The notes under the pieces were generated by a model. The model did not search any database. It was not told the origin of the DNA and saw only the letters and a program-made list of their open reading frames with translations. Below are positions 1 to 64,000 of a stretch of 64,000 nt of DNA, piece after piece. The stretch covers positions 62,001 to 126,000 of the forward strand of contig WQVD01000001.1 in assembly GCA_009781755.1 (NCBI GenBank), given 5' to 3'. The position numbers and the translations under genes were made by a program. This DNA is from Defluviitaleaceae bacterium. Lineage in GTDB: Bacteria; Bacillota; Clostridia; Lachnospirales; WQUN01. How positions within the stretch are numbered: the stretch's first letter is position 1; the number at the start of each line of letters is the position of its first letter.

Positions 1-1
1 C

Positions 2-688
2 GACGCAATCATCCGTGAATGGTTGGATCGAGTCAAATCGCACGGCATGGTTTTTTCGGCGATATGCGGTGATTTGTCTGCCACGCCCGAAGCTGTCGGC
101 CACGGATTCGAAAACCGCGACGCCAACCCCGTGCTGGTAGAAAAATCCAAGCGTATTCTTGACTTGGCCAAAAAATTGGAGTGCAACGTCGTAACCACGC
201 ACATCGGCACCGTACCCGTCGAGGAGAACGAAACCAAAAAAATCATGCGCGAAGCCTGCCGCGAGTTGGCATTGTACGCCGACTCCATCGGTTCGTATTT
301 CGCTGTGGAAACCGGGCCCGAAATGGCCGTGGTGCTGCGCGACTTCTTAGACAGTCTGGGTGCTAAGGGTGTGCGTGTCAACTACGACCCCGCCAATTTG
401 GTTATGGTTGTGGCGGATGATCCCGTGGCGGGTGTACACACGTTGCGTGACTACATCGTACACACCCACGCCAAAGATGGTATCCAAGTGTCTGCCAATC
501 CACTCAAATGGCAAGAGCTGCCACTGGGCCAAGGCGGCGTAAAGTGGGATGAATACCTGAAGGCGCTACACGCAGTCGGTTTCGACGGTTACCTAACCAT
601 CGAACGTGAATGCGGCGACACCCCCGAAGCGGACATCAAGATGGCAGCCAACTTCCTGCGCGAGCGGTTGACGGCACTGGCTTTATGA
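2..688 (+). CDS. Sugar phosphate isomerase/epimerase (TIM barrel), 5'-truncated by window edge
   Basis: The reading frame is open from base 2 through an internal TTG at 23, so this is the C-terminal part (about 228 residues) of a gene that begins before the window. It looks like the xylose isomerase-like TIM-barrel family (AP endonuclease 2 superfamily, IolE/IolI relatives). Visible metal-site motifs, in order, are ETGPE, NYDPANL, HTHAKD and IERE, which supply the Glu-Asp-His-Glu ligands used by this fold to isomerise or epimerise sugars or inositol derivatives. The exact substrate cannot be read. A second member of the same superfamily lies convergently at 1064-1885, and a xylulokinase follows, which suggests sugar or polyol catabolism. 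Confidence 0.85.
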   Translation, partial: DAIIREWLDRVKSHGMVFSAICGDLSATPEAVGHGFENRDANPVLVEKSKRILDLAKKLECNVVTTHIGTVPVEENETKKIMREACRELALYADSIGSYFAVETGPEMAVVLRDFLDSLGAKGVRVNYDPANLVMVVADDPVAGVHTLRDYIVHTHAKDGIQVSANPLKWQELPLGQGGVKWDEYLKALHAVGFDGYLTIERECGDTPEADIKMAANFLRERLTALAL

Positions 689-696
689 ATTTGATG

Positions 697-942
697 TTAT
701 AAATTCGTACACGCAGCAACCGTGCACAGCAAATCATCGCGGCTGTGATGTCCGCATGCGTCGTCGGTAGCCAGTGTACTCTTGGCGGCGGAATGCAAAC
801 GGCCGATTGCGCCTGGTTCCTTGTCCAAATAGGCTTGTGCAGCAGCAGCAATTTCATTACAACCACCCCTGCAGTCGGGAATATGACTTTGCGCCAAGCG
901 GTGCACAGCGTTGTCAAATTGGTCATTATTAATTTTAATCAC
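697..942 (-). CDS. Possible small protein of unknown function (weak)
   Basis: A frame of 81 codons starts at a GTG and lies between two convergent isomerase genes. The product has several Cys and His residues (CRGGC early, DACGHH later) but I recognise no family. There is no convincing ribosome binding site, and its start abuts a large hairpin at 946-1009. It may be a decayed gene or a chance frame. This 375-base gap otherwise holds only two inverted repeats. Confidence 0.2.
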   Translation of the reverse strand: MIKINNDQFDNAVHRLAQSHIPDCRGGCNEIAAAAQAYLDKEPGAIGRLHSAAKSTLATDDACGHHSRDDLLCTVAACTNL

Positions 943-945
943 GAT

Positions 946-1009
946 AAAACGCCCTTTCGTGGAGCAGGATAATAAAAAATATCTTGCTCCGCGAAAGGGC
1001 GTTTTATTC
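946..1009. terminator. Large bidirectional hairpin terminator
   Basis: Arms reading AAACGCCCTTTCG and CGAAAGGGCGTTT, extended inward by GGAGCA/TGCTCC, flank an AT-rich loop. Both outer ends run into A- or T-rich sequence. It sits between two convergent genes, so it probably ends transcription from both sides. Confidence 0.7.
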
Positions 1010-1029
1010 TTGTTGCGTCCATAAAGATA

Positions 1030-1062
1030 TTTCAGTTGGTAACTGTCAGTTACCAACTGAAA
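1030..1062. repeat. Perfect 15-bp inverted repeat with 3-base centre
   Basis: TTTCAGTTGGTAACT is followed by GTC and then its exact reverse complement. It starts 1 base beyond the stop codon of the minus-strand isomerase gene (1064-1885). The following T tract on the minus strand is poor, so it may be a terminator helper, an mRNA 3'-end stabiliser or a protein site. Confidence 0.65.
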
Positions 1063-1063
1063 T

Positions 1064-1885
1064 TTACCAGCCCAACGATTTCAAATAATCGCGGCTGTGC
1101 TTTGCTGTCTCCAGCGGGGGAAACTCCGGAGATTGGTCATATTCCACAATGACCCATTGTGCGCCCACATCCAGCGCTGCCGTCAATATCGATGGGATGT
1201 CTTGCGCCCCACTTCCTACAGGCTTGAATGTGAATGTACCTTTGTCTGCACGATTGCCGTTGTTTACCGCGCCGATTAAGTCGTAGGGTACGCCATCGAC
1301 TTCGCCCATCAGCGTAAAGTCTTTCAAATGCACGAGTGGTGCGCGATTTGTGTACTTGCGCAAATATTGTGCCGGGTCAATGTTCACCAATTTGACCCAG
1401 CAAGTGTCGATTTGCGTTTGCAAGTATTCGGCAGGTACGGCTTCGTACAGCGCGTCCAACCCATATTGATCGCCCACTTTGCGGAATTCGAATTCATGAT
1501 TGTGGTATAACAGCGTCAATCCGTGCTTTTTTGCAATCCTGCCGAATTCTTCAATTTTGGGAATGGTTTGCGCGAATGTTTCGCCGCCCGGTGCAGCTTC
1601 CATGCTCAACCATGGGATGGCGATATATTCACACCCCACAGATTTGTATTCGGCAAAAACTTCATTTGGTGACGCCGCAATCGCATCAAACGGCACATGC
1701 GCAGAAATACAGCGCAAGCCCACTTTGTCTAACGCTTCCTTAACAGCCACCGCGCCATGCGAGCCAAACCCCGCCAGCTCAACGCCGTTGTACCCCATTG
1801 CTTTTACTTGTTGCAAAGTGCCGTGCAAATCAGCAGCAAATTCATCCCGTACCGAGTAAAGCTGTAATGCTACAGGTAGTGACAT
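1064..1885 (-). CDS. Sugar phosphate isomerase/epimerase (TIM barrel)
   Basis: This 273-residue protein is a complete xylose isomerase-like TIM barrel. It begins PVALQLYSVRDEF, typical of family members that act on inositol, tagatose or other keto-sugars. Metal-site motifs are HNHEFEF, QIDTCW, HLKDF and VEYDQ. I chose the ATG at 1885 because GGAGG lies seven bases upstream of it; a longer frame upstream lacks a site. The gene is monocistronic, is followed at once by a perfect hairpin, and converges on the related gene at the window start. A role in sugar or polyol isomerisation is inferred from family; the substrate is unknown. Confidence 0.88.
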   Translation of the reverse strand: MSLPVALQLYSVRDEFAADLHGTLQQVKAMGYNGVELAGFGSHGAVAVKEALDKVGLRCISAHVPFDAIAASPNEVFAEYKSVGCEYIAIPWLSMEAAPGGETFAQTIPKIEEFGRIAKKHGLTLLYHNHEFEFRKVGDQYGLDALYEAVPAEYLQTQIDTCWVKLVNIDPAQYLRKYTNRAPLVHLKDFTLMGEVDGVPYDLIGAVNNGNRADKGTFTFKPVGSGAQDIPSILTAALDVGAQWVIVEYDQSPEFPPLETAKHSRDYLKSLGW

Positions 1886-2027
1886 TTTCATTCCTCCGTT
1901 TTTCTTGTAATTATAGCAAAGGAAATTAATCAACACCACAAATTAACTATTTTCAAACAAAATTATATCGTATATAATCCATCAGACAGGTTATGATAAT
2001 AATTCGCTTGAGGAGGGCATTGCACAT

Positions 2028-3095
2028 ATGGCTTACAAAGTATTAATTGTTGATGATGTGCAAATAAACTTAGATATACTAGAAACCATACTTAATGACG
2101 AATATGACGTTTTTACGGCAATATCCGGCAAGTCGGCATTGGAATTGATTGAAGCGGCCCGACCCGATATGATTTTGCTTGACCTGTCCATGCCTGAAAT
2201 GGACGGATTTGAATTATTGCGCACCATCCGCAAAAACCCCGCCAACGAACACATTCCCGTTATTTTCGTAACCGCAGAAAAAGACGAATATTCCGAAGAA
2301 AAAGGCTTGAGCCTAGGAGCCGTAGATTACATAAAAAAACCGTACAGCGCGGAAGTAATCAGCATAAAAATCCGCAACCATTTAGAACTTAAAGCTTATC
2401 GCGATGATTTAGAAGGCTTGGTGCAGGAGCGCACCCGCCAACTTACAGCATCCAACGAAGCCATTATTATGGGCATGTCCTTGTTATCCGAATCACGTGA
2501 CGGCATCACCGGAGCGCATATAGCCCGTATAAAAGAACAGACACGCTTGCTTACCTGCTACATACATCAACGCTACCCGCAAATTTTATGCAAAGAAATG
2601 GCGCAGTTAATCACCACATACTCTCCCCTACATGACGTGGGCAAAGTCGGCATCCCCGATAATGTGTTAAAAAAACCCGGCAGCCTAACCCGCGAGGAAT
2701 TTGATTTAGTAAAAACCCATACCCAAAGCGGCGGCGAACTACTGCGCCAAATGATGGAATTTTTATCCGACGATAACCGCACGCCCATAACCGTCGCCAT
2801 CAATATCGCCGAAGGGCACCACGAACGCTTTGACGGAACAGGCTACCCCCATGGGCTGTCAGGTTACGACATCCCATTGGCGGCACGCATCGTTGCTATC
2901 CCCGACGTATACGATGCCTTGCGCAGCACGCGCCCATACAAGCGCGGCTTTACCCATGAAGAAGCATTGGATATCATACTCAAGGGTGATGGTCGTACCG
3001 ACCCCAAACATTTTGATCCCATGGTATTAGAAGCTTTCCAAGCGGTACATTCACAGATGGCGCATTTATTTGACACCAACCCGGATACAATATAA
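2028..3095 (+). CDS. Response regulator with HD-GYP domain (cyclic-di-GMP phosphodiesterase type)
   Basis: An N-terminal receiver domain (about residues 4-120) has the acidic pair DD at 9-10, the phospho-acceptor Asp in LLDLSMP near residue 52, and Lys in YIKKPY. A linker helix leads to an HD-GYP domain (about 140-345) with HDVGKVGIPD and HHERFDGTGYP, the metal and GYP motifs. Such proteins hydrolyse cyclic di-GMP to GMP when phosphorylated. AGGAGGG precedes the ATG, and a TATAAT box lies at about 1973-1978. No histidine kinase is adjacent, so its partner is elsewhere. A GGDEF protein at 20.8 kb in this window makes the opposite activity. Confidence 0.93.
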   Translation: MAYKVLIVDDVQINLDILETILNDEYDVFTAISGKSALELIEAARPDMILLDLSMPEMDGFELLRTIRKNPANEHIPVIFVTAEKDEYSEEKGLSLGAVDYIKKPYSAEVISIKIRNHLELKAYRDDLEGLVQERTRQLTASNEAIIMGMSLLSESRDGITGAHIARIKEQTRLLTCYIHQRYPQILCKEMAQLITTYSPLHDVGKVGIPDNVLKKPGSLTREEFDLVKTHTQSGGELLRQMMEFLSDDNRTPITVAINIAEGHHERFDGTGYPHGLSGYDIPLAARIVAIPDVYDALRSTRPYKRGFTHEEALDIILKGDGRTDPKHFDPMVLEAFQAVHSQMAHLFDTNPDTI

Positions 3096-3217
3096 TTGAA
3101 ATTTTATTTTTCATGATGGAGCTGCGCGGTGCGTGGCTTTTTGTTTTCCGCGATTTTCTCCCTATTTTGCCAAAGTATGGTATACTGGCTTGAATATATT
3201 AGATAGGATGGGATATT

Positions 3218-4690
3218 ATGTTTACATTGGGTATTGACATCGGCACATCTGCAGTCAAAGTGATAGTAATGAACCAAAATGGGGAAGTCTTGCGTACCGT
3301 ATCGCGGGATTATCCCCTTTATTTGTTTGGCGACGGCTGCTCGGAACAAGCACCGCAAGACTGGTGGGCGCAAACAGTCATCGCATTAAAAGAAATCACA
3401 ACAGACTACCCCAACATCGCAGCGGTAAGCTTTAGCGGACAAATGCACGGACTGGTGGCGCTGGATGCGGATGGCAACGTCTTGCGCCGGGCGATCTTAT
3501 GGAATGACCAACGCACCACAGCAGAATGCGATTATTTAAACAATACAGTCGGCCGTGAAGTATTGCTTGCCAACGCCGCCAACATCGCATTAACGGGCTT
3601 CACCCTGCCCAAGATTTTGTGGGTGAAAAACAACGAGCCGGAAATTTTCAAGCAAATTAAAATGGTGATGCTTCCCAAGGATTATATTGCGTATATGTTA
3701 TCGGGCGTGGCCGCGACGGATTATTCCGATGCATCGGGCATGTTGTTGTTGGACGTAGCAAAACGCGATTGGTCGGACAAGATGCTGGCAATCGCCGAGT
3801 TGACCCGCGATAATGTACCCAAGCTGTTCGCATCCTACGAATCCGTCGGCACCGTAACCCCGCAAGCCGCACAAGAAACGGGCTTACCCACGTCGTGCAA
3901 GGTAGTCATCGGCGGCGGTGACCAAGCCGTAGGTGCTGTAGGCACAGGCACGGTGGAAGAGGGAACATGCTCTGTATCACTGGGTACGTCGGGCGTTTTG
4001 TTTGTGGCGATGGATGAATTTGCGGTGGATAATAGCCCCGCGGCGATTCACGCGTTTGCCCATGCCACTGGGCGTTACCATATGATGGGCGTGACATTGG
4101 CAGCAGCGGGTTCTTCTAAATGGTGGGTCGAGCAAGTGCTGGGCACAACCGATTATCCCGCCGAGCAAGTGGATATCAATGAATTAGGGCGTAATAAAGT
4201 GTATTACTTACCCTATCTGTCGGGCGAGCGCACACCCCATAATGACCCCTACGCACGCGGCGCATTTATAGGCATGACCATGGCCACCACCCGCGCCGAA
4301 ATGACGCAGTCTCTCTTCGAAGGCGTGGCCTTTAGCCTACGCGATATATTGGTGCGTGTCCGAGCACTGGGCAAAACCGTATCCACCGCGCGTATCATCG
4401 GCGGCGGCGCGAATAGCCCCGTGTGGTGCCAAATTGTGGCCGACGTGCTCAACGTAACTGTACAAAAAATCCACTCCGATGAAGGCCCTGCGCTAGGCGC
4501 AGCTATCCTAGCCATGGTAGGTGCAGGCGTATACGCATCCGTAGAAGAAGCTTGTACAAAACTCATTAAAACCACCGAAACCTTCACCCCCAACCCCCAA
4601 ACTGCCGCCGCATACGACAAGCATTACGCCGTATACACTAGGTTGTACGAAGCATTAAAAGGAAGCTACAGCGAAATCGCAAAAATATAA
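3218..4690 (+). CDS. xylB: Xylulokinase (FGGY family)
   Basis: This 490-residue FGGY kinase phosphorylates D-xylulose for the pentose phosphate pathway. The N-terminal half carries the GIDIGTSAVK nucleotide fold and the FSGQMHG signature typical of xylulokinases; the C-terminal half has GGGDQAVGA with the catalytic-base Asp and the GGGANSPVWCQI ATP-site motif. Length matches the family. An extended -10 (TGGTATACT) lies at about 3178-3186. It stands just upstream of ftsH, 13 bases away, without other xylose genes apart from the TIM-barrel isomerases nearby. A related FGGY substrate such as another ketopentose cannot be excluded. Confidence 0.92.
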   Translation: MFTLGIDIGTSAVKVIVMNQNGEVLRTVSRDYPLYLFGDGCSEQAPQDWWAQTVIALKEITTDYPNIAAVSFSGQMHGLVALDADGNVLRRAILWNDQRTTAECDYLNNTVGREVLLANAANIALTGFTLPKILWVKNNEPEIFKQIKMVMLPKDYIAYMLSGVAATDYSDASGMLLLDVAKRDWSDKMLAIAELTRDNVPKLFASYESVGTVTPQAAQETGLPTSCKVVIGGGDQAVGAVGTGTVEEGTCSVSLGTSGVLFVAMDEFAVDNSPAAIHAFAHATGRYHMMGVTLAAAGSSKWWVEQVLGTTDYPAEQVDINELGRNKVYYLPYLSGERTPHNDPYARGAFIGMTMATTRAEMTQSLFEGVAFSLRDILVRVRALGKTVSTARIIGGGANSPVWCQIVADVLNVTVQKIHSDEGPALGAAILAMVGAGVYASVEEACTKLIKTTETFTPNPQTAAAYDKHYAVYTRLYEALKGSYSEIAKI

Positions 4691-4703
4691 AGCAGGTGAA
4701 TAA

Positions 4704-6743
4704 GTGAACGATCATAACCGGAACGACCGCAAAGACCCCAAAGGACCGCCGCCAGCGCCGCCGCGTATGCCGGGCGGCATGATGATGACCGTTTTGGTAA
4801 TTGCCACAATTGTCATTGCCATGCAATTATTTTTTTCCACAATAACGGGCGACCGTACCGAGCGCATTTATTACAGTGCATTCTTGGAAATGTTGGAAGC
4901 AGGGGATGTCGCCCATGTAGAAGTCCAGCCCGACCGGTTAATCATCACGCTGGTTACACCCGAGGAAAATGGCGACGAAGCAGACGAAGATGAATACACA
5001 TCTTATTATGATGAAGGAGTGTATCCATATGACGCGTATGCTGAGGCCTACAAACCCGAGCCGGAGTCCGAAACAACGCCCGCCTCGGCAGGTAATTTCT
5101 TCGACCGCTCCATGGGCAATTTTATGTCGCGCCAAAATGAACAAACCGCAGCGCGCCCCACGATTGTATACACCGGACGTATGCCCGATCCCGAATTGTT
5201 GGCGCGCTTGCAATACCATGGCGTGGAATACGAAGCCACAATTATAACGGTCAATTATTTTTGGGTTATATTGCAATTTATGTTGCCGTTCCTGTTTATT
5301 TTGGCCATCATTTTGTTTATGCGCCGCGCAATGAGCGGCATGATGGGGGGGCGCGGCGGCATCATGGGCATCGGTCAATCCAACGCTAAGGTATATATGG
5401 AGAAAAAAACCGGCGTCACGTTTAACGACGTAGCCGGGCAGGAAGAAGCCAAGGAAAGCCTGACCGAAATCGTAGACTTCTTGCACAACCCAGAAAAATA
5501 CGCTGCCATCGGTGCCTTACAACCCAAGGGCGCACTCATGGTAGGCCCCCCAGGTACGGGCAAAACATTAATGGCAAAGGCTGTTGCGGGTGAAGCGAAT
5601 GTAGTGTTCTTCTCGTTGAGCGGGTCGGACTTTGTAGAGATGTTTGTAGGCGTGGGAGCATCGCGTGTGCGTGATTTATTCAAGCAAGCTGCGCAGCAAG
5701 CCCCAGCGATTATTTTCATTGACGAAATCGACGCCATCGGTAAAAGTCGCGACAACCAAATGAATTCTAACGACGAACGCGAACAAACACTTAATCAGCT
5801 GTTGGCAGAGATGGATGGTTTCGATTCGTCCAAAGGTGTTGTTATTTTGGGTGCTACCAATCGGCCGGAAGTATTGGACAAGGCCTTGTTGCGTCCAGGG
5901 CGTTTCGATCGCCGAATTAACGTGGAGCTGCCCGATTTAAAAGGCCGTGAAGAAATCTTGGCCCTACATGCTAAAAAAGTGAAGATGAGCAGCAAGGTAG
6001 AATTGAAACGCATCGCCACCATTACCCCCGGTGCAGCGGGTGCAGACTTGCAAAATATGATCAACGAAGCCGCCCTGCGTGCCGTGCGCATGGGGCGCAC
6101 CGAGGTTATCCAAGAGGACTTGCTGGAAGCTGTAGAAGTCGTTATCGCGGGCAAAGAAAAAAAAGACCGCATCATGACTGAGAAGGAAAAGCGCATCGTA
6201 GCATATCATGAAGTAGGACATGCTTTTGCTGCAGCAGTGCAAAAGGACGCTAACCCTGTAGAAAAAATTTCTATTGTACCGCGTACAAAAGGCGCGCTGG
6301 GTTACGTCCTGCAAGCTCCCGAAGAGGAACGTTTCATGCATACCAAAGACCAAATGCTGGCGGAAATCGTCGTACTAATGGCCGGCCGCGCAGCGGAAAT
6401 GGTTATGTACAATACGCAATCCACCGGTGCGGCCAACGATATCGAACGCGCTACACGTATGGCGCGCTCCATGGTGACCATGTACGGAATGAGCGACAAA
6501 TTTGGTATGATGTCATTGGAGAGCGCAGGTAATCGATACTTGGATGGGCGCGCCATCCTTAATGTAAGCGACGCAACCGGTGCCGAGCTGGACAAAGAAG
6601 TCAGTAATATTTTACAAGGTTGCTACCGAAAGGCGGTTAGTTTGTTAAAAGACAACGAAGCAAAAATGACCGTAATCGCAGATTATTTATTCACCAAGGA
6701 AACGATGACGGGCGATGAATTTATGGAAATGTTCCGCGCATAA
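4704..6743 (+). CDS. ftsH: ATP-dependent zinc metalloprotease FtsH
   Basis: This 679-residue membrane protease degrades misfolded membrane and regulatory proteins. A short Pro-rich cytoplasmic N-terminus precedes transmembrane segment 1 (about 25-45). An acidic, Glu/Tyr-rich external insert follows, then segment 2 (about 184-206). The AAA module has Walker A GPPGTGKT near 280 and Walker B IIFIDEID; the zinc protease motif HEVGH is near 500. The start is a GTG preceded by AGCAGGTG. The acidic external stretch (about residues 85-125) is longer than in many FtsH proteins. Confidence 0.97.
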   Translation: MNDHNRNDRKDPKGPPPAPPRMPGGMMMTVLVIATIVIAMQLFFSTITGDRTERIYYSAFLEMLEAGDVAHVEVQPDRLIITLVTPEENGDEADEDEYTSYYDEGVYPYDAYAEAYKPEPESETTPASAGNFFDRSMGNFMSRQNEQTAARPTIVYTGRMPDPELLARLQYHGVEYEATIITVNYFWVILQFMLPFLFILAIILFMRRAMSGMMGGRGGIMGIGQSNAKVYMEKKTGVTFNDVAGQEEAKESLTEIVDFLHNPEKYAAIGALQPKGALMVGPPGTGKTLMAKAVAGEANVVFFSLSGSDFVEMFVGVGASRVRDLFKQAAQQAPAIIFIDEIDAIGKSRDNQMNSNDEREQTLNQLLAEMDGFDSSKGVVILGATNRPEVLDKALLRPGRFDRRINVELPDLKGREEILALHAKKVKMSSKVELKRIATITPGAAGADLQNMINEAALRAVRMGRTEVIQEDLLEAVEVVIAGKEKKDRIMTEKEKRIVAYHEVGHAFAAAVQKDANPVEKISIVPRTKGALGYVLQAPEEERFMHTKDQMLAEIVVLMAGRAAEMVMYNTQSTGAANDIERATRMARSMVTMYGMSDKFGMMSLESAGNRYLDGRAILNVSDATGAELDKEVSNILQGCYRKAVSLLKDNEAKMTVIADYLFTKETMTGDEFMEMFRA

Positions 6744-6787
6744 GAAAGGTTTGTTCACGAAAAATCCGTTTTAAAGGTGCGTGAATT

Positions 6788-6991
6788 ATGAGTGCAGTGA
6801 AGCTGATGCTAACCGGAATTTTTTTGATTTTGGTTAGCATTTTTATTGTGGCGATGTTAATTTTATTTTCGACAAGTACGACCAATACGGCCGATTATAA
6901 CTTTATGCATGGGGTGAAAATATTTTTGCCGTTTGTTATTGGGTTTGGATGTTTTCTCATGGGGTTATTGAAAAAGGATTTAAAGCAATGA
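6788..6991 (+). CDS. Small two-helix membrane protein
   Basis: A 67-residue protein with two predicted membrane segments (about 8-30 and 44-62) separated by a short polar loop and ending in KKDLKQ. I recognise no family. It lies downstream of ftsH and its stop overlaps the start of the NUDIX gene as ATGA (6988-6991), so the two are translationally coupled. Its overlap and upstream AAAGGTG make it a real gene more likely than not. Confidence 0.65.
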   Translation: MSAVKLMLTGIFLILVSIFIVAMLILFSTSTTNTADYNFMHGVKIFLPFVIGFGCFLMGLLKKDLKQ

Positions 6992-7470
6992 AATGGCCGA
7001 CGCACATTGTTGCCGCGACGGGGTATGTATTTAATGAGCGCGATGAGTTGCTGATGGTGAAATTGCATCATCGCGGATGGGATGCCACAGGTGGGCAAGT
7101 GGAAGTCGGCGAAAGCATTGAAGAGGGCGTGCTACGCGAAATTATGGAGGAAAGCGGAATCACTGCCACCGTGCGGTCGTTGGTTGGGGTGTATTCCAAC
7201 GTGGGGGTTAACGTGGCGCATGATGGGGTAACGCCTGTACCTACCAAATTGATTTTGGAATTTATTTGCGATTATGTAAGTGGTGAGCCGACCACATCGG
7301 ACGAAAACAACGAAACCAAATGGGTGCCGCGCGGCGAAGCGTTGGCACTCGTTACTTCACCCGCACGCCGTAGTGCGTTTGAAAAAATGTTGGCGTTTGA
7401 TGGGCGAGCATGTTATGCGTCGTATGTGACGCAACCATCGTATCAATTATTATCGGAGCGATATATTTAA
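6988..7470 (+). CDS. NUDIX hydrolase
   Basis: This 160-residue protein has a perfect Nudix box: G, five residues, E, seven residues, then REIMEESGI (about residues 37-59). The family cleaves nucleoside diphosphates linked to another group. The substrate is not readable. The start is the ATG in the ATGA overlap with the upstream small membrane gene; a frame extending further upstream would run inside that gene. Confidence 0.9.
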   Translation: MKWPTHIVAATGYVFNERDELLMVKLHHRGWDATGGQVEVGESIEEGVLREIMEESGITATVRSLVGVYSNVGVNVAHDGVTPVPTKLILEFICDYVSGEPTTSDENNETKWVPRGEALALVTSPARRSAFEKMLAFDGRACYASYVTQPSYQLLSERYI

Positions 7471-7536
7471 AACGCGTTCTCATAATATCCGGCGGTGTAT
7501 TAAAAATAATTTATAAACAAGCGGGGGGTTGCGCGT

Positions 7537-9225
7537 ATGAGCGTAACAGCGATTGTTTTTGTGATTGTATTTGTAAGCACGGCAATGGTCGTGCTTTTTA
7601 TCACGCGTGTGCGGGCGAAGGCGGCTTTGCGGACGCGGTTGTTGGATATGCCGGGTAAGCTGCCCGAATTGGGCGTGGGTGGCAACCCCGTTTCGTTAGA
7701 GAACCTCGACAGTATCGCGCGGTATGCAACGCATGAAGCGGCGCATGCTCCCGATGCATGGCGGTTGGATGCAACAACATGGAATGACCTAGACATGGAC
7801 AAGGTGTTTGGGCGTGTTAATGTGTGCTTGTCCAGCGTGGGCGAGGAATATTTATATAATTGCCTACACGATTTACAACAACGCCCCAACGCGTTGTTGG
7901 AGCGCGAAAAACTCGTGCAGTTTTTTTCTGCCGAAACGGAAGAACGGCTGGCTGTACATATGGCATTGCATCGCTTGGGCAAAGAGAATTACAACGGCTT
8001 GGCGCGGTTGATGTTCGCATTCGATGGAAAATTTTTAAAATTTCAATGGTTGTATAAAGTTTTGGCGTGGATGCCTTTGTTGACAGCGGCGTTGATTTTT
8101 GTGCATGTGCCGTTAGGTGTGATGGGTTTGCTTGCGGCGTTTTTGATTAATGCGGTTGTGCACAATCGGGTCAAAGATAGGCTGGAAGATGATATCCCTG
8201 CGTTGGAATATATGAACGCGCTGTTTGCATGTTGCAAGCGGTTGGCGGCGCGGAAGATTGATTTGCCTGTTTTTGAAAAATTACGGACGGCGTTTACGTT
8301 TTTCAAACCGATGATGAATCGGTTGCCGCAGTCACGCAACCGCGGCAGTGTGTATTTGGATTTTGATTTCATCTATGAGTATGTGCGGATCATCTTTTTG
8401 TACGATGTGCGCAATTACAATCGGTTATCGCAGGAGATAAAGGAGCACAACTGGCAACTGCATGAATTATTCAAAGGCGTGGGCGAAATAGAAGTGGCTT
8501 TGTGTGTACAAAGCCTGCGGATGAATTTGCCCGTTGCGTGTGTGCCGGAGTTTGGCAATGATGCGCAAATTACGTTTGAAGAGTTGGTGCACCCATTGAT
8601 AAAACAACCCATAACCAACACGGGGCAAATCGGCGGAGATAGCTTGCTAACGGGTTCAAATGCATCGGGCAAATCTACGTTTGTTAAATCATTGGCGTTG
8701 GGTGGCGTGCTGGCGCAAACGCTGCATACCTGTGCGGCGGCGCGGTTTACGTTGCGTTTCTCGTGGGTGATGACCTCAATGGTTATGCGGGACGATTTGT
8801 CGGGCGGGGACAGTTATTTCATCGTGGAAATTAAGTCATTGAAACGTATGTTGGAACGCGTGGCGTTGTACCCGTGCACATGCTTTATTGACGAAATCCT
8901 GCGCGGAACGAATACCGTGGAACGTATTGCTGCGTCGGCGTCGGTGTTGCGTTGGTTAGACGGAGGCGGGCAACGAAATTGCCTAACCGTAGCAGCCACG
9001 CATGACATCGAATTGACACACCTGCTGGCCAACACCTATTCAAATTACCACTTCCGCGAGACGGTGACGCCGGCGGGCGTAACGTTTAATTATAAATTGC
9101 AAGATGGTCCTTCCACCACGCGCAATGCAATTAAATTATTGGAAGTGATGGATTTTGATCCGCAAATCGTAACGCAAGCGCAAGACATGGCACAGGGATA
9201 TGACACTACACAGAAATGGAAGTGA
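7537..9225 (+). CDS. Membrane-anchored MutS-like ATPase
   Basis: This 562-residue protein has a MutS domain V ATPase at its C-terminal end: Walker A GSNASGKST near 373, the DDLSGGDSYF region and Walker B with CFIDEILRGTNT near 450. It lacks the mismatch-recognition domain I of MutS. Instead it has one N-terminal membrane helix (about 4-24) and a hydrophobic pair near 175-215. Firmicutes encode such MutS-family proteins alongside true MutS and MutS2; their role is unknown. AGCGGGGGG lies upstream of the ATG. Its end overlaps the AAC(3)-like gene by ten bases. Confidence 0.85.
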   Translation: MSVTAIVFVIVFVSTAMVVLFITRVRAKAALRTRLLDMPGKLPELGVGGNPVSLENLDSIARYATHEAAHAPDAWRLDATTWNDLDMDKVFGRVNVCLSSVGEEYLYNCLHDLQQRPNALLEREKLVQFFSAETEERLAVHMALHRLGKENYNGLARLMFAFDGKFLKFQWLYKVLAWMPLLTAALIFVHVPLGVMGLLAAFLINAVVHNRVKDRLEDDIPALEYMNALFACCKRLAARKIDLPVFEKLRTAFTFFKPMMNRLPQSRNRGSVYLDFDFIYEYVRIIFLYDVRNYNRLSQEIKEHNWQLHELFKGVGEIEVALCVQSLRMNLPVACVPEFGNDAQITFEELVHPLIKQPITNTGQIGGDSLLTGSNASGKSTFVKSLALGGVLAQTLHTCAAARFTLRFSWVMTSMVMRDDLSGGDSYFIVEIKSLKRMLERVALYPCTCFIDEILRGTNTVERIAASASVLRWLDGGGQRNCLTVAATHDIELTHLLANTYSNYHFRETVTPAGVTFNYKLQDGPSTTRNAIKLLEVMDFDPQIVTQAQDMAQGYDTTQKWK

Positions 9226-10019
9226 TGGACATGGTACATGAAAAAATGTTGATTGATTTGCGTACATTGGGCGTGAAGGAAGGCGGTGTGTTGCTGGTGC
9301 ACTCGTCGTTAAAGTCGCTGGGGGCGGCCTATTTGGACGAAATGAATGACGCGGGTATCAACGCCATTGCGTGCGTTATCGAAACGTTGCGCGCTGCGTT
9401 GGGTAACGCCGGTACGCTGCTTATCCCCACGCTTAGTTATGCGTCCGTACCCGTTGGCAACCGTGCTTTCGATGTGCGCACGACTCCGTCCGATGTGGGG
9501 GCAATCACGGAGTACTTCCGCATGATGCCGGGCGTGATACGCAGCTTGCACCCCACGCATTCCGTGGCGGCGATTGGATCATTGGCGGTCGCCATGACCG
9601 TCAACCACGAGCGAGACACAACCCCCGTGGGGGGGCATTCCCCCTTCCGCAAGTTGCGTGACTTGGACGGGCAAATCCTGATGTTGGGCTGCGGTTTGTG
9701 CCCCAACACTTCCATGCACGGAGTAGAGGAATTGGCCGAACCGCCATACCTTTTTCGTCACACGCTTGATTATTCATGCACGGATGCAAACGGCGAAGGA
9801 CATACCTTGCACATTCGCCGTCACCATTTCGACAACAAGCACGGCGAAGATATCGTGCAGCGCTACGACAGGCTCAAATTTCTGCTGCCGGAATATATTA
9901 TGGCAAACGGCAAAGTGCTGGATGCGGATTGTCACCTCTTTGAAGCGAAGCGCATGTGGGATGTGGCAGAAAAAATTATGCGGGATGATCCGCTGTTCTT
10001 TGTGGACGGTTATTGTTAA
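9216..10019 (+). CDS. AAC(3)-family N-acetyltransferase
   Basis: This roughly 267-residue protein belongs to the aminoglycoside 3-N-acetyltransferase/YokD family of acetyl-CoA-dependent enzymes. Visible family motifs are LLVHSSLKSLG, HPTHSVAAIG, TPVGGHSPFRKL and LMLGCG. Many chromosomal members have no proven resistance role, so a resistance phenotype is not implied. Several in-frame ATGs (9216, 9225, 9231, 9240) lie close together with no strong ribosome site, so the start is uncertain. It overlaps the MutS-like gene and is probably co-translated with it. Confidence 0.85.
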   Translation: MEVMDMVHEKMLIDLRTLGVKEGGVLLVHSSLKSLGAAYLDEMNDAGINAIACVIETLRAALGNAGTLLIPTLSYASVPVGNRAFDVRTTPSDVGAITEYFRMMPGVIRSLHPTHSVAAIGSLAVAMTVNHERDTTPVGGHSPFRKLRDLDGQILMLGCGLCPNTSMHGVEELAEPPYLFRHTLDYSCTDANGEGHTLHIRRHHFDNKHGEDIVQRYDRLKFLLPEYIMANGKVLDADCHLFEAKRMWDVAEKIMRDDPLFFVDGYC

Positions 10020-10054
10020 ACATTGTTGAAAAATTAATTTGAAGGAGGAAAAAT

Positions 10055-10441
10055 ATGTTTTGTTCAAATTGCGGAAATGATTTAAGTGGAGTTACCGGAG
10101 ATTTTTGCACCACATGCGGTACGAAAAAAGAAAATCAACCTTCGCCGCAACATCTTCAGCAAAACACCACCTACCCAACGCCATATTACCACGCTGCCCC
10201 AAGTCACGAAGGCAAAGCAACGGCATCCTTAGTCTTGGGCATCATCGGGCTGGTTGCATGGTTTTTGCCGATTGTTGGGTTGCCCGTAACAATCACAGGG
10301 CTGGTGCTGGGGATAAAGGGAAGGAACAGTTATAACCGCAAATTGGCCACCGTGGGGGTGGTGCTGTCGTCGATTGGCTTGACTGCGTCCGTTATAAACG
10401 CCGCGCTGGGTGCGTACATGGGCGTTATGAATACATTTTAA
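10055..10441 (+). CDS. Zinc-ribbon plus DUF4190 membrane protein
   Basis: A 128-residue protein. An N-terminal zinc ribbon is made of CSNCG and CTTCG (about residues 3-25). A polar Gln/Pro-rich linker follows, then a DUF4190-type segment with two membrane helices (about 55-80 and 100-125). Function is unknown; such proteins are common in Firmicutes. GAAGGAGG precedes the ATG. Confidence 0.85.
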   Translation: MFCSNCGNDLSGVTGDFCTTCGTKKENQPSPQHLQQNTTYPTPYYHAAPSHEGKATASLVLGIIGLVAWFLPIVGLPVTITGLVLGIKGRNSYNRKLATVGVVLSSIGLTASVINAALGAYMGVMNTF

Positions 10442-10453
10442 GGAGAGATTTTA

Positions 10454-10948
10454 ATGGCAGAAATCACGAAAGTATACAAAGAATGCGTGGATGCAAAACG
10501 TTTCATCGGAAAGAAATACAGCCACGAGGACGGTATGCACGGCGGTTACGGGCATAAATGGGGCGAATGGTTCCAAGAGGGTTATTTTGATGTGTTGGAA
10601 AAATTGGGTGACACGGGTGACGGTCAAATCGGTTTGATGACCCAACAAAACGGCGTATTTGTGTACTATATCGGATACTTTATGCCGCCGGGTACGGATG
10701 CGCCAGAGGGGTACGAATACGTAGACTTCCCAGCTGGGGAATTGGGAGTATCTTATGTGCAAGGCAAAGATGGCGAGGTTTACGGACATGGGAAACAATG
10801 CGCGGACAAACTTGTAGAGGCGGGTATCTTAAACCGCGATTGGTGTATCAGCCGTGGCGGATGGGAGTTTGAGCGTTACGTATGCCCGCGCTTTACCACG
10901 CCGGACGCGGACGGGAAAATTATCCTGGACCATTGCTTCTATTTATAA
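10454..10948 (+). CDS. GyrI-like / effector-binding-domain protein (tentative)
   Basis: This 164-residue soluble protein has a central region (YIGYFMPPGT, YEYVDFPAGELGVSYVQG) and a C-terminal FERYVCPRF segment that resemble the GyrI-like small-molecule-binding domain found alone or at the end of AraC-family regulators. It has no DNA-binding domain. It is tightly packed between the zinc-ribbon gene and the glycine C-acetyltransferase gene with its own AGGAGA site. The ligand is unknown. Confidence 0.6.
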   Translation: MAEITKVYKECVDAKRFIGKKYSHEDGMHGGYGHKWGEWFQEGYFDVLEKLGDTGDGQIGLMTQQNGVFVYYIGYFMPPGTDAPEGYEYVDFPAGELGVSYVQGKDGEVYGHGKQCADKLVEAGILNRDWCISRGGWEFERYVCPRFTTPDADGKIILDHCFYL

Positions 10949-10957
10949 GGGGGCCTC

Positions 10958-12145
10958 ATGAAAACCGCATATAACCACTGGATGCAAACCGCCGAGGACA
11001 TCCGCGCATCGGGTTTGTGGAAAACCGAGCGTGTTATTACCACGCCGCAATCGCCCTTGATTGACACGGATAAACAACCGGGGCTCATCAACATGTGCGC
11101 CAACAATTATTTGGGCTTGGCCGATCATCCTGAGGTAAAAGCCGCCGCTAAGGCAGGCATTGACCGCTGGGGTTATGGCCTGTCTAGCGTGCGTTTTATT
11201 TGCGGCACGCAAGAATTGCACAAGGAATTGGAAGCGAAACTGTCGGAATTTTTGCAAACGGATGACACGATTTTATATTCATCATGCTACGATGCGAACG
11301 GCGGATTGTTTGAGACGATCTTGTCCGCAGAGGACGCGATTATTTCCGATGAGTTGAACCACGCCAGCATCATTGACGGCGTGCGCCTTTGCAAAACGGC
11401 ACGTTTTCGCTATAAAAACAACAACATGGCCGAATTGGAAAAATGCTTGCAAGAAGCGCAAGCACAAAATGCCCGCATCAAAGCCATCGTGACGGACGGC
11501 GTATTTTCGATGGACGGCACCATCGCCAATTTGCCCGTTATTTGCGACTTGGCCGAAAGGTATGATGCCATTGTTATCGTGGATGATAGCCACGGGGTAG
11601 GGGTCATTGGCGCGGGGTTGCGCGGCACGGCGGAATACCACGATTGTATTAACCGAGTGGATGTATTCACGGGTACGTTGGGTAAGGCGTTGGGCGGGTC
11701 ATCGGGTGGGTATACCAGCGGACGCAAGGCCATCATTGACCTCCTGCGGCAAAAATCGCGCACATATCTGTTCTCCAACACGCTGTCGCCCATCATTGCT
11801 TCGGGTTCGTTGAAGGTATTAGAGCTCATTACCCATTCGCCGGAGTTAAAAATACGGCTGGACGAAAACACCGCATATTTCCGCAACGGCATCAAAAGTA
11901 TCGGTTTGGAAATCAAAGAAGGCGTCCATCCCATCGTACCCGTCATGTGCTACGACGAACGTAAGGCCGCGTTGATGGCTGAGAAATTGCTTGTGTATGG
12001 CGTGTACGCCGTCGGATTTTTCTTCCCCGTGGTGCCCAAAGGGCAGGCGCGTGTGCGCTGTCAAGTAAGTGCTGCGCATACGCGGGCGCAACTGGACACG
12101 GCCATCGCGGCGTTCGCAAAAATTAACGAGGAGATGGCGGAATGA
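10958..12145 (+). CDS. kbl: Glycine C-acetyltransferase (2-amino-3-ketobutyrate CoA ligase)
   Basis: This 395-residue PLP enzyme of the alpha-oxoamine synthase family converts 2-amino-3-ketobutyrate and CoA to glycine and acetyl-CoA in threonine breakdown. Seen in sequence: the substrate-binding Asn in NMCANNYLGL, the PLP-binding VDDSHGVG, and the Schiff-base Lys in TGTLGKALGG near 241. No threonine dehydrogenase gene is adjacent. The stop overlaps the next small gene as ATGA. Other family members (BioF, HemA, SPT) are less likely from the N-terminal motif. Confidence 0.92.
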   Translation: MKTAYNHWMQTAEDIRASGLWKTERVITTPQSPLIDTDKQPGLINMCANNYLGLADHPEVKAAAKAGIDRWGYGLSSVRFICGTQELHKELEAKLSEFLQTDDTILYSSCYDANGGLFETILSAEDAIISDELNHASIIDGVRLCKTARFRYKNNNMAELEKCLQEAQAQNARIKAIVTDGVFSMDGTIANLPVICDLAERYDAIVIVDDSHGVGVIGAGLRGTAEYHDCINRVDVFTGTLGKALGGSSGGYTSGRKAIIDLLRQKSRTYLFSNTLSPIIASGSLKVLELITHSPELKIRLDENTAYFRNGIKSIGLEIKEGVHPIVPVMCYDERKAALMAEKLLVYGVYAVGFFFPVVPKGQARVRCQVSAAHTRAQLDTAIAAFAKINEEMAE

Positions 12146-12396
12146 AGGCATGTTTAAATATCGTAGGCGTGGTTACGATTTTGTTTGGCTTTTTTGCTGG
12201 TATTTTCTCCGGCAGTGGTTTTCTGTTTTTACTTTTCATCGCGCTCGGCATTTTGGGTGCAATGCCGTTTTTTGCGATATCGTATTTGCTAACCGAAATG
12301 GCGGAAATGGTGGCTAAAAATAAAGAAGCCCATGATAAAATCTACGCGCTGAAAAACCGCATAGAAGCGCTGGAAGCCGTCGATACAGACGTGTAA
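12142..12396 (+). CDS. Small membrane protein with C-terminal coiled coil
   Basis: An 84-residue protein with two membrane helices (about 5-25 and 28-50) and a charged heptad-like tail (AKNKEAHDKIYALKNRIEAL). It is coupled to kbl by an ATGA overlap. No family is recognised. The next gene is convergent. Confidence 0.65.
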   Translation: MKACLNIVGVVTILFGFFAGIFSGSGFLFLLFIALGILGAMPFFAISYLLTEMAEMVAKNKEAHDKIYALKNRIEALEAVDTDV

Positions 12397-12405
12397 TAAC
12401 CGAAA

Positions 12406-13551
12406 TTACATGTGCGCCTCAGCGATTTCGCAATAATGCGCCAAGTGGGTGCGGTGGGTGTGCGCCGAATATTCACCTATAACGGCGTGAATATGCCGAT
12501 ACGCGGCCTCGTTGTAGCGGAAGAAGTCATCGTTGACGTGGTGCGCCAGCGTTAACGCAGCAAACCGTGCGCGATCGGCGTTTTCGCAATAAACATCGTG
12601 CAGACCATCAGGGTTTATTTCCAAATCGTTTAACAAACCTGCATCGTGCCGCAATGTTTCCAGGCGAATGCGGAGGAATTCATTTTTTTTGTACGCGAAT
12701 GTGATGCCGGGGAATGTTTTCTCCCATGTATTGTGCGTTTGCGCGGTTGTTAAATTTTCGCTTAGTTGTCCCCATTCGCTGTTGTTGAGTGGGGATTTTT
12801 GATTAGCCATGCAAAGGATGTCGCAAATGCGCCGCGCGCAGTCAGCGAAGAAAACGGCGTTGTCGCGGACGATGAGCGGCTCATAAGGGCTTTTTTCGGT
12901 GCGTTTGGCGTGTATTTCGATTTTGGCGGTGCATTCGTCGGGTAGGGAGCCGGCATTGGCGTGACCGATGGACGGCAATGTGCGGAAGAACAATGATTCC
13001 GATGAGCGCAACCCCGCGTGTACATGCGCCGCGTTCTCCCAGCCTTGGAAGCCCGAAAACCCCTCGTGCGCATACGAATCAGCAAATGTGTGTAGCGTTA
13101 TACCCAATGCAATCAAAAAATCCTCCGTGCGCATCTGCTGTACAATGTCCTTTACGCGTTGGTTTACAAGCAGATGTTCTCCGCGATTTGCACTTATACA
13201 CCGGTATAAACTGCGCTCGGCGTTCTTGTTTAACGTATAAAATGGGCGTGGCATAATGAAATGAAATGGCATTAATGTGTGTAACCGATAACTGCTTGAC
13301 AACGTGCGCAACATGTTAATCCCCGTCGTGCAAGGCAGAAAAACCCAACGATTGCGGCGAATGCGCAATTTTCGTGCGAGTCGGTTCTCGATAAAAAACG
13401 GCGGCGGTGCGCTGTCGGTAATAAACGGCGCATGCATAATAAAATCATCCACTTGTTGTGAAAAATACGCTATATACTGCGCGTCCTGTACCGAAAAGCC
13501 TGCGTGCACCGCCAGTACCTTAACTGTATTGTAATGGAAATCTCGCTTCAT
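12406..13551 (-). CDS. DUF6765 family protein
   Basis: This 381-residue protein begins MKRDFHYNTVKVLAVHAGF, matching the DUF6765 family, whose members share an N-terminal HFYH-like motif, a QYVDD-like stretch (here FSQQVDDF) and a central HTFADSYAHEGFSGF motif. The many His and Asp residues suggest a metal-dependent hydrolase-like fold, but function is unknown. I chose the ATG at 13551, which has GAGGGAG seven bases upstream. It diverges from the radical SAM gene with only 58 bases between starts, so promoters overlap. Confidence 0.75.
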   Translation of the reverse strand: MKRDFHYNTVKVLAVHAGFSVQDAQYIAYFSQQVDDFIMHAPFITDSAPPPFFIENRLARKLRIRRNRWVFLPCTTGINMLRTLSSSYRLHTLMPFHFIMPRPFYTLNKNAERSLYRCISANRGEHLLVNQRVKDIVQQMRTEDFLIALGITLHTFADSYAHEGFSGFQGWENAAHVHAGLRSSESLFFRTLPSIGHANAGSLPDECTAKIEIHAKRTEKSPYEPLIVRDNAVFFADCARRICDILCMANQKSPLNNSEWGQLSENLTTAQTHNTWEKTFPGITFAYKKNEFLRIRLETLRHDAGLLNDLEINPDGLHDVYCENADRARFAALTLAHHVNDDFFRYNEAAYRHIHAVIGEYSAHTHRTHLAHYCEIAEAHM

Positions 13552-13609
13552 TTTGCGCTCCCTCGGCCTTTTGTGTATGATATGCGACATATCGGTCGGG
13601 GGTTATAGC

Positions 13610-15397
13610 ATGTTAAAATCTGCGAAAAAAATTATCTTGGTTGCCATCAATGCCAAGTTCATCCACGCCAATCTTGCGATTCCGTCGCTTATCCGCCATG
13701 TGCGCGATTTGCCCGGCATCATAATAACCGCGCTGGAATTCACCACCCAAGACAAAATAAATCATATCCTGGCAGAAATCACCGATGCCCAACCCGATGT
13801 GGTGGGCTTTTCTTGTTATATTTGGAACATCGAAATTGTGCGTAATTTGGTAGCGGCATTGAAAAAGGTGCGGCCAGGCGTTTGCATAATTTTGGGCGGG
13901 CCGGAAGTTTCCTTTGACCCAGAAGCACAATTGGCAAAATGCCCTGCGGATATCGTAGTGCGCAGCGAAGGGGAGGGTGCACTGCGGGATATTTTAACCG
14001 GTACGCCACTGAGCGAAATTAACGGGATTTCCTTTTATGCGGCTTCCAACGAAATTCACACCTCCTCCCTGCGCACAAAATTACCGCTCGAAGAAATCGC
14101 TTTCCCCTACGCCGCCGATACGCTGCCGCAAAATAAAATCATTTACTACGAATCCTCGCGCGGGTGTCCATACACTTGCGGCTTCTGCTTGTCACACAGT
14201 GAGAAGCCTGTGCGTTTACTGCCACTTGCCCGTGTTTTCCGTGAATTGGATTTTTTCTTGGCACATCGCGTTAACCAAGTCAAGTTTGTTGACCGCACGC
14301 TCAATTGCGCCCGCGCCCGCGCGCTTGCGATTTGGCAATACTTGCTGGACAACGACAACGGCCACACCAATTTTCACTTTGAAATTTCTGCCGATTTATT
14401 GGACAGTGCGGCCATTGCATTGTTGCAAAAAGCCCCGGAAGGGTTGTTCCAATTTGAAATCGGCGTACAATCCACCCACGCACCTACGTTACAACTTATC
14501 CGGCGCCAAACACACACCGACGCAGCACTCGCCAACATCCGCGCATTAAAATCCGCACCCCACGTTCACATCCTCTTGGATTTAATTGCCGGGCTGCCGG
14601 GGGAATCTTTTACGCGGGTTCGCCAATCATTTAACGACGTGTACGCGCTGACGCCGCACATGTTGCAACTGGGTTTCCTCAAATTATTAAAAGGCTCGCG
14701 CCTGCGGGAAGAAGCCGAATTGCACGACATCGTCTACCAAGACGCCCCCCCCTACGAAGTCTTGTACACCGCGCACATCACCTACGAGGAACTAAAAATC
14801 TTAAAGCAAATCGAACACGCGCTGGACATCTTGTACAATTCAGGACATTTTGCGTGGACGGTATCCTTCGCGATTCCATTTTTTCCATCGGCATTTGATT
14901 TTTATGCCTCCTTTGCCGCGCATTGGAAAGAAAATGGCTACCACCGCGCCGCGCAAAGCCTGCCGCGCTTGTTCGAAATCTTAAACAATTTCCTCGCCCC
15001 CCACACCGCCCCCGAGGCGCGTTTAAATCTGCTGCGCTACGACTGGTACGCCACCGGTAATCAAAAAAGCCCCCCCGCGTGGCTGTACGAACCCACGCAA
15101 GCGGACTTGCAACAAATCAATCAATTGTACAAAACAACCGACACGCCGCGCCGCCATCCCATCGTCAAGTTTGACTTCGACCCCGGCGCAAGCAATGTAA
15201 TGACGAATGGTAAAAATGCAACCATCAACAGTGACCGCGACGGGGTGTATCTATTGTTTAAATCAACCGCTAAGCCGCGTCCCGGTGCACAGGGCAAGTG
15301 CATGATCGTGACGAATCTGAGCATCGCAAACGAAATATCTTTGTATAGCATTAAAGAATTAGGGCTTAATCAAATTTATTTATCTTTCAAAAAGTAA
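13610..15397 (+). CDS. B12-binding-domain radical SAM protein (DUF4080 type)
   Basis: This 595-residue protein has an N-terminal cobalamin-binding Rossmann domain (about 8-130), a radical SAM domain with CPYTCGFC (CxxxCxxC, near residue 185) and a long C-terminal DUF4080-like region. The family is like BchE and MiaB-related methylases, but the substrate is unknown. The start at 13610 has GGGGG upstream. The CP-rich, low-complexity-free sequence and length fit the family. A divergent DUF6765 gene shares its promoter region. Confidence 0.88.
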   Translation: MLKSAKKIILVAINAKFIHANLAIPSLIRHVRDLPGIIITALEFTTQDKINHILAEITDAQPDVVGFSCYIWNIEIVRNLVAALKKVRPGVCIILGGPEVSFDPEAQLAKCPADIVVRSEGEGALRDILTGTPLSEINGISFYAASNEIHTSSLRTKLPLEEIAFPYAADTLPQNKIIYYESSRGCPYTCGFCLSHSEKPVRLLPLARVFRELDFFLAHRVNQVKFVDRTLNCARARALAIWQYLLDNDNGHTNFHFEISADLLDSAAIALLQKAPEGLFQFEIGVQSTHAPTLQLIRRQTHTDAALANIRALKSAPHVHILLDLIAGLPGESFTRVRQSFNDVYALTPHMLQLGFLKLLKGSRLREEAELHDIVYQDAPPYEVLYTAHITYEELKILKQIEHALDILYNSGHFAWTVSFAIPFFPSAFDFYASFAAHWKENGYHRAAQSLPRLFEILNNFLAPHTAPEARLNLLRYDWYATGNQKSPPAWLYEPTQADLQQINQLYKTTDTPRRHPIVKFDFDPGASNVMTNGKNATINSDRDGVYLLFKSTAKPRPGAQGKCMIVTNLSIANEISLYSIKELGLNQIYLSFKK

Positions 15398-15881
15398 ACA
15401 ATGTTCGTCAATGGTTCTCACAGGACTTGTCATCATTTCATCCAATAAAAATTTATCCCTTTGGGAATAAGTTTAGAATTACAGACGGACACTCTAGGGC
15501 ATATGTTGCTTGGGAAAATGGAATTGAAAAAATACCTGCAATTATATCCGACAATGAAATCATAACAAGCGAGCTGGGGCAAATACAATATAAGCATGAT
15601 GGAATGTGGTGCGAACGATTTAATCTAAAAAATATTTCAACTTGCAAAATCGAATATTGCCACATGACAAATATATTGAATTGTGGATAGGTAGGTGCAA
15701 TAAAATGTATGATCTTGTGTACGCCATTCATAATAATCATCTTGATAAAGATTTACATGAGGCGCACCGAATCGATTTGGAAAATAAAGGTTTATATATT
15801 TATGGTATTTCAGAAGATTTATCATTATATTATTGCGAAGATATTGATGGGAACTTAAAAGCGGAATTGCGTCCCAAATAA
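15376..15881 (+). pseudogene. Decayed ParB/Srx-like 'DGHTRA' protein, truncated and frameshifted
   Basis: Frame 1 reads FHPIKIYPFGNKFRITDGH followed by SRAYVAWENGIEKIPAI, matching ParB-N/Srx-fold proteins with a DGHTRA-type motif. Near 15640, at CAAAA, the match moves to the -1 frame, continuing NRILPHDKYIELWIGRC to the stop at 15881. The N-terminus is missing; homology-like sequence runs back into the end of the radical SAM gene. A sequencing error would explain the frameshift but not the missing start. It is more AT-rich than its neighbours. Confidence 0.6.
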
Positions 15882-15886
15882 AGCGG

Positions 15887-16513
15887 TTACAACGTCATCT
15901 GTGAAAACGACGTTTCGCACTGGGTGACGGTGGCGTTGAAATCGAGTTGCGATATTTCCTCCGGTGACAACTTACCGCACAGCCAATCTTCAATTTGATT
16001 TGCACGCAAAATAACAGGCATACGGTCGTGGATTTCTGCCACGTTATCGTGTGCCTGTTTTGTGATGATGACAAATTCGCGCTCGTGGGGTTGGCCGCCC
16101 GGCGCGTTGCGGTACAGCCCCGCCATGAATAAAAGGTTTCCCTTTACATCCTTGATGTAGTGCTTAACTTTTTGTTTGCCTTGCGCCTGCCATTCATAAT
16201 ATTCGCCGGCGGGTACGACGCAGCGGCCGGCTACCAGCAGCGGCGCGAAGGTGCTTTTGGTTTTGAGCGTTTCGGAACGAGCATTGATAATTACACCCTT
16301 GCCGTCCCATTTCTTAAAACCCCAACGCAGCGTTTCCAAATTGATGGTGGCGTTGGTGCCGCCGGTGATGACGGGGGCATTGTGCGTTGGGTATACATCG
16401 CCCGGGGTGGGGAGCTGCCAATCGTCGTTGGCCAGCCGCAGCGACACTTCGCGTATGACTTCGCGTATTTCGATAATTTCTTCTTCGGTGAGTGCCGAAT
16501 ATCTGCCGCACAT
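15887..16513 (-). CDS. yedK: SOS response-associated (SRAP) protein, YedK/HMCES family
   Basis: This 208-residue protein starts MCGRYS: Cys2 becomes the N-terminal nucleophile that forms a thiazolidine crosslink with abasic sites in single-stranded DNA. Other family motifs seen are NARSET, RCVVPAGEYYEW and HDRMPVIL. It therefore shields abasic sites during replication. AAGGAG lies upstream. It is the last gene of a three-gene minus-strand operon with two Y-family polymerases, a grouping that fits damage tolerance. Confidence 0.93.
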   Translation of the reverse strand: MCGRYSALTEEEIIEIREVIREVSLRLANDDWQLPTPGDVYPTHNAPVITGGTNATINLETLRWGFKKWDGKGVIINARSETLKTKSTFAPLLVAGRCVVPAGEYYEWQAQGKQKVKHYIKDVKGNLLFMAGLYRNAPGGQPHEREFVIITKQAHDNVAEIHDRMPVILRANQIEDWLCGKLSPEEISQLDFNATVTQCETSFSQMTL

Positions 16514-16527
16514 AAATTATGCTCCTT

Positions 16528-17676
16528 TCACACCCGCAGCACGCCGCCGCGTTCGACCTCTAGTTTGCCCAGCCGCGTGGTTAGGTTGCGCAGGCGTATG
16601 TCTACGTCTACGTCCGTGGTTATATCGCAGCCGTCCAGCAGTAATTGCCCCATGCCGGTGAGGTTGTCTGTACGGATGCCGATGGAGCGCAGGGGGCGTT
16701 TCCAGTCGTAATTCCGCTTGAACAGCGCGTATGCCCGGTTGAATACGTAGTTTACGCTATCGGTGGCCTTGGGTAAACTGCATTGGCGCGTAAATTTGTT
16801 AAATTCGCTGTCACGCAGGTTGATGGCGATGGTGGAGGCTTGCAGTTGGTGCTTCTTGAGCCGCGCGCATACGGTGCTGGCCAACAGGTACAGTACGGCA
16901 CTGACATCTGCATTGGTGCGCAAATCCTCCGGCGGAGTGATGGTGTTGCCGATGGAGCCGATTTCTTCCACATTGGGGTTAAAATTTCGATCGTCGCCGT
17001 TGGCGTAGGCGTGCAGGTCGTACCCGGCTTTGCCCAGCAGCTTGCCCAAGAAGTCGGGGCAGGCTACGGCAATGTCGCCGATGGTGCGTATGCCCACGTT
17101 GTGCAGCAGCTTCTTGCGTTGTTGCCCCACGAACAACAGCTTGGATACGCACAGCGGCCACACGATGTCGCGGTAGTTGTCGGGCGTGATGACGGTCAAT
17201 GCGTTGGGCTTGTTGTAGTCGCTGCCCAGCTTGGAAAAAATCAAATTATCCGCCACGCCGATACTGACGCTCAAGTCCAGTGCGTAGCGGGTTTCTACAC
17301 GGATGAGCTCGGCGACTTGCGCGGCTTCTTCCAGCGGCATGTCGCCCATATCCAGCCACGCCTCGTCCATGCCGTAGGGGATGACATTGTTGGTATACTT
17401 GCCGTACACCGCGCGCGCCAAGCGGGTCTGCGTCAAGTATTTGCCCAAATCGGCCTGCACATACCGCAGCTCCGGGCAAATCTTGCGCGCCTGCCGAAAG
17501 GAAATGCCTGTTAATACACCCGCGCGCTTGGCCACGGCGTTTTTACTCATGACAATGGAGTGCCGCATCTTGGGGTCGCCGCATACGGCAAACGGCACAT
17601 TGCGCAACGCAGGGGTGAATTTTTCCTCCACGGCGGCGTAGTAATTGTCCATGTCGCAGTGGATGCGCCTGCGCAT
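16528..17676 (-). CDS. Y-family DNA polymerase (DinB-like), second of the operon
   Basis: This 382-residue translesion polymerase has catalytic motifs HCDMDNYYAAVE (Asp, N-terminus) and GMDEAWLD (Asp-Glu near 105), then little-finger sequence toward the C-terminus. Its start overlaps the previous polymerase's stop by one base (TAATG). It is shorter than the upstream paralogue and has diverged, so this is not a recent duplication. It likely bypasses DNA lesions, and the SRAP gene follows after 14 bases. Confidence 0.9.
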   Translation of the reverse strand: MRRRIHCDMDNYYAAVEEKFTPALRNVPFAVCGDPKMRHSIVMSKNAVAKRAGVLTGISFRQARKICPELRYVQADLGKYLTQTRLARAVYGKYTNNVIPYGMDEAWLDMGDMPLEEAAQVAELIRVETRYALDLSVSIGVADNLIFSKLGSDYNKPNALTVITPDNYRDIVWPLCVSKLLFVGQQRKKLLHNVGIRTIGDIAVACPDFLGKLLGKAGYDLHAYANGDDRNFNPNVEEIGSIGNTITPPEDLRTNADVSAVLYLLASTVCARLKKHQLQASTIAINLRDSEFNKFTRQCSLPKATDSVNYVFNRAYALFKRNYDWKRPLRSIGIRTDNLTGMGQLLLDGCDITTDVDVDIRLRNLTTRLGKLEVERGGVLRV

Positions 17677-19013
17677 TATAACCCCCCTGTAGCACGAAAC
17701 GGGCTGAACCGATTCAGCGTAAAGTCCGACTTTTTTCCGCTGCTGACGAATCCGTCACTGTGCGATGTGCTCTCTGTCGTGTCGTATCGGGTGCTGCGGG
17801 TCGCAACCGGCACGGGGCATTCGATATCGCCAAAGTCTACGCCGCGCAAAAAACTGGCGCGCATCACCGCTTCGTCGCCATGGCGCAGGCGTATGGCGTC
17901 GATGCTCTTCGACATGCCTTTCGACGGCCGCCGATATTCTTCAAGCGATAGTTGCGCATAGTTTGCGTCCACGAGTTTTTCGGCGCGCACGCCCAGTTGG
18001 CGCACGGGTTCGTTTTTCCACACATCGCGGAATAACGCCGACGCATGGTAATAGAGTTCCGTGGTGCTGTCGGTGGGGCAGGTGAGTTTGCGCTGGTGCG
18101 CGTAGTATTCGAACGCGCTGTTGCGGATGCCGATGCTCACCACACCTGCGGCCATGCCCGTGCGGCGCAGGCGTTTTCCCGTAGATTCGCACAGGTGCAG
18201 AAGCACGCGGTTGGCGTCGTCGTAGCGCGTGATATCGTAGGGGATGGTCGTGGAGTTGCCCACGCTCTTGGCCGGTGCGTGATGCGGCTCGATTTTGGAA
18301 TGGTCGATACCGTTGGCGTATTCCCACAGTGTGTGCGACTGCGACTTGAACGTCGGCACCAAGTACCGCACGTCAAACCGCGCCAAGTCGCCGATGGTTT
18401 GGATGCCCAGCTGCCGCAGCTTGGGCACGGTGGCACGCCCCGCCATGAACAAATCTTCAATCGGCAGCCGCCACATCTTGTCTAGCTCGTGGTGCATCAA
18501 CGAGTTGGTGAAATTGGGTTTGCGTAGCTCGGTGGCCATTTTCGCCAGCAATTTATTGGGCCCCACGCCCACGCAAACCGTATAGCCAAATTCTTTATAG
18601 ATGCCCTCGCGTATCTTATCCGCCGCCGCCAAGGGCGGGCCGAAATGCCGCTCCATGTGTGTATAGTCCACAAACGCCTCATCAATGGAGTACTGCTGCA
18701 CTCGGTCGGAAAATTGGTGCAGGTACTCAATCATTGCATCGCTGTACCGCTCGTATACGTCAAAGCTCGCCGGGATGACCACCAGGCCGGGGCATTTTTT
18801 GCGCGCGCTCATCAACGTCTCGCCGGTTTGGATGCCGTAGGGTTTGCACGGCAAGCTTTTAGACAGCACGATGCCGCGTCGGCTTTCCTCATCGCCGCCA
18901 ATAATCGAAGGAATTGTACGTAAATCCAGCGTCTCGCCCGCGGCCAGCCGCTCCAAGGCTTCCCAAGCCAAATACGCTGAGTTTACATCAATATGAAAAA
19001 ACACCGATTGCAT
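17676..19013 (-). CDS. Y-family DNA polymerase (DinB/UmuC-like), first of the operon
   Basis: This 445-residue polymerase starts at ATG 19013, with AGGAGG seven bases upstream; the frame extends further upstream without support. Catalytic motifs are FHIDVNSAYLAWE and YSIDEAFVDYTH. The family copies past damaged bases with low fidelity. The promoter upstream carries LexA-box-like sites (see 19048-19086). It heads an operon with another Y-family polymerase and a SRAP protein. Confidence 0.9.
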   Translation of the reverse strand: MQSVFFHIDVNSAYLAWEALERLAAGETLDLRTIPSIIGGDEESRRGIVLSKSLPCKPYGIQTGETLMSARKKCPGLVVIPASFDVYERYSDAMIEYLHQFSDRVQQYSIDEAFVDYTHMERHFGPPLAAADKIREGIYKEFGYTVCVGVGPNKLLAKMATELRKPNFTNSLMHHELDKMWRLPIEDLFMAGRATVPKLRQLGIQTIGDLARFDVRYLVPTFKSQSHTLWEYANGIDHSKIEPHHAPAKSVGNSTTIPYDITRYDDANRVLLHLCESTGKRLRRTGMAAGVVSIGIRNSAFEYYAHQRKLTCPTDSTTELYYHASALFRDVWKNEPVRQLGVRAEKLVDANYAQLSLEEYRRPSKGMSKSIDAIRLRHGDEAVMRASFLRGVDFGDIECPVPVATRSTRYDTTESTSHSDGFVSSGKKSDFTLNRFSPFRATGGL

Positions 19014-19047
19014 CAAGCCACCTCCTGCGTGCGCAAAGTGTTGCTTG

Positions 19048-19086
19048 ATTATATCGAACATAATTTCTTTCACAATCATTTGTTCG
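19048..19086 (-). promoter_or_regulatory. Promoter with two imperfect LexA-type operators
   Basis: On the minus strand TTGTGA (19070-19075), a 16-base spacer and TATAAT (19048-19053) form a promoter for the polymerase operon. Two sites resemble the Firmicute SOS box CGAAC-N4-GTTCG: CGAACATAATTTCT at 19055-19068 has a perfect left half, and CAATCATTTGTTCG at 19073-19086 has a perfect right half. They lie in the spacer and over the -35, where a repressor would block polymerase. Confidence 0.6.
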
Positions 19087-19144
19087 GTGCGTGTGAAAAG
19101 TTGAAAATGTATTTCGCATAAAATTTTGCACAGAAAATCGCAAC

Positions 19145-19186
19145 CAACTGGTAGCAATTTGCCACCAGTTGAAGATGTGATATAGT
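19145..19186 (+). promoter_or_regulatory. Promoter with palindrome over the -35
   Basis: A 27-base inverted repeat (arms CAACTGGTAGCAA and TTGCCACCAGTTG, one mismatch, one-base centre, 19145-19171) contains the -35 TTGCCA (19159-19164). A 16-base spacer leads to TATAGT (19181-19186). This looks like an operator for the metallophosphoesterase gene. Confidence 0.5.
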
Positions 19187-19208
19187 GCCCGCAAGGAGTT
19201 GAATCCAC

Positions 19209-20141
19209 ATGCACAAAAAAGCAAAAATTAAATCCATACAAATCCCCGAAAACAAGCGCGTCATCTGCATCAGCGACATACACGGTGAAATAGAGCGCTT
19301 CCAGCGATTACTCGAAAAAGTAGCGTATAACGAAAATGATATTCTGATCCTCTTGGGCGACATTTACACCAAGGGTCGCCGCCCCCATGATACCTTGCGA
19401 TATTGCATGACGCTGGACGAAAGTCCAAATGTACATATCCTGCGTGGCAACGCCGATTGGGGTGGGGATGATTTTCTGTCCCCGGCAGAGAACCAATGGC
19501 TGGCTGAACTGCCGGATATCATCGAATCCGATGCATATACCTTCGTGCATTCTGGACTCACATCTCCCAACCTGTATGAACAACTACCCGCAACCGTTGC
19601 CAAAGTGGATAATTTCATCGAAACCGCCACTCCGTTTGCCAAATGGGTCGTAGTGGGGCATTGGCCGGTGGCGATGTATTGCCATCAAATCGCCTGCCAC
19701 GACCCCATCGTCAATCACGATAAAAAAATCATCGCCATCGATGGCGGCAACGTTTTAAAATCCGACGGGCAACTCAACGCCTTCATTATTCAAGACGGAC
19801 GCTTTACGCACACGTCTGTAGACGACTTGCCCACGCATGTCATCGCAAAGCCGCAGCAGGCATCCGGCGGCACGCTTAATATTACCTGGCTGGATCGCTT
19901 TATCGAGTGGGTCGCAGATTGCGACCCACTGAGTTTGATCAAGCATCTCAAAACAAATAAAACGCTTACTGTACCCAAATCACAAATTTGGACGGACAAC
20001 AATGGCAACTTGGTGTGTTGTGACCTTGCCACCGATTACCATTTGCCATGCAAGGTAGGGGATGAAGTAAAGATCGTCGAAGAATTCGAGGACAGGTATT
20101 TCGCCAAGCGCAACGGCGTATCCGGGTGGGTCATCAAATAA
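19209..20141 (+). CDS. Calcineurin-like metallophosphoesterase
   Basis: This 310-residue protein has the full metallophosphoesterase motif set: SDIHGE, LLGDIY, LRGNADW, VHSGL and VVGHWPV. These bind two metals for phosphate ester hydrolysis; PrpA/ApaH-type Ser/Thr phosphatase or diadenosine tetraphosphatase activity is possible. The last 60 residues (VGDEVKIVEEFEDRYFAK) look like an SH3-like domain. A promoter with a palindrome over its -35 lies upstream, and AAGGAG is 10 bases before the ATG. The substrate is not readable. Confidence 0.87.
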   Translation: MHKKAKIKSIQIPENKRVICISDIHGEIERFQRLLEKVAYNENDILILLGDIYTKGRRPHDTLRYCMTLDESPNVHILRGNADWGGDDFLSPAENQWLAELPDIIESDAYTFVHSGLTSPNLYEQLPATVAKVDNFIETATPFAKWVVVGHWPVAMYCHQIACHDPIVNHDKKIIAIDGGNVLKSDGQLNAFIIQDGRFTHTSVDDLPTHVIAKPQQASGGTLNITWLDRFIEWVADCDPLSLIKHLKTNKTLTVPKSQIWTDNNGNLVCCDLATDYHLPCKVGDEVKIVEEFEDRYFAKRNGVSGWVIK

Positions 20142-20204
20142 TATTTGCCTATATGCATAATAAAAACTATACTTACCGCAAATTTGATCGGAGGGATGCA
20201 AACC

Positions 20205-20747
20205 ATGCAAAATATATTCATGAAGCAAAAGAAGCATGAAGAATTTGAATGGGGCAACCTGGGCAACATTAAAGAAGGGCGTAGCGACTTGGGCGAGGAA
20301 ATGCCCGTCATCGTTTACCGATTAATGCAATTCACCATGCTGGACGTATTAGCAAAAGCGCATGGTTTGGAGCAAGCCAATGAATATTTTCGCCAAGCAG
20401 GTTTTTTAGCCGGATCCGAATTTGCAAAAAACATGTTGGTATTATCCGTCGATTTTGATACATTCCTCGCAAATTTGGCAAAATCGTTGCATGAATTAAA
20501 GATCGGCATCCTGCGCATGGAAACTTTAGACCCAAAATCGGGCAAACTCGTATTGACGGTTGAGCAAGACTTGGATTGCAGTGGCTTACCCATTACCAAT
20601 GAGAATGTTTGTGTCTATGACGAAGGTTTCATCGCCGGTATTTTAGAAGCCTACACCGGCAAAGCCTACAATGTGCGCGAAGTTGATTGTTGGTCAAGTG
20701 GCGACCGCGTATGCCGGTTTGAAAGCAATCCAACAAATCCCGCGTAG
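20205..20747 (+). CDS. V4R domain sensor protein
   Basis: A 180-residue protein with a 4-vinyl-reductase (V4R) domain: the C-terminal motif CWSSGDRVCRFE is diagnostic. V4R domains bind small hydrophobic ligands and often signal. The N-terminal part is hydrophilic. I chose the ATG at 20205, ten bases after GGAGG; an ATG directly abutting the site at 20196 is unlikely. It lies 35 bases upstream of a GGDEF gene with no V4R of its own, so the pair likely form a two-protein ligand-sensing cyclic-di-GMP switch. Confidence 0.8.
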   Translation: MQNIFMKQKKHEEFEWGNLGNIKEGRSDLGEEMPVIVYRLMQFTMLDVLAKAHGLEQANEYFRQAGFLAGSEFAKNMLVLSVDFDTFLANLAKSLHELKIGILRMETLDPKSGKLVLTVEQDLDCSGLPITNENVCVYDEGFIAGILEAYTGKAYNVREVDCWSSGDRVCRFESNPTNPA

Positions 20748-20782
20748 GAAGAAGGTCGAATGCCATTAACGATTACGCGCAG

Positions 20783-22024
20783 ATGTTACTTGAATATTTA
20801 AGCGGTGTAATATATAACTCGAATAAAACCCATTTAAATATATCGGCACTACCACAAGAATTACAAGAGTTTGGCACGGGGTTGCAATATTTTTGCAATG
20901 CTGTCATTGAAATGCAAAAAGCAGCGCAAGCATTATCGAAGGGTGACCTAACCGTAACCCTGCCTTCACGCGACAACGAATTGGCATCGCCGCTCAAATC
21001 TTTACATGCGTCGCTAAAACATTTGACATGGCAAGCGCAACGCATCGCCGAGGGGGATTATTCACAACGGGTGCATTTCATGGGAGACTTTTCCCACGCG
21101 TTTAACACCATGGTCGAACAACTCGCCGACAGGCGGCAAAAGCTAGAAGACACCATTACACAAATGAAGTCAAAATCCGCTTCACTAGAACAGGGGAATC
21201 TATTGTTTGCGTCATTGATGCAATATGTACCACAGCAAATCGTCGTAATCGACCGCAACAGCGGCAAAGTTTTGCTAACCAACCCATCTGCCGAAAATGA
21301 AATCGCTGCCGATGCAAATTATATAAATTATTTTGCACAATCCATGGCAACCGACGATGCGGAGCGATATGGCCGTGTTACCGAAATTGTTTGGGAGAAA
21401 GCCGACCGACAACGTTTTTTTGAAGCCGCGTGTTATTATGCACAGTGGAATGGCTCCGATGCTGAAATATATGTGATTAACGACATCACGCAGTCAAAAT
21501 CCGATTTAGAAAAACTTGAAAAATTCGCTTTTTACGATAGCTTAACCCAATTATATAACCGCGCGTATGGTATGATTTTATTGGAAAATTGGCTGCGCGA
21601 AAAACGTAAGTTTGTACTCGTCTTTGCCGACTTAGATAGCTTAAAATACGTTAACGACGCGTTTGGACACCACGAAGGTGATTTATATATCATCAATGCA
21701 GGCAAGTATTTACAAACATTTTCAAATGATGCCATCGTTTGCCGGTTGGGTGGCGACGAATTTATGCTTGTCGCATTAGACCATGACAACAGTGAAGCGG
21801 AAACAAAAATGGAGCAAATTTATACGAATTTGTCCCAAGTCCCAATTTTAGAAGGTAAAACCTATTCATACAGCATCAGTTACGGGATTGTCGCGGTTGA
21901 CGTTGACGATACGCGTACAACCAGTGAAATCTTAAGCCTTGCGGATGATAATATGTACTTAAATAAGCGCATGAAGAAAAAAATCCGCGCAAAGGCAAGA
22001 AAAAAGGAGAAACCCCATGTTTGA
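20783..22024 (+). CDS. Diguanylate cyclase, soluble (HAMP-like, PAS-like, GGDEF)
   Basis: The N-terminal part (about 1-150) carries a HAMP-like repeat ([27 protein letters not shown]). A middle PAS-like region follows, then a C-terminal GGDEF domain with GGDEF near residue 325. No RxxD inhibitory site is present at the expected position, so it may lack product inhibition. The reading frame extends upstream through conserved-looking INDYAQ codons before this ATG, which has no ribosome site; an ATT start at 20765 or a frameshift near 20760 is possible (see findings). The stop overlaps the prfA start by eight bases. Confidence 0.85.
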
Positions 22025-23081
22025 TCGATTGGCCGAGTTGGAAATTAAGTTTGAATTATTATCAGAGCAAGTAAGTGATCCAGAAATTATCGCGGACATG
22101 AACCGCTGGCGCGCGCTCATGAAAGAGCACAGCGAGCTTACACCCATCGTTGACACCTACCGCGCGTATAAAAAATTGGAAGATGACCTAGAAGGTGCGA
22201 AGGAATTATTAAACGAATCCAACGACGAAGAAATGCGCACATTGGCCAAGGAAGAGATAAAATCTGCACAAAATGAAATCGACCGCGTGGCAGAAGACTT
22301 GAAAATCCTCCTGCTGCCCAAAGACCCCAACGACGACAAAAACGTCATCGTAGAAATCCGCGGCGGTACTGGTGGCGAAGAAGCTTCGCTGTTTGCGGGT
22401 ACGCTTTTCCGCATGTACCAGCACTACGCCAACGCGCGCCGTTGGAAGGTCGAAATGATGAGCGCCAACGAAAGCGGCTTGGGTGGATTTAAAGAGGTTT
22501 CCTTCCTTGTAACGGGGAAGGGGGCTTATTCGCGCCTCAAATATGAAAGCGGAACCCATCGCGTCCAGCGTGTGCCCGAAACCGAATCGCAAGGGCGTAT
22601 CCACACCTCTGCCGTGACCGTGGCTGTCCTGCCCGAAGCTGAAGATGTGGACGTGCAACTAGACATGCAAGACGTGCGTGTGGACGTGTATCGTTCCGGC
22701 GGCAACGGCGGTCAAAGCGTTAATACCACCGACTCTGCCGTGCGCGTCACCCACGTACCCACCGGCGTAGTCGTCGCCTGCCAAGATGAAAAATCGCAAT
22801 TGAAAAATAAAGAAAAGGCGTTAAAAATACTTCGCGCCCGTTTGTACGATTTGGAATTGGAAAAACAACAATCACAACAATCTGCCGAGCGTCGCTCCCT
22901 CATCGGTTCCGGTGACCGCAGCGAACGTATACGTACTTACAATTATCCGCAGAGTCGCGTCACCGACCACCGCGTGGGGCTAACACTGCATCGCTTGGAT
23001 GCGATCTTGGATGGCGATTTGGATGAAATTATGGATACTTGTATCACACATGATCAGGCGCAGAAGTTGCAGGGGGATTGA
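22017..23081 (+). CDS. prfA: Peptide chain release factor 1
   Basis: This 354-residue protein ends translation at UAA and UAG codons. The catalytic GGQ appears in [10 protein letters not shown] near residue 230. The codon-recognition PxT is PET, in the [14 protein letters not shown] region, in place of the usual PAT or PVT. AAAAAGGAG precedes the ATG, and it overlaps the diguanylate cyclase by eight bases. RF1 is normally next to HemK/PrmC, which is missing here. Confidence 0.96.
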
Positions 23082-23151
23082 AAAGATTAAGACCCCGGGG
23101 ACGGCTCCGAACGCCGCCCGCGTTTTCAAAAAAGCGAGGCAAAAACGATGA

Positions 23152-23180
23152 GAAACCGCGACATGCGCGGTTTCTTTTTA
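23152..23180 (+). terminator. Rho-independent terminator after prfA
   Basis: GAAACCGCG, a five-base loop and CGCGGTTTC are followed by TTTTTA. It ends prfA transcription; the convergent glycan operon ends at 23178 and could use the other strand. Confidence 0.8.
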
Positions 23181-23774
23181 TTGAGGGTTATTTTTTGCGC
23201 CTTCTTGTATGCCGCTGCTGCGCAGGACGCTGAACAATGTGGCGAATAAGATTTTTATATCCAGCCACATGCTCATGCGGCGAGCGTATTCGCCGTCTAG
23301 AGCGGCTTTTTGAGGGATGGGTAGTTCGTCGCGGCCGCTGATTTGTGCTAGGCCGGTCAAACCTACAGGGATGTCATTGGCTTTGTATTTTTCACGCTCG
23401 GCGATGAGGTCGTCTTGGTTCCACAGTGCCGGGCGCGGGCCGATTAGGGTTAAGTCACCTTTTAAGATATTAAAGATTTGCGGAAGTTCGTCTAGGCTAG
23501 AGCGGCGCAAAAACCTTCCAACGGGCGTGATGAGCGCAGCGGGATTTTCCAATAGATGCGTGGGTACGTCTTTGGGTGCGGACGTGTACATGCTGCGGAA
23601 TTTAAGGATTTGAAAAAATTTCAAGTGTCGGCCGTACCGTTTTTGACGAAAAAGCACCGGCCCTGGCGAAGTCAATTTCACCAGCAACGCAATCACCGCC
23701 ATTAATGGAATCCAAAATGGTGATGTGAGCAAAATGAATAGAATATCCGCTATTCGTTTGACGATAATGTACAT
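23178..23774 (-). CDS. Initiating sugar-1-phosphate transferase (PglC/WcaJ-like)
   Basis: This 198-residue monotopic phosphoglycosyl transferase starts glycan synthesis by moving a sugar-1-phosphate onto undecaprenyl phosphate. A hydrophobic N-terminal segment (about 10-34) is followed by PGPVLFRQKRYGRH, FRSM, DELPQ and GPRP, typical of the small PglC class. The gene is last in an operon with an epimerase and a PglF-like dehydratase, overlapping the epimerase by 25 bases. This order suggests an N-acetyl-diaminobacillosamine-type or related sugar. Confidence 0.92.
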   Translation of the reverse strand: MYIIVKRIADILFILLTSPFWIPLMAVIALLVKLTSPGPVLFRQKRYGRHLKFFQILKFRSMYTSAPKDVPTHLLENPAALITPVGRFLRRSSLDELPQIFNILKGDLTLIGPRPALWNQDDLIAEREKYKANDIPVGLTGLAQISGRDELPIPQKAALDGEYARRMSMWLDIKILFATLFSVLRSSGIQEGAKNNPQ

Positions 23775-24580
23775 ACCGACACCCGTATGCTTTCTTCATA
23801 ATCCACTACATTATAAGCTTCTTCATCACCGCTCAACGGGTGGGTATACGAAGCGAAAAGTTTGTTTATAGCAGGAACCAACGGCATTAGTGCGTAAATC
23901 ATAAAATTAAATAAACGCGTAGTGCGTATTTTTTTACCCTGATGTGCCGCAATGCGTTGCACCATGTGAGTAGTACAATTATATGCTTTGTTTTGCGGAT
24001 GATATAAACCGCCTTGGCCATTTTCTACGATTCTGCACAAAAACGCGCACAAATTATCAATATAAATTATGCTTCGCGCATTTTTTATGTGCGGGAAGAG
24101 GGGTGTTCGGTAAGTCAATTTTACAAGTTTTGGGAAATTGCCCTTGCAACCAGAACCGTACACCATCGGCGGGCGCACAATGGCAACTTGAAATGAATCG
24201 TCGTGAAGTGCATTTAACTTTATTTCTGCTTGACGCTTGCTATCACCGTAATAATCATTCGGGTCATTCGCTTGTACTGCCAGCGTGCTTATAAAAATGA
24301 ATTGCCTTATGCCGCCGGCTTTGGCTTTGTTGGCCACAGTTTCGACTAGATCGCGGTTGATTTGATAGTAAAGGGGTTTACGTTGCCGCGTTTGTTTAAC
24401 ATGTGCAATCCCTGCAACGTGTAATACGGTATCAAAGCCGGACATATCCACTTCATCCCAATTTTGGTTGCGTGCGTCTAGGGTGAATATCTCGAATTGT
24501 TGGTCGGCATAAGCGGCAAAGCACGTACCCATATAGCTGTCTGCGCCTATAATTAAAATTTTTTTGCGTTGATTACTCAT
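23750..24580 (-). CDS. NAD-dependent epimerase/dehydratase
   Basis: This 276-residue short-chain-type enzyme has a Rossmann nucleotide site (ILIIGADSYMG), the catalytic YGDSK (YxxxK) and PPMVYGSG. It probably modifies the nucleotide sugar made by the upstream gene. I chose ATG 24580, which overlaps the PglF-like gene by eight bases. Its C-terminus overlaps the sugar transferase by 25 bases. Confidence 0.88.
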   Translation of the reverse strand: MSNQRKKILIIGADSYMGTCFAAYADQQFEIFTLDARNQNWDEVDMSGFDTVLHVAGIAHVKQTRQRKPLYYQINRDLVETVANKAKAGGIRQFIFISTLAVQANDPNDYYGDSKRQAEIKLNALHDDSFQVAIVRPPMVYGSGCKGNFPKLVKLTYRTPLFPHIKNARSIIYIDNLCAFLCRIVENGQGGLYHPQNKAYNCTTHMVQRIAAHQGKKIRTTRLFNFMIYALMPLVPAINKLFASYTHPLSGDEEAYNVVDYEESIRVSVCTLSSNE

Positions 24581-26456
24581 GATGTTCTTCGGGTTTATAT
24601 TCGGGGATGTAATGCATAAGTAATGCACGCGGGTCACCTTTGTCGGGCAGGTCGGCTTCCAACGCTTGTAAGAATTGATTAAGCCCCGGCATGAGCGCGG
24701 GCTTAGCGGCGTAGATGCGGTTATTTAATGTCGCAGTTAGGCCTTCTTCAATTAATAAAAGTTCTTCGTAGAGTTTCTCGCCGGGTCTCAGGCCGGTGTA
24801 TTTGATTTGGATATCCACGCCGGGTGTCAAGCCAGCCATGCGTATCATATTGACGGCCAAGTCGTTAATTTTGACTTGCTCGCCCATGTCCAGGATGAAT
24901 ATTTCGCCACCGTTGGCCATGGAGCCTGCTTCCAGCACCAACTTGGCAGCCTCCCGGATGGTCATGAAATAGCGGATCATATCGCGATGGGTGACGGTAA
25001 CGGGGCCACCCGCGTCAATTTGCCGACGGAAGAGGGGAATCACCGAGCCGTTGGAATCCAACACATTGCCGAATCGAACACAGACAAATTCTGTGACTTG
25101 CGCGGTGTTGAGCCCCAGCGTTAGCAGTTCTGCCAGCCGCTTGGATGCGCCCATGACACTGGTGGGGTTGACGGCTTTGTCGGTGGAAATCATGACAAAC
25201 CGCTCCACGTTGTGGCGGATGGCTGCTTGTGCGGTGCGGAAAGTGCCCAAGACATTGTTATCTAACGCCAAGCGCGGGCATTCTTCCATCAGCGGTACAT
25301 GCTTGTACGCTGCCGCGTGAAAAATAATCGCCGGGTTAAATTCGGCGAAAACTTCATCCAGACGCGCGGGATTTTGAACCGAACCGATACGCACGGCTAC
25401 GCGGTAGCGCCCCGCCGCGCCGAACGCGACTTTCAGCTCTTCCTTCAAATTGTATGCATTATTTTCGGAAATGTCGTAGATGACGATTTTTTTTACATCC
25501 AATTGCATGAGTTGGCGGCAAAGCTCGCTACCAATGGAACCGCCGCCGCCGGTGATGAGCACCGTCTTGTCTGCAAGCCAAGCGTTGAGCGGGGCTTCGT
25601 TAAGGGCGGCTTCGGAGCGACCCAGGAGGTCGGCAATGTTTACTTCACGCAGGTCGTTGGATCGGTCGTCGGAAATGCCCGTTAGCATGCGCACCTTGCA
25701 CTGCTTGATGGGGGTTAGGCTTACAATTCGGCGTAAATCATCGTTGCCCATGGACGGCACCGCTATGATGATTTCGGAAATATCGTGATCCTTGACCAAT
25801 TTGGGGATTTTATCGTCGCCACCCAAAATAGGTTTGCCGTGCAGGGTGTAGCCGTGTTTGCGCGGGTCATTATCTAGTACGCCGATGATACGGCGCGGAC
25901 GCGCACCTTGCTGGCTGGGATGGATGAGCAAGCCGGCAGCAGTTTCTCCCGCGCCGATGATGAGTGTACGGATGGGCTCCCCCCGCGGATGGGCGGGCTG
26001 TTTTCGATTGCGGCGCAAGTATGCGTACACCGTTTCCCATACGCGGCGGAAAATCCGCGGTGTTAAGCTAAGCGTGAATAAAAAATAAAACGCCATGACG
26101 CCCAGCCCCGGATTGGGCCACACGCCAAGGCGAATGAACATAACAAAATATACCGTAAATGAAGTAAAAAACGCGGCCGTTGCCATGCGCAGCATTGTGC
26201 CGATGCCGGGGTGCTGCCACAATGTTTTGTACACGCCGCACAAGGTGTAAAAAACAAGCAAAGATACCGCCATCACCCAAATGTTGACGTTAACGATTTC
26301 CAGCAAAGATTGTTCGATGGTGGGATGCACGATAAATTGATTTTCCCGCGTGAAGAGGAACGTGGTGGCAAACACCGCCATGATCCAGCTTATCCAGCAA
26401 AAAACGCAATCGAGCAAAACAAGAAATGCCGATTTTACGTAAGAATTAAATCGCAT
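24573..26456 (-). CDS. UDP-sugar 4,6-dehydratase, membrane-anchored (PglF/CapD-like)
   Basis: This 627-residue protein has four N-terminal membrane helices (about 5-130), a CoA-binding-like Rossmann domain (IIGAGETA) and a C-terminal short-chain dehydratase domain with GGGGSIG near 303. The usual catalytic Tyr is Met in SVMGASK, as in PglF/FlaA1 dehydratases. It removes C6 hydroxyl from UDP-GlcNAc to give a 4-keto sugar. The ATG at 26456 has GGAGGG upstream. This is the first gene of the operon and diverges from the O-antigen-ligase-like gene. Confidence 0.93.
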   Translation of the reverse strand: MRFNSYVKSAFLVLLDCVFCWISWIMAVFATTFLFTRENQFIVHPTIEQSLLEIVNVNIWVMAVSLLVFYTLCGVYKTLWQHPGIGTMLRMATAAFFTSFTVYFVMFIRLGVWPNPGLGVMAFYFLFTLSLTPRIFRRVWETVYAYLRRNRKQPAHPRGEPIRTLIIGAGETAAGLLIHPSQQGARPRRIIGVLDNDPRKHGYTLHGKPILGGDDKIPKLVKDHDISEIIIAVPSMGNDDLRRIVSLTPIKQCKVRMLTGISDDRSNDLREVNIADLLGRSEAALNEAPLNAWLADKTVLITGGGGSIGSELCRQLMQLDVKKIVIYDISENNAYNLKEELKVAFGAAGRYRVAVRIGSVQNPARLDEVFAEFNPAIIFHAAAYKHVPLMEECPRLALDNNVLGTFRTAQAAIRHNVERFVMISTDKAVNPTSVMGASKRLAELLTLGLNTAQVTEFVCVRFGNVLDSNGSVIPLFRRQIDAGGPVTVTHRDMIRYFMTIREAAKLVLEAGSMANGGEIFILDMGEQVKINDLAVNMIRMAGLTPGVDIQIKYTGLRPGEKLYEELLLIEEGLTATLNNRIYAAKPALMPGLNQFLQALEADLPDKGDPRALLMHYIPEYKPEEHHE

Positions 26457-26575
26457 GGAGCCCTCCGCGTCTAAGTGAGCAAATTGCAACGAGTATAGCA
26501 TAACTATTGTACGCATACCAATTTTCGTGTAGTATCCAACACGATTTGCTAATTTTTGATGAAAGCAGTGATAGC

Positions 26576-28471
26576 ATGAAGAAAAAAGCAAGCGAGAATA
26601 AATATTTTGATAATATCGTTGGGGCAATGCTATTTATTGTGGTGGGGATTATGCCGTTGGTGGTACGTGCGGTGCTTCGTGCGGTGCCGCCGGATAGTTT
26701 GGACGTGTGGGCAGGGACGCAGAGCCTCTTTGACCCCATACAGATGCAGCAAGTGTACGTCAATAGCTTTTCGCATTGGAAATTTTGGTTGCTAAGCCTG
26801 CCCGCTGCTGTGATTGCTTTTTATATCATAAGCGATTGGGCAACCGGCGGATATAAAAAAGTAAATATGAAAAAAGTCATGAAAGATCCGGTAGTTATTG
26901 CCGCCGCGGTCTTTTTATTTTTCTCGTTGGCGTCTGCGTTATTTTCAAATTATGCGCATACGGCATGGTTTGGTACTAGAGATCGCGCAGAAGGTATGTT
27001 GGCGTGGTTTGCGTACTTCACTGTTTTTTTGGGTGCGATGATTTATGTGCGAAAATTGAAATATACGTACATCATTATTTGGGGGTTAATTTTTTCATCG
27101 ATAGGTATGGGGCTAATTGGGCTTACCCAAGTTCTTGGAAATAGCCTTTTTGAAACGGATTTGGGAAGCCGAGTTGTCACAGGTGGCTTGCTTCGGAGTC
27201 CTCTTTTAACCGGTGCAGAAATATCTATAAGATTTGAAATGGCATTTGGTACACTGTTTAACCCCAACACATTTGGCTTGTACACCGCCATGATGGCACC
27301 GCTGATGATTATTTTGGGCGTGTGTTATGAAGGAAAGCGATGGGTCAATGCGCTGCTTTTTGTTGCCGGCGGTTTAATGGTGGTCGGTTTGTTTGGCAGC
27401 CGTTCGTTGGCCGGGTTTGTGGGAATTGCCGCGGCATTGGGTGTCATTGCGGTGACACTGGTGTGTTTTATACTACGCAGGGGGATACGGCGCATTGATT
27501 GGTATTTTATTGCCGTAAGTGCGGGTGTGGTGGCGGTTCTTATTGCTGCATCGATATTTGTCACGCCGATAAACGAACGATTGAGCGTGCAATGGGAGCG
27601 GTTTACCGTTGCGCTGCGCGGCGAACCGCGCCCCGTGCATGATTATATCTTTGATGGAAACACCATGACCGTATACTTTGACGATACGCTTTTGTTCACT
27701 GCTCGCATACATGAAGAAATCCACCCCGTTGCGGGAAGAATCACGGAAGAAACGACTTGGATAACGATATATGACGCATTGGGCAATGAAGTACCGCTGC
27801 GTGACAGAACGGTAATAGAGGCAGATACACGCTATCGTTTTGATATTCCCGGACACGGGCACGCCAGTTTTATGTTGCGAGAAGGGCAACATTTCCGATA
27901 TCGCAACGTCCTGTTCATACAGATTGAAGGCACGATATACGGTGTAACACAAAGCGCTAATTTTGAAGCACGCACGGGTTTGGTCGATATGTCTGAGCAA
28001 ATCCCCGCATGGGGCTTCCGCGGGCGCGAAACTTGGGGCTCGGGGCGTGGGTATATTTTTTCCCGTACATTCCCGTTGATGCCGCGCACGGCTATTATCG
28101 GTAGCGGCCCAGATACGTATGCAAATGTTTTTCCCAATCATGATTTAATGGGCAAAGCATTGTTTATGCAAAGTCCGTATCAACTCATAGACAAAGGCCA
28201 CAACATAATTTTGCATACATGGATTGGCCATGGCGGCATTGCCACGTTGGCGTTGATTTTCTTGTTGGGGTATTACCTGATCACGACATTCATATCGCTG
28301 TTGCGCGACGGCAAAAATAAAACGCGGTTTGTTTTCGGCTTGCAATTGGGTATATTGGCATGCGTGGCTGCATTTTTTATCGCATCATTATCGACAGACT
28401 CTACGATCGGTTCCACTGGGGTGTTCTTTGTGATTTTGGGGTTGGGATACGGGGTCAATCGCTTGAGTTAA
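26576..28471 (+). CDS. O-antigen ligase family membrane protein (WaaL/Wzy-like)
   Basis: This 631-residue protein has about 12 membrane helices and a large external region between the eighth and ninth helices (about residues 345-500). That layout is typical of O-antigen ligase/polymerase proteins, which join lipid-linked glycan to an acceptor or polymerise repeat units. The helices include AGFVGIAAALGVIA and GIATLALIFLLGYY. The ATG at 26576 has only a weak ribosome site. It diverges from the glycan operon, so it likely finishes the same polymer. Confidence 0.82.
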   Translation: MKKKASENKYFDNIVGAMLFIVVGIMPLVVRAVLRAVPPDSLDVWAGTQSLFDPIQMQQVYVNSFSHWKFWLLSLPAAVIAFYIISDWATGGYKKVNMKKVMKDPVVIAAAVFLFFSLASALFSNYAHTAWFGTRDRAEGMLAWFAYFTVFLGAMIYVRKLKYTYIIIWGLIFSSIGMGLIGLTQVLGNSLFETDLGSRVVTGGLLRSPLLTGAEISIRFEMAFGTLFNPNTFGLYTAMMAPLMIILGVCYEGKRWVNALLFVAGGLMVVGLFGSRSLAGFVGIAAALGVIAVTLVCFILRRGIRRIDWYFIAVSAGVVAVLIAASIFVTPINERLSVQWERFTVALRGEPRPVHDYIFDGNTMTVYFDDTLLFTARIHEEIHPVAGRITEETTWITIYDALGNEVPLRDRTVIEADTRYRFDIPGHGHASFMLREGQHFRYRNVLFIQIEGTIYGVTQSANFEARTGLVDMSEQIPAWGFRGRETWGSGRGYIFSRTFPLMPRTAIIGSGPDTYANVFPNHDLMGKALFMQSPYQLIDKGHNIILHTWIGHGGIATLALIFLLGYYLITTFISLLRDGKNKTRFVFGLQLGILACVAAFFIASLSTDSTIGSTGVFFVILGLGYGVNRLS

Positions 28472-28515
28472 AAAAGTCCCCAACCTATTAGTGGCACTAA
28501 TAGGTTGGGGATTTT
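28471..28515. terminator. Bidirectional terminator, perfect 15-bp stem
   Basis: TCCCCAACCTATTAG (28477-28491) and its exact complement (28497-28511) enclose TGGCA. A6 lies on one side and T4 on the other, so it serves both convergent genes. Confidence 0.9.
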
Positions 28516-28532
28516 CGTTGCTGCGGATTTTT

Positions 28533-29579
28533 TTATTTGCCGTTGCGAGCGCCGTCTAAGGATTTGAGCAATACGCCGGTGTCATCGCCAGAATATTCCC
28601 AGTACATGAAGCCCTTCATGCCACGCTCCATTACATATTTCATCTTGTGCGCGACGGAATCCGCGTCGTCGTATGAAATCCATACGTCGCCGTTGTACAG
28701 GTAGGGGGCTTTTGCATCGTCGTCCCAATGGCGAGTGAAGTTATTCTCTGTCAAGAATGCGGGATCAACAAGTTTTTTGTAACCGCCGCCCGCGTTGTAA
28801 GCGATGCCGGATGCCGCCGCATTGATACCCGTGCCGTTGGGGCCAGCTTCTACGCCTGTCCATCCGCGGCCATAGAATGCGCCGCCGATGACCAACTTTT
28901 CGATGGGTACGCCGTGCTCGACATACATATCAATGGCAAATTTTGCCGATGCGATGGATTTGTCCTCTTTGTTGTTGAATAGATTGGTGTGGTGGCCAGT
29001 TTTTTTAGAAGTACCTTGACGCCAGTCGTAGGTCATAAGATTGACTTCGTCCAAGAAAGTGCCCAACTCGGCCAATTCTTGGTTGTACGCGTACTTTGGT
29101 GAGCCGCAACCGCATGCCATACTCAAGTGGTAATAACGCTTGTTAACGTAACCAACGGCATCCAACTTGGTGCGCATGAGCCACATGACTTTCGTGAAGT
29201 TGAATTTATCCTCCGGCCGTGCGTCGATGCCGGCATCGTCTAAGCAGGGGAATTCCCAGTCCATGTCAATGCCGTCGAAGTCATGTTCCAGCATTAACTC
29301 CACCGCAGACTGCGCGAATTTTTCCCGTCCGGCATGCGTAACATACGCGTCCGAAAATCCGCCCGCGCCCCAGCCACCCACAGAGAGGATGGTTTTGAGG
29401 TGTGGGTTCTCTTTTTTTAACGTCGCCAGTTGCTCGATGCCCGTCCAGTGTGCGCCGGAACACTTGCCGTCCACACACAGGCCAAACGCCCAGTTGATGC
29501 GGTCAAGGATTTTTGCGTCCTCGGGGGTTACGGGGGTGCGTCCGTACAGGTACGCGGCGATGAAGGGTCTTCTTTCCAT
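28533..29579 (-). CDS. GH18 chitinase-like glycosidase without visible signal peptide
   Basis: This 348-residue GH18 domain has the catalytic motif DGIDMDWE (DxxDxDxE) near 125 with Glu as the acid. SVGGWG is the other conserved strand. It hydrolyses chitin or GlcNAc-containing glycans, or, in spore-formers, spore peptidoglycan. It begins MERRPFIAAYLYGRTP with no hydrophobic signal segment, so it is likely cytoplasmic or exported by another route. AAGGAGG precedes the ATG. Confidence 0.9.
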   Translation of the reverse strand: MERRPFIAAYLYGRTPVTPEDAKILDRINWAFGLCVDGKCSGAHWTGIEQLATLKKENPHLKTILSVGGWGAGGFSDAYVTHAGREKFAQSAVELMLEHDFDGIDMDWEFPCLDDAGIDARPEDKFNFTKVMWLMRTKLDAVGYVNKRYYHLSMACGCGSPKYAYNQELAELGTFLDEVNLMTYDWRQGTSKKTGHHTNLFNNKEDKSIASAKFAIDMYVEHGVPIEKLVIGGAFYGRGWTGVEAGPNGTGINAAASGIAYNAGGGYKKLVDPAFLTENNFTRHWDDDAKAPYLYNGDVWISYDDADSVAHKMKYVMERGMKGFMYWEYSGDDTGVLLKSLDGARNGK

Positions 29580-29602
29580 GGGGTTTTCCTCCTTATAAAT
29601 GC

Positions 29603-30643
29603 CTATTCAGGCTGATGTACAATTTTTTGCGCACGCAATTGCCCGCATGCCGCCGATATATCGCTACCCAGCGAACGACGCACGGTAACAGGAATTTTCG
29701 CTGTATCCAAAACAGCCGCGAACGCATCAATGCCCACACGCGGGGTGGGGAAGAAATGCGATTTGTCGCGGCTTTTTTTGTTGATGGGGATCAAATTGAT
29801 GTGGCACAACATGCCCTTGACGAGTTGCGCCAATTGCCGTGCATGTGCGGGTGTATCGTTAATGCCTGATGCAAGCGCGTATTCAAATGTAACGCGGCGG
29901 CGAGTGGTTTCTGCGTATAAGCGGCACGCTTCTATTAATTCCTCCAACGGATAGCGATTGGTGATGGGCATAAATCGGCGGCGTACATCGTCCGTTGGCC
30001 CATGCAGCGATACGGCTAAATTAATTTGCATTTTCCGCTCCGCCAGCGCATGGATTTCCGGCACGAGCCCGCAGGTAGATAGCGTTATGTGCCGCGCGCC
30101 GATATTTGCGCCTTTCTCATGCGTGATTAATTCGATGAAGCGTAATGTTTCGTCAAAATTATCCAACGGTTCACCACAGCCCATAAGCACGATGGACGAA
30201 ACTTTTTCGGGCATGGCGTACACTTGCGCGCACATTTCCCCTGCAGATAAATTGCGCACCAATCCACCAATCGCCGACGCACAAAATACGCAACCCATGC
30301 GGCATCCCGCCTGCGTAGATATGCACACGCTGTGCCCGTGGTTATATTGCATCAGTACCGATTCAATAAAAACGCCGCCGCAATCAAACAAAAATTTGAC
30401 TGTGCCATCCTTGGAGATCAATTTATCCGCCACACGGAAGTTTGGAACATGGCAAGCCGTTTCCAATGCGTCACGCAGCGCCTTCGGCAAATTATCCATT
30501 TTAGCAAACGGTGCATCAAAAAAGGCCACACCACGGCGGTGCAGCCATTCAAAAACCTGTTCGGCACGATACAACGGATGCCCCAACTCTGTCATCAGCG
30601 TGCGTAATTCATTTATGTTCAAAGACAAAATATCTTGCGTCAT
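29603..30643 (-). CDS. rlmN: 23S rRNA (adenine-2503-C2)-methyltransferase RlmN
   Basis: This 346-residue radical SAM enzyme methylates A2503 of 23S rRNA and A37 of some tRNAs. The CRMGCVFC cluster motif follows ISTQAG near residue 113, and SLGSDISAACGQL near the C-terminus contains the catalytic Cys. Length and motifs fit RlmN rather than Cfr. It is transcribed in front of the chitinase gene with 24 bases between them. Confidence 0.95.
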   Translation of the reverse strand: MTQDILSLNINELRTLMTELGHPLYRAEQVFEWLHRRGVAFFDAPFAKMDNLPKALRDALETACHVPNFRVADKLISKDGTVKFLFDCGGVFIESVLMQYNHGHSVCISTQAGCRMGCVFCASAIGGLVRNLSAGEMCAQVYAMPEKVSSIVLMGCGEPLDNFDETLRFIELITHEKGANIGARHITLSTCGLVPEIHALAERKMQINLAVSLHGPTDDVRRRFMPITNRYPLEELIEACRLYAETTRRRVTFEYALASGINDTPAHARQLAQLVKGMLCHINLIPINKKSRDKSHFFPTPRVGIDAFAAVLDTAKIPVTVRRSLGSDISAACGQLRAQKIVHQPE

Positions 30644-30777
30644 TTTTGGCCACCCCGTACAAAAATAATTGCTTTGGATATAACCTTTTGTGCATTATGC
30701 CATACCGCTGCCATGATTGACAACTCCGCGAAAAAAACGGTATCATTACTAAAATTCATAGATATGGCCGTGATAAT

Positions 30778-32100
30778 ATGGAAGAAATTCTGCGGTATTT
30801 TTTAAATGACTCAGGTTTTGCGCGGTTAATGGATGGTATGTGGGAATCATACGCCCGTCATGGGCGTTGTTTTGGTGCTGTGCGTCTGGTCAAACCCAAC
30901 GCAGATGAAGAACGCGCCATATCCGAATTCTTTAAACGCGATTATTATGACCAAGCATTGATTCGCATCAGCTTGGCTGAATTTGAACGGCAAATGCAAA
31001 AAGTTTTTGAAGATGCTCCGAGCCTAGGTGATGTGCTCGAGGGCTATTTTGCGCGTCCGCTATCATCGCCTGTTAGCGAAACCAATAAAGAACGGATACG
31101 TATCCGTGACAGCTTCACCATGCATATCAAATCGGAAATATTGCCCCGCTACGAAGGCACCGAAGCCGAACAATGGCTACGCGAAATGATTGCCCACATG
31201 CGGCGTACATACAAACAATGGGCAGAACGATTTATCGCCGAGCCCGACCCGGTAGTTGCACAAGTAACGGTCGTGTGTAATGCACTTAACGCGTTGCCTC
31301 AAGATGAATATATCTTGCTGGCAGATTTTTCGACGCGGGTATGCGGCGATGCGCAGGCATTGGATTTTTATGGCAGCCATGGGTCGTTATTTTTGCGTGC
31401 TTTGGCACGGCGTTACAATATGAGCATCCCCAACGCGTTGGAGGATAGCATTCATTTATATTGGCAGGCAGGTTTGCTTTCCAACGGGGTGCTTAATCAA
31501 GTGACGGTATCGCGGTTTTTGGCGTTCAGCGGCAACGAGGTTGACCCGGCGTGCGCTTATTACGACAAACTCGGTGAAGCGCATGTATTGACGTTGGAAA
31601 ATATCAGCCGCTTCACCCGCGCCAAGGTATATGGAAACAAAGTATTCGTGGTCGAAAACGCCAATGTATTTGCGTTGTTGTGCGAGCAATTGCGGGGTGT
31701 ACCCTGCACCCTCGTGTGCGCATCCGCAGGCATGAACGCCGCGTTGGACAGATTATTGTCGTTATGCATTCAAACAGGTGCATTAATTTTATACTCCGGC
31801 AACATGGACATGAAGGGCTTGCTTTGGGGCGATATGCTTTATTTACGCTTCCATAGAAACTTCGTACCGTGGCGGTATACGCACAACGACTACGAATTCG
31901 CACTAGTATCCAGCGAGGCCATGCTGCCCGACGAAAAAAAGGAAAATGCATTGCACAATGAGGCCTTCGCATCGTTGCTATCATTAATCCGCAAAAAAGG
32001 AAAAGTCGCCAGCCAATTACCCTTGGTAAACTTACTGGCAAATGACATACGAGCATATTCAGGAGGTACACATGGAAAACAAAGTAAACGTCGTCATTAA
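30778..32100 (+). CDS. Orphan JetD-type-II-like protein (DUF3323 + DUF2399, TIGR02679-like)
   Basis: The 440-residue protein has an N-terminal region (to about 200) like DUF3323 and a C-terminal Toprim-like DUF2399 region. The proposed Toprim motifs are VFVVENANVFALL (Glu near 297) and YSGNMDMKGL near 345. In Wadjet nucleases the second motif usually reads DxD; here the first Asp is Asn (NMD). JetD cleaves plasmid DNA with JetABC, but no JetA, B or C gene is seen. It heads an operon with zapA, pepP, a nucleotidase and glgB. Assignment is from remembered family features. Confidence 0.6.
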   Translation: MEEILRYFLNDSGFARLMDGMWESYARHGRCFGAVRLVKPNADEERAISEFFKRDYYDQALIRISLAEFERQMQKVFEDAPSLGDVLEGYFARPLSSPVSETNKERIRIRDSFTMHIKSEILPRYEGTEAEQWLREMIAHMRRTYKQWAERFIAEPDPVVAQVTVVCNALNALPQDEYILLADFSTRVCGDAQALDFYGSHGSLFLRALARRYNMSIPNALEDSIHLYWQAGLLSNGVLNQVTVSRFLAFSGNEVDPACAYYDKLGEAHVLTLENISRFTRAKVYGNKVFVVENANVFALLCEQLRGVPCTLVCASAGMNAALDRLLSLCIQTGALILYSGNMDMKGLLWGDMLYLRFHRNFVPWRYTHNDYEFALVSSEAMLPDEKKENALHNEAFASLLSLIRKKGKVASQLPLVNLLANDIRAYSGGTHGKQSKRRH

Positions 32101-32467
32101 TGGCGAAATCACCACCGTGGTATCCACAGAACCGGTGGAGTACGTACAAAGACTGGGCCACTATGTAAGCAAAAAGGTCGAAGAAGTGGCCATGCGCTAT
32201 GACAAAGTAATGATTAGCGAACGCCAGCGTACCTTGTTGGTGTCGTTAAACATTGCCGACGAGTATATGAAAGTCGAACCTGAACTAAAACGCTTAACCA
32301 TCGAAAACGAGGCATTGAAAAAGGAAAATGTGCAAGTCTCCGACGAGAACATAAAACTCACCGAATTGGTCAAAGGCTTGCGCCAAGAATTGGCCAAACT
32401 GCGCGATGGCGTGGAAGATAAAGTCGTAGCATTGCCCGTGTTGCCGGTACGAAAGGCTTTAAAATAA
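32072..32467 (+). CDS. zapA: Cell division protein ZapA-like
   Basis: This 131-residue protein has a ZapA head (VVINGEITTVVSTEPVEYVQ, about 5-80) and a coiled-coil tail with long Glu/Lys/Leu heptads (about 80-120). ZapA crosslinks FtsZ filaments at the division site. The start at 32072 has AGGAGG five bases upstream and lies inside the end of the JetD-like gene (29-base overlap). The last residues (VVALPVLPVRKALK) are basic. Confidence 0.85.
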   Translation: MENKVNVVINGEITTVVSTEPVEYVQRLGHYVSKKVEEVAMRYDKVMISERQRTLLVSLNIADEYMKVEPELKRLTIENEALKKENVQVSDENIKLTELVKGLRQELAKLRDGVEDKVVALPVLPVRKALK

Positions 32468-34290
32468 TGGAACGGTTAAATCAACTGCGTGCCCGCATGG
32501 CGTCAGCAGGTATTGATGCATACATCATCACCGGAGCAGATGCACACGGCAGTGGGTATGTGCCCGCATATTGGCAAGCGCGCACGTGGCTTACAGGTTT
32601 TACCGGTTCCAATGGGTTGGCGGTTATCACGCATGATAGAGTCGAAACGAATGGACTGGCTGCTGTAACGCAAGGCAAGGCCGGCTTATGGACCGATGGC
32701 CGGTATTACATCCAAGCGGAAACGGAGTTGGCCGGTTCGGGCTTTGAATTGTTCAAGATGCAAGAACCGGGCGTTCCCTTGTACCAAACATTTTTAAAAG
32801 ATAATTTGCCGCAAGGTGCAACTATCGCTTTTGATGGACGCACAATGACAGCGCAATCCTTTAGTATGCTTAAAAAAGAATTAACCGATAAAAATATAAA
32901 TTATTTATTGGACATCGATTTAATCGGAGAGCTGTGGAGCGAACGCCCCCCATTACCCGCCAAGCCCGCATTTGCACACGACATTAAATTCGCAGGAAAA
33001 ACCACGCAGGAAAAACTTGTTGCCGTGCGCGAACAAATGCAAAAGAAAAACATTAACGGTTATCTTGTAGCTGCGCTAGACGATATCGCATGGCTTACGA
33101 ACATCCGTGGCGGTGACATACCGTACACGCCAGTTTCTTATGCCTACGCGTTTATAACCGCGACGCAAGCACATTTGTTTATTGACCCGGACAAAGTGCG
33201 GGATTTATGCTTGGATAATTTTATGTTGCACGGCTACGCAGATTTGCCGGACTTTTTGCATGGCATAGCGCCTGATACATTGGAGGGCGGCAAGTTTTAT
33301 TTCAACCCCAACCGCACAAACGTAGCCATGGCTGAAGCAATCCCCAAGTCATTCCCCATCAACCGCAACACTGCAGATGACATCATCCCATACATGAAAG
33401 CTGTAAAAAGCGAAGCCGAACTCACCAACATCCGCAACGCATATAAAAAAGAAGGCGTTGTATGGGTGCGCTTGTTTATGTGGCTGGAACAAATCCTTGC
33501 AACGCCCGGTGAATTAAATTTATGTGAAGGCGACATCACACGCAAACTCAAAGCCCTGCGTGCCGAACAAGCCGATTATTTACATGATAGTTTCTCAACG
33601 ATATCGGCGTATGCGGGCAATGCGGCTAGCGCGCATTACAACCCCGGTGAAGATGGCGCGCAAGTCAAGCGCGATGGGTTCTTGCTGGTGGATAGCGGTG
33701 CGCAGTACTTGGATGGCACAACCGATACTACGCGTACATTGGTTGTCGGGCCGCTAACCAATGAAATGCGACAGGATTACACACGCGTCTTGCAAGGGCA
33801 CATAGCGGTGGCTACTGCTGTTTTCCCTTCGGGTACCACTGGAAGCCAGTTAGACTTATTAGCGCGGATGCCTTTGTGCAAGGCGGGCAAGAATTTCCGC
33901 CACGGCACGGGACATGGCATTGGATATGTGTTGAGCGTACACGAAGGGCCGCATAACATATCGCCCGTACAAAATAACGTGGCATTAAAACCCGGCATGT
34001 TAGCCAGTAACGAGCCTGGCATGTACAAAGATAACGAATACGGCATCCGCATCGAAAATATAATTTGCGTGAAGGAATTACAAACAACGGAATACGGCAC
34101 GTTCCTAGGCTTTGAATCATTGACGTGGTGTCCAATTGACACCCATGCCATTGATTACGACATGATAACCGTACAAGAATTGCAATATTTAAACGACTAC
34201 CACGCGGCAACTTATGAAACATTAGCACCCATGTTAACCGAACCTGAACGCACTTGGTTGAAAAACACCACACAAAAAATCAATAAATAA
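32467..34290 (+). CDS. Xaa-Pro aminopeptidase (M24B family)
   Basis: This 607-residue peptidase removes N-terminal residues before proline. The C-terminal pita-bread domain shows the metal ligands: Asp in LLVDSGAQ, Asp in GTTDTTR, His in HGTGHGIG, Glu in SNEPGMY and Glu in RIENI. Two N-terminal creatinase-type domains precede it, as in the long APP1-type. The start overlaps zapA by one base (TAATG). Confidence 0.93.
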   Translation: MERLNQLRARMASAGIDAYIITGADAHGSGYVPAYWQARTWLTGFTGSNGLAVITHDRVETNGLAAVTQGKAGLWTDGRYYIQAETELAGSGFELFKMQEPGVPLYQTFLKDNLPQGATIAFDGRTMTAQSFSMLKKELTDKNINYLLDIDLIGELWSERPPLPAKPAFAHDIKFAGKTTQEKLVAVREQMQKKNINGYLVAALDDIAWLTNIRGGDIPYTPVSYAYAFITATQAHLFIDPDKVRDLCLDNFMLHGYADLPDFLHGIAPDTLEGGKFYFNPNRTNVAMAEAIPKSFPINRNTADDIIPYMKAVKSEAELTNIRNAYKKEGVVWVRLFMWLEQILATPGELNLCEGDITRKLKALRAEQADYLHDSFSTISAYAGNAASAHYNPGEDGAQVKRDGFLLVDSGAQYLDGTTDTTRTLVVGPLTNEMRQDYTRVLQGHIAVATAVFPSGTTGSQLDLLARMPLCKAGKNFRHGTGHGIGYVLSVHEGPHNISPVQNNVALKPGMLASNEPGMYKDNEYGIRIENIICVKELQTTEYGTFLGFESLTWCPIDTHAIDYDMITVQELQYLNDYHAATYETLAPMLTEPERTWLKNTTQKINK

Positions 34291-34310
34291 AATCGCCTAA
34301 GGGGCAAAAA

Positions 34311-34865
34311 ATGAAAAAACTGCACATCATGATCGATTGCGACGACGTACTCAACAATCTATCCGAAGATTGGGTGGCATGGCTCAACGCGCGACATGGC
34401 CTTAACGTTGATGCGCAGGGTGTGAGTTATAAAAACATTTATCAAGCCTTCCCCATGTTGACGCAGGAGGAAGTGAAATTTCCGCTATCGCAAGAGTCAT
34501 TTAGCGGGAAGTGGACAGTCAAGCCCGGCAGCGCGGAAGCGCTGCGCCAAATCGTTGATGACGGGCACGAAATATCCATCGTAACCGCGCATAATAATAA
34601 GACCTGCTGGACAAAATTTGTATGGCTGGAGCAGCATTTCCCATTCATCCACCGCGATGATGTGATGATCACCACCAAAAAGCAAAAGATCATCGGCGAC
34701 GTATTGGTTGATGATCATGTACATAATTTAGAGGGTGGCGATTATTTGAAAATTTTATTCGACCACCCAAATAACCATGGCCATGACGCACAGGCCAATG
34801 GTATGTTTCGTGTCTACACGTTGACCCAGGCGTATGAAGTCATCAAAAAGGAGTTGCTTTCATGA
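34311..34865 (+). CDS. 5'(3')-deoxyribonucleotidase-like HAD phosphatase (NT5C family)
   Basis: This 184-residue HAD protein has IDCDDVLNN (motif I nucleophile and acid) and DVLVDDHVHN (motif IV). It resembles bacterial NT5C-type nucleotidases that dephosphorylate deoxyribonucleotides. Its stop overlaps the glgB start as ATGA. Confidence 0.87.
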   Translation: MKKLHIMIDCDDVLNNLSEDWVAWLNARHGLNVDAQGVSYKNIYQAFPMLTQEEVKFPLSQESFSGKWTVKPGSAEALRQIVDDGHEISIVTAHNNKTCWTKFVWLEQHFPFIHRDDVMITTKKQKIIGDVLVDDHVHNLEGGDYLKILFDHPNNHGHDAQANGMFRVYTLTQAYEVIKKELLS

Positions 34866-37096
34866 TCAACACCAACATGCATGAGCTTATGCAAATCGTG
34901 AACGGTGAACATGCTGATCCGCATCATATCCTGGGGATGCACGAGTTTGTGCAGGGCGATCAATCCATGCGCATTGTGCGTGTTTTTAATCCGGAGGCCA
35001 AAGAAATCACATTGTTGGACGCAACCGGCGCAGCACACGAAATGAAATTGGAGCACAATGCGGGTTTTTTTTCCGTCGTGTTGCAAGAGATGGCGCACTT
35101 TCATTATAAATTACAATTTACCGGGTATAATGGGCAGTGTTGGGAAGCATACGACGCTTATTCCTTCGCGCCGCTAGTGAGCGATTTTGACTTGCACCTG
35201 TTCGGGCAGGGAACGCATTATCAAATATATGAAAAATTGGGCGCGCATCCGATGATGGTAGAGGGCATCGAAGGCGTGCTTTTTGCAGTGTGGGCACCGA
35301 ATGCCAAGCGCATCAGTGTAGTGGGGGATTTTAACGGATGGAATGGACTGCGCCACCCCATGCGCTCTATGGGTGCCGGCGGCGTGTGGGAAATATTCAT
35401 CCCCGGTTTGGCGACATACGACAAATATAAATTCGAATTAAAACTGCATTCGGGGGAAATCATCGTAAAATCCGACCCCTACGCCAACTTCGCAGAGTTG
35501 CGCCCCGGTACGGCTTCGATGGTGTATGACTTGGGCAATTATCAATGGAATGACAATGAATGGATAAAAAATCGAACCAAGAATAATCCGTTGGATGGAC
35601 CTGTGAATGTATACGAAATCCACCCCGGCAGTTGGCGGCGCGTGGAAGACGACAATCATCGTTTCATGTCTTGGCCGGAATTGGCGGCGCAATTGATTCC
35701 TTATGTAAAAGAGATGGGCTACACGCACGTGGAAATCATCGGCGTGGCGGAATATCCGTTTGATGGGTCGTGGGGATATCAAGTGACAGGGTACTATGCA
35801 CCCACCAGCCGATACGGCAACCCGCACGAATTCATGGCTTTTGTGGATGCCTGCCACGCGGCGGATATTGGCGTGATATTGGATTGGGTACCGGCGCATT
35901 TTCCCAAAGATGCGCATGGATTGGCAATGTTTGATGGCACGAAGCTGTACGAGCATAACGATCCGCGTCAAGGCGAACACTCCGAATGGGGCACGCTCAT
36001 CTTCAATTATGGCCGCAATGAAGTGAAGAATTTCCTCATCGCCAATGCATTGTTCTGGGTGGATAAATATCACATTGACGGCTTGCGCGTGGATGCGGTG
36101 GCCTCCATGTTATACCTCGACTACGGCAAAAATTACGGGCAATGGGTAGCCAACCAATACGGCGGCCGCGAGAACATTGATGCGGTGGAATTTATGAAGC
36201 ACATGAATTCTGTGCTGGTGGGCGCACACCCCAATGTGATGATGATTGCCGAAGAATCCACCGCGTGGACAGGTGTAACGCGCCCTGCCGCCGAAGACGG
36301 GCTCGGCTTCTCGCTCAAATGGAACATGGGTTGGATGAACGACTTCCTGTCCTATATGACCAAGGACAGCGTACACCGCAAGCACCACCACCACCATTTA
36401 ACCTTTGGCATGGTTTATGCGTATTCGGAAAAATATATATTGGTGCTGAGCCACGACGAAGTCGTGCATGGCAAGGGCTCGCTGGTGAACAAAATGCCCG
36501 GCGATACATGGCAGAAAATGGCCAATTTACGTGCGGCCTACGGCTTTATGATGGGGCACCCCGGCAAGAAATTACTTTTCATGGGCGGCGAGTTCGCACA
36601 ATTCGAAGAGTGGAGCGAGGCGAAGTCGCTCAATTGGTTTTTGCTGGATCAATATGAGCATCACCGCAAAATGCAGGCCTTTGTCAAGGATTTGAACCAT
36701 TTGTACTTGAATGAGCAGGCTTGCTGGCAAAAGGATTTTGAGGGTAGCGGTTTCCAATGGATAAATTGCAACGATTACGAACGCAGTTTAATATCATTCT
36801 ATCGTGTGCGTGAAACGGAACGCAAAACTAAGGCCGAGCAAGAATCACTGGGCTCCGCGCATGAATATTTAATTTTTATATGTAATTTTACGCCCGTGCC
36901 GCACTTGGACTACCGTGTGGGTGTACCCGCGCCGGGCAAGTATAAAGAAATCCTGAACTCCGACGACGAAAAATACGGCGGCAGCGGCATCATCAACTAT
37001 GGCGAATTATCATCCGAAGCGGTTTTGTGCGACGGACGCGAACATAGCATGCAAATCAAATTGCCGCCGCTAGGCGTGGTTATTTTAAAGGGCTAG
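34862..37096 (+). CDS. glgB: 1,4-alpha-glucan branching enzyme
   Basis: This 744-residue GH13 enzyme introduces alpha-1,6 branches in glycogen. N-terminal CBM48-like beta domains (about 1-220) come before the barrel. Catalytic-site motifs are GLRVDAVASM (nucleophile Asp), IAEESTAW (acid Glu) and LSHDEVVHG. No other glycogen gene is adjacent. The 3' end overlaps the 3' end of convergent murG by 17 bases. Confidence 0.96.
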   Translation: MINTNMHELMQIVNGEHADPHHILGMHEFVQGDQSMRIVRVFNPEAKEITLLDATGAAHEMKLEHNAGFFSVVLQEMAHFHYKLQFTGYNGQCWEAYDAYSFAPLVSDFDLHLFGQGTHYQIYEKLGAHPMMVEGIEGVLFAVWAPNAKRISVVGDFNGWNGLRHPMRSMGAGGVWEIFIPGLATYDKYKFELKLHSGEIIVKSDPYANFAELRPGTASMVYDLGNYQWNDNEWIKNRTKNNPLDGPVNVYEIHPGSWRRVEDDNHRFMSWPELAAQLIPYVKEMGYTHVEIIGVAEYPFDGSWGYQVTGYYAPTSRYGNPHEFMAFVDACHAADIGVILDWVPAHFPKDAHGLAMFDGTKLYEHNDPRQGEHSEWGTLIFNYGRNEVKNFLIANALFWVDKYHIDGLRVDAVASMLYLDYGKNYGQWVANQYGGRENIDAVEFMKHMNSVLVGAHPNVMMIAEESTAWTGVTRPAAEDGLGFSLKWNMGWMNDFLSYMTKDSVHRKHHHHHLTFGMVYAYSEKYILVLSHDEVVHGKGSLVNKMPGDTWQKMANLRAAYGFMMGHPGKKLLFMGGEFAQFEEWSEAKSLNWFLLDQYEHHRKMQAFVKDLNHLYLNEQACWQKDFEGSGFQWINCNDYERSLISFYRVRETERKTKAEQESLGSAHEYLIFICNFTPVPHLDYRVGVPAPGKYKEILNSDDEKYGGSGIINYGELSSEAVLCDGREHSMQIKLPPLGVVILKG

Positions 37097-38162
37097 ACAA
37101 TACTTCCATCACGGCATCGATGTTGTTGGTGCTACCATGCGCGGCCATGCGTGTGATGTAGTCGTAGCGTAATTTATATAAATCGTTAATTTCGGTAACT
37201 AGGCGTGCGGGGGTTAATTCCTCTTCTTGTAAAATTGCCGAAAAACCTTGTTTGGCAAAGGAATTTGCATTTAATATTTGATCGCCACGGCTGGCTGTGC
37301 GTGAAAGTGGCACAAGCAGATGGGGCTTTTTCATTGCCAATAACTCGAAAATAGTACCCGCCCCCGCGCGTGACAGGACGATGTCTGCGGCGGCGTATAG
37401 GTCGTTAAGGCCGTTGGCTACGTATTCAAATTGGGCGTAGTGGTTGGCGGGGATGTGGGGTGTTTCCGCTAGGTTACCTTTGCCGCATAAATGAATGACG
37501 CGGAATTGCCGTGTTAATTGGAGCAAGGCTTCACGGATGGCGGTGTTGATGGCCGCAGCGCCTTGCGAGCCGCCAGTTACGAGTAGGACGGGATTGACAC
37601 CGTCAGGCGGGGAGATATCAAAGCCGCAGCGTTTTAATCCGTTTTCGCGGTTGCCGCTTAACATTTCGGCGCGGATGGGGCTGCCGGTTAATACGCCTTT
37701 TTTTTCGGGGATATGCTTGAGCGTTTCGGGGAAGCAAACGCAGATTTTTTTTGCGAAGGGGGCGGACAGGCGATTTGCTAGGCCAGGGGTGAAGTCGGAT
37801 TCGTGTATCACTGCCGGGATGCGCAGTATACGTGCGGCCATCATCACGGGCACGGCTACGAAACCACCTTTGGAGAAAACAAGGTCGGGCTTTTCGCGGC
37901 GCAATACACGCAATGCGTCGCCCAATCCTTTCACCACGCGAAACATGTCGGTGATATTTTTTAAATCGAAGCAACGCCGAAGTTTGCCCGATGCAATACC
38001 AGAATAGGGGATGTTGGCATTTTCCACCAATTCACGCTCAATGCCTTTGTGGCTGCCAATGTAGTGCGGCGCAAAGCCCGCTTTTTTGAGTGCTGGCAAC
38101 AAAGCCAAATGCGGCAATACATGCCCTGCCGTGCCGCCGCCGGTTAATATAATTTTTTTCAT
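37080..38162 (-). CDS. murG: UDP-N-acetylglucosamine--N-acetylmuramyl-(pentapeptide) pyrophosphoryl-undecaprenol transferase MurG
   Basis: This 360-residue GT28 enzyme adds GlcNAc to lipid I to make lipid II. Diagnostic motifs are the first Gly loop TGGGTAGHVLPHLAL, HESDFTPGLAN and TGGSQGAAAIN. It stands outside the usual dcw cluster and has its own TATAAT (minus strand, 38193-38198). A hairpin terminator separates it from the upstream lipoprotein gene. Confidence 0.95.
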   Translation of the reverse strand: MKKIILTGGGTAGHVLPHLALLPALKKAGFAPHYIGSHKGIERELVENANIPYSGIASGKLRRCFDLKNITDMFRVVKGLGDALRVLRREKPDLVFSKGGFVAVPVMMAARILRIPAVIHESDFTPGLANRLSAPFAKKICVCFPETLKHIPEKKGVLTGSPIRAEMLSGNRENGLKRCGFDISPPDGVNPVLLVTGGSQGAAAINTAIREALLQLTRQFRVIHLCGKGNLAETPHIPANHYAQFEYVANGLNDLYAAADIVLSRAGAGTIFELLAMKKPHLLVPLSRTASRGDQILNANSFAKQGFSAILQEEELTPARLVTEINDLYKLRYDYITRMAAHGSTNNIDAVMEVLSSPLK

Positions 38163-38238
38163 CGCATAATCCCCCGTACTTAATATAATCCCATTATACC
38201 TATTCTTGCGGATAATGAAACGTTCCTTGGCAACCCAA

Positions 38239-38283
38239 AAGCCCGGTCAGCCTGTCACGGGCTGTGACAGACTGACCGGGCTT
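38239..38283. terminator. Hairpin terminator between two minus-strand genes
   Basis: AAGCCCGGTCAG...CTGACCGGGCTT with an inner CTGTCAC/GTGACAG stem. A short T run follows on the minus strand, so it ends the glycosidase gene. Confidence 0.75.
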
Positions 38284-38306
38284 GCGCATATTATTGGAAT
38301 CACTTG

Positions 38307-39524
38307 TTATCGGATATGCGGGAAAACTAATTCCGGGTGGCGTGCGTAAAAATACCGCGTCGCTCCAAACACATCTTCAAAGCCGCCGTTCCAATCCACA
38401 GCGTTGGATGTCCACGCCATCACGCCCTGCCAGCCATTGGCAAAAGCGTTCATGTAATCCTCCGTTAACGTGAAGCCTTCGGTGCCTTGCGCGGTGGTTT
38501 CGCCGATGAGCGCGGGGCGTGAGTCACACAGCCCCCAACCCCCACGCGCCCGCGTACCAAATGGGCGAGACGTAAACGGATGCCCATACCATTGTTCCAC
38601 CCAATCATAATAATGCGGCGACCAAAAATCGAGCGCGGCGTAGGGGTTGGTGTACAAGTTTTGCATGAATGCGTCGGATACTTTATTGCCTTCATATCCG
38701 GACAAATCGGAATTGTACTTGGGAAAGGCCATTCCCACCGTCACATGGATATTACTGTTTTGGCGGATAGCCGCCGTGTTCATGGCGAAGAAAAGGGAAA
38801 GATAACGCCACGGGAGTTGTCCCGCTTCTACATTTTCATGCACCCAATCGGGTTCGTTCATCAAGTCGATGCTCCACAAGAAGGGATTGTTGCGGAAGCG
38901 TTCCACAAAGGGTAGGGTGTAATGCGTGACAAACGAAGCGATGGCCTCGGGCGATTGCAACATACGCCGCCAACGATACGGATCGGCGTTGTGCCATTCG
39001 TTATATTGAAAATGGTCGAATGACATAAACGTGGCCATGATGTAAACCCCATGGCGTTCGGCAATCGTGAACAAATCATCTAAGTGTCGCCAATGGCTTT
39101 CGTCTACGCCGTGTATCATGCCGTTTTCGTCCATGTCCAGGAAGGGCCCTTGCCCGTAGCGATTGCCTCGCCCGTAGTTGTTGGTGCACATGATCCAAAT
39201 ACGCGTGGCATTAACGCCATTTTCGCGCAACAACGCGAAGTGTTCATCCCACCAAGTATAATCAAAATTATTTCCCACGAAATCATTCCAGTGATTCCAC
39301 GGGGTGTTAACGCCGTTAATCCAAATGCGCTGCGGATCATCCAGTGCGCCCACCACTAGGTAATCGCCGTCCGTGCGGATGCGCAACGGGTCAAATGCCT
39401 GCGCGGACAAAAAGGTTTCATTTTCTGATTCGATGGGGTCAGCCGTATCGCGCCCGCACGCCGATGCCGACACCCCTATCAATATCATCACAAAACATAC
39501 AAAACACAAACGCTTCATAATCAT
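38307..39524 (-). CDS. GH5-like glycoside hydrolase lipoprotein (mannanase-like)
   Basis: The 405-residue protein starts with a lipoprotein signal ending SASAC (about residues 4-23), so it is probably anchored outside the membrane. The barrel has LMNEPDW with the acid/base Glu and ALIGETTAQG with the nucleophile Glu, as in clan GH-A. GH5 endo-mannanase or a related endoglucanase is likely; substrate is not certain. It is monocistronic with a terminator after it. Confidence 0.85.
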   Translation of the reverse strand: MIMKRLCFVCFVMILIGVSASACGRDTADPIESENETFLSAQAFDPLRIRTDGDYLVVGALDDPQRIWINGVNTPWNHWNDFVGNNFDYTWWDEHFALLRENGVNATRIWIMCTNNYGRGNRYGQGPFLDMDENGMIHGVDESHWRHLDDLFTIAERHGVYIMATFMSFDHFQYNEWHNADPYRWRRMLQSPEAIASFVTHYTLPFVERFRNNPFLWSIDLMNEPDWVHENVEAGQLPWRYLSLFFAMNTAAIRQNSNIHVTVGMAFPKYNSDLSGYEGNKVSDAFMQNLYTNPYAALDFWSPHYYDWVEQWYGHPFTSRPFGTRARGGWGLCDSRPALIGETTAQGTEGFTLTEDYMNAFANGWQGVMAWTSNAVDWNGGFEDVFGATRYFYARHPELVFPHIR

Positions 39525-39601
39525 TAACCTCCTATAAACCTTGTATTAAGCAGTATAACAGCATATCATTGATGCACAACAAAAATACTTATCAAGTTAG
39601 G

Positions 39602-40351
39602 ATGATTTACGTGAAATCAGGAATTGTATTCCACATCCCACATGCATCATTATTAATCCCCGACGATTACCGCACGGGAATCATTTTTAATAATGCGGAG
39701 TTGGATGAGCAAAACAAGCGCAACGCGGATTTGTTTAGTGGCGAACTATACGCAACCGACATCGGCACCACTGTATCGTCGGGTTACAGCCGTTTCGTAT
39801 GTGACATGGAGCGTTTCCGCGATGACGCGATGGAAGTGAACGCGGGGAAGGGGAATGGCTTGTTTTATACACACACGCTGGGCGGCGTACCCCTGCGCGA
39901 CCCCAACCCGGCCATGCGCCAACGCGTTTTGGATGAAATCTACGACCCGCACCACGCGCGGCTTACCGATGCCGTGGACGATGCACTGGCAAAGTACGGC
40001 CAATGTTTAATCATCGACGGCCATACCTTCTCGGAGGAATTTTCCAAGGGCGGCAATTATCCCGATTTTTGCATTGGCACCAGCACATACCACACACCGC
40101 AGCCGTTGATTGACTGCGCGGCCGAAGTCATCCGTGCGTATGGATTCACCGTACAAGTGAATCACCCGTTCTCCGGTACGATGGTGACGATGAAGCATTA
40201 TAAAAAAGATTCACGCGTTTTGTCGCTGATGATTGAAGTGAACAAGCGAATCTATTTGAAAGAAAACATGACCGAAAAATCCGATGGCTTTACAAATGCC
40301 AAGCAAGTATGCCAAACCATCATAAACAAGTTGAAGGAGGAATTCGCATGA
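39602..40351 (+). CDS. N-formylglutamate amidohydrolase family protein
   Basis: About 250 residues with family motifs HIPHASLLIP, CDMERFRDD, YDPHHARL and DGHTFS, which bind zinc. The family deformylates N-formylglutamate in histidine breakdown, but many members act on other formamides. Two starts are possible, ATG 39602 and GTG 39611; neither has a strong site. The stop overlaps the serine hydrolase start as ATGA. Confidence 0.83.
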   Translation: MIYVKSGIVFHIPHASLLIPDDYRTGIIFNNAELDEQNKRNADLFSGELYATDIGTTVSSGYSRFVCDMERFRDDAMEVNAGKGNGLFYTHTLGGVPLRDPNPAMRQRVLDEIYDPHHARLTDAVDDALAKYGQCLIIDGHTFSEEFSKGGNYPDFCIGTSTYHTPQPLIDCAAEVIRAYGFTVQVNHPFSGTMVTMKHYKKDSRVLSLMIEVNKRIYLKENMTEKSDGFTNAKQVCQTIINKLKEEFA

Positions 40352-41544
40352 CATTCACCCCCGGCAAGGTAGATTGCAAGCCAGCAGAAGTCGGCTATGA
40401 CGAATCACGTATCGCGGTCTTGCACAAGCACTTCGAAAAATTGTTGGAAGACGGGAAAATCACTAACGCGTCATACTGTGTTTCGCGCTACGGAAAGGTA
40501 TTTATGCATGGCGCGATGGGGCCATTCAGTTACAAAAAGGGCGAAAAACGCGCCATGAAACCCTCCGATATTCAGTACGTCGCATCCATTACTAAGCTCT
40601 TCGCCGCCACGGCATTTTTGAAATTGGTGGAGGATGGTGTAACGCGCTTGGACTTGCCTGTAAAAGAAGTTCTGCCGCAATTTGACGCGCTGCATTTTCG
40701 TGATATCACTGCGTTTGATTTGCTGACGCACACATCTGGTATGTATCCGGACGGCGGTTGCTTTGATGATAAATACCATAAAGGATATTGGGCGCACATC
40801 GAGCATTACATCAAGTCATACAAAGCCAAAGACGGCGAATTCGATTGGCTGACGGCAGGGTTATCTGTACGTCCACGCAAGCGCATCGGCGAGGAATGGC
40901 AATATTGTTCCTTCGGTATCACCATTATTGGCGAAATGATTCGTAAGCTAACTGGCAAGCGCGCGGAAGCATACATCACGGACGAAATCCTACGCCCGCT
41001 AGGTATGAAAGATACTTGCTTCGGGTCAGAGCTTAATGCCAAAAATGCCAAGAACCACATCGTCCAACACAAATGGAGTGAAAAGTATTTAAAAGATATC
41101 ATCGCAGGCAAGAAACCCGACCGTGACGATGAATTATGGAATCAAATGCCTTCAACCAGTAGCGGTATCGTATCCAACGCCCGCGACATGAACCGTTTTG
41201 GCACAATGTTGCTATACATGGGCACTACGCCGGACGGCGTGCGCATCATCGGCCGCAAAGTCATGGAAAAAGCGACATCCCATGCATTGTTCAACGTACC
41301 CAATTTTTGCTGGGGTGCGAATGACAAGAATCGCGGTTTCGGTATCGGCTTTGACATGCGGCACGGCCCTGCGTTTACATTTTCTGATGGCACGTTCAAC
41401 CATGAAGGCGCAGGCGCAAGCGCGTTGTACATGGATCCCAAGGAGCAATTGGCGGCGTTCTTTTTTGTACCCTTCAAAGCCGATGGTTGGCACAGCGAGG
41501 CATTGTTTAATACATTAAATATCATTTGGTCGGGCTTGAAATAG
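40348..41544 (+). CDS. Serine hydrolase, beta-lactamase/class C fold
   Basis: This 398-residue protein has the nucleophile SITK (SxxK) near 82 and the second motif YCSFG. It has no signal peptide and is probably cytoplasmic. Members act on esters, peptides or D-amino acid substrates; resistance is not indicated. GGAGG precedes the ATG at 40348, inside the previous gene's stop. Confidence 0.85.
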   Translation: MTFTPGKVDCKPAEVGYDESRIAVLHKHFEKLLEDGKITNASYCVSRYGKVFMHGAMGPFSYKKGEKRAMKPSDIQYVASITKLFAATAFLKLVEDGVTRLDLPVKEVLPQFDALHFRDITAFDLLTHTSGMYPDGGCFDDKYHKGYWAHIEHYIKSYKAKDGEFDWLTAGLSVRPRKRIGEEWQYCSFGITIIGEMIRKLTGKRAEAYITDEILRPLGMKDTCFGSELNAKNAKNHIVQHKWSEKYLKDIIAGKKPDRDDELWNQMPSTSSGIVSNARDMNRFGTMLLYMGTTPDGVRIIGRKVMEKATSHALFNVPNFCWGANDKNRGFGIGFDMRHGPAFTFSDGTFNHEGAGASALYMDPKEQLAAFFFVPFKADGWHSEALFNTLNIIWSGLK

Positions 41545-41561
41545 AAAATGTAACAAAATTT

Positions 41562-41590
41562 TTGCCATATTGTAATTGAAATGTTACAAT
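41562..41590 (+). promoter_or_regulatory. Promoter of the hydrogenase operon with operator-like palindrome
   Basis: TTGCCA (41562-41567), a 17-base spacer and TACAAT (41585-41590) form a near-consensus promoter. ATTGTAA (41569-41575) and TTACAAT (41584-41590) form an inverted repeat with an eight-base centre over the -10. The transcript would at once enter the hairpin at 41596-41627. Confidence 0.55.
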
Positions 41591-41595
41591 AAAAT

Positions 41596-41630
41596 CCGGG
41601 CACGTCACTGACGTGTCCGGGTTTTTTATT
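41596..41630 (+). terminator. Strong hairpin with T6 tail in front of hydrogenase operon
   Basis: CCGGGCACGTCA/TGACGTGTCCGG is followed by GTTTTTT. It ends the serine hydrolase gene, but because the promoter at 41562-41590 lies upstream it could also act as an attenuator. Confidence 0.8.
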
Positions 41631-41649
41631 TCAGGAAGGGGACGTATCA

Positions 41650-42138
41650 ATGGAAAAAAATGAAAAAGCTTTGTTCGCCGAGCTGGACAGTTACATCGAC
41701 AGCTTGCCGTCAAAGCAGGGCGCACTGATATCGGTGCTGCACAAAGCGCAAGATATCTTCGGATTCATACCCAAAGAGGTGCAAGCCCACGTGGCGGACA
41801 AGCTCGATATCCCGGCCAGTAAGGTATACGGTGTGTTGACGTTCTATTCGTTCTTCACCATGACTAAGAAGGGCGACAACCGTGTAAATGTGTGCATGGG
41901 TACGGCATGTTTCGTGCGTGGCGCAGATAAGATATTGGAGAAATTCGAGCGTGACTTGAACATGAAAGCCAACACCACGCGCGAGGACGGCTTGTGGTCG
42001 GTAGATGGACTGCGTTGCATCGGCGCATGTGGCTTGGCACCGATCATCACCGTCAACGGCAAGTCTTATGGCCGTTTGGTTGTAGATGATGTCCCCGGTA
42101 TTATTGAAGAAACCCTCGCAGCAAAGGAGGCAAAATAA
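41650..42138 (+). CDS. hydC: NADH-dependent hydrogenase subunit, HydC/NuoE-like [2Fe-2S]
   Basis: This 162-residue thioredoxin-like protein has the four cluster Cys residues as CMGTAC and CIGACG. It is the NuoE-like subunit of trimeric hydrogenases, which bifurcate electrons between NADH and ferredoxin to H2. It begins an operon with hydB and hydA. GGAAGGGG lies upstream of ATG. Confidence 0.92.
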   Translation: MEKNEKALFAELDSYIDSLPSKQGALISVLHKAQDIFGFIPKEVQAHVADKLDIPASKVYGVLTFYSFFTMTKKGDNRVNVCMGTACFVRGADKILEKFERDLNMKANTTREDGLWSVDGLRCIGACGLAPIITVNGKSYGRLVVDDVPGIIEETLAAKEAK

Positions 42139-42527
42139 TGTCCAAAATTAATTCGCGGGAGGAGTTAAAAACCCTGCGCAACAAATATCGCGACAACGTT
42201 ATCATGCGCTTGGTATCTGACGAAGCCGCCACGCGTACAGAAATCCGCTGCACAGTTGGCAAATGCGGCATCGATGCCGGCGCGCGCGACATCATGAAAG
42301 TTATTTTCGATGAAGTGAATGCCCTGCGTCTCGAGCATGTATCCGTGCTGGTACAAGATTGTTCCTACGGTTGCGATAGTGCCGATGCGGTTAAAATCGA
42401 AGGCAACTTCGCATGCGGCCATGATTGCGTAGTAGATGTAGTATACCCCGGCAAAGAACCGAAGCGATTTATGAAAGTGGACGCCGCCAAGGCAAAAGAA
42501 ATCGTCAAGGAGGTAGCAAATGCATAA
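42138..42527 (+). CDS. [2Fe-2S] thioredoxin-like accessory protein of hydrogenase operon
   Basis: This 129-residue protein is widespread between the NuoE- and NuoF-like genes of clostridial hydrogenase operons. It has CTVGKCGIDAG and QDCSYGCD, and ACGHDC, which together supply several Cys residues that may bind a cluster. Its exact role is unknown. It starts at a one-base overlap with hydC. Confidence 0.75.
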   Translation: MSKINSREELKTLRNKYRDNVIMRLVSDEAATRTEIRCTVGKCGIDAGARDIMKVIFDEVNALRLEHVSVLVQDCSYGCDSADAVKIEGNFACGHDCVVDVVYPGKEPKRFMKVDAAKAKEIVKEVANA

Positions 42528-44334
42528 AACAAGATTGCAAATCCTGATATGCGGCGGCACGGGTTGTATCTCATCCGGCTGCTTGGAAGTCGAAGATGCC
42601 TTGGTAGCCGCGTTGGAGAAACACGGCATACGCGACGAAGCCACCATTTTGAAAGTAGGGTGCTTCGGCTTCTGCGAGCAAGGCCCCATCGTCAAAATCT
42701 ACCCCGACAACACTTTCTATGTCCGCGTAGAAGCCAAAGATTGCGAAGAGCTCGTTACTGAGCATCTGTTAAAAGGTAAACACGTTGATCGCTTGTTGTT
42801 CAAATCCCCCATTACGGGCGAGTTGTGCCATCATCATATGGACATGGCATTCTATAAAACCCAATTGCGTATCGCACTCATGCATTGCGGCATGGTAGAC
42901 CCCGAAAACATTGAAGACTATTTCGGCGTTGGGGGTTATGAGGCTTTGGCGATTGCGCTCAATGACATGACCCAACAAGAAATTATCGATACCGTCAAGG
43001 CCAGCGGATTACGCGGACGCGGCGGCGCGGGTTTCCCCACGGGCAACAAGTGGCAGTTTGGCCTCGATAACAAATCCGATAAGAAATACATCATCTGTAA
43101 CGCCGACGAAGGCGACCCGGGTGCGTTCATGGATCGCTCCATCATGGAAGGTGACCCGCACGCCGTGTTGGAAGCCATGGCCATTGCAGGCCGTGCCATC
43201 GGCGCGGACGAAGGCGTTGTTTACATCCGCGCTGAGTATCCCCTCGCAGTAAACCGCTTGAACACCGCCATCGCACAAGCCAAAAAATACGGCATGCTGG
43301 GCGAAAATATCATGGGCAGCGGTTTCAACTTTGATGTGCACGTGCATTTGGGCGCGGGCGCGTTTGTATGCGGTGAAGAAACTGCGCTGATTAATTCATT
43401 GGAAGGCCAACGCGGCGAACCCCGCTTGCGCCCGCCGTTCCCCGCGCAAAAAGGTTACTGGCAACAACCCACCGTCAACTGTAACGTAGAAACCTACGCT
43501 TGCATTCCACTCATCCTTACCAAAGGCCCCGATTGGTTCAAGCAATTCGGCACCGAAAAATCCCCCGGTACCAAGGTATTTGCGCTGGCGGGCAAGATTA
43601 ACAACGTGGGCCTCATCGAAGTACCCATGGGCACCACCCTGCGCGAAATCATTTATGAAATCGGCGGCGGCATCCCCAATGGCAAGAAGTTTAAAGCCAT
43701 CCAAACAGGCGGTCCCTCCGGCGGTTGTATTTCTGAAAAAGACCTGGACGTGGGTGTTGACTTCGACACGCTTACCGCTATTGGTTCCATGATGGGCTCC
43801 GGCGGTATGATTGTCATGGACGAAGACGATTGTATGGTCAACATCGCCAAGTTCTATCTTGAATTTACTGTAGAAGAATCCTGCGGAAAATGTACACCCT
43901 GCCGCATCGGCAATACCCGCATGTATGAAATTCTTGACCGTATTTCTAAAGGCTTGGGCAAACCCGAAGACCTCGTGGAATTAAAAGAACTGGGTCAAAT
44001 CATCAAAGATTCATCGCTGTGCGGCTTGGGTAATACTGCGCCCAACCCAGTATTGTCTACGCTGGAACATTTCATGGATGAATACGAAGCGCATGTATTG
44101 CACAAAAAATGCCCCGCCGGCGCATGTAAAGACCTCGTGGAGTACAAAATCACCGAAAAATGCATCGCTTGCGGCATCTGCGCCAAAGTGTGCCCGGTTG
44201 ACTGTATCCATCCCACGGGCGAAGAAACGAAAAACGGCAAGAAGAAATATGTAATCGATCAAGACGCTTGCATCAAATGTGGTGCATGCCTACCCAAATG
44301 CCCGCCGAAAATTGGCGCGATTATTGTGGAGTAG
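42520..44334 (+). CDS. hydB: NADH-binding hydrogenase subunit HydB (NuoF-like)
   Basis: This 604-residue protein binds FMN and NADH and passes electrons to HydA. An N-terminal [2Fe-2S] thioredoxin-like domain (ILICGGTGC), NuoF core with GRGGAGFPTG and NADEGDPGA, a [4Fe-4S] site ESCGKCTPCR, and a C-terminal 2x[4Fe-4S] ferredoxin domain (CIACGICAKVCP, CIKCGACLPKCP) are seen in order. That architecture defines bifurcating HydB. It overlaps the previous gene by eight bases. Confidence 0.95.
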   Translation: MHKTRLQILICGGTGCISSGCLEVEDALVAALEKHGIRDEATILKVGCFGFCEQGPIVKIYPDNTFYVRVEAKDCEELVTEHLLKGKHVDRLLFKSPITGELCHHHMDMAFYKTQLRIALMHCGMVDPENIEDYFGVGGYEALAIALNDMTQQEIIDTVKASGLRGRGGAGFPTGNKWQFGLDNKSDKKYIICNADEGDPGAFMDRSIMEGDPHAVLEAMAIAGRAIGADEGVVYIRAEYPLAVNRLNTAIAQAKKYGMLGENIMGSGFNFDVHVHLGAGAFVCGEETALINSLEGQRGEPRLRPPFPAQKGYWQQPTVNCNVETYACIPLILTKGPDWFKQFGTEKSPGTKVFALAGKINNVGLIEVPMGTTLREIIYEIGGGIPNGKKFKAIQTGGPSGGCISEKDLDVGVDFDTLTAIGSMMGSGGMIVMDEDDCMVNIAKFYLEFTVEESCGKCTPCRIGNTRMYEILDRISKGLGKPEDLVELKELGQIIKDSSLCGLGNTAPNPVLSTLEHFMDEYEAHVLHKKCPAGACKDLVEYKITEKCIACGICAKVCPVDCIHPTGEETKNGKKKYVIDQDACIKCGACLPKCPPKIGAIIVE

Positions 44335-44382
44335 GTCGCGCTTTGTGCGACTCTATCAGAAATTGGGCTCGTCCCAATTTGT
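44335..44382 (+). promoter_or_regulatory. Two hairpins between hydB and hydA
   Basis: GTCGC.../GCGAC (44335-44351) and AAATTGGG/CCCAATTT (44360-44380) have no T tail, so they are not terminators. They may be processing or stability elements that adjust hydA relative to hydB. Then AGGAGG precedes hydA. Confidence 0.5.
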
Positions 44383-44410
44383 GATTGCTACTGTTTATTA
44401 GGAGGATTAA

Positions 44411-46126
44411 ATGATCAACATTAAAATTAACAACCTCGCCGTGCAAGTAGAGCCCGGCACCACGATATTGCAAGCCGCCCGAAAGCTGGGTATCAACATC
44501 CCCACGTTGTGTTATTTCAATATGGAAAGCGCAGGATGCGAAAATGCACCCGGCTCATGCCGTGTATGTATGGTGGAGTTGGAAGGCCGCGCCAACCTGT
44601 TGCCCGCGTGCGTCAGCACCGTATGGGAAGGTATGAGCATCCACACCAACACCCCGCGCGCCATCAAAACGCGCCGCACCGTGGTGGAATTATTCCTTTC
44701 CAACCACCCGAAGGATTGCTTGGTATGCGACCGCAACAAAAATTGCGAGTTGCAAACTTTGGCCGCTGACTTGGGCATCCGTGAAAGCAAGTTTGACGGC
44801 AAAATGGCACGCCATGAAAAAGATACCTCCAGCCTGTCCTTGATGCGCGACCCGGAAAAATGCATATTGTGCCGCCGTTGCGAAACCATGTGCAACGACG
44901 TGCAAACCGTGGGTGTGTATTCTGCAGTGCATCGTTCGTTAGAAACAGTGGTTTCCACCGCGTTTAATGAACCGGTAGCGGACACGACTTGTACGTTCTG
45001 TGGGCAATGCGTTTCTGTTTGCCCGACGGGTGCGTTGATTCAGGCCAATAACACCGAAGATGTTTGGGCTGCTTTGGCCGACCCAACCAAAACCGTTGTT
45101 GTGCAAACCGCGCCTGCCATCCGTGTAGCATTGGGCGAGGAATTCGGTATGGCACCGGGCACGATTGTTACGGGCAAGATGATTGCCGGGTTGCGTCGCT
45201 TGGGCTTTAACCATGTATATGACACCAACTTTGCCGCAGACTTGACCGTCATGGAAGAAGCACATGAACTGTTGGATCGCATTAATAACGGCGGCCGATT
45301 GCCCATGCTTACGAGCTGCTGCCCCGCGTGGGTTAAATTCATCGAGCATCAATTCCCCTCGTTGTTGGACGTGCCTTCGACGTGCAAATCCCCGATGGAA
45401 ATGTTCGGCTCCATCGCCAAGACTTACCTCGCACAAAAATTGAACGTGAACCCCAAGGACATGGTCGTTGTTTCCATCATGCCGTGCTTGGCCAAAAAAT
45501 ACGAAGCCGCCCGCGATGAACTGGGAGGCAACACCGACTACGTGCTGACCACGCGCGAATTGGCCGCTATGTTCCGCGAAGCCGGTCTCAATTTCCACGC
45601 GTTGCCCGATGAAAACTTCGACCCACTAATGGGTGAATCCACCGGCGCGGCCGTTATCTTTGGTACAACAGGCGGCGTAATTGAAGCCACCGCACGCACC
45701 GCAGTATACGCGTTGACGGGCAAAAACCCTGAAAACGTGGAGTTCACACAACTGCGCGGCACCGATAACATCCGCGAAGCTACCGTTAAAGCCGGCGACG
45801 CAGAATTGAAAATCGGTATCGCAAACGGCTTGGGCAGCGCACGCAAGATGCTGGAAGCCATCCGCGACGGAAAGTCCGAATACCACGCCATCGAAATTAT
45901 GGCGTGCCCCGGCGGTTGTGTAGCCGGCGGCGGACAACCCTACCACGGCAACGCGCAAAGCATCATTAAAGAGCGCGCTGCAGGGTTGTACAGCAGCGAC
46001 AAAAACGCACCCAAACGTTGTGCCCACGAAAATGCCGAAATCAAAAAACTCTACGATGAATTCTTGGAAAAACCCGGCAGCCAAAAAGCACACGACTTAC
46101 TGCACACAAAATATGTAAAAAGATAA
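44411..46126 (+). CDS. hydA: [FeFe] hydrogenase catalytic subunit HydA
   Basis: This 571-residue enzyme makes H2 from protons. N-terminal [2Fe-2S] (Cys in LCYFN, CRVCM), a His-ligated cluster (HPKDCLVCDRNKNC), two [4Fe-4S] clusters (CILCRRC, CTFCGQCVSVCP) and the H-cluster domain are seen. H-cluster signatures are TSCCPAW (L1), MPCLAKKYE (L2) and EIMACPGGCVAGGGQP (L3). The C-terminal small-subunit helix follows. The order hydC-hydB-hydA fits the electron-bifurcating trimer. Confidence 0.97.
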   Translation: MINIKINNLAVQVEPGTTILQAARKLGINIPTLCYFNMESAGCENAPGSCRVCMVELEGRANLLPACVSTVWEGMSIHTNTPRAIKTRRTVVELFLSNHPKDCLVCDRNKNCELQTLAADLGIRESKFDGKMARHEKDTSSLSLMRDPEKCILCRRCETMCNDVQTVGVYSAVHRSLETVVSTAFNEPVADTTCTFCGQCVSVCPTGALIQANNTEDVWAALADPTKTVVVQTAPAIRVALGEEFGMAPGTIVTGKMIAGLRRLGFNHVYDTNFAADLTVMEEAHELLDRINNGGRLPMLTSCCPAWVKFIEHQFPSLLDVPSTCKSPMEMFGSIAKTYLAQKLNVNPKDMVVVSIMPCLAKKYEAARDELGGNTDYVLTTRELAAMFREAGLNFHALPDENFDPLMGESTGAAVIFGTTGGVIEATARTAVYALTGKNPENVEFTQLRGTDNIREATVKAGDAELKIGIANGLGSARKMLEAIRDGKSEYHAIEIMACPGGCVAGGGQPYHGNAQSIIKERAAGLYSSDKNAPKRCAHENAEIKKLYDEFLEKPGSQKAHDLLHTKYVKR

Positions 46127-46143
46127 TTAAACACGTAGAACCA

Positions 46144-46192
46144 AAAAAAAGCACCAATGGCCGGTAATTTGCAAGCCATTGGTGCTTTTTTA
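46144..46192. terminator. Terminator after hydA, bidirectional
   Basis: GCACCAATGG/CCATTGGTGC with A8 before and T6 after; loop of 15. It ends the hydrogenase operon and could serve the convergent sigma factor gene. Confidence 0.88.
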
Positions 46193-46217
46193 TTTGAATC
46201 GTTATCGTGCTTGATGA

Positions 46218-46742
46218 TTATTCCAAACGTTTTTTGATGGCTGCACGAGCGCGGGATAATCGCGATTTAACTGTGCCAACAGAAATATTTAAGATTTCTG
46301 CCAATTCATCGTATCGCAGACCTTGCAAGTCTCGCATGATTACAATGATGCGTTGATCATCGGGTAGGGAATCGATGGTTGCGGCAATTTCTTGCACGCG
46401 TTCTTTGGCTGTGATGGTTTCTTCTACGGGGCGTTCGGTTATGTTGGTTGCTATGCGTGTTTCGTCGGTCAGTTCCTCAGTTTCTACTCGTCGTTTGCGC
46501 ACAATATCCAAGCATACGTGCGCCGTTACGGTACATACCCAACTTTTAATGGAGCCGTCTGCCTTGGGTACGACTTTCGTTAAATTGCGAAAAAGACGCA
46601 AGGCCGCTTCTTGACCGGCATCCATTGCGTCCTCTGTATTATTAAAATATCTACGGCATACATGATAAATCAATTTTTCGTAACGGACAAAAATCCGCTC
46701 GAATGCATTGGTTTGTTTAAGTAGTTGTGCGTCAGTCATCAT
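46218..46742 (-). CDS. ECF-type RNA polymerase sigma factor
   Basis: This 174-residue sigma-70 family protein has sigma-2 (ERIFVRYEKLIYHVCRRYF, DAGQEAALRLFRN) and sigma-4 (LPDDQRIIVIMRDLQGLRY with VGTVKSRLSRAR) domains only, as in SigW-like ECF factors. There is no anti-sigma gene next to it. GAGGG is upstream. It starts about 22 bases after the T run of the 6S RNA, so it may be expressed partly by readthrough. Confidence 0.9.
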   Translation of the reverse strand: MMTDAQLLKQTNAFERIFVRYEKLIYHVCRRYFNNTEDAMDAGQEAALRLFRNLTKVVPKADGSIKSWVCTVTAHVCLDIVRKRRVETEELTDETRIATNITERPVEETITAKERVQEIAATIDSLPDDQRIIVIMRDLQGLRYDELAEILNISVGTVKSRLSRARAAIKKRLE

Positions 46743-46762
46743 GAATCGACCCTCGATTGATA

Positions 46763-46941
46763 TAAAAAACCCGGAATACCGATCCTATATTTTGACACCT
46801 AGCCATAGGCTAGGTGGGTGTCCGCAGTGCAACTTCCGCCTTCCGTTCAAGACGGCTCGACGTGGCCTGCACAATAAATAAGACTCCCGTTTAAGGTCTG
46901 TAGGTTCAAAATAATAGGTTGTCGAGCATTCCAGGCTCGTG
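46763..46941 (-). ncRNA. ssrS: 6S RNA (regulator of RNA polymerase)
   Basis: On the minus strand a promoter (TTGCGT at 46971-46976, 18-base spacer, TATAAT at 46947-46952) drives an RNA of about 180 nt. The 5' stretch CCTGGAAT pairs with ATTCCGGG just before a T6 run, forming the closing stem that doubles as terminator. Landmarks typical of clostridial 6S are TTTTGAACCTACAGACC, AACGGGAG, CAGGCC, TTGAACGGAAGGC and CCCACCTA. 6S RNA mimics an open promoter and sequesters sigma-A holoenzyme. I recognise it from sequence landmarks and pairing. Confidence 0.85.
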
Positions 46942-47098
46942 TGCATATTATACCCAAATATATAATGCTTACGCAAGTGGTTGGATGTGGAAGGGATAAC
47001 ACGCATCGTGCAATTGAATCCATAAATACATGTATTTTACTTCACTATGACAAATCGCTTGCATCCCTTTTTAGAATGTGCTAGTATACTCTTTGCGT

Positions 47099-47172
<74 letters not shown>

Positions 47173-47400
47173 TCAACTATGTATACGCCCCCGTTGATAC
47201 TAACACTATCACCGGAGGCGTATATTTTTGTGATGCAGGACTTTATAAGGCGTTGAGCACTTTCATCATCCAAAGTGTTCAGCGTCTTTTTACAATTGAG
47301 CGATAATCTTTTCTTTGGTGTTTACAATATCGTCCTTCCATGACAGGGTTTCTTCCAGTTCGGCAATGCAGGTACGGGATTTGCAAAATTTCATTTTGAA
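47173..47400 (-). pseudogene. Decayed serine-recombinase C-terminus
   Basis: In one frame the minus strand reads IAELEETLSWKDDIV then NTKEKIIAQL and stop at 47290; in another frame it continues KKTLNTLDDESAQRLIK then ITKIYASGDSVSI, ending in the tRNA. Together this matches the usual tail of large serine recombinases (KEQI, RLI, FVN-IY-DD patterns). A frameshift splits it and the N-terminus is gone. It is between the tRNA and the TIR gene. Confidence 0.45.
47182..47229 (+). terminator. tRNA terminator hairpin
   Basis: TATACGCCCCCG and CGGAGGCGTATA pair with one mismatch across an 18-base loop-rich centre, followed by TTTTT. On the minus strand the same bases code for the end of a decayed recombinase. 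Confidence 0.7.
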
Positions 47401-47427
47401 GTTCGGGAAAGTCCAAGCCACTGAGAA

Positions 47428-47829
47428 TTATTTGCTTTCTCTAACCGCTTTTGCAATGCTATCTTTTCTTGCTGCTACAATTGGGATGTTGTTATCCTTG
47501 AAGTATGTAGCGTGTCTTTCAGTTGCACCAGTATCAACTGCTATGACTGTTTTACCTTGGCTGACCGCATAGTCTATTTCTTTGCGAGTAACAGACCCTT
47601 CTCGTGTGGAACTTGGCCTAGCAGGAACTAACACGATACTTGAACTATCAATTTTACCATAAATATCACGCATTAAATAATTTCCTTTTGAATCCAGCGG
47701 TTTGTCTGCTGTTACAGACCTGTCCGAAGGATTCAAACCCGCTCTCTCAGCAGCACCAGCAATTTTGTCGTAATCGTTAGAACCATCCCAGCGATGCGGA
47801 ATAACAATGTTTGTACCTTTTTTACCCAT
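47428..47829 (-). CDS. TIR-like domain protein (MTH538/DUF1863, ThsB-like)
   Basis: This 133-residue protein is essentially a single TIR-like flavodoxin-fold domain. Its pattern is NIVIPHRWDGSNDY at the start, IDSSSIVLVPARPSS in the middle, RKEIDYAV with the conserved Glu, and GKTVIAVDTGATER. This resembles MTH538 and the Thoeris ThsB sensor, which make cyclic ADP-ribose-type signals. GGAGG is five bases upstream. It is translated two bases after the RipA-like gene stop, so it is the second gene of an operon. No ThsA is seen. Confidence 0.7.
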   Translation of the reverse strand: MGKKGTNIVIPHRWDGSNDYDKIAGAAERAGLNPSDRSVTADKPLDSKGNYLMRDIYGKIDSSSIVLVPARPSSTREGSVTRKEIDYAVSQGKTVIAVDTGATERHATYFKDNNIPIVAARKDSIAKAVRESK

Positions 47830-47831
47830 AA

Positions 47832-48359
47832 CTACCTCCTAATAATTGACAAGCGGATACACGTATTCGTAATAGCTGTTAATTCCCCGTTTTCTATTGT
47901 TCCTATGAAAGTAAAAACACTAAGCGCGATGTACAAAATGATGAATAACCACGGCACGATTTTCTCTACATGAGAAAGTGGCCAGTATTTTTTGAACGAC
48001 TTGCCTGCGCCAAGTAATGTCCATTCATGTGAAAAAAGGTTAAGCGGTAATCGACTTTCAATTTCATGGATTAGCATAAATTTTCCAGTATTCAGCTGAC
48101 CGTAACTTCTTATACTGAAAAACCATGATAATGCGAGAATAATCCCAATAAAGGATACTAAATGAATATGACTTCCAAAATCTTCTTGGAACCATGACGC
48201 AACCGTTAACAACGTTGCATTTGCTGTTACGTAAAAACCATTTGCTACAGCACGCCTTTGGCTAATTCTGTCACCCAGTTCAACGTACAATTTATACTGC
48301 TCGAACAGCATTTTTTCATAATCCATATTGTCGCATTGCCGTTCATTAAACAGAGCCAT
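47832..48359 (-). CDS. RipA-family octameric-type membrane protein
   Basis: This 175-residue protein has four membrane segments (about 38-58, 66-86 and two more, the last about 136-158) separated by helical cytoplasmic parts. The N-terminal EQYKLYVELGDRISQRRAVAN and IHEIESRLP/WTLLG motifs match proteins named RipA-family octameric membrane proteins. I infer a pore-like effector; function is not established here. The start is ATG 48359, preceded by a run of nine G bases (plus-strand C9 at 48364-48372). It precedes the TIR gene in one operon. Confidence 0.7.
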   Translation of the reverse strand: MALFNERQCDNMDYEKMLFEQYKLYVELGDRISQRRAVANGFYVTANATLLTVASWFQEDFGSHIHLVSFIGIILALSWFFSIRSYGQLNTGKFMLIHEIESRLPLNLFSHEWTLLGAGKSFKKYWPLSHVEKIVPWLFIILYIALSVFTFIGTIENGELTAITNTCIRLSIIRR

Positions 48360-48363
48360 GATA

Positions 48364-48372
48364 CCCCCCCCC
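48364..48372 (-). repeat. G9 homopolymer acting as ribosome binding site
   Basis: Nine consecutive G bases on the minus strand, four bases before the RipA-like ATG. It replaces the AGGAGG site used by most genes here. Slipped-strand change of length could alter translation. Confidence 0.7.
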
Positions 48373-48403
48373 TTGCAGTTAATAATACTTCGAAGAAGCA
48401 AAG

Positions 48404-48440
48404 AGCTGTTAGCAGTCACTGACTCAGAGTGCTGACAGCT
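48404..48440 (-). promoter_or_regulatory. 11-bp inverted repeat in the RipA-TIR leader
   Basis: AGCTGTTAGCA (48404-48414) and TGCTGACAGCT (48430-48440) pair with one mismatch around a 15-base loop. On the minus strand TTGACA (48460-48465) lies upstream as a perfect -35, so the repeat is near the start site and may be an operator or a leader hairpin. Confidence 0.5.
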
Positions 48441-48507
48441 TATCATGCATGGTTGCTGTTGTCAAACAAAATCCATCAAGTTTCTACTGATTTTCCATGA
48501 AATCTAA

Positions 48508-48747
48508 AGGATTAAGAATAAATTAAATTATTCCATCAACCACAAAGAGGATCTTCTGAATGATGGTATATGTGGTTGCTTTAATTGCACGGAAATATTT
48601 GATCCGAGAATAATTGTTGAATGGGTTAAAGACAAAAGCGGAACCGCCATTTGCCCGTTTTGTGGTATTGATTCAATCATAGGGCAGGGTAGTGGATACC
48701 CTATTACAGAAGAATTTTTATCAAAAATGAAACGGCATTGGTTTTAG
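48508..48747 (+). pseudogene. 5'-truncated zinc-ribbon 'cytoplasmic protein' fragment
   Basis: The frame is open for 79 codons and has no ATG, GTG or TTG start at the front. It reads INHKEDLLNDGICGCFNC, then CPFCGIDSIIG and GYPITEEFLSKM to stop, a pattern common to small bacterial proteins with two CxxC pairs. The ribosome site AAAGG at 48507 is followed only by ATT. I think it is the 3' part of a lost gene; its function is unknown. Confidence 0.55.
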
Positions 48748-48832
48748 GATTACGGTCCATATCAGCAATCCAAGATAAGAATCATCTAAAACGCGTGCTA
48801 TACTTTATACACCGCGCGGAGGGAGGTGCCGA

Positions 48833-49627
48833 ATGGACACAACGCATATCAACAAGGCCAAGGTTTTCATCCAAGATCATATAAAGACAGCATTTACGCT
48901 CAATGAGCTCGCCGACAGCATCGGTTATTCGGCATTCCATTTGGCCAGAGAGTTTAAAGCCGTTACCCGATTGTCGATTATGGAGTACACACGCAACGAG
49001 CGTATTTTGGCCGCGGCAAAGGGATTGGGCGATGGTATGAATATCTGCCACGTTGCGATGGATTACTGCTTTGACACGCACGCCGGGTTTACCAAGGCGT
49101 TCACCGCTATATATGGCTGCACACCCAAAGAGTACCAAGCACATGCCCGCAAAATAAAAACTTCCGAAAGGGGAATTACTTTCATGGAAAATTCAAAAAT
49201 CATCATCCGCCACATTTGTAAAGATGACGTGCAAGACCTGTGGGAGAACGTCTACAGCGCAATGACTCCAAAACAAATTGCAGAAGATAAAATCCAATAC
49301 CACCTGGATTTATACAATAGAAAGGAAGGCCTGGAACTGGTGGCAGAAGTGGACGGCAAGGTCGTCATGTCCTTGCCACTGTCCAAGCCGATGTGGATTC
49401 CGTTGGGTTTTGTATGGGACAATAACTTCACCGCCACCGAAGGCGACGCCCACATTCTTATGCAAAAACTCATGGACGAAATGAAGCGGCAAGCGAAAAT
49501 GATTGGCATTTCTACCTTGGTATCTGCTCAAGCACAAAATAGTGACGCATCAAAAGCCATGCAGTCGTTGGGGTTTAATAAAACAAGTGAATCGGATGGT
49601 TGGGAGTATTTGATGATGGCGATATAA
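48833..49627 (+). CDS. AraC-type regulator fused to GNAT acetyltransferase
   Basis: This 264-residue protein has an N-terminal AraC HTH (about 5-105: FTLNELADSIGYSAFHLAREF and FTKAFTAIYGCTPKEYQ) and a C-terminal GNAT-like domain (about 120-264) with KLMDEMKRQAKMIGIS and NSDASKAMQSLGF. The first half binds DNA; the second likely acetylates a small molecule or toxin. CGGAGGGAGG lies upstream. This fusion is uncommon. The 3' end is followed by structured repeats at 49642-49838. Confidence 0.83.
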   Translation: MDTTHINKAKVFIQDHIKTAFTLNELADSIGYSAFHLAREFKAVTRLSIMEYTRNERILAAAKGLGDGMNICHVAMDYCFDTHAGFTKAFTAIYGCTPKEYQAHARKIKTSERGITFMENSKIIIRHICKDDVQDLWENVYSAMTPKQIAEDKIQYHLDLYNRKEGLELVAEVDGKVVMSLPLSKPMWIPLGFVWDNNFTATEGDAHILMQKLMDEMKRQAKMIGISTLVSAQAQNSDASKAMQSLGFNKTSESDGWEYLMMAI

Positions 49628-49641
49628 TCAAATCCAATAAA

Positions 49642-49727
49642 GCGGGCAAACCACAATGCACGGTAGCAAATCCAAGACGTCAACCTTTGAAGGATAAGAC
49701 ACGCAATATCTCATGAGGCGAAACATA
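49642..49727 (+). repeat. Putative structured-RNA module, copy A
   Basis: It begins GCGGGCAAACCACAATGCA and ends CTCATGAGGCGA (49710-49721). A diverged copy lies at 63365-63471 with the same ends, ACGTC and CCTTT core and order. It sits in the 3' region of the AraC-GNAT gene and is followed by a Y-shaped hairpin with T-rich tail. Class is unknown. Confidence 0.5.
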
Positions 49728-49750
49728 ATTTATGAATCGGGCAAATTAAA

Positions 49751-49838
49751 CAACCCGCAATGCAACAAATCGGTGATATATGGGGAAGCATAGGCTTTTC
49801 CATATTCGCCGTGTTTGTTGTGTTGCGGGTTGTTCTTT
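49751..49838 (+). repeat. 82-nt structured repeat, copy 1 (Y-shaped hairpin, terminator-like)
   Basis: CAACCCGCAA pairs with TTGCGGGTTG, extended by AACAAA/TTTGTT; the interior forms ATATGGGGAA/TTTTCCATAT. TTCTTTTG follows. The Xre regulator lies between this and copy 2 at 50873-50954, which keeps the same fold with changed bases. Confidence 0.75.
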
Positions 49839-49914
49839 TGTATAGTTCAACATCAGGGGTTTTTATTTTTATGTTATAATAATCCATATTGTTTTAGATC
49901 ACGGAGGAAACAAT

Positions 49915-50868
49915 ATGTCCAGTTACGAGATAGGCATGATGATCAAGAAATTGCGCACACAAAAAGGGATGAGCCAAGAGGAACTGGCTCATCCTATTAT
50001 AAACAGAGAAACACTTTCAAGGATTGAAAGTGGCAAGGTTACCCCGCATTCAAGAACAATGCGATCGTTATTTGAAAGGTTGGGTTATGACCCAACGGAG
50101 TTACTCCAATTCCACCTAACTGCAGATGAAGTCGAAACCAAGCGTATCGAGGATGAATTATATACATTAATGGCCTTGATCCAACGCAATAAACCGGAAA
50201 TAAATAAAGAGCATAGCAAAAAAATACACAGTTTAATTGCAAAGCTTGAAAATAATAAAGAATACATGGAAAAACCATTAAACACGCAATATGTACTAAA
50301 AGAGTGGGCATTGTATCATTTTTATTTGGAAGAAGACGAAAATGCGATGGAATTTATTTATAAGGCGCTTCGCATTACCATTCCTACATTCGATATAACA
50401 AAAATTAACGAATATCACCTAACGAGATGTGACCATGCTTTAATAATTACGCTGGCTCTTATTCATAGATATACCAATCGCAACTCATTGGCCATTGATA
50501 TATTGTACAAACTAAAGGAAAATGAAAAACGATCCATCATAGACATGTCTGTAAGCGCCAAAAAAATGACCATCACTATCCGCAACTTGGCCCATATATT
50601 ATGTATAGAAAAACGAGCGCAAGAACTGTTCGACCTATGCGAAGAAGGCATGGAAATATGCCACAAAAGCAAGGAATATTTAAATTACAGGGCAATTGCA
50701 TGGTACAAAGCCAAAGCACTATTCTTGCTTGGCAGAACCGACGACTATATCGAATTGGCCAAAAAAGTATATCACGCCATGGATTTGTACCAAGAGGAAA
50801 ATAACAAGAACTATGTACGCAAAGATGTGCTGACAGACACAGGTGTAGATTTGGCTCTTATGCAATAA
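49915..50868 (+). CDS. Xre-type regulator with TPR-like C-terminus (RRNPP/Rgg-like)
   Basis: This 317-residue protein has an N-terminal Xre HTH (about 6-62: IKKLRTQKGMSQEELAH, RIESGKVTPHSRT) and a long helical region of TPR-like repeats (about 75-310). That layout is shared with Rgg, PlcR and NprR quorum regulators, which bind short peptides, and with stress regulators. No peptide gene is recognised. GGAGG precedes the ATG and TATAAT lies upstream at about 49874-49879. The gene is bracketed by two copies of a structured repeat. Confidence 0.82.
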   Translation: MSSYEIGMMIKKLRTQKGMSQEELAHPIINRETLSRIESGKVTPHSRTMRSLFERLGYDPTELLQFHLTADEVETKRIEDELYTLMALIQRNKPEINKEHSKKIHSLIAKLENNKEYMEKPLNTQYVLKEWALYHFYLEEDENAMEFIYKALRITIPTFDITKINEYHLTRCDHALIITLALIHRYTNRNSLAIDILYKLKENEKRSIIDMSVSAKKMTITIRNLAHILCIEKRAQELFDLCEEGMEICHKSKEYLNYRAIAWYKAKALFLLGRTDDYIELAKKVYHAMDLYQEENNKNYVRKDVLTDTGVDLALMQ

Positions 50869-50872
50869 AAAT

Positions 50873-50960
50873 AACCCGCAATGCACTAAACCGTTGATAT
50901 ATGGGAAAGCATAAGCTACCCCATATTCACACCGTGTTTGTTGTATTGCGAGTTTTATAT
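50873..50960 (+). repeat. 82-nt structured repeat, copy 2 (terminator-like)
   Basis: AACCCGCAA (50873-50881) pairs with TTGCGAGTT (50946-50954); interior ATATGGG pairs with CCCATAT. TTTTATATTT follows. It lies five bases after the Xre gene stop and probably ends it. Confidence 0.75.
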
Positions 50961-51467
50961 TTATTTTACAAACAATTTTTGGCGCGACATCACGCCTGAG
51001 AATGCTTTTAGCATCTTCTCGTTAGGTTCGATGATTATTTTTGTACGCTTGCCATTATGCAGGGCGAGGAAGGCGTAGGTGTTTTCGCTGGGTGTACCGC
51101 TGGAATAATCCAGCATTGCCTGCGCTCCGCTGAATTCACCGATGCGCATTTTGTCCTCTAAGTGGCACATGATATCGAAGGATTTTACATTGCCGGAAAA
51201 AAGGCGCTTGCGGCGTGACTTGCTGTAAATCACGTCAATATCCAAATCGCCGTTGGTAAAGATGTATTCGTACTCCACGTTGAAGAATGACATCAAGTAG
51301 TATGCGCCAAAGCCAATTGCAAAAGCGATCAGCACGCCAATAGATGCCAACATGATTAATGCCACAATGACGATAATAACGGTTACAACTACAATAAGCG
51401 CGCGCAGTGCAATGTCTCGCACGCTGGGCTTGCGCTTGATGATTTGTTCTTTAAATACGTCTCCCAT
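50961..51467 (-). CDS. DUF6106-like membrane protein
   Basis: This 168-residue protein has two close N-terminal membrane helices (about 20-60: VTVIIVIVALIMLASIG, AFAIGFGAYYLMSF) and a C-terminal beta-rich soluble part (EYIFTNGDLDIDVIY, KRLFSGNV, KIIIEPNEKMLKAF). It resembles DUF6106 proteins common in Clostridia; function is unknown. GGAG lies nine bases upstream of the ATG. It is followed at once by the second repeat copy on the other strand. Confidence 0.75.
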   Translation of the reverse strand: MGDVFKEQIIKRKPSVRDIALRALIVVVTVIIVIVALIMLASIGVLIAFAIGFGAYYLMSFFNVEYEYIFTNGDLDIDVIYSKSRRKRLFSGNVKSFDIMCHLEDKMRIGEFSGAQAMLDYSSGTPSENTYAFLALHNGKRTKIIIEPNEKMLKAFSGVMSRQKLFVK

Positions 51468-51477
51468 AAGTATGCTC

Positions 51478-52032
51478 CTAGTTTATATATGTCACTTTAT
51501 CACGATTCAATTCGTGCGGGTCTTTGCCTTTGTTTGCGCGGCCGATGCATACGGACATAGCAAAGGTGTAACCATCAGGCATTTGTATGCGCTTTGTCCA
51601 TTCTTTGCCGGCTTCGCCTTCAAATCCTAAGCGTGCTAAACCGCAAATTACATTGCCCAATTCCATCGAATGTGCAGCAAGTGCAATATTTTGACTAACA
51701 ATGCCTGCATCCAATGTAGCCCAACCGGAATTGTTTTTTGCAATCACGATTAAACAAGGTGCGTTGTAAAATACTTTACCGCCGCGATCTTTCATTCTTG
51801 CATGCGTATCGGGGTCAGTTGCTGCGATATGGTCGATACATGCCTTGTCCAATTCGTCCAATAATTTTTTATCCGTGATGACGATGATGTGCCAGGGCAT
51901 GGCATTCATGGCACTGGGTGCGGCGAGTGCGGCATCAACCAACGCATTTACTTGCGCATCGGTTAATGGCTCGCCCGTAAAATCCCTGCATGAATTGCGC
52001 CCGGCGATTGCTTGCAAAACTTCATTCGTCAT
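51478..52032 (-). CDS. Nitroreductase family protein
   Basis: This 184-residue protein is a flavin oxidoreductase of the nitroreductase family. It begins MTNEVLQAIAGRNSCRDF; PSAMNAMPWHIIVI is the FMN-binding region, and ANSxxGW-like GWATLDAGIVSQNI follows. It probably uses NAD(P)H to reduce quinones or nitro compounds, but the substrate is unknown. ATG 52032 has GGAGGG upstream. Only ten bases separate it from the DUF6106 gene. Confidence 0.9.
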   Translation of the reverse strand: MTNEVLQAIAGRNSCRDFTGEPLTDAQVNALVDAALAAPSAMNAMPWHIIVITDKKLLDELDKACIDHIAATDPDTHARMKDRGGKVFYNAPCLIVIAKNNSGWATLDAGIVSQNIALAAHSMELGNVICGLARLGFEGEAGKEWTKRIQMPDGYTFAMSVCIGRANKGKDPHELNRDKVTYIN

Positions 52033-52157
52033 GATGATCCCTCCATCTGTTCTCAATTATAATTTACAATACACTTCTTTATACGAAATGTAAATGCCCG
52101 CGGCTTGACGAAAGGCTTATCGCATGCACATAATTGCAAAAAACTAGGAGTGATTTT

Positions 52158-53012
52158 ATGTTGAAAACGAATCGCGCAAAGTTACCCATCCAATCTGTGG
52201 CGGGGATGGTTTGGCATCCGAGGATGACCCAAGCAGGGCGCACTACCATCGAGGGCAAAGTGGTATACCTGCCGGGTACGGGCGGTATTACTTATAATGC
52301 GAAAATTGGCGACAATTGTATTGACTGGGCAGCCGACCATTTGGAACCCGGCGTAAGCATCCGCCACAAAGAAGACATGCACAATAATGCGTTGCAGATT
52401 TTGGCATGCATCGGCAACGAAGCGATTGTGCGTAGCGGCGACGCAAAAGGCGCACGCGGTTTTGTCACTGGCAAACACGGCGGATGCGACCATGTAATCC
52501 TTCATTTTGATGAAGAAACATTGGAAAAATTGGATATAGACGACAAGATCATGGTGAAGGCAGTAGGGCAGGGGATGACATTAACCTATTATCCCGACAT
52601 TACCCTGCGCAATGTATCGCCCATGCTTTTGGATAAAATGAACATCCTTGAAACAGGCGGCAAATTATCAATTGGCGTGGCCAAGCGTGTACCCGCTGCC
52701 GTAATGGGGTCGGGCTTGGGTACGGTCCTTACCGCCGGCGGGGATTATGATATTTGCCTCTTTGACGACGAAACAAATGAAAAATATGGCTTGAAGGATT
52801 TGCGCTTTGGTGACATCGTGGCCATCGAAAATGCCGACACGCGATGGGGCCGTTCGTACCGCACGGGGGCATGCACGATTGGCGTAGTGGTACATGGTGA
52901 TTGCGTCATTTCCGGCCATGGCCCCGGTGTTACGACGCTGTTGACTTCCAACCTACCATTGATCGAACCCTTCATTGATGCCGACGCGAATTTAGCAAAT
53001 TACTTCGTTTAA
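52158..53012 (+). CDS. DUF4438 family protein
   Basis: This 284-residue protein matches DUF4438 (KLPIQSVAGMVWHPRM, GDNCIDWAADHLEPGVS, GARGFVTGKHGGCDH, GHGPGVTTLLTS). Function is unknown. AGGAG lies seven bases before ATG 52158. A terminator follows at 53042. Confidence 0.85.
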   Translation: MLKTNRAKLPIQSVAGMVWHPRMTQAGRTTIEGKVVYLPGTGGITYNAKIGDNCIDWAADHLEPGVSIRHKEDMHNNALQILACIGNEAIVRSGDAKGARGFVTGKHGGCDHVILHFDEETLEKLDIDDKIMVKAVGQGMTLTYYPDITLRNVSPMLLDKMNILETGGKLSIGVAKRVPAAVMGSGLGTVLTAGGDYDICLFDDETNEKYGLKDLRFGDIVAIENADTRWGRSYRTGACTIGVVVHGDCVISGHGPGVTTLLTSNLPLIEPFIDADANLANYFV

Positions 53013-53041
53013 TCATCGATTTCAACTGTATATTTCAATAA

Positions 53042-53077
53042 AAAGAGCCGTTTTGCGAATAGATGCGGCTCTTTTTT
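53042..53077 (+). terminator. Terminator after DUF4438 gene
   Basis: AAAGAGCCG and CGGCTCTTT with T6; the loop contains part of a direct repeat (CGTTTTGCGAATAGATG) seen again at 53135-53151. Confidence 0.85.
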
Positions 53078-53151
53078 ATGCCGAAAATCAAGGAGGCGGC
53101 CAGCTCATCGCTTCGCAAAATTCATGTCAGCTATCGTTTTGCGAATAGATG
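53049..53151 (+). repeat. Pair of 17-bp direct repeats plus inverted copy
   Basis: CGTTTTGCGAATAGATG occurs at 53049-53065 (overlapping a terminator) and 53135-53151. CTTCGCAAAA at 53111-53120 is nearly its inverse and pairs with the second copy. The rest of the gap up to 53305 shows nothing else. Confidence 0.6.
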
Positions 53152-53305
53152 AATTCCGAAATAATCGCGTTAAATCAAGGTTTCTGCGTTATTTTTGCCC
53201 GAAAGCCTGCTTTTACGAATGCATCACTTTTTGATTGAAGTATGAAAATATTAAAATTACGCACTCTAATACCTACGATGTTAATTTGATCCATCGGAGG
53301 ACAGG

Positions 53306-54514
53306 ATGAAAAAATCAGTTTTATCAATGCTTGTGCTTTTCTTAATCGCGCCCACTTTTATTTTGCATTGCAATGCGTCAGACGCGTCCGAGAAACCCTC
53401 GGTCAACGCCCACGGCGCAATTCTCATGGATGCAAAAACCGGCCGTGTGTTATGGGGTAAAAATGAACACGAACCGCTCGCCATGGCATCCACCACAAAA
53501 ATAATGACCGCCATCCTAACATTGGAAAGCGGTCGCTTGGATGAAACGGTAACCGTTTCACGCAGGGCGGCAGCTGCACCGCGTATGAAAATGCATTTGA
53601 CCCCGGGGGAGCGCATTCGTTTGGGCGATTTGCTTTTGGCCTTGATGCTGGAATCATCCAATGACGCCGCAGTAGCCATTGCGGAGCATTTGAATGGAAG
53701 CGTGGAAGAATTTTGTGTAGCCATGACGCAAAAAGCCCGCGAAATTGGCGCAATGAACACCGTATACGAAACGCCGAACGGCTTGGACGCGGGCAATCAT
53801 CATTCCACAGCATATGACTTGGCATTAATCACGCGCTATGCATTGGAAGTGCCGGGGTTTATCAGGCTCACGAACACACCGTCCGCGCATTTTTCCAGCG
53901 ACAAGCGAAGCTATTCCATGGGCAACAAAAATCGTTTATTAAATGAATATGTCGGAGCCAACGGCGTAAAAACCGGCTTCACAAATAAAGCCGGGCACTG
54001 TTTCGTAGGTGCGGCAATGCGTGTAATCGACGGCGAAGAAATGCAGCTCATTGCCGTAGCGTTGGCCAGCGGATGGGGCGACCGCGGCCGCAACCAAAAA
54101 TATGCCGATTCAAAAGAAATATTAGATTATGGATTTAATCATTACGAATACGAAACCCTCCTGACCGCATTGGAAACGGCAGGTTCGATTTCCATCCTAC
54201 GCTCGCGCACGCCGATTATGGAGTATCTCTTCGCCGAAGGAATTTATCTGCCACTCAACGCAAATGAAAAAGGTAAAACACGCATCGACATCACGGTACC
54301 TGACAATATTAAAGCACCCGTGCGTACAGGCGACGTCGTTGGATCGGCATCCCTTTACATCGGCGATGAAATATATACAGAAATTCCGTTACTGGCAGCG
54401 GGTTGCGCAGCGCGGCACGATTTAAAAACATCACTGGAAAAAGTAATGAATGCCTTTATCATGCAATTTACCGAGCACCCCGTTGACGTTATTCTACCCG
54501 AGTGGGAAGAATAA
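53306..54514 (+). CDS. D-alanyl-D-alanine carboxypeptidase (DacF/PBP5-like)
   Basis: This 402-residue S11 peptidase trims peptidoglycan pentapeptides. An N-terminal signal segment (VLSMLVLFLIAPTFIL) precedes ASTTKIMTA (SxxK), SSNDA (SxN) and VKTGFTNKAG (KTG). The C-terminal beta domain is present. DacF is the sporulation-linked member in Bacillus; which role applies here is not known. GGAGG precedes the ATG. Its end overlaps the convergent YlbJ-like gene by 21 bases. Confidence 0.92.
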   Translation: MKKSVLSMLVLFLIAPTFILHCNASDASEKPSVNAHGAILMDAKTGRVLWGKNEHEPLAMASTTKIMTAILTLESGRLDETVTVSRRAAAAPRMKMHLTPGERIRLGDLLLALMLESSNDAAVAIAEHLNGSVEEFCVAMTQKAREIGAMNTVYETPNGLDAGNHHSTAYDLALITRYALEVPGFIRLTNTPSAHFSSDKRSYSMGNKNRLLNEYVGANGVKTGFTNKAGHCFVGAAMRVIDGEEMQLIAVALASGWGDRGRNQKYADSKEILDYGFNHYEYETLLTALETAGSISILRSRTPIMEYLFAEGIYLPLNANEKGKTRIDITVPDNIKAPVRTGDVVGSASLYIGDEIYTEIPLLAAGCAARHDLKTSLEKVMNAFIMQFTEHPVDVILPEWEE

Positions 54515-55390
54515 CCACGCCAAAGCCATCAACCCTGCTGCGAGTAATCCATGCAGGGCTTTGTACATAAAATAAACCGCCGGCCGCATACCCGTGCCCG
54601 CTATAAAATGCAAAGCCTGTGCATGGACGCTCAAACCGCCAAAGCCGATAATCGCCGCCGCCAAAGCAAGTGTCGCAAAACCAACATTTTGCGAAGAAAC
54701 CATGCGTGCGCCTCCCGTCACTTCAAGAAAACCGGCAAAGAAACCCATTAACAACGGGCTTTCTATCGCCAGAACTGTTCGTAAAATTTGCGCTGCAACA
54801 TTAAAAAATATAATTAATCCGCCCACGAGCGCCATGGCTTCCATAGCATTTTTAACAGAGTCACTTAAAATCCTGCCTATAGGCGGGGATTCGGGCTCGA
54901 AATTTGTTTTTTTACGAACCTGTATAATCCGATTTCTTTTTTTAAACCAACCAAACGCACCGATTGTTAACGCTGCAAGCACGTGGGTTATCCACAGTGC
55001 ATATCCCACCGACGCACTACCAAACATACCCATGCCCACCACTCCAACGATAAACAGTGGCCCGGCATTATTACAAAAGGAAAGCAACCACCGTGCATTT
55101 TGCGGCTCGATATCACCGGTGCGGTACATATCGCCCACTGTTTTGGCACCCATGGGATACCCTGACACCAACCCCATAAGAAATGCTGCGAATTCACTGT
55201 TCATCTTCCCAAAAACACCAAGCTTAATCAGCAAATTCGTTGCAATCATAAACGGCAGTAGCGATGGTAGCACCGTAAGAAACCAAAGCAGCAATCCTTC
55301 GCGCGCGGCCAACAAAACCACCCGCGGATACAACAGCAGCGTTATATTGAACAAGCCTATCAGAACGGGTATAATCCACTTTCGAAGCAT
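54494..55390 (-). CDS. ylbJ: YlbJ-like sporulation integral membrane protein (nucleoside-recognition/Gate domain)
   Basis: This 298-residue membrane protein has about eight helices and Gate-domain motifs SGYPMGAKTVGDMYRTG and FCNNAGPLFIVG. YlbJ is needed for spore coat or cortex formation in Bacillus, and its presence suggests spore-forming ancestry. GGAG lies six bases before ATG 55390. Confidence 0.85.
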   Translation of the reverse strand: MLRKWIIPVLIGLFNITLLLYPRVVLLAAREGLLLWFLTVLPSLLPFMIATNLLIKLGVFGKMNSEFAAFLMGLVSGYPMGAKTVGDMYRTGDIEPQNARWLLSFCNNAGPLFIVGVVGMGMFGSASVGYALWITHVLAALTIGAFGWFKKRNRIIQVRKKTNFEPESPPIGRILSDSVKNAMEAMALVGGLIIFFNVAAQILRTVLAIESPLLMGFFAGFLEVTGGARMVSSQNVGFATLALAAAIIGFGGLSVHAQALHFIAGTGMRPAVYFMYKALHGLLAAGLMALAWLFFPLG

Positions 55391-55417
55391 GAAAATCTCC
55401 ATTTCGGAAGGTGAGTT

Positions 55418-56857
55418 ATGCGCAAACGAGCACCTTTATCTGTTTATTTTGTCGCCGGATTATTAATTTTGGCGACGGTTGGATATGTCATAAACATGGC
55501 GCGGTCGCATCTAACGCCTGTCATTCCTATAGAAGTTGTCCGCATGGGCACCATCACGGCCCCCCACACCATACCCGCCATCGTCATCCGTGACGAACGC
55601 GTATATTACGCACCACGCGCTGGCCGCTTGGTTTTTGCCGTGGGTGAATCTGAACGCGTGCGCATGGGTACACATGTAGCTAGCATCCAAGATGCCAACG
55701 AAGTTGCGCGTATCCTGCATGATATGCGCGCATTAGAACAACGCGGCTTGGACATTGGCGAAATGCGCGATGCACAAAATGACCCCAACGTCATCCGCAT
55801 TAACAATCACATACGTGACCAATTGGATACGCGTGCGCAATCCTTCACTTCATTAAATTTCGCAGAACTATATGTCCTGCGCGACAATCTCAATCATTCC
55901 ATTGATAGCCGAAATCAGCATATCATCAACGGCAGCCTGCAAGCCGGCGGCGATTACATTCATCAACAAGCCGAACTTGACGCGCAAATGGTGGTACATT
56001 CATCCCCCATCTTCGCACAATACGGGGGGATCATGACTTCCGCCATAGATGGCTTAGAGGGTGATTTTACAATTGAAAACATCCCCATGCTCACGCGTGA
56101 TCAATTTAATTCTACGCCAGATCCGTTTCCTTCGGTGCCCGCGCAATACTTGGAAGCGAACGCCTCTGCATTCAAAATCGTGAGTAATGTATGGTACATT
56201 GCCGCGTATATCCCAAATAATCTTATCCAAGGCGCTTCTGCCGGGCAAACACGTTATATATATGTAGAAAGCCCCATCACCGGGGAATATTTGCGCATGA
56301 ACGTGCGGATACATCAAATAACGCCGGGCACAACGGACAGCCGCGTTGTTTTCCGTAATACGCGCTATGTTATTGATTTTATGCACGTGCGCAATGTAAA
56401 TATTCGCATGACGCAACGGGTAGAGGAGGGGTTGGTGATCCCCAACACCGCCATCACATCACGCGAGTATGTAATTGTGCCGTCAACTTTTGTGCATGGG
56501 CCGAAGCATTCCGTGTTGCGCTACACAAGCGGAGCCAGCGTTACCATCCCCGTGACCATATCAGAAATTATAGGCGCGCAAACGCATATAATGGGCGATT
56601 TGCGCGTCGGAGATGTATTGCTGGATGGCCTAGGTGAACGATTTACGGTAACCGACACCGATGTGCACGTCGTACAGGGGATTTTTTGGGCTAATTATGG
56701 ATATGCGCGCTTCCGTCCTATCTTTACGGACGAATTAATCACTGACCGCGCCGGCACCACATTATTGGACGCAAGGCGCAACCAGCGAAGCTTGCTGGAA
56801 TTTGACAATATCATTGTAGATGCAAACATGGTGAATGAAGGGGATCTGATATGGTAA
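55418..56857 (+). CDS. HlyD-like membrane-fusion family protein
   Basis: This 479-residue protein has an N-terminal membrane helix (about 7-26) and an extracellular body with a biotinyl-lipoyl-like half near VYYAPRAGRLVFAVG, an alpha-helical hairpin (about 85-170) and C-terminal beta domains. Firmicutes keep this gene next to yggS-sepF; function is unknown. It overlaps yggS by seven bases. Confidence 0.8.
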   Translation: MRKRAPLSVYFVAGLLILATVGYVINMARSHLTPVIPIEVVRMGTITAPHTIPAIVIRDERVYYAPRAGRLVFAVGESERVRMGTHVASIQDANEVARILHDMRALEQRGLDIGEMRDAQNDPNVIRINNHIRDQLDTRAQSFTSLNFAELYVLRDNLNHSIDSRNQHIINGSLQAGGDYIHQQAELDAQMVVHSSPIFAQYGGIMTSAIDGLEGDFTIENIPMLTRDQFNSTPDPFPSVPAQYLEANASAFKIVSNVWYIAAYIPNNLIQGASAGQTRYIYVESPITGEYLRMNVRIHQITPGTTDSRVVFRNTRYVIDFMHVRNVNIRMTQRVEEGLVIPNTAITSREYVIVPSTFVHGPKHSVLRYTSGASVTIPVTISEIIGAQTHIMGDLRVGDVLLDGLGERFTVTDTDVHVVQGIFWANYGYARFRPIFTDELITDRAGTTLLDARRNQRSLLEFDNIIVDANMVNEGDLIW

Positions 56858-57573
56858 GCCAAAACGTAATCGAAGTACGCAAGCGCATCGCCGAAGCCGC
56901 GTACAAAAGCAATCGAAATCCCGAAGACATAACGCTCATTGGTGTAACAAAAACCGTGAGCGTTTTACAAATACAGGAACTGATGCAAGCAGGGGTAACG
57001 CACCTCGGTGAAAATCGAGTACAAGATTTTGTGCCTAAATATGCAGCACTAGAAGCAAGTAACCCTACTTGGCACTTCATCGGGCACTTGCAACGCAACA
57101 AAACCAAACAAGTGGTCGGCAAGGCCTCGCTCATACATTCGATAGATTCGCTTGATTTGGCCCGCGAGATTGATAAACGCGCCAAACAAGCAAATCGAAC
57201 AGCGAATATTCTCGTTGAGATAAACGTTGCCAACGAACCCACTAAACACGGCATTCCCGCCGAAAGCGCGAAAGAATTTTCGAAGTATATTTTCGAACTG
57301 CCGAACGTGCGTTTTTGCGGCTTGATGTGCGTAGCGCCTTTCGTCGAAAATTCAGAGAAAAATCGCTCATATTTCGCTAAGATGCGGGATTTGTTGCGAA
57401 AAAATATTTTTGAAAAAAGTGTTGACAACGAAAAAATCATGCCGTATACTCACGCTCCCTTCACCGCTGGAAGCGAGCTATCAATGGGAATGTCGAACGA
57501 TTTTCTTATAGCAATAGAAGAAGGGGCCACCATGGTGCGAATAGGAACCGCTTTGGTAGGAAAGAGAATGTAA
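56851..57573 (+). CDS. yggS: PLP homeostasis protein YggS/YlmE
   Basis: This 240-residue PLP-binding TIM-barrel protein has the Schiff-base Lys in TLIGVTKTVS and the MSMGMS phosphate site (LSMGMSND). It buffers pyridoxal phosphate. It is the usual neighbour of sepF in the Firmicute ylm locus. The start overlaps the HlyD-like gene. Confidence 0.95.
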   Translation: MVSQNVIEVRKRIAEAAYKSNRNPEDITLIGVTKTVSVLQIQELMQAGVTHLGENRVQDFVPKYAALEASNPTWHFIGHLQRNKTKQVVGKASLIHSIDSLDLAREIDKRAKQANRTANILVEINVANEPTKHGIPAESAKEFSKYIFELPNVRFCGLMCVAPFVENSEKNRSYFAKMRDLLRKNIFEKSVDNEKIMPYTHAPFTAGSELSMGMSNDFLIAIEEGATMVRIGTALVGKRM

Positions 57574-57593
57574 ACATACGGGAGGCTACCAAC

Positions 57594-58142
57594 ATGATCA
57601 AGGATTTCTTTGTAAATGTGAAAGACAAGCTGCGCAGCGCAATGCTGAGCCCGGGGTTTGACAACTACGACCCGGACGAAGAGATGGAAATGGAGGACGA
57701 CTATTTAGATGAACCAGTAATCGTCCGCGCGGCTCCTTCAAAAGAAGAAACATGGCAATCCTACGCAACCCGCGCTACCGCCCCCAAATCAACGCTCCAA
57801 CAAGCAAAATATAACGACAAAATAGTTGAACTGTACGGCAAAAAGACACAAGTAGCTGTTACTGCACAAGTAGCGCTCACTAGCCCCAAAGATGTCAGCA
57901 GCTCCAACATCGTCACCGATTATATAAAAGAAGGCAAAATTTGTGCCGTTAACTTAACCGGTGTTGAACGCGGGCAAGCACAGCGCATCGTGGATGTTGT
58001 GGCCGGCGGCGTCTATGCATTAAACGGGTCAATCAACCGAGTTTCAAAAGACATCTTCATCGTAGCGCCTGAAGGTGTGCAAGTTTCCGGCGAGTTGAAA
58101 GAAGAATTGTCGCATTGGTCTCCTTGGACGGCCACAAGATAA
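57594..58142 (+). CDS. sepF: Cell division protein SepF
   Basis: This 182-residue protein anchors FtsZ to the membrane. An N-terminal amphipathic helix (IKDFFVNVKDKLRSAML), an acidic linker and the C-terminal SepF domain (VNLTGVERGQAQRIVDVVAGGVYAL, split over 94-165) are seen. Order yggS-sepF-yggT matches other Firmicutes. Confidence 0.95.
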   Translation: MIKDFFVNVKDKLRSAMLSPGFDNYDPDEEMEMEDDYLDEPVIVRAAPSKEETWQSYATRATAPKSTLQQAKYNDKIVELYGKKTQVAVTAQVALTSPKDVSSSNIVTDYIKEGKICAVNLTGVERGQAQRIVDVVAGGVYALNGSINRVSKDIFIVAPEGVQVSGELKEELSHWSPWTATR

Positions 58143-58145
58143 AAA

Positions 58146-58424
58146 ATGATTCCCGTATTAATAAGAGCCGTTGACCTGCTTTTCAATGCTTTTTATATTA
58201 TTCTGTTCGCACGGATATTGATGTCGTGGTTTCCTGCGGGGCAGGGGTCGTTGCGCTTGTTTCTGCATCGTGTAACCGAACCTGTTTTGACGCCGATCCG
58301 TATGCTTGTGCACCGTTCGCCGTTGGGTGGGCCGGGTACATTTATAGATTTTGCACCGATATTTGCTTTCCTACTAACATTCTTATTGCGTGATTTTACG
58401 ATTTCGATGTTACAGCGTCTATAA
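58146..58424 (+). CDS. YggT family membrane protein
   Basis: This 92-residue protein has two membrane helices and the conserved RILMSWFP and RVTEPVLTPIR motifs. YggT follows sepF in Firmicutes; it is thought to aid osmotic or division-related membrane work. DivIVA is missing. Confidence 0.93.
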   Translation: MIPVLIRAVDLLFNAFYIILFARILMSWFPAGQGSLRLFLHRVTEPVLTPIRMLVHRSPLGGPGTFIDFAPIFAFLLTFLLRDFTISMLQRL

Positions 58425-58452
58425 TGGGCTTACACTCATTTTGACATACGCG

Positions 58453-58500
58453 ACCCGGTTGATTACACACATTGGTGTGCAACAGCCGGGTTTTTATTTT
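58453..58500 (+). terminator. Terminator after the sepF operon
   Basis: ACCCGG (58453-58458) and CCGGGT (58486-58491) enclose an inner ACACAC/GTGTG stem; TTTTTATTTT follows. Confidence 0.85.
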
Positions 58501-58627
58501 CACATCTTTATTCACTTCGAACAAGAACATACGTTTCGTTTACAGTTGACTTGGACATGCTGTACTATAGAAATACTGTCACCACGCAAGTGTTGGCAAG
58601 TTTTGATTTAACGAAAGGTGGTCTAGC

Positions 58628-59221
58628 ATGTCTAACATGGTAGAAATCCGCTGGCACGGACGTGGCGGACAAGGGGCCAAAACGGCTTCCTTGTTGCTGG
58701 CCGACGCGGCCTTTGCACAAGGTAAATATGTGCAAGGTTTCCCCGAGTACGGCCCGGAAAGAATGGGCGCACCCATTGCCGCATACAACCGTATCAGCGA
58801 CGAGCGCAGCTCGGTGCATTCCAACATTTATGAGCCCGACTTTGTCGTGGTTGTAGATGCAACATTACTTTCGGCTGTGGCTGCAACGGCCGGGTTGAAA
58901 GAAACCGGCGGTTTGGTCGTAAACTCCGAAAAATCCCCCGAAGAATTGGCTAAGTATTACGCAGCCGATTTGGGCGGATACAAAGGCAAAATCTACTCCA
59001 TCGACGCATCGCAAATTGCGGGCGAAGAATTGGGTAACCGCAGCCTGTCCAACACCGCCATGCTTGCCGCCATCGTAAAAGTCAGCGGCGTAATCCCCGA
59101 AGATTCGTTTATGAAGGAAATGGAAGCTTCCATTAAAGATACATTCTCCTCGAAGCCTCACGTTATCGCACCCAACATGAAAGCGATCGAACGCGGATTG
59201 AAGGAGGTAAAAGGATTATGA
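58628..59221 (+). CDS. porC: 2-oxoacid:ferredoxin oxidoreductase gamma subunit (PorC-like)
   Basis: This 197-residue gamma subunit has WHGRGGQGAKTAS and PEYGPERMGAP. It is part of a four-subunit enzyme that oxidises pyruvate or a related 2-oxoacid with CoA to give acyl-CoA, CO2 and reduced ferredoxin. Order gamma-delta-alpha-beta matches pyruvate and 2-ketoisovalerate forms; the substrate cannot be decided. Confidence 0.92.
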   Translation: MSNMVEIRWHGRGGQGAKTASLLLADAAFAQGKYVQGFPEYGPERMGAPIAAYNRISDERSSVHSNIYEPDFVVVVDATLLSAVAATAGLKETGGLVVNSEKSPEELAKYYAADLGGYKGKIYSIDASQIAGEELGNRSLSNTAMLAAIVKVSGVIPEDSFMKEMEASIKDTFSSKPHVIAPNMKAIERGLKEVKGL

Positions 59222-59526
59222 TTTTTGTAAAAGGTGTAAAAATTGATCAACCTTGGAATGAAATCAGCATCGGCGGCAACATTACCGAAGGCGGTAACGC
59301 GGTGGCAGTGCCCACCGGTGACTGGCGCGTAATGATCCCCACCTTCCATGAAGAAAAATGCAAGCACTGCATGTTGTGCTTCCCGGTATGCGCCGATTCG
59401 GCCATCCCCGTAGAAAGCGAAAACAAACGCCTGGACTTTAACTTCCATTTGTGCAAAGGCTGCGGCGTATGCTTCAAAGTTTGCCCCTTTGAAGGTGCAA
59501 TTACCTGGGAAAAGGAGGACAAATAA
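59218..59526 (+). CDS. porD: 2-oxoacid:ferredoxin oxidoreductase delta subunit (PorD-like, 2x[4Fe-4S])
   Basis: This 102-residue ferredoxin-like subunit has two cluster motifs, CKHCMLCFPVC and CKGCGVCFKVC, each CxxCxxCxxxC with the fourth Cys crossing over. It wires the active site to ferredoxin. ATGA overlap with porC. Confidence 0.93.
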   Translation: MIFVKGVKIDQPWNEISIGGNITEGGNAVAVPTGDWRVMIPTFHEEKCKHCMLCFPVCADSAIPVESENKRLDFNFHLCKGCGVCFKVCPFEGAITWEKEDK

Positions 59527-60711
59527 ATGGGAATCCGTAAATTACTTTCCGGTAACGAAGCCACCGCAACCGCGATGAAACAAATCAACCCCGATGTGGT
59601 AGCTGCGTATCCGATTACCCCTTCTACCGAAGTGGTGCACTATTTCTCTCAATATGTAGCCGACGGCGAAGTGGATACGCAATTTGTTGCAGTTGAATCC
59701 GAGCATAGTGCTATGTCTGCTTGTATCGGTGCATCTGCTGCCGGTGGCCGTACCTCTACGGTAACATCCGCTTGCGGCCTTGCACTGATGTGGGAACTAT
59801 TATATGTAGCTTCCGGTCAACGCCTGCCGATGACCTTGGCGGTTATCAACCGTGCATTGTCCGGCCCCATCAACATCAACAACGACCACTCCGACTCCAT
59901 GGGCGCACGCGACAGCGGTTGGATCCAATTGTACAGCGAAAACAACCAAGAAGCGTATGACAACTATATCATGGCGCAACGCATCGGCGAGCACAAAGAC
60001 GTGCTGTTGCCGGTCATGGTTTGCCAAGATGGTTTCATTACTTCACACGCCGTTGAAAACATTGAATTGTTGGAAGACGACAAAGTGAAAGACTTCGTAG
60101 GCAAATTTGAGCCCACGCGCCACTTGCTGGACGGCAAACCGCTGTCCGTTGGCCCCTACGATACTCCCATGCACTATTTCGAGCATCAATACCAACGCGC
60201 ACAAGCGATGATTGCTGCAAAAAAAGTCATCCTTGACGTGTCCAAAGAATACGCCAAAGTGAGCGGTCGCGAATACGGCTTATTCGAAACCTACAAACTG
60301 GAAGATGCCGAGCGCGTAATCGTGGTCGTCAACTCCAGCGCAGGTACCGCCAAAGTTGCCGCAGACCAACTGCGCGCCAAAGGCGAAAAAGTAGGCGTGT
60401 TGAAAATCCGCGTGTTCCGTCCGTTCCCCGTGACCGAAATTGCTGAAGCGTTGAAAAACGCCAAAGCCGTAGCGGTGATGGACAAGTGCGACAGCTTCAA
60501 CGCCATGGGCGGTCCGGTATTCGTAGACGTGCGTACTGCATTGTACGAATTGGAAAAACGCCCCCTGACCATCAACTATATTTATGGCTTGGGCGGCCGC
60601 GACGTAACCGTAGACAACTTCTTGACCGTATTTAACGCATTAAGTGAAGTAGTAAAAACCGGAAAGACGGGCGAAACTTACCGTCATATCGGAGTAAGGG
60701 GTGTCAACTAA
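59527..60711 (+). CDS. porA: 2-oxoacid:ferredoxin oxidoreductase alpha subunit (PorA-like)
   Basis: This 394-residue alpha subunit starts LLSGNEATATAM; YPITPSTEVVHYF and SEHSAMSACIGASAAGGRT are the conserved 2-oxoacid oxidoreductase N-terminal motifs that help bind substrate. The second half is the transketolase C-terminal-like domain. It overlaps porB by one base. Confidence 0.94.
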   Translation: MGIRKLLSGNEATATAMKQINPDVVAAYPITPSTEVVHYFSQYVADGEVDTQFVAVESEHSAMSACIGASAAGGRTSTVTSACGLALMWELLYVASGQRLPMTLAVINRALSGPININNDHSDSMGARDSGWIQLYSENNQEAYDNYIMAQRIGEHKDVLLPVMVCQDGFITSHAVENIELLEDDKVKDFVGKFEPTRHLLDGKPLSVGPYDTPMHYFEHQYQRAQAMIAAKKVILDVSKEYAKVSGREYGLFETYKLEDAERVIVVVNSSAGTAKVAADQLRAKGEKVGVLKIRVFRPFPVTEIAEALKNAKAVAVMDKCDSFNAMGGPVFVDVRTALYELEKRPLTINYIYGLGGRDVTVDNFLTVFNALSEVVKTGKTGETYRHIGVRGVN

Positions 60712-61658
60712 TGGCTTATAATCTGAAAAAAGAATCCGTAAAGCCGGAACGCCTGACCGGTGGCCACCGCCTTTGTGCCGGTTGCGGCGCGAGCGTTGCG
60801 GTACGCGGCGTATTGCGCGCGGTTAACCCGGAAGACAAAACCGTGTGCGGCGTAGCAACCAGCTGCTTGGAAGTATCCAGCGTGCTGTTCCCCTTCACCG
60901 CATGGAAGGAAGGCTTCATCCACTGCGCATTCGAAAACGTAGCAGCAACCGTTTCCGGCGTAGAAGCCAACTACCAAGTTAAAAAGCGCAAGGGCGAAAT
61001 CAAAGACACGTACAAGTTCGTAGCCTTCGGTGGCGACGGCGGTACGTATGACATCGGCCTGCAATCCCTGTCCGGTGCCATGGAACGCGGCCACGACATG
61101 GTATATGTATGCTACGACAACGAAGCATACATGAACACCGGCCTTCAGCGTTCGTCCTCCACACCCAAATTTGCTGAGGTATCCACCGCGCCCGTAGGCG
61201 CAAAGCAAGGCCAAGGCGAAATGGGCGTAGGTAAAGGTCAACACAAAAAAGACCTGACCGGTATCATGGTGGCACACGGTATCCCCTACGTGGCACAAAC
61301 CACCTTCACCGGCAACTTCAAAGACCTGCACGAAAAAGCACACAAAGCCCACTATACACCGGGTGCTGCGTTCCTTAATGTGTTGGCTCCATGCCCCCGC
61401 GGCTGGCGCTACCCGCCCGAAGAGCTCATGACCATCACCAAGTTGGCAGTAGACACTTGCGTATGGCCCCTCTTCGAAGTCATCGACGGCGAATACAAAC
61501 TCACCTACGAACCCAAACAGAAATTGCCCATCGAAGACTATATCAAATTGCAAGGCCGCTTCCGCCACATGTTTGCCAAAGGCAACGAGTGGATGATCGA
61601 GGATCTGCAAAAGCATGTAGATAAGAAGTGGGAGCAATTGTTGAAACGTTGTAAGTAA
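60711..61658 (+). CDS. porB: 2-oxoacid:ferredoxin oxidoreductase beta subunit (PorB-like)
   Basis: This 315-residue TPP-binding subunit has LCAGCGASVA, a [4Fe-4S] ligand pair, GGDGGTYDIG with the TPP Asp and NEAYMNTGLQRS. It completes the enzyme. Its reduced ferredoxin would be the substrate of the bifurcating hydrogenase at 41.6-46.1 kb. Confidence 0.94.
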   Translation: MAYNLKKESVKPERLTGGHRLCAGCGASVAVRGVLRAVNPEDKTVCGVATSCLEVSSVLFPFTAWKEGFIHCAFENVAATVSGVEANYQVKKRKGEIKDTYKFVAFGGDGGTYDIGLQSLSGAMERGHDMVYVCYDNEAYMNTGLQRSSSTPKFAEVSTAPVGAKQGQGEMGVGKGQHKKDLTGIMVAHGIPYVAQTTFTGNFKDLHEKAHKAHYTPGAAFLNVLAPCPRGWRYPPEELMTITKLAVDTCVWPLFEVIDGEYKLTYEPKQKLPIEDYIKLQGRFRHMFAKGNEWMIEDLQKHVDKKWEQLLKRCK

Positions 61659-61751
61659 GATTAATTATTTGGGGCTGTAGCGCGTTATATTAGCGAAACA
61701 GCCCCTTTAATTATATCTACATAATTATCGTTTGCATGGAGGAATGTTTTT

Positions 61752-62171
61752 ATGAATAATGAATGTATAAAATGCAAAGCAATATTAACATCACCTAATG
61801 GTATAACACTGGATGTCTGTCCGTTTTGCAAAACATCAAACAGACATAGATTGTGCATACAATGTGAAGCAACATTAACATCGCCAAATGGAGTGACACT
61901 TGACATATGCCCATTTTGCAACACAAACAACAAAACGAATGATGAATCGGAAGTTATATCTTCAATTAACGAAGTTATACCCCCAATTTTAAATAATTAC
62001 GTCAATTATGATAATTCTCTAGAGGCATACCGTAAGCTCGCATATCAAGGGAATGAATATGCATTCATAGCATTAGAATTCATGCGTCAACATAAATACG
62101 GAATTCCTTACAAAAATGATTCTTATGTTGTTGAAAAATGCTTAAAGAAGCAAATGAGGGAAATGCACTAG
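61752..62171 (+). CDS. Tandem zinc-ribbon protein (front half of a frameshifted Sel1 gene)
   Basis: A 139-residue frame begins with two near-identical zinc ribbons: CIKCKAILTSPNGITLDVCPFC and a second copy from about 35-58 (only part shown). A helical segment follows and looks like the first Sel1-type repeat, then the frame hits a stop. The next frame (62138-62986) carries on with Sel1 repeats at exactly the expected position, so this may be one gene. It is AT-rich. GGAGG precedes the ATG. Confidence 0.6.
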   Translation: MNNECIKCKAILTSPNGITLDVCPFCKTSNRHRLCIQCEATLTSPNGVTLDICPFCNTNNKTNDESEVISSINEVIPPILNNYVNYDNSLEAYRKLAYQGNEYAFIALEFMRQHKYGIPYKNDSYVVEKCLKKQMREMH

Positions 62172-62986
62172 CTCAAGCAACGATTGGATTCATGTATGAA
62201 AATGGTTTGAACATTGTTAAAGATGAGTCTAAAGCAGCGCATTATTATAAGCAATCTGCAACACAAGGTTTAGCTTTTGCACAGTCAAGTATAGGAAATT
62301 TGTATGACGAAGGCAGAGGAGTCATGCAAAATAAAAATTATGCACGAGAATGGTATGAAAAAGCAGTACAACAACAATGCGCATATGCACAATTATCTTT
62401 AGGAATGCTATATCTACTTGGGTCTGACGATATGCCAATAGATGAAAATAAAGCAGCTTCGTATATATTTCAATCTGCTAATCAAGGTTTTACCTTCGCT
62501 TGTTGGATGGCAGGTTATTTTTATTTAGATGGATTAGGCGGCACTTCAATTAACAATGAAAATGCCGTTAATATGTTTAAAAAAGCAGCGACAAAAGGAT
62601 TTCTACCAGCTCAATATGAATTAGGAATGATATTTTCAACTGGAATTATGTGGGTTGATGAAATAGTTGGAATCTCCAAGGATTCAACAGAAGCTATGTA
62701 TTGGATGGCAAAAGCAGCACATAATAATGACATTAGAGCACAAGCAGAAATTGCAAAATGGTATGCTCAGGGCAAAAATACAAGAAAATATGAAGATGAA
62801 GCTGTAAAATGGTGGTATAAAGCAGCAAAGCAAGGCGATGCTGAAAGCCAACATATTATAGGTGAAATATATATCGAAGGTTCATATGGCATTAAAAAAG
62901 ATTATGAAGAAGGCATATCTTGGATTCGCATGTCTGCTAATCAAGGGAACGATTATGCAAAGCATGTTTTAAAGCGATATATTTGA
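62138..62986 (+). CDS. Sel1-repeat protein (back half)
   Basis: This 282-residue frame consists of about seven Sel1-like repeats (ANEGNALAQATIGFMYENG and relatives, 36 residues each), which form helical superhelices for protein binding. Its ATG at 62138 has no ribosome site and is inside the front frame in the -1 phase, at a GAAAAATG run. Either -1 slippage or translational coupling would make the product. AT-rich, so probably acquired. Confidence 0.65.
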   Translation: MLKEANEGNALAQATIGFMYENGLNIVKDESKAAHYYKQSATQGLAFAQSSIGNLYDEGRGVMQNKNYAREWYEKAVQQQCAYAQLSLGMLYLLGSDDMPIDENKAASYIFQSANQGFTFACWMAGYFYLDGLGGTSINNENAVNMFKKAATKGFLPAQYELGMIFSTGIMWVDEIVGISKDSTEAMYWMAKAAHNNDIRAQAEIAKWYAQGKNTRKYEDEAVKWWYKAAKQGDAESQHIIGEIYIEGSYGIKKDYEEGISWIRMSANQGNDYAKHVLKRYI

Positions 62987-63005
62987 AATTAATAATAAAA
63001 CGTTG

Positions 63006-63071
63006 CCCCATCATTCATCCCAAACCCCATCAACCCATTCCTGGCAATCAACCTCGGAGCGCGAACGGCCA
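63006..63071 (-). pseudogene. Duplicated fragment of OPT transporter 3' end
   Basis: The minus strand reads MAVRAPRLIARNGLMGFGMN, which closely repeats the end of the transporter (MAVRAPGLIAGDGLVGFGMN). DNA from 63006-63071 matches 63591-63655. It is a scrap about 22 codons long. Confidence 0.7.
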
Positions 63072-63364
63072 TCTATATGATGCCGACGGTGATGTTGTTG
63101 GTGAATGGTACCCAACGAAATTATTTGAAGTGACAAAGCCGCGGATGATAACACATATGCTAATTCATTGCAACTTAAAAATGTCCGTTCATACACGTTA
63201 AAATGCCCGCACAACCGTTGAAAGGCGCTTCGCGTCGAATGGGTCAGCCTGAATAATGGATGCTTCGGCATTTGTTGGTTCCGCTGCGCCACTGCGCTCA
63301 TCAGCCCCCTGCGACCGTTGTACGCAACATTCGCAATACCGCAACATCGCCAAACCTGATTTAG

Positions 63365-63471
63365 GCGGGCAACCCACAGTGCAGACGACTGCTAGCGTCG
63401 TTTGCAAGCGGCGGAAAGCCCACGTCGACACCTTTCAACAGGGGAGGCATCAAGCCCTCATGAGGCAAGTC
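63365..63471 (+). repeat. Putative structured-RNA module, copy B
   Basis: It begins GCGGGCAACCCACAGTGCA and ends CTCATGAGGCAA, like copy A at 49642. It has about 20 extra bases in the middle. A GC-rich segment from 63202 may be part of the same RNA. Confidence 0.5.
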
Positions 63472-63494
63472 ATTTAACAAATCGAAACAATAAT

Positions 63495-63578
63495 AACCTG
63501 CATCACACAATGGATAGCATAACGGTTTACATTGACCGGAACTGCTTGTGCATTGCTGTGATGTGGGTTTTATTTTTT
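63495..63578 (+). terminator. Y-shaped hairpin with T-rich tail
   Basis: AACCTGCATCACA (63495-63507) pairs with TGTGATGTGGGTT (63557-63569) through two wobble pairs; an inner CGGTTTACATTGACCG hairpin sits on top. TTATTTTTT follows. It resembles the fold of copies at 49751 and 50873. Confidence 0.6.
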
Positions 63579-63999
63579 AAAACACCCGCCATATATTCAT
63601 CCCAAAGCCCACCAACCCGTCCCCGGCAATCAACCCGGGGGCGCGAACGGCCATTTTTTCTGCGCCGAAAATGCGCCGCACTACGATTGCCGCCATCAGC
63701 GCAATGCCGAATATTGGATTGTTGATGAGCAATCCCGTTGCCAGCATTAACCCCACACTTTTGTTACCGAATGCGGCTTGTAGTGCTGCGCCGGGTATCG
63801 CCCAAAGGGCCAGTTCACGCAATAGGGTAGGGTTGATGGCTTCTGCCACGGTGGTGGCGTAGAATAAACTCATGGGCGGCACAACGTCGTTGTTGAGCAA
63901 AACGATACCAAATATCAACGACACACCAATGCCTATAATTGCTCCCAAATATTTTATTAGCACTTGTTGCCGACGGCCGAACGATTCATGTGCGGGGTT
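63577..63999 (-). CDS. OPT family oligopeptide transporter, C-terminal part (gene continues past window)
   Basis: The minus-strand frame is open to the window edge, so the N-terminus lies beyond 64000. The visible 140 residues carry two to three membrane helices (GAIIGIGVSLIFGIVLL and others), GLMLATGLLINNPIFGIAL and RAPGLIAGDGLVGFG, which mark the end of OPT transporters. It would import oligopeptides or metal chelates. A duplicate scrap of its 3' end lies at 63006. Confidence 0.87.
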   Translation of the reverse strand, partial: NPAHESFGRRQQVLIKYLGAIIGIGVSLIFGIVLLNNDVVPPMSLFYATTVAEAINPTLLRELALWAIPGAALQAAFGNKSVGLMLATGLLINNPIFGIALMAAIVVRRIFGAEKMAVRAPGLIAGDGLVGFGMNIWRVF

Positions 64000-64000
64000 G

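Follow-up and report, generated by a model that had tools for sequence, protein, structure and literature searches.

A recurrent gene pair encoding a ThsB-type TIR protein and a small 8xMP membrane protein as a candidate Thoeris-like module

Thoeris types differ in the effector that accompanies the TIR protein. In PMC12847820, PMC12948488 and PMC11204291, the TIR protein is described as the maker of an ADP-ribose-derived signal and its neighbour as the effector, a SIR2-SLOG protein in type I. Type II uses a His-ADPR signal, which activates a membrane-perturbing TM-macro effector (PMC12847820 and PMC11204291). In type IV, N7-cADPR made by the TIR protein activates a caspase (PMC12847820). The label 'Thoeris type III' occurs in PMC12390725, in a passage that does not define it.

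The locus described here combines a TIR protein of this kind with a different partner. The window, the whole 64,000-nucleotide stretch of Defluviitaleaceae bacterium DNA that was analysed, encodes on its minus strand a 175-aa membrane protein of the 8xMP, or RipA-type, family (47832-48359; Pfam PF24838) and a 133-aa ThsB-type TIR protein (47428-47829; Pfam PF08937, PADLOC ThsB). Two general hallmarks of Thoeris, a ThsB-type TIR protein and the conserved TIR glutamate, are found here. The pair resembles type IV Thoeris in its adjacent two-gene layout and in TIR proteins of the same clades (nearest pairs 51-70% identical), but 8xMP takes the place of the caspase (Peptidase_C14). No Peptidase_C14 match was found in the window's genome, with Synechococcus elongatus positive as the control. 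With type II the pair shares a TIR protein alongside a membrane effector, if 8xMP acts as proposed below; the type II effector is a TM-macro ThsA, whereas the 8xMP of the window has no macro match. The likeness to type I is the ThsB-type TIR protein, and the difference is the SIR2-SLOG ThsA, since the 8xMP matches neither SIR2 nor SLOG. A STALD search across the window's genome gave no match, and its control also gave none anywhere, so a ThsA may still be encoded elsewhere in this genome. Judged by the sequence of its effector candidate, the pair falls outside Thoeris types I, II and IV. A literature search, with most subscription papers outside its scope, found no description of a TIR-8xMP pair. 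The pair may already have been named, for example as 'type III' Thoeris.

The two genes are arranged as a compact unit. The 8xMP gene comes first and the TIR gene follows after a gap of two bases. The coordinates of the minus-strand operon given in a preliminary description of this DNA are correct. A Shine-Dalgarno-like AGGAGG (47835-47840, minus strand) lies within the final codons of the first gene, immediately upstream of the TIR start, and is likely the ribosome-binding site of the TIR gene. A longer 8xMP reading frame starts at 48446 and would encode 204 aa. The 175-aa start was chosen because a G-rich stretch precedes it and the starts of relatives agree. Scans for promoters and terminators gave results at chance level. 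The GC content of the gene pair is 39.2%, compared to 48.6% for the window, in line with the lower GC noted in the preliminary description; 3.7% of the window's 932-base stretches are equally low.

Several methods agree that the second protein is a TIR domain of the MTH538/ThsB type, the assignment first made from the sequence alone. The protein matches ThsB_TIR in Pfam (PF08937; E=1.6e-5, 25.6 bits against a cut-off of 21.2) and ThsB in PADLOC (E=4.3e-5). NCBIfam has no match for either protein of the pair, and a sequence search of the PDB likewise found none for either. A profile built from 11 related TIRs matches MTH538 (1.2e-6), the Bacillus cereus TIR structure 8fz9 (4e-6) and ThsB chains (0.006). 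An AlphaFold2 model was made from 10 sequences (mean pLDDT 77.5). In Foldseek the model has only two matches at E <0.001, both of TIR type: ThsB in the ThsB-Tad3 structure 9b7d (E 5.1e-4) and B. cereus 8fz9 (E 7.5e-4). VIA-align places the model on ThsB 6lhy with a Z of 11.9 (2.5 A over 113 residues) and on 8fz9 with the same Z, while the highest rows are DNPH1 chains, a related fold (Z 13.1). These rows raised a reading of the protein as a deoxynucleotide hydrolase or deoxyribosyltransferase. It was set aside because the sequence family is ThsB_TIR and both Foldseek matches below 0.001 are ThsB or TIR.

The conserved glutamate of TIR domains is catalytic in other TIRs. In the window's protein it corresponds to Glu84 (codon at 47578-47580, minus strand), which aligns with the Glu of ThsB 6lhy. 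Glu84 is conserved as Glu and Ser38 as Ser in 30/30 aligned TIRs, covering both of the effector types discussed below. In the comparison with ThsB that had been proposed as a check, the model takes a TIR fold, its top-ranking PDB structures include ThsB and other TIRs, and the Glu is retained; the outcome named as refuting, another fold lacking this Glu, did not appear.

The first protein belongs to PF24838 (E=1.4e-34, 119.3 bits against a cut-off of 30), in agreement with its earlier reading as a RipA-family membrane protein. Francisella RipA is presumably the namesake of the family. PF24838 is the only Pfam family matched, with no SIR2, SLOG, macro or other known ligand-binding domain, which is also how the partner was originally described. 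PADLOC has no match for it. In the AlphaFold2 model of a single chain (mean pLDDT 77.6), residues 12-56, 62-103 and 127-174 form three long helices. The hydropathy profile shows strong membrane segments at two places, 65-83 and 134-152, and, by eye, a weaker one at about 41-57, so the earlier term 'four-helix' was inexact. Residues invariant in two alignments include Tyr22, Lys23, Arg36, Lys93, Glu101, Glu112, Trp113 and Glu132, among others. By our reading of the topology, these residues probably lie mostly on the cytosolic side. The 8xMP sequence profile finds no solved relative in the PDB, and Foldseek with the model returns nothing below E 0.001; the best match, at 0.65, is a designed nanopore. 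VIA-align also lists a designed pore and ClyA/AhlB (Z up to 10.9). No inference was drawn from these pore-like rows because their Z is lower than what, by the tool's own warning, helical bundles commonly reach.

The pair recurs well outside this genome. We gathered 40 distinct loci through their 8xMP genes, from 7 genomes of the window's phylum, 1 MAG, 24 plasmids and 8 viral contigs. The plasmids are 24 of 31 matching records, each taken at one place, with 3 further Leptolyngbya and 4 haloarchaeal records left out. Together the loci span the window's phylum, plasmids from four bacterial phyla and from haloarchaea, and viral contigs. A ThsB-type TIR gene lies within 250 bases of the 8xMP gene in 28/40 loci, as counted with TIR profile models derived partly from these same loci. 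By source, the paired loci make up 5/7 genomes, 1/1 MAG, 16/24 plasmids and 6/8 viral contigs; they are not 28 independent events, as the haloarchaeal loci include several near-copies. The two reading frames overlap or are separated by a few bases in the majority of the 28. Pfam places 11/13 partner proteins checked, including the window's, over the ThsB_TIR cut-off. The other two are those of L006, which matches TIR_2 below the cut-off, and L050, which matches TPR only, leaving a TIR domain in the L050 partner unconfirmed. By these sequence counts, the pairing of TIR and 8xMP is beyond chance, and the concern that the two genes might be neighbours by accident is not borne out.

Both families are sparse. 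The 8xMP subfamily occurs in 6/295 genomes of the window's order, and four relatives from the same genus have no 8xMP match. Across 398 genomes from the phylum, the TIR profiles match 21 places. The window's own TIR has no relative on the viral contigs, and phage records gave no 8xMP match. Broken copies are common. Among the 28 paired loci, the TIR gene is cut short in L040 and has an in-frame stop in L005, and the 8xMP gene of L036 is split around a transposase-like ORF. In two of the TIR-less loci, L043 and L044, the 8xMP itself is truncated. These broken copies suggest rapid turnover of the pair.

By the models, 12/40 loci have no ThsB-type TIR. Besides the truncated L043 and L044, they include L006, with its TIR_2 match below the cut-off. 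Eight of them have other neighbours (L009, L010, L029, L032, L050, L051, L053 and L055), and in L009 an annotated TIR gene lies 2.5 kb upstream. The 8xMP genes of L010, L029, L032 and L051 are of an actinobacterial type. A DUF4328 gene stands upstream in L010, with similar proteins, by eye, near L029 and L032. It is possible that the TIR-less actinobacterial-type 8xMP works with a different partner. A SLOG-like neighbour seen by eye in L010 was dropped, as Pfam gives it no match. On a Rhizobium plasmid (L054, 1-3465), the 8xMP gene directly follows a gene for an NB-ARC-annotated WD40-repeat protein, and no TIR match lies close to it, which raises the possibility that 8xMP works with NLR-like sensors too. 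The 28 paired loci, for their part, include one of unusual order on a small Helicobacter pylori plasmid (L061, 2965-3723), where a short 8xMP-like frame with no annotation and a TIR-like gene converge at a distance of 94 bases; the tandem order is usual elsewhere. The link to TIR proteins appears to be a property of the window's 8xMP subfamily. Six sampled members of other PF24838 subfamilies (L011 and L013-L017), all over the Pfam cut-off and from a sample of 398 genomes, have no TIR match in their loci, which extend roughly 1.5 kb on either side or stop where the contig ends.

Similar TIR proteins also occur beside caspases. In the phylum sample, places were counted for ThsB-like and MTH538-like profiles at E <1e-20. 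The ThsB-like profile gave seven places, of which five have a caspase (L080, L081, L084, L085 and L096), one has 8xMP (the window) and one has neither (L083). The MTH538-like profile gave four, two with a caspase (L071 and L079), one with 8xMP (L070) and one with neither (L072). On viral contigs, the MTH538-like profile found seven loci: five with 8xMP, one with a caspase (L064) and one with neither (L067). All nine caspase neighbours used here, those named above and that of L030, match Peptidase_C14 over the cut-off. The Paenarthrobacter plasmid of L030 (475-4435) carries a TIR-caspase pair and a TIR-8xMP pair, separated by 1.7 kb.

On a tree of 30 TIRs, of which 21 are paired with 8xMP and 9 with a caspase, the effector labels require at least 6 changes, 4 of them forced by well-supported branches, and part of the tree is poorly resolved. 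Clustering by effector is weak, with 6 changes compared to a mean of 8.0 after shuffling, and values as low occurred in 36/500 shuffles. A single clade of 8xMP-paired TIRs is rejected (p-AU 8e-40). The window's TIR falls in a clade of five with support 100/100, three of which are caspase-paired, and its nearest relative is caspase-paired and 44% identical. TIRs with differing effectors are up to 70% identical (L012/L064 70%, L007/L080 60%, L042/L080 58% and L002/L085 51%). In the opposite direction, the 8xMP of L012 and that of the window are 68% identical while their TIRs are 10% identical. As exchange runs both ways, a shared small-molecule signal is favoured over a dedicated protein contact, which would be hard to square with these partnerships.

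We therefore consider it probable that the pair is a Thoeris-like two-gene anti-phage module, with the TIR protein as signal-maker and 8xMP as membrane effector. On infection, the TIR protein would convert NAD+ to an ADP-ribose-derived signal. The signal would dock on the conserved, probably cytosolic, face of a putative 8xMP oligomer, which may then open or cluster and so break the membrane barrier. The infected cell would halt before phage production. Since TIRs of the same clades are found beside caspases too, N7-cADPR or a close isomer, as in type IV Thoeris, is the most likely signal, by analogy with the published caspase system. 8xMP is assigned the effector slot because published TIR neighbours are effectors and the exchange fits a shared molecule. 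The preliminary description had proposed a TIR-triggered membrane effector. Exchange with caspases supports its first half, a TIR-triggered effector. For the second half, 8xMP is observed as a conserved neighbour in 28/40 loci, and by analogy with the published systems it may be the effector. A wider proposal is plausible but tentative. It holds that these TIR enzymes share their messenger with TIR-caspase systems, that the small 8xMP reads this messenger directly, and that caspase and 8xMP are plug-in alternatives in a widespread, unrecognised Thoeris-like class of bacteria and archaea.

A direct complex would explain some of the same observations with no diffusible signal. The TIR protein would dock on an 8xMP oligomer and open it, or would be kept inactive by the contact. 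The tight spacing or overlap of the genes in most of the 28 loci fits such a complex. The clustering of g2 TIR partners on the 8xMP tree (4 changes compared to a shuffled mean of 9.5) is also expected from contact. However, TIRs that resemble one another may have either 8xMP or an unrelated caspase as partner, similar 8xMPs pair with TIRs that are only 10% identical, and the Glu is kept in every one of the 30 TIRs. We judge a direct complex unlikely.

The roles could also be reversed. Membrane proteins are capable of sensing, and 8xMP might be a sensor or anchor for a phage-disturbed membrane, with the TIR protein as an NADase killer that drains NAD+. Direct NAD+ depletion by some bacterial TIRs is described in PMC12847820. 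Against this, caspases, the effectors of type IV Thoeris, are found beside TIRs of the same clades, and one TIR clade would then require two unrelated sensors. This arrangement is quite unlikely.

The surroundings of the pair give a mixed picture. A tRNA-Met (CAT) adjoins it on the plus strand (47098-47174; ARAGORN), and its anticodon stem has, by eye, the three G-C pairs of the initiator type, in line with the tRNA-fMet noted earlier. In a genome of the same genus (G001), a 415-aa tyrosine integrase (L105, 1542-2995; PF00589, E=4e-24) lies 129 bases beyond the matching tRNA-Met. Since the integrase adjoins the matching tRNA there, the tRNA-Met is probably an integration site, and a hotspot in the genus is likely. 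A search of the window for another copy of the tRNA 3' end gave none. The flank stretch read earlier as a decayed recombinase is a short open stretch. An orphan frame with CxxC pairs at about 48560-48740 on the plus strand, apparently a gene fragment as first described, has no Pfam match over the cut-off. The analysis thus confirms the two genes of the pair but not these two flanking remnants.

As for the suggested defence island, the scanned flanks of the pair in the window encode an ECF sigma factor, an AraC-type regulator, an HTH protein and a DUF6106 protein, with no recognised defence gene among them. Three near relatives adjoin restriction-modification genes: L002 has a type II restriction enzyme together with a C5 methylase, L040 has a type II methyltransferase, and L005 has a restriction enzyme of type III. 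One further neighbour was scanned in each of L012 (no Pfam match) and L042 (a WYL-domain regulator), and neither is recognised as defence. The window's flanks and the broken copies among relatives would suit a non-immune role of the pair, or a module inactive in this genome, but this is very unlikely, as both window genes are intact with their conserved residues, close relatives adjoin restriction genes, and the pair is carried on plasmids and viral contigs.

If the Thoeris-like reading is true, TIR-based immunity gains a membrane effector class, and part of the 8xMP family gains a possible role. A 175-residue protein that is both nucleotide sensor and membrane actor would be exceptionally small for an immune effector. 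Exchange of effectors also predicts that the TIRs of TIR-caspase pairs activate 8xMP, and vice versa. This prediction bears directly on how modular messenger and effector would be.

Follow-up and report, generated by a model that had tools for sequence, protein, structure and literature searches.

A multicopy structured RNA family of Defluviitaleaceae with interchangeable palindromic words in two loops

The window, i.e., the whole 64-kb stretch of DNA analyzed here, contains a 6S RNA (46764–46940, minus strand) and a tRNA gene (47099–47172, plus strand), both ordinary Rfam matches, together with two related elements, copy A and copy B (Table 1). A 19-base motif, GCGGGCAANCCACANTGCA, marks the 5′ side of a short module in each. 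It occurs exactly twice in the window, at 49642 and 63365; with up to three mismatches it gives four matches against 0.56 expected, a number that none of 100 shuffles reached. Both modules terminate in CTCATGAGGC, at 49710 in copy A and 63457 in copy B. The common ends, in the same order, described in the original prediction are thus not due to chance. The ACGTC core also assigned to both copies is a coincidental overlap with two different palindromes, GACGTC in copy A and GTCGAC in copy B, which occupy the same structural site. Moreover, the two modules had been taken for the whole element, whereas each is only its 3′ third: a conserved 5′ domain of ~110 nt and a linker lie upstream in copy B and in the other full copies, placing most of the RNA upstream of the predicted boundaries.

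Table 1. Features of copies A and B in the window.
Feature	Position	Strand	Description or basis
Copy B, whole	63204–63580	+	Full RNA gene of ~265 nt, then long terminator hairpin
Copy B promoter-like site, TTAAAA-18-TAAAAT	63175–63204	+	Weak match; promoter scan
Copy B 5′ domain	63204–63330	+	Aligned with eight other full copies of the same genome
Copy B helix P1, closing the 5′ domain	about 63209–63220 with 63313–63321	+	Covariation
Copy B 3′ domain (long stem, apical loop, palindromic bulge, 3′ hairpin CCTCATGAGG)	63344–63468	+	R2 match and covariation
Copy B site 1 palindrome, GCTAGC	63391–63396	+	Apical loop of extra stem; sequence, site analysis
Copy B site 2 palindrome, GTCGAC	63424–63429	+	Bulge between two stems; sequence, site analysis
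Copy B 3′ hairpin CTCATGAGGC, TCATGA loop	63457–63466	+	Kept in own genome and two sister species
Copy B terminator-like hairpin with T tail	63495–63579	+	Long, unbranched; fold −37.2 kcal/mol, z −7.3
Copy A, whole	49642–49840	+	Truncated, partly decayed copy
Copy A 3′ domain, truncated, without 5′ domain	49642–49722	+	Covariance model match
Copy A hairpin with T-rich tail	49749–49845	+	Long, unbranched; fold −59.2 kcal/mol, z −12.0

The predicted stable hairpin with a T-rich tail does follow each copy, but its Y-shaped, branched form was rejected, as both fold into single long hairpins (z values in Table 1). The hairpin of copy B is not listed by a consensus terminator scan; it has bulges, which the scan does not allow. 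At the same copy, the promoter-like scan returned two sites, both strands counted, against 0.7 expected. The 3′ domain of copy B matches the covariance model R2 with 52.1 bits (E 7.6e-10). That of copy A, which directly follows a coding sequence ending at 49627, matches less well (E 0.011 with R2 and 9.0e-4 with R1), and its minimum free energy is no better than that of shuffles (z +1.6). Besides the 5′ domain, copy A has lost the palindrome of its site 1 loop, which reads AATGCACG, and keeps GACGTC at site 2 (49676–49681). Here, site 1 denotes the apical loop of the 3′ stem and site 2 the bulge just 5′ of the outer 3′ strand. R1 and R2 cover the 3′ domain only and were built from 20 and 36 sequences, respectively.

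The full genome (2.64 Mb, 55 contigs) was searched with the copy B region. Instead of the two copies originally described, it holds about 16–19: R2 gives 15, to which copy A and three others are added; in these three, the 5′ domain is kept and the 3′ domain has diverged. Full copies share one layout. A promoter-like region comes first, and the 5′ domain (starting CACAAC...GAAAGGC) is joined by a linker to the 3′ domain, which ends in CTCATGAGG and is followed by a long, variable hairpin and its T tail. R1 detected the RNA in four of five genomes from the genus of the window and also in another genus, where G043 has at least 40 copies. With R2, it was found in nine of the 38 genomes of the family, belonging to five genera, with 15 copies in G000, 9 in G002, 5 in G004, 4 in G003, 16 in G042, 50 in G043, 2 in G050, 3 in G016, and 1 in G019. 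Under stricter filters, with which weak matches can be lost, the RNA turned up in the same nine genomes only among 392 sampled from the order, and in the genome of the window only among 391 from the class. A pattern scan of GTDB contigs likewise placed the element only in metagenome-assembled genomes of Defluviitaleaceae (bins Lab288P3bin217 and Lab288P1bin109). In our reading, the bin names, taken with a paper on 589 termite-gut genomes (PMC7024585), indicate that the hosts are termite-gut bacteria. In viral contigs, scans with three patterns and a protein search gave no hits.

Computation shows a 5′ domain that helix P1 closes and a 3′ domain whose long stem carries an apical loop and a bulge. 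For nine full copies of one genome, aligned independently with MAFFT, RNAalifold gave 57 pairs, 16 of which show compensatory change. For the 3′ domain (alignment A5, 36 sequences), 90.5% of the cells are paired and 20 of the 27 pairs show a double change, although these A5 values lean towards the model since the alignment was fitted to it. Double-change cells number 125, compared with 39.7 in shuffles (none of 500 as high) and 7–20 when the partners are slid; the covariation score is 0.368, against 0.173 for shuffled and 0.04–0.07 for slid structures. The compensation is visible by eye in the outer stem (GGAAGG/CCTTCC, GGTAGG/CCTACC, and GGGAGG/CCTCCC), and the closing pair of the 3′ hairpin CTCATGAGGC alternates between G-C and A-U. 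P1 covaries in the nine full copies of the own genome and, among 34 copies from several species, appears as GCAAC/GTTGC or GCAGC/GCTGT; within these 34 sequences of the 5′ domain, P1 and one hairpin alone are clear. Single full-length sequences fold with energies no better than those of shuffles (z −1.1 and −0.55), so the structure of full copies rests on covariation. In paired columns, G-U pairs outnumber A-C mismatches by 59 to 33, the pattern expected if the plus-strand RNA is the selected form.

Two kinds of insert were seen. In three own-genome copies (L002, L003, and the window at 63383–63412), the apical stem carries an extra stem-loop (GACGATTGCTAGCGTCG...) with GCTAGC in its loop. In many G043 copies (L110, L114, L124, L125, L130, and others), the 5′ domain has an insert of ~100 nt, itself resembling a long hairpin, between CATCAGGTAATAATCGCAG and GCGACTTATTACxCAGGAAGGGG.

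Collectively, these data show a conserved, covarying, multicopy RNA family of ~240–290 nt plus a terminator hairpin. Further copies and conserved pairing with strong covariation were found, promoter-like sequences lie upstream of the 5′ domain and a terminator-like hairpin after the 3′ domain, and Rfam yields no match; the original suggestion of a structured RNA of unknown class, complete with terminator, is borne out. Indeed, Rfam 15 gave no match to the RNA at gathering thresholds for the window and 13 loci; at a permissive E of up to 10, the window copies and four other loci gave chance matches only. That the element is what remains of a known transposon end, or an Rfam RNA that escaped the search, is very improbable. 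Copy A, truncated and partly decayed, would suit that explanation, but the conserved, covarying copies in five genera do not.

The most distinctive feature of the family lies in its loops, and two copies alone could not have revealed it. A six-nucleotide palindrome occupies site 1 in 101 of 102 distinct copies, after hand correction of a misalignment, and takes eight forms: GAGCTC, GTGCAC, CGGCCG, GGTACC, GGATCC, GGGCCC, GCTAGC, and GTCGAC. The automatic alignment had misplaced this site in the own genome, where reading by hand gave seven GTGCAC and three GCTAGC. Site 2 holds a Watson–Crick palindrome in 100 of 102 distinct copies, with 11 words: GTGCAC, GCATGC, GCTAGC, GACGTC, TCGCGA, ACGCGT, GGATCC, GTCGAC, TGTACA, GGTACC, and TGCGCA. 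One of the two exceptions at site 2 is a wobble palindrome with G-U pairing; among the exceptions, L007 reads GCTGGC, which is self-complementary when G-U pairs are counted, and L111 reads GCTAAC, a broken palindrome. The scoring tolerated a shift of up to two bases in reading the word, with which about 5 in 64 random strings could be palindromic by chance. Among unique loop strings read by hand, 16 of 18 and 25 of 27 are palindromic at the two sites, compared with 2.0 and 2.2 after shuffling. A column scan without preselection found 81% palindromes (six words) in the apical-loop column and 79% (seven words, plus three in the next column) in the bulge column; no other place in the scan combines a high palindrome frequency with several words, and palindromes are absent from the median column. 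The 3′ hairpin has a conserved palindrome too, TCATGA, in a single form. A tree built without the palindrome columns requires no fewer than 21 changes at site 2 and 10 at site 1, nearly all of which replace a palindrome by a different one. Thus, the loops at sites 1 and 2 are under selection for self-complementarity.

Palindromic loops also occur in another hairpin, located between the 3′ domain and the downstream genes (CCCGGG, CACGTG, TCCGGA, GGGGCCCC, and others). These weigh less, since a hairpin with such a loop amounts to one long inverted repeat. The same word stands at both sites of one RNA in none of 51 copies, compared with 1.3 expected; this difference is not significant (P 0.23), and orthogonality of the two palindromes within one RNA was dropped as a candidate.

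A palindrome made of adjacent bases is unable to pair inside its own molecule; its self-covariation hence argues for pairing between identical molecules. This reasoning has been applied to symmetric kissing loops in L9.3 of OLE and L21a of GOLLD, where it agrees with their cryo-EM structures (PMC12286853), and switching between different palindromes across homologues is what we observe here. Identical RNA molecules would bind through these loops by symmetric kissing contacts and form homodimers. With two or more contact sites per molecule, larger homo-oligomers are also probable, if less firmly indicated than dimers.

Palindromes could in principle serve a dimeric DNA-binding protein instead. 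The original prediction also raised the footprint of a small mobile element. Such a reading, a non-autonomous mobile repeat with palindromes and stems that work at the DNA level as binding sites for proteins, is unlikely in our view. High and variable copy numbers, up to 50 per genome, with many copies at contig ends and in either orientation to their neighbors, resemble the multicopy, inconsistently oriented motifs treated elsewhere as mobile-repeat candidates (PMC11109978); furthermore, the 5′ boundary in G042 is sharp, just upstream of the −35 box, and 3′ ends are clustered. Yet a single protein would favor a single site rather than 8–11 different palindromes, and the G-U pairs and the G-U palindrome point to RNA. 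Inspection by eye revealed neither terminal repeats nor target duplications, and three copies lie at matching places in two sister species (L071/L076, L077/L078, and L075/L079). In an empty-site comparison for L070, the upstream flank is syntenic in G004 and G001 and the downstream flank is not. No transposase or integrase was recognized by eye near the copies, except for resolvase-like ORFs after L074 and L072. The G002 contigs of L071, L077, and L079 break a few hundred bases upstream of the RNA copies, and identical upstream sequences in L071 and L079 reveal a longer repeat there.

The neighboring genes bear on the origin of the RNA. In several genomes, a ribosome-binding site and two small genes come after the RNA; the own genome has such a unit on C24 (L191). 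The first gene, of about 67 amino acids, is weakly DUF1659-like (one of four queries, E 0.034, below the Pfam cut-off), and the second is DUF2922 (E 1e-8 to 1e-11, above the cut-off). An AlphaFold model of the DUF2922 protein from three sequences was too poor for a fold search (mean pLDDT 62.5), and a literature search on the function of DUF1659 and DUF2922 gave nothing useful. The pair lies downstream of a minority of copies only; elsewhere, neighbors are unrelated or convergent, diverse, and in either orientation, so the consistent location upstream of one gene family that marks a cis-regulatory leader is not seen.

Even so, the structure might control termination or translation of the DUF1659–DUF2922 operon, with gene-less copies as decayed remnants, a possibility that deserves weight while falling short of an even chance. 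Full units with intact genes occur in several genomes (L191, L081, L084, L110, L111, L123, L210, and L215), a terminator-like hairpin stands between the RNA and the start codon in G016, and most G042 copies end in or just before the first gene. Remnants, however, would lose what most copies have retained: these copies, including the majority of the G043 ones read, are gene-less and still keep promoter, structure, and palindromes. A leader role alone also leaves the changing palindromes unexplained. The many gene-less copies with intact palindromes argue that the RNA is itself under selection or else spreads as a repeat.

Since the RNA often precedes the DUF1659-like and DUF2922 genes, an origin as a leader is likely. 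The RNA may have begun as the leader of this small two-gene operon and may then have spread as an independent RNA gene equipped with a promoter and a terminator, steps that we propose with less confidence than self-pairing. Copies in G042 and G016 and copy L069 have a TTGACA-17-TATTAT-like promoter at the position matching the promoter-like site of copy B. Taken as a whole, a new multicopy family of structured non-coding RNA, with replaceable palindromic loop words, predicted self-pairing, and descent from a leader, is in our judgment probable. More speculatively, the many paralogues of one genome, with different words at two or more sites per molecule, might each assemble mainly with their own kind, giving sequence-coded, self-recognizing RNA-only particles or networks, possibly together with the DUF proteins; we would sooner doubt than expect this extension.

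Two other features were noted around these operons. Before other DUF1659-like/DUF2922 operons of G000, G002, and G004 (L190, L192, L193, L197, L199, and L207) lies a different leader-like sequence, which matches no Rfam family and also has changing palindromes (GACTGGCCAGTC, GATCGGCCGATC, and GGTTGGCCAACC; GGGGCCCC, GGGTACCC, and GGGATCCC). A dyad-like motif near the −35 region, like GACATTTTCTAAGAAAATGTC, or GTTCGGACATGTCAA...ATGCCCGAAC in other copies, is found upstream of many RNA copies and DUF1659–DUF2922 operons (e.g., L045, L221, L189, and L198), possibly reflecting a common regulator.

To our knowledge, only a handful of families of natural RNA-only homo-oligomers have been described, with little known of what they do. 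In the present family, many paralogues differ naturally, and in a compensatory way, in the proposed contact at two sites. Its RNA, about half the length of ROOL, can easily be made in vitro, so that a link of palindromic loops to self-assembly is open to direct test. In addition, the family connects a high-copy RNA with DUF1659 and DUF2922, two kinds of protein whose function is unknown.

The dimerization initiation site (DIS) of HIV-1 has a nine-nucleotide loop composed of two unpaired bases, a six-nucleotide palindrome, and one purine. The loops described here, AA-GAGCTC-A and AY-GTGCAC-A, resemble this kissing loop in layout only, and no relation in sequence or function is claimed. Among bacterial structured RNAs, OLE (Ornate Large Extremophilic) dimerizes, and in its L9.3 loop one palindromic tetranucleotide replaces another, which is self-covariation of the kind seen here (PMC12286853). 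In contrast, our family uses hexanucleotide words at two or more sites, is shorter and multicopy, has other neighboring genes, and does not match OLE in Rfam. GOLLD and ROOL assemble into homo-oligomers of RNA alone, in which symmetric kissing loops provide part of the contacts (PMC12286853), whereas oligomers of the present RNA are predicted from its sequence. GOLLD and ROOL are also larger (about 660 nt for a ROOL example and >800 nt for many GOLLD RNAs) and are encoded by phages or prophages, often near tRNA islands; our RNA was not found in viral contigs by pattern scans and matched none of the Rfam 15 covariance models of OLE, GOLLD, and ROOL. The abiF RNA motif (RF03085) of Clostridioides difficile and others is likewise a structured RNA with a terminator before a gene (PMC12373285), but there is no RF03085 match here, and the gene pair recognized next to the RNA is DUF1659-like/DUF2922 rather than Abi_2. 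The open-access papers found contain no description of the RNA family. RNA self-association by symmetric kissing loops is known; as far as these tools show, the family itself, its hexanucleotide words at two sites, and its copy number are new.
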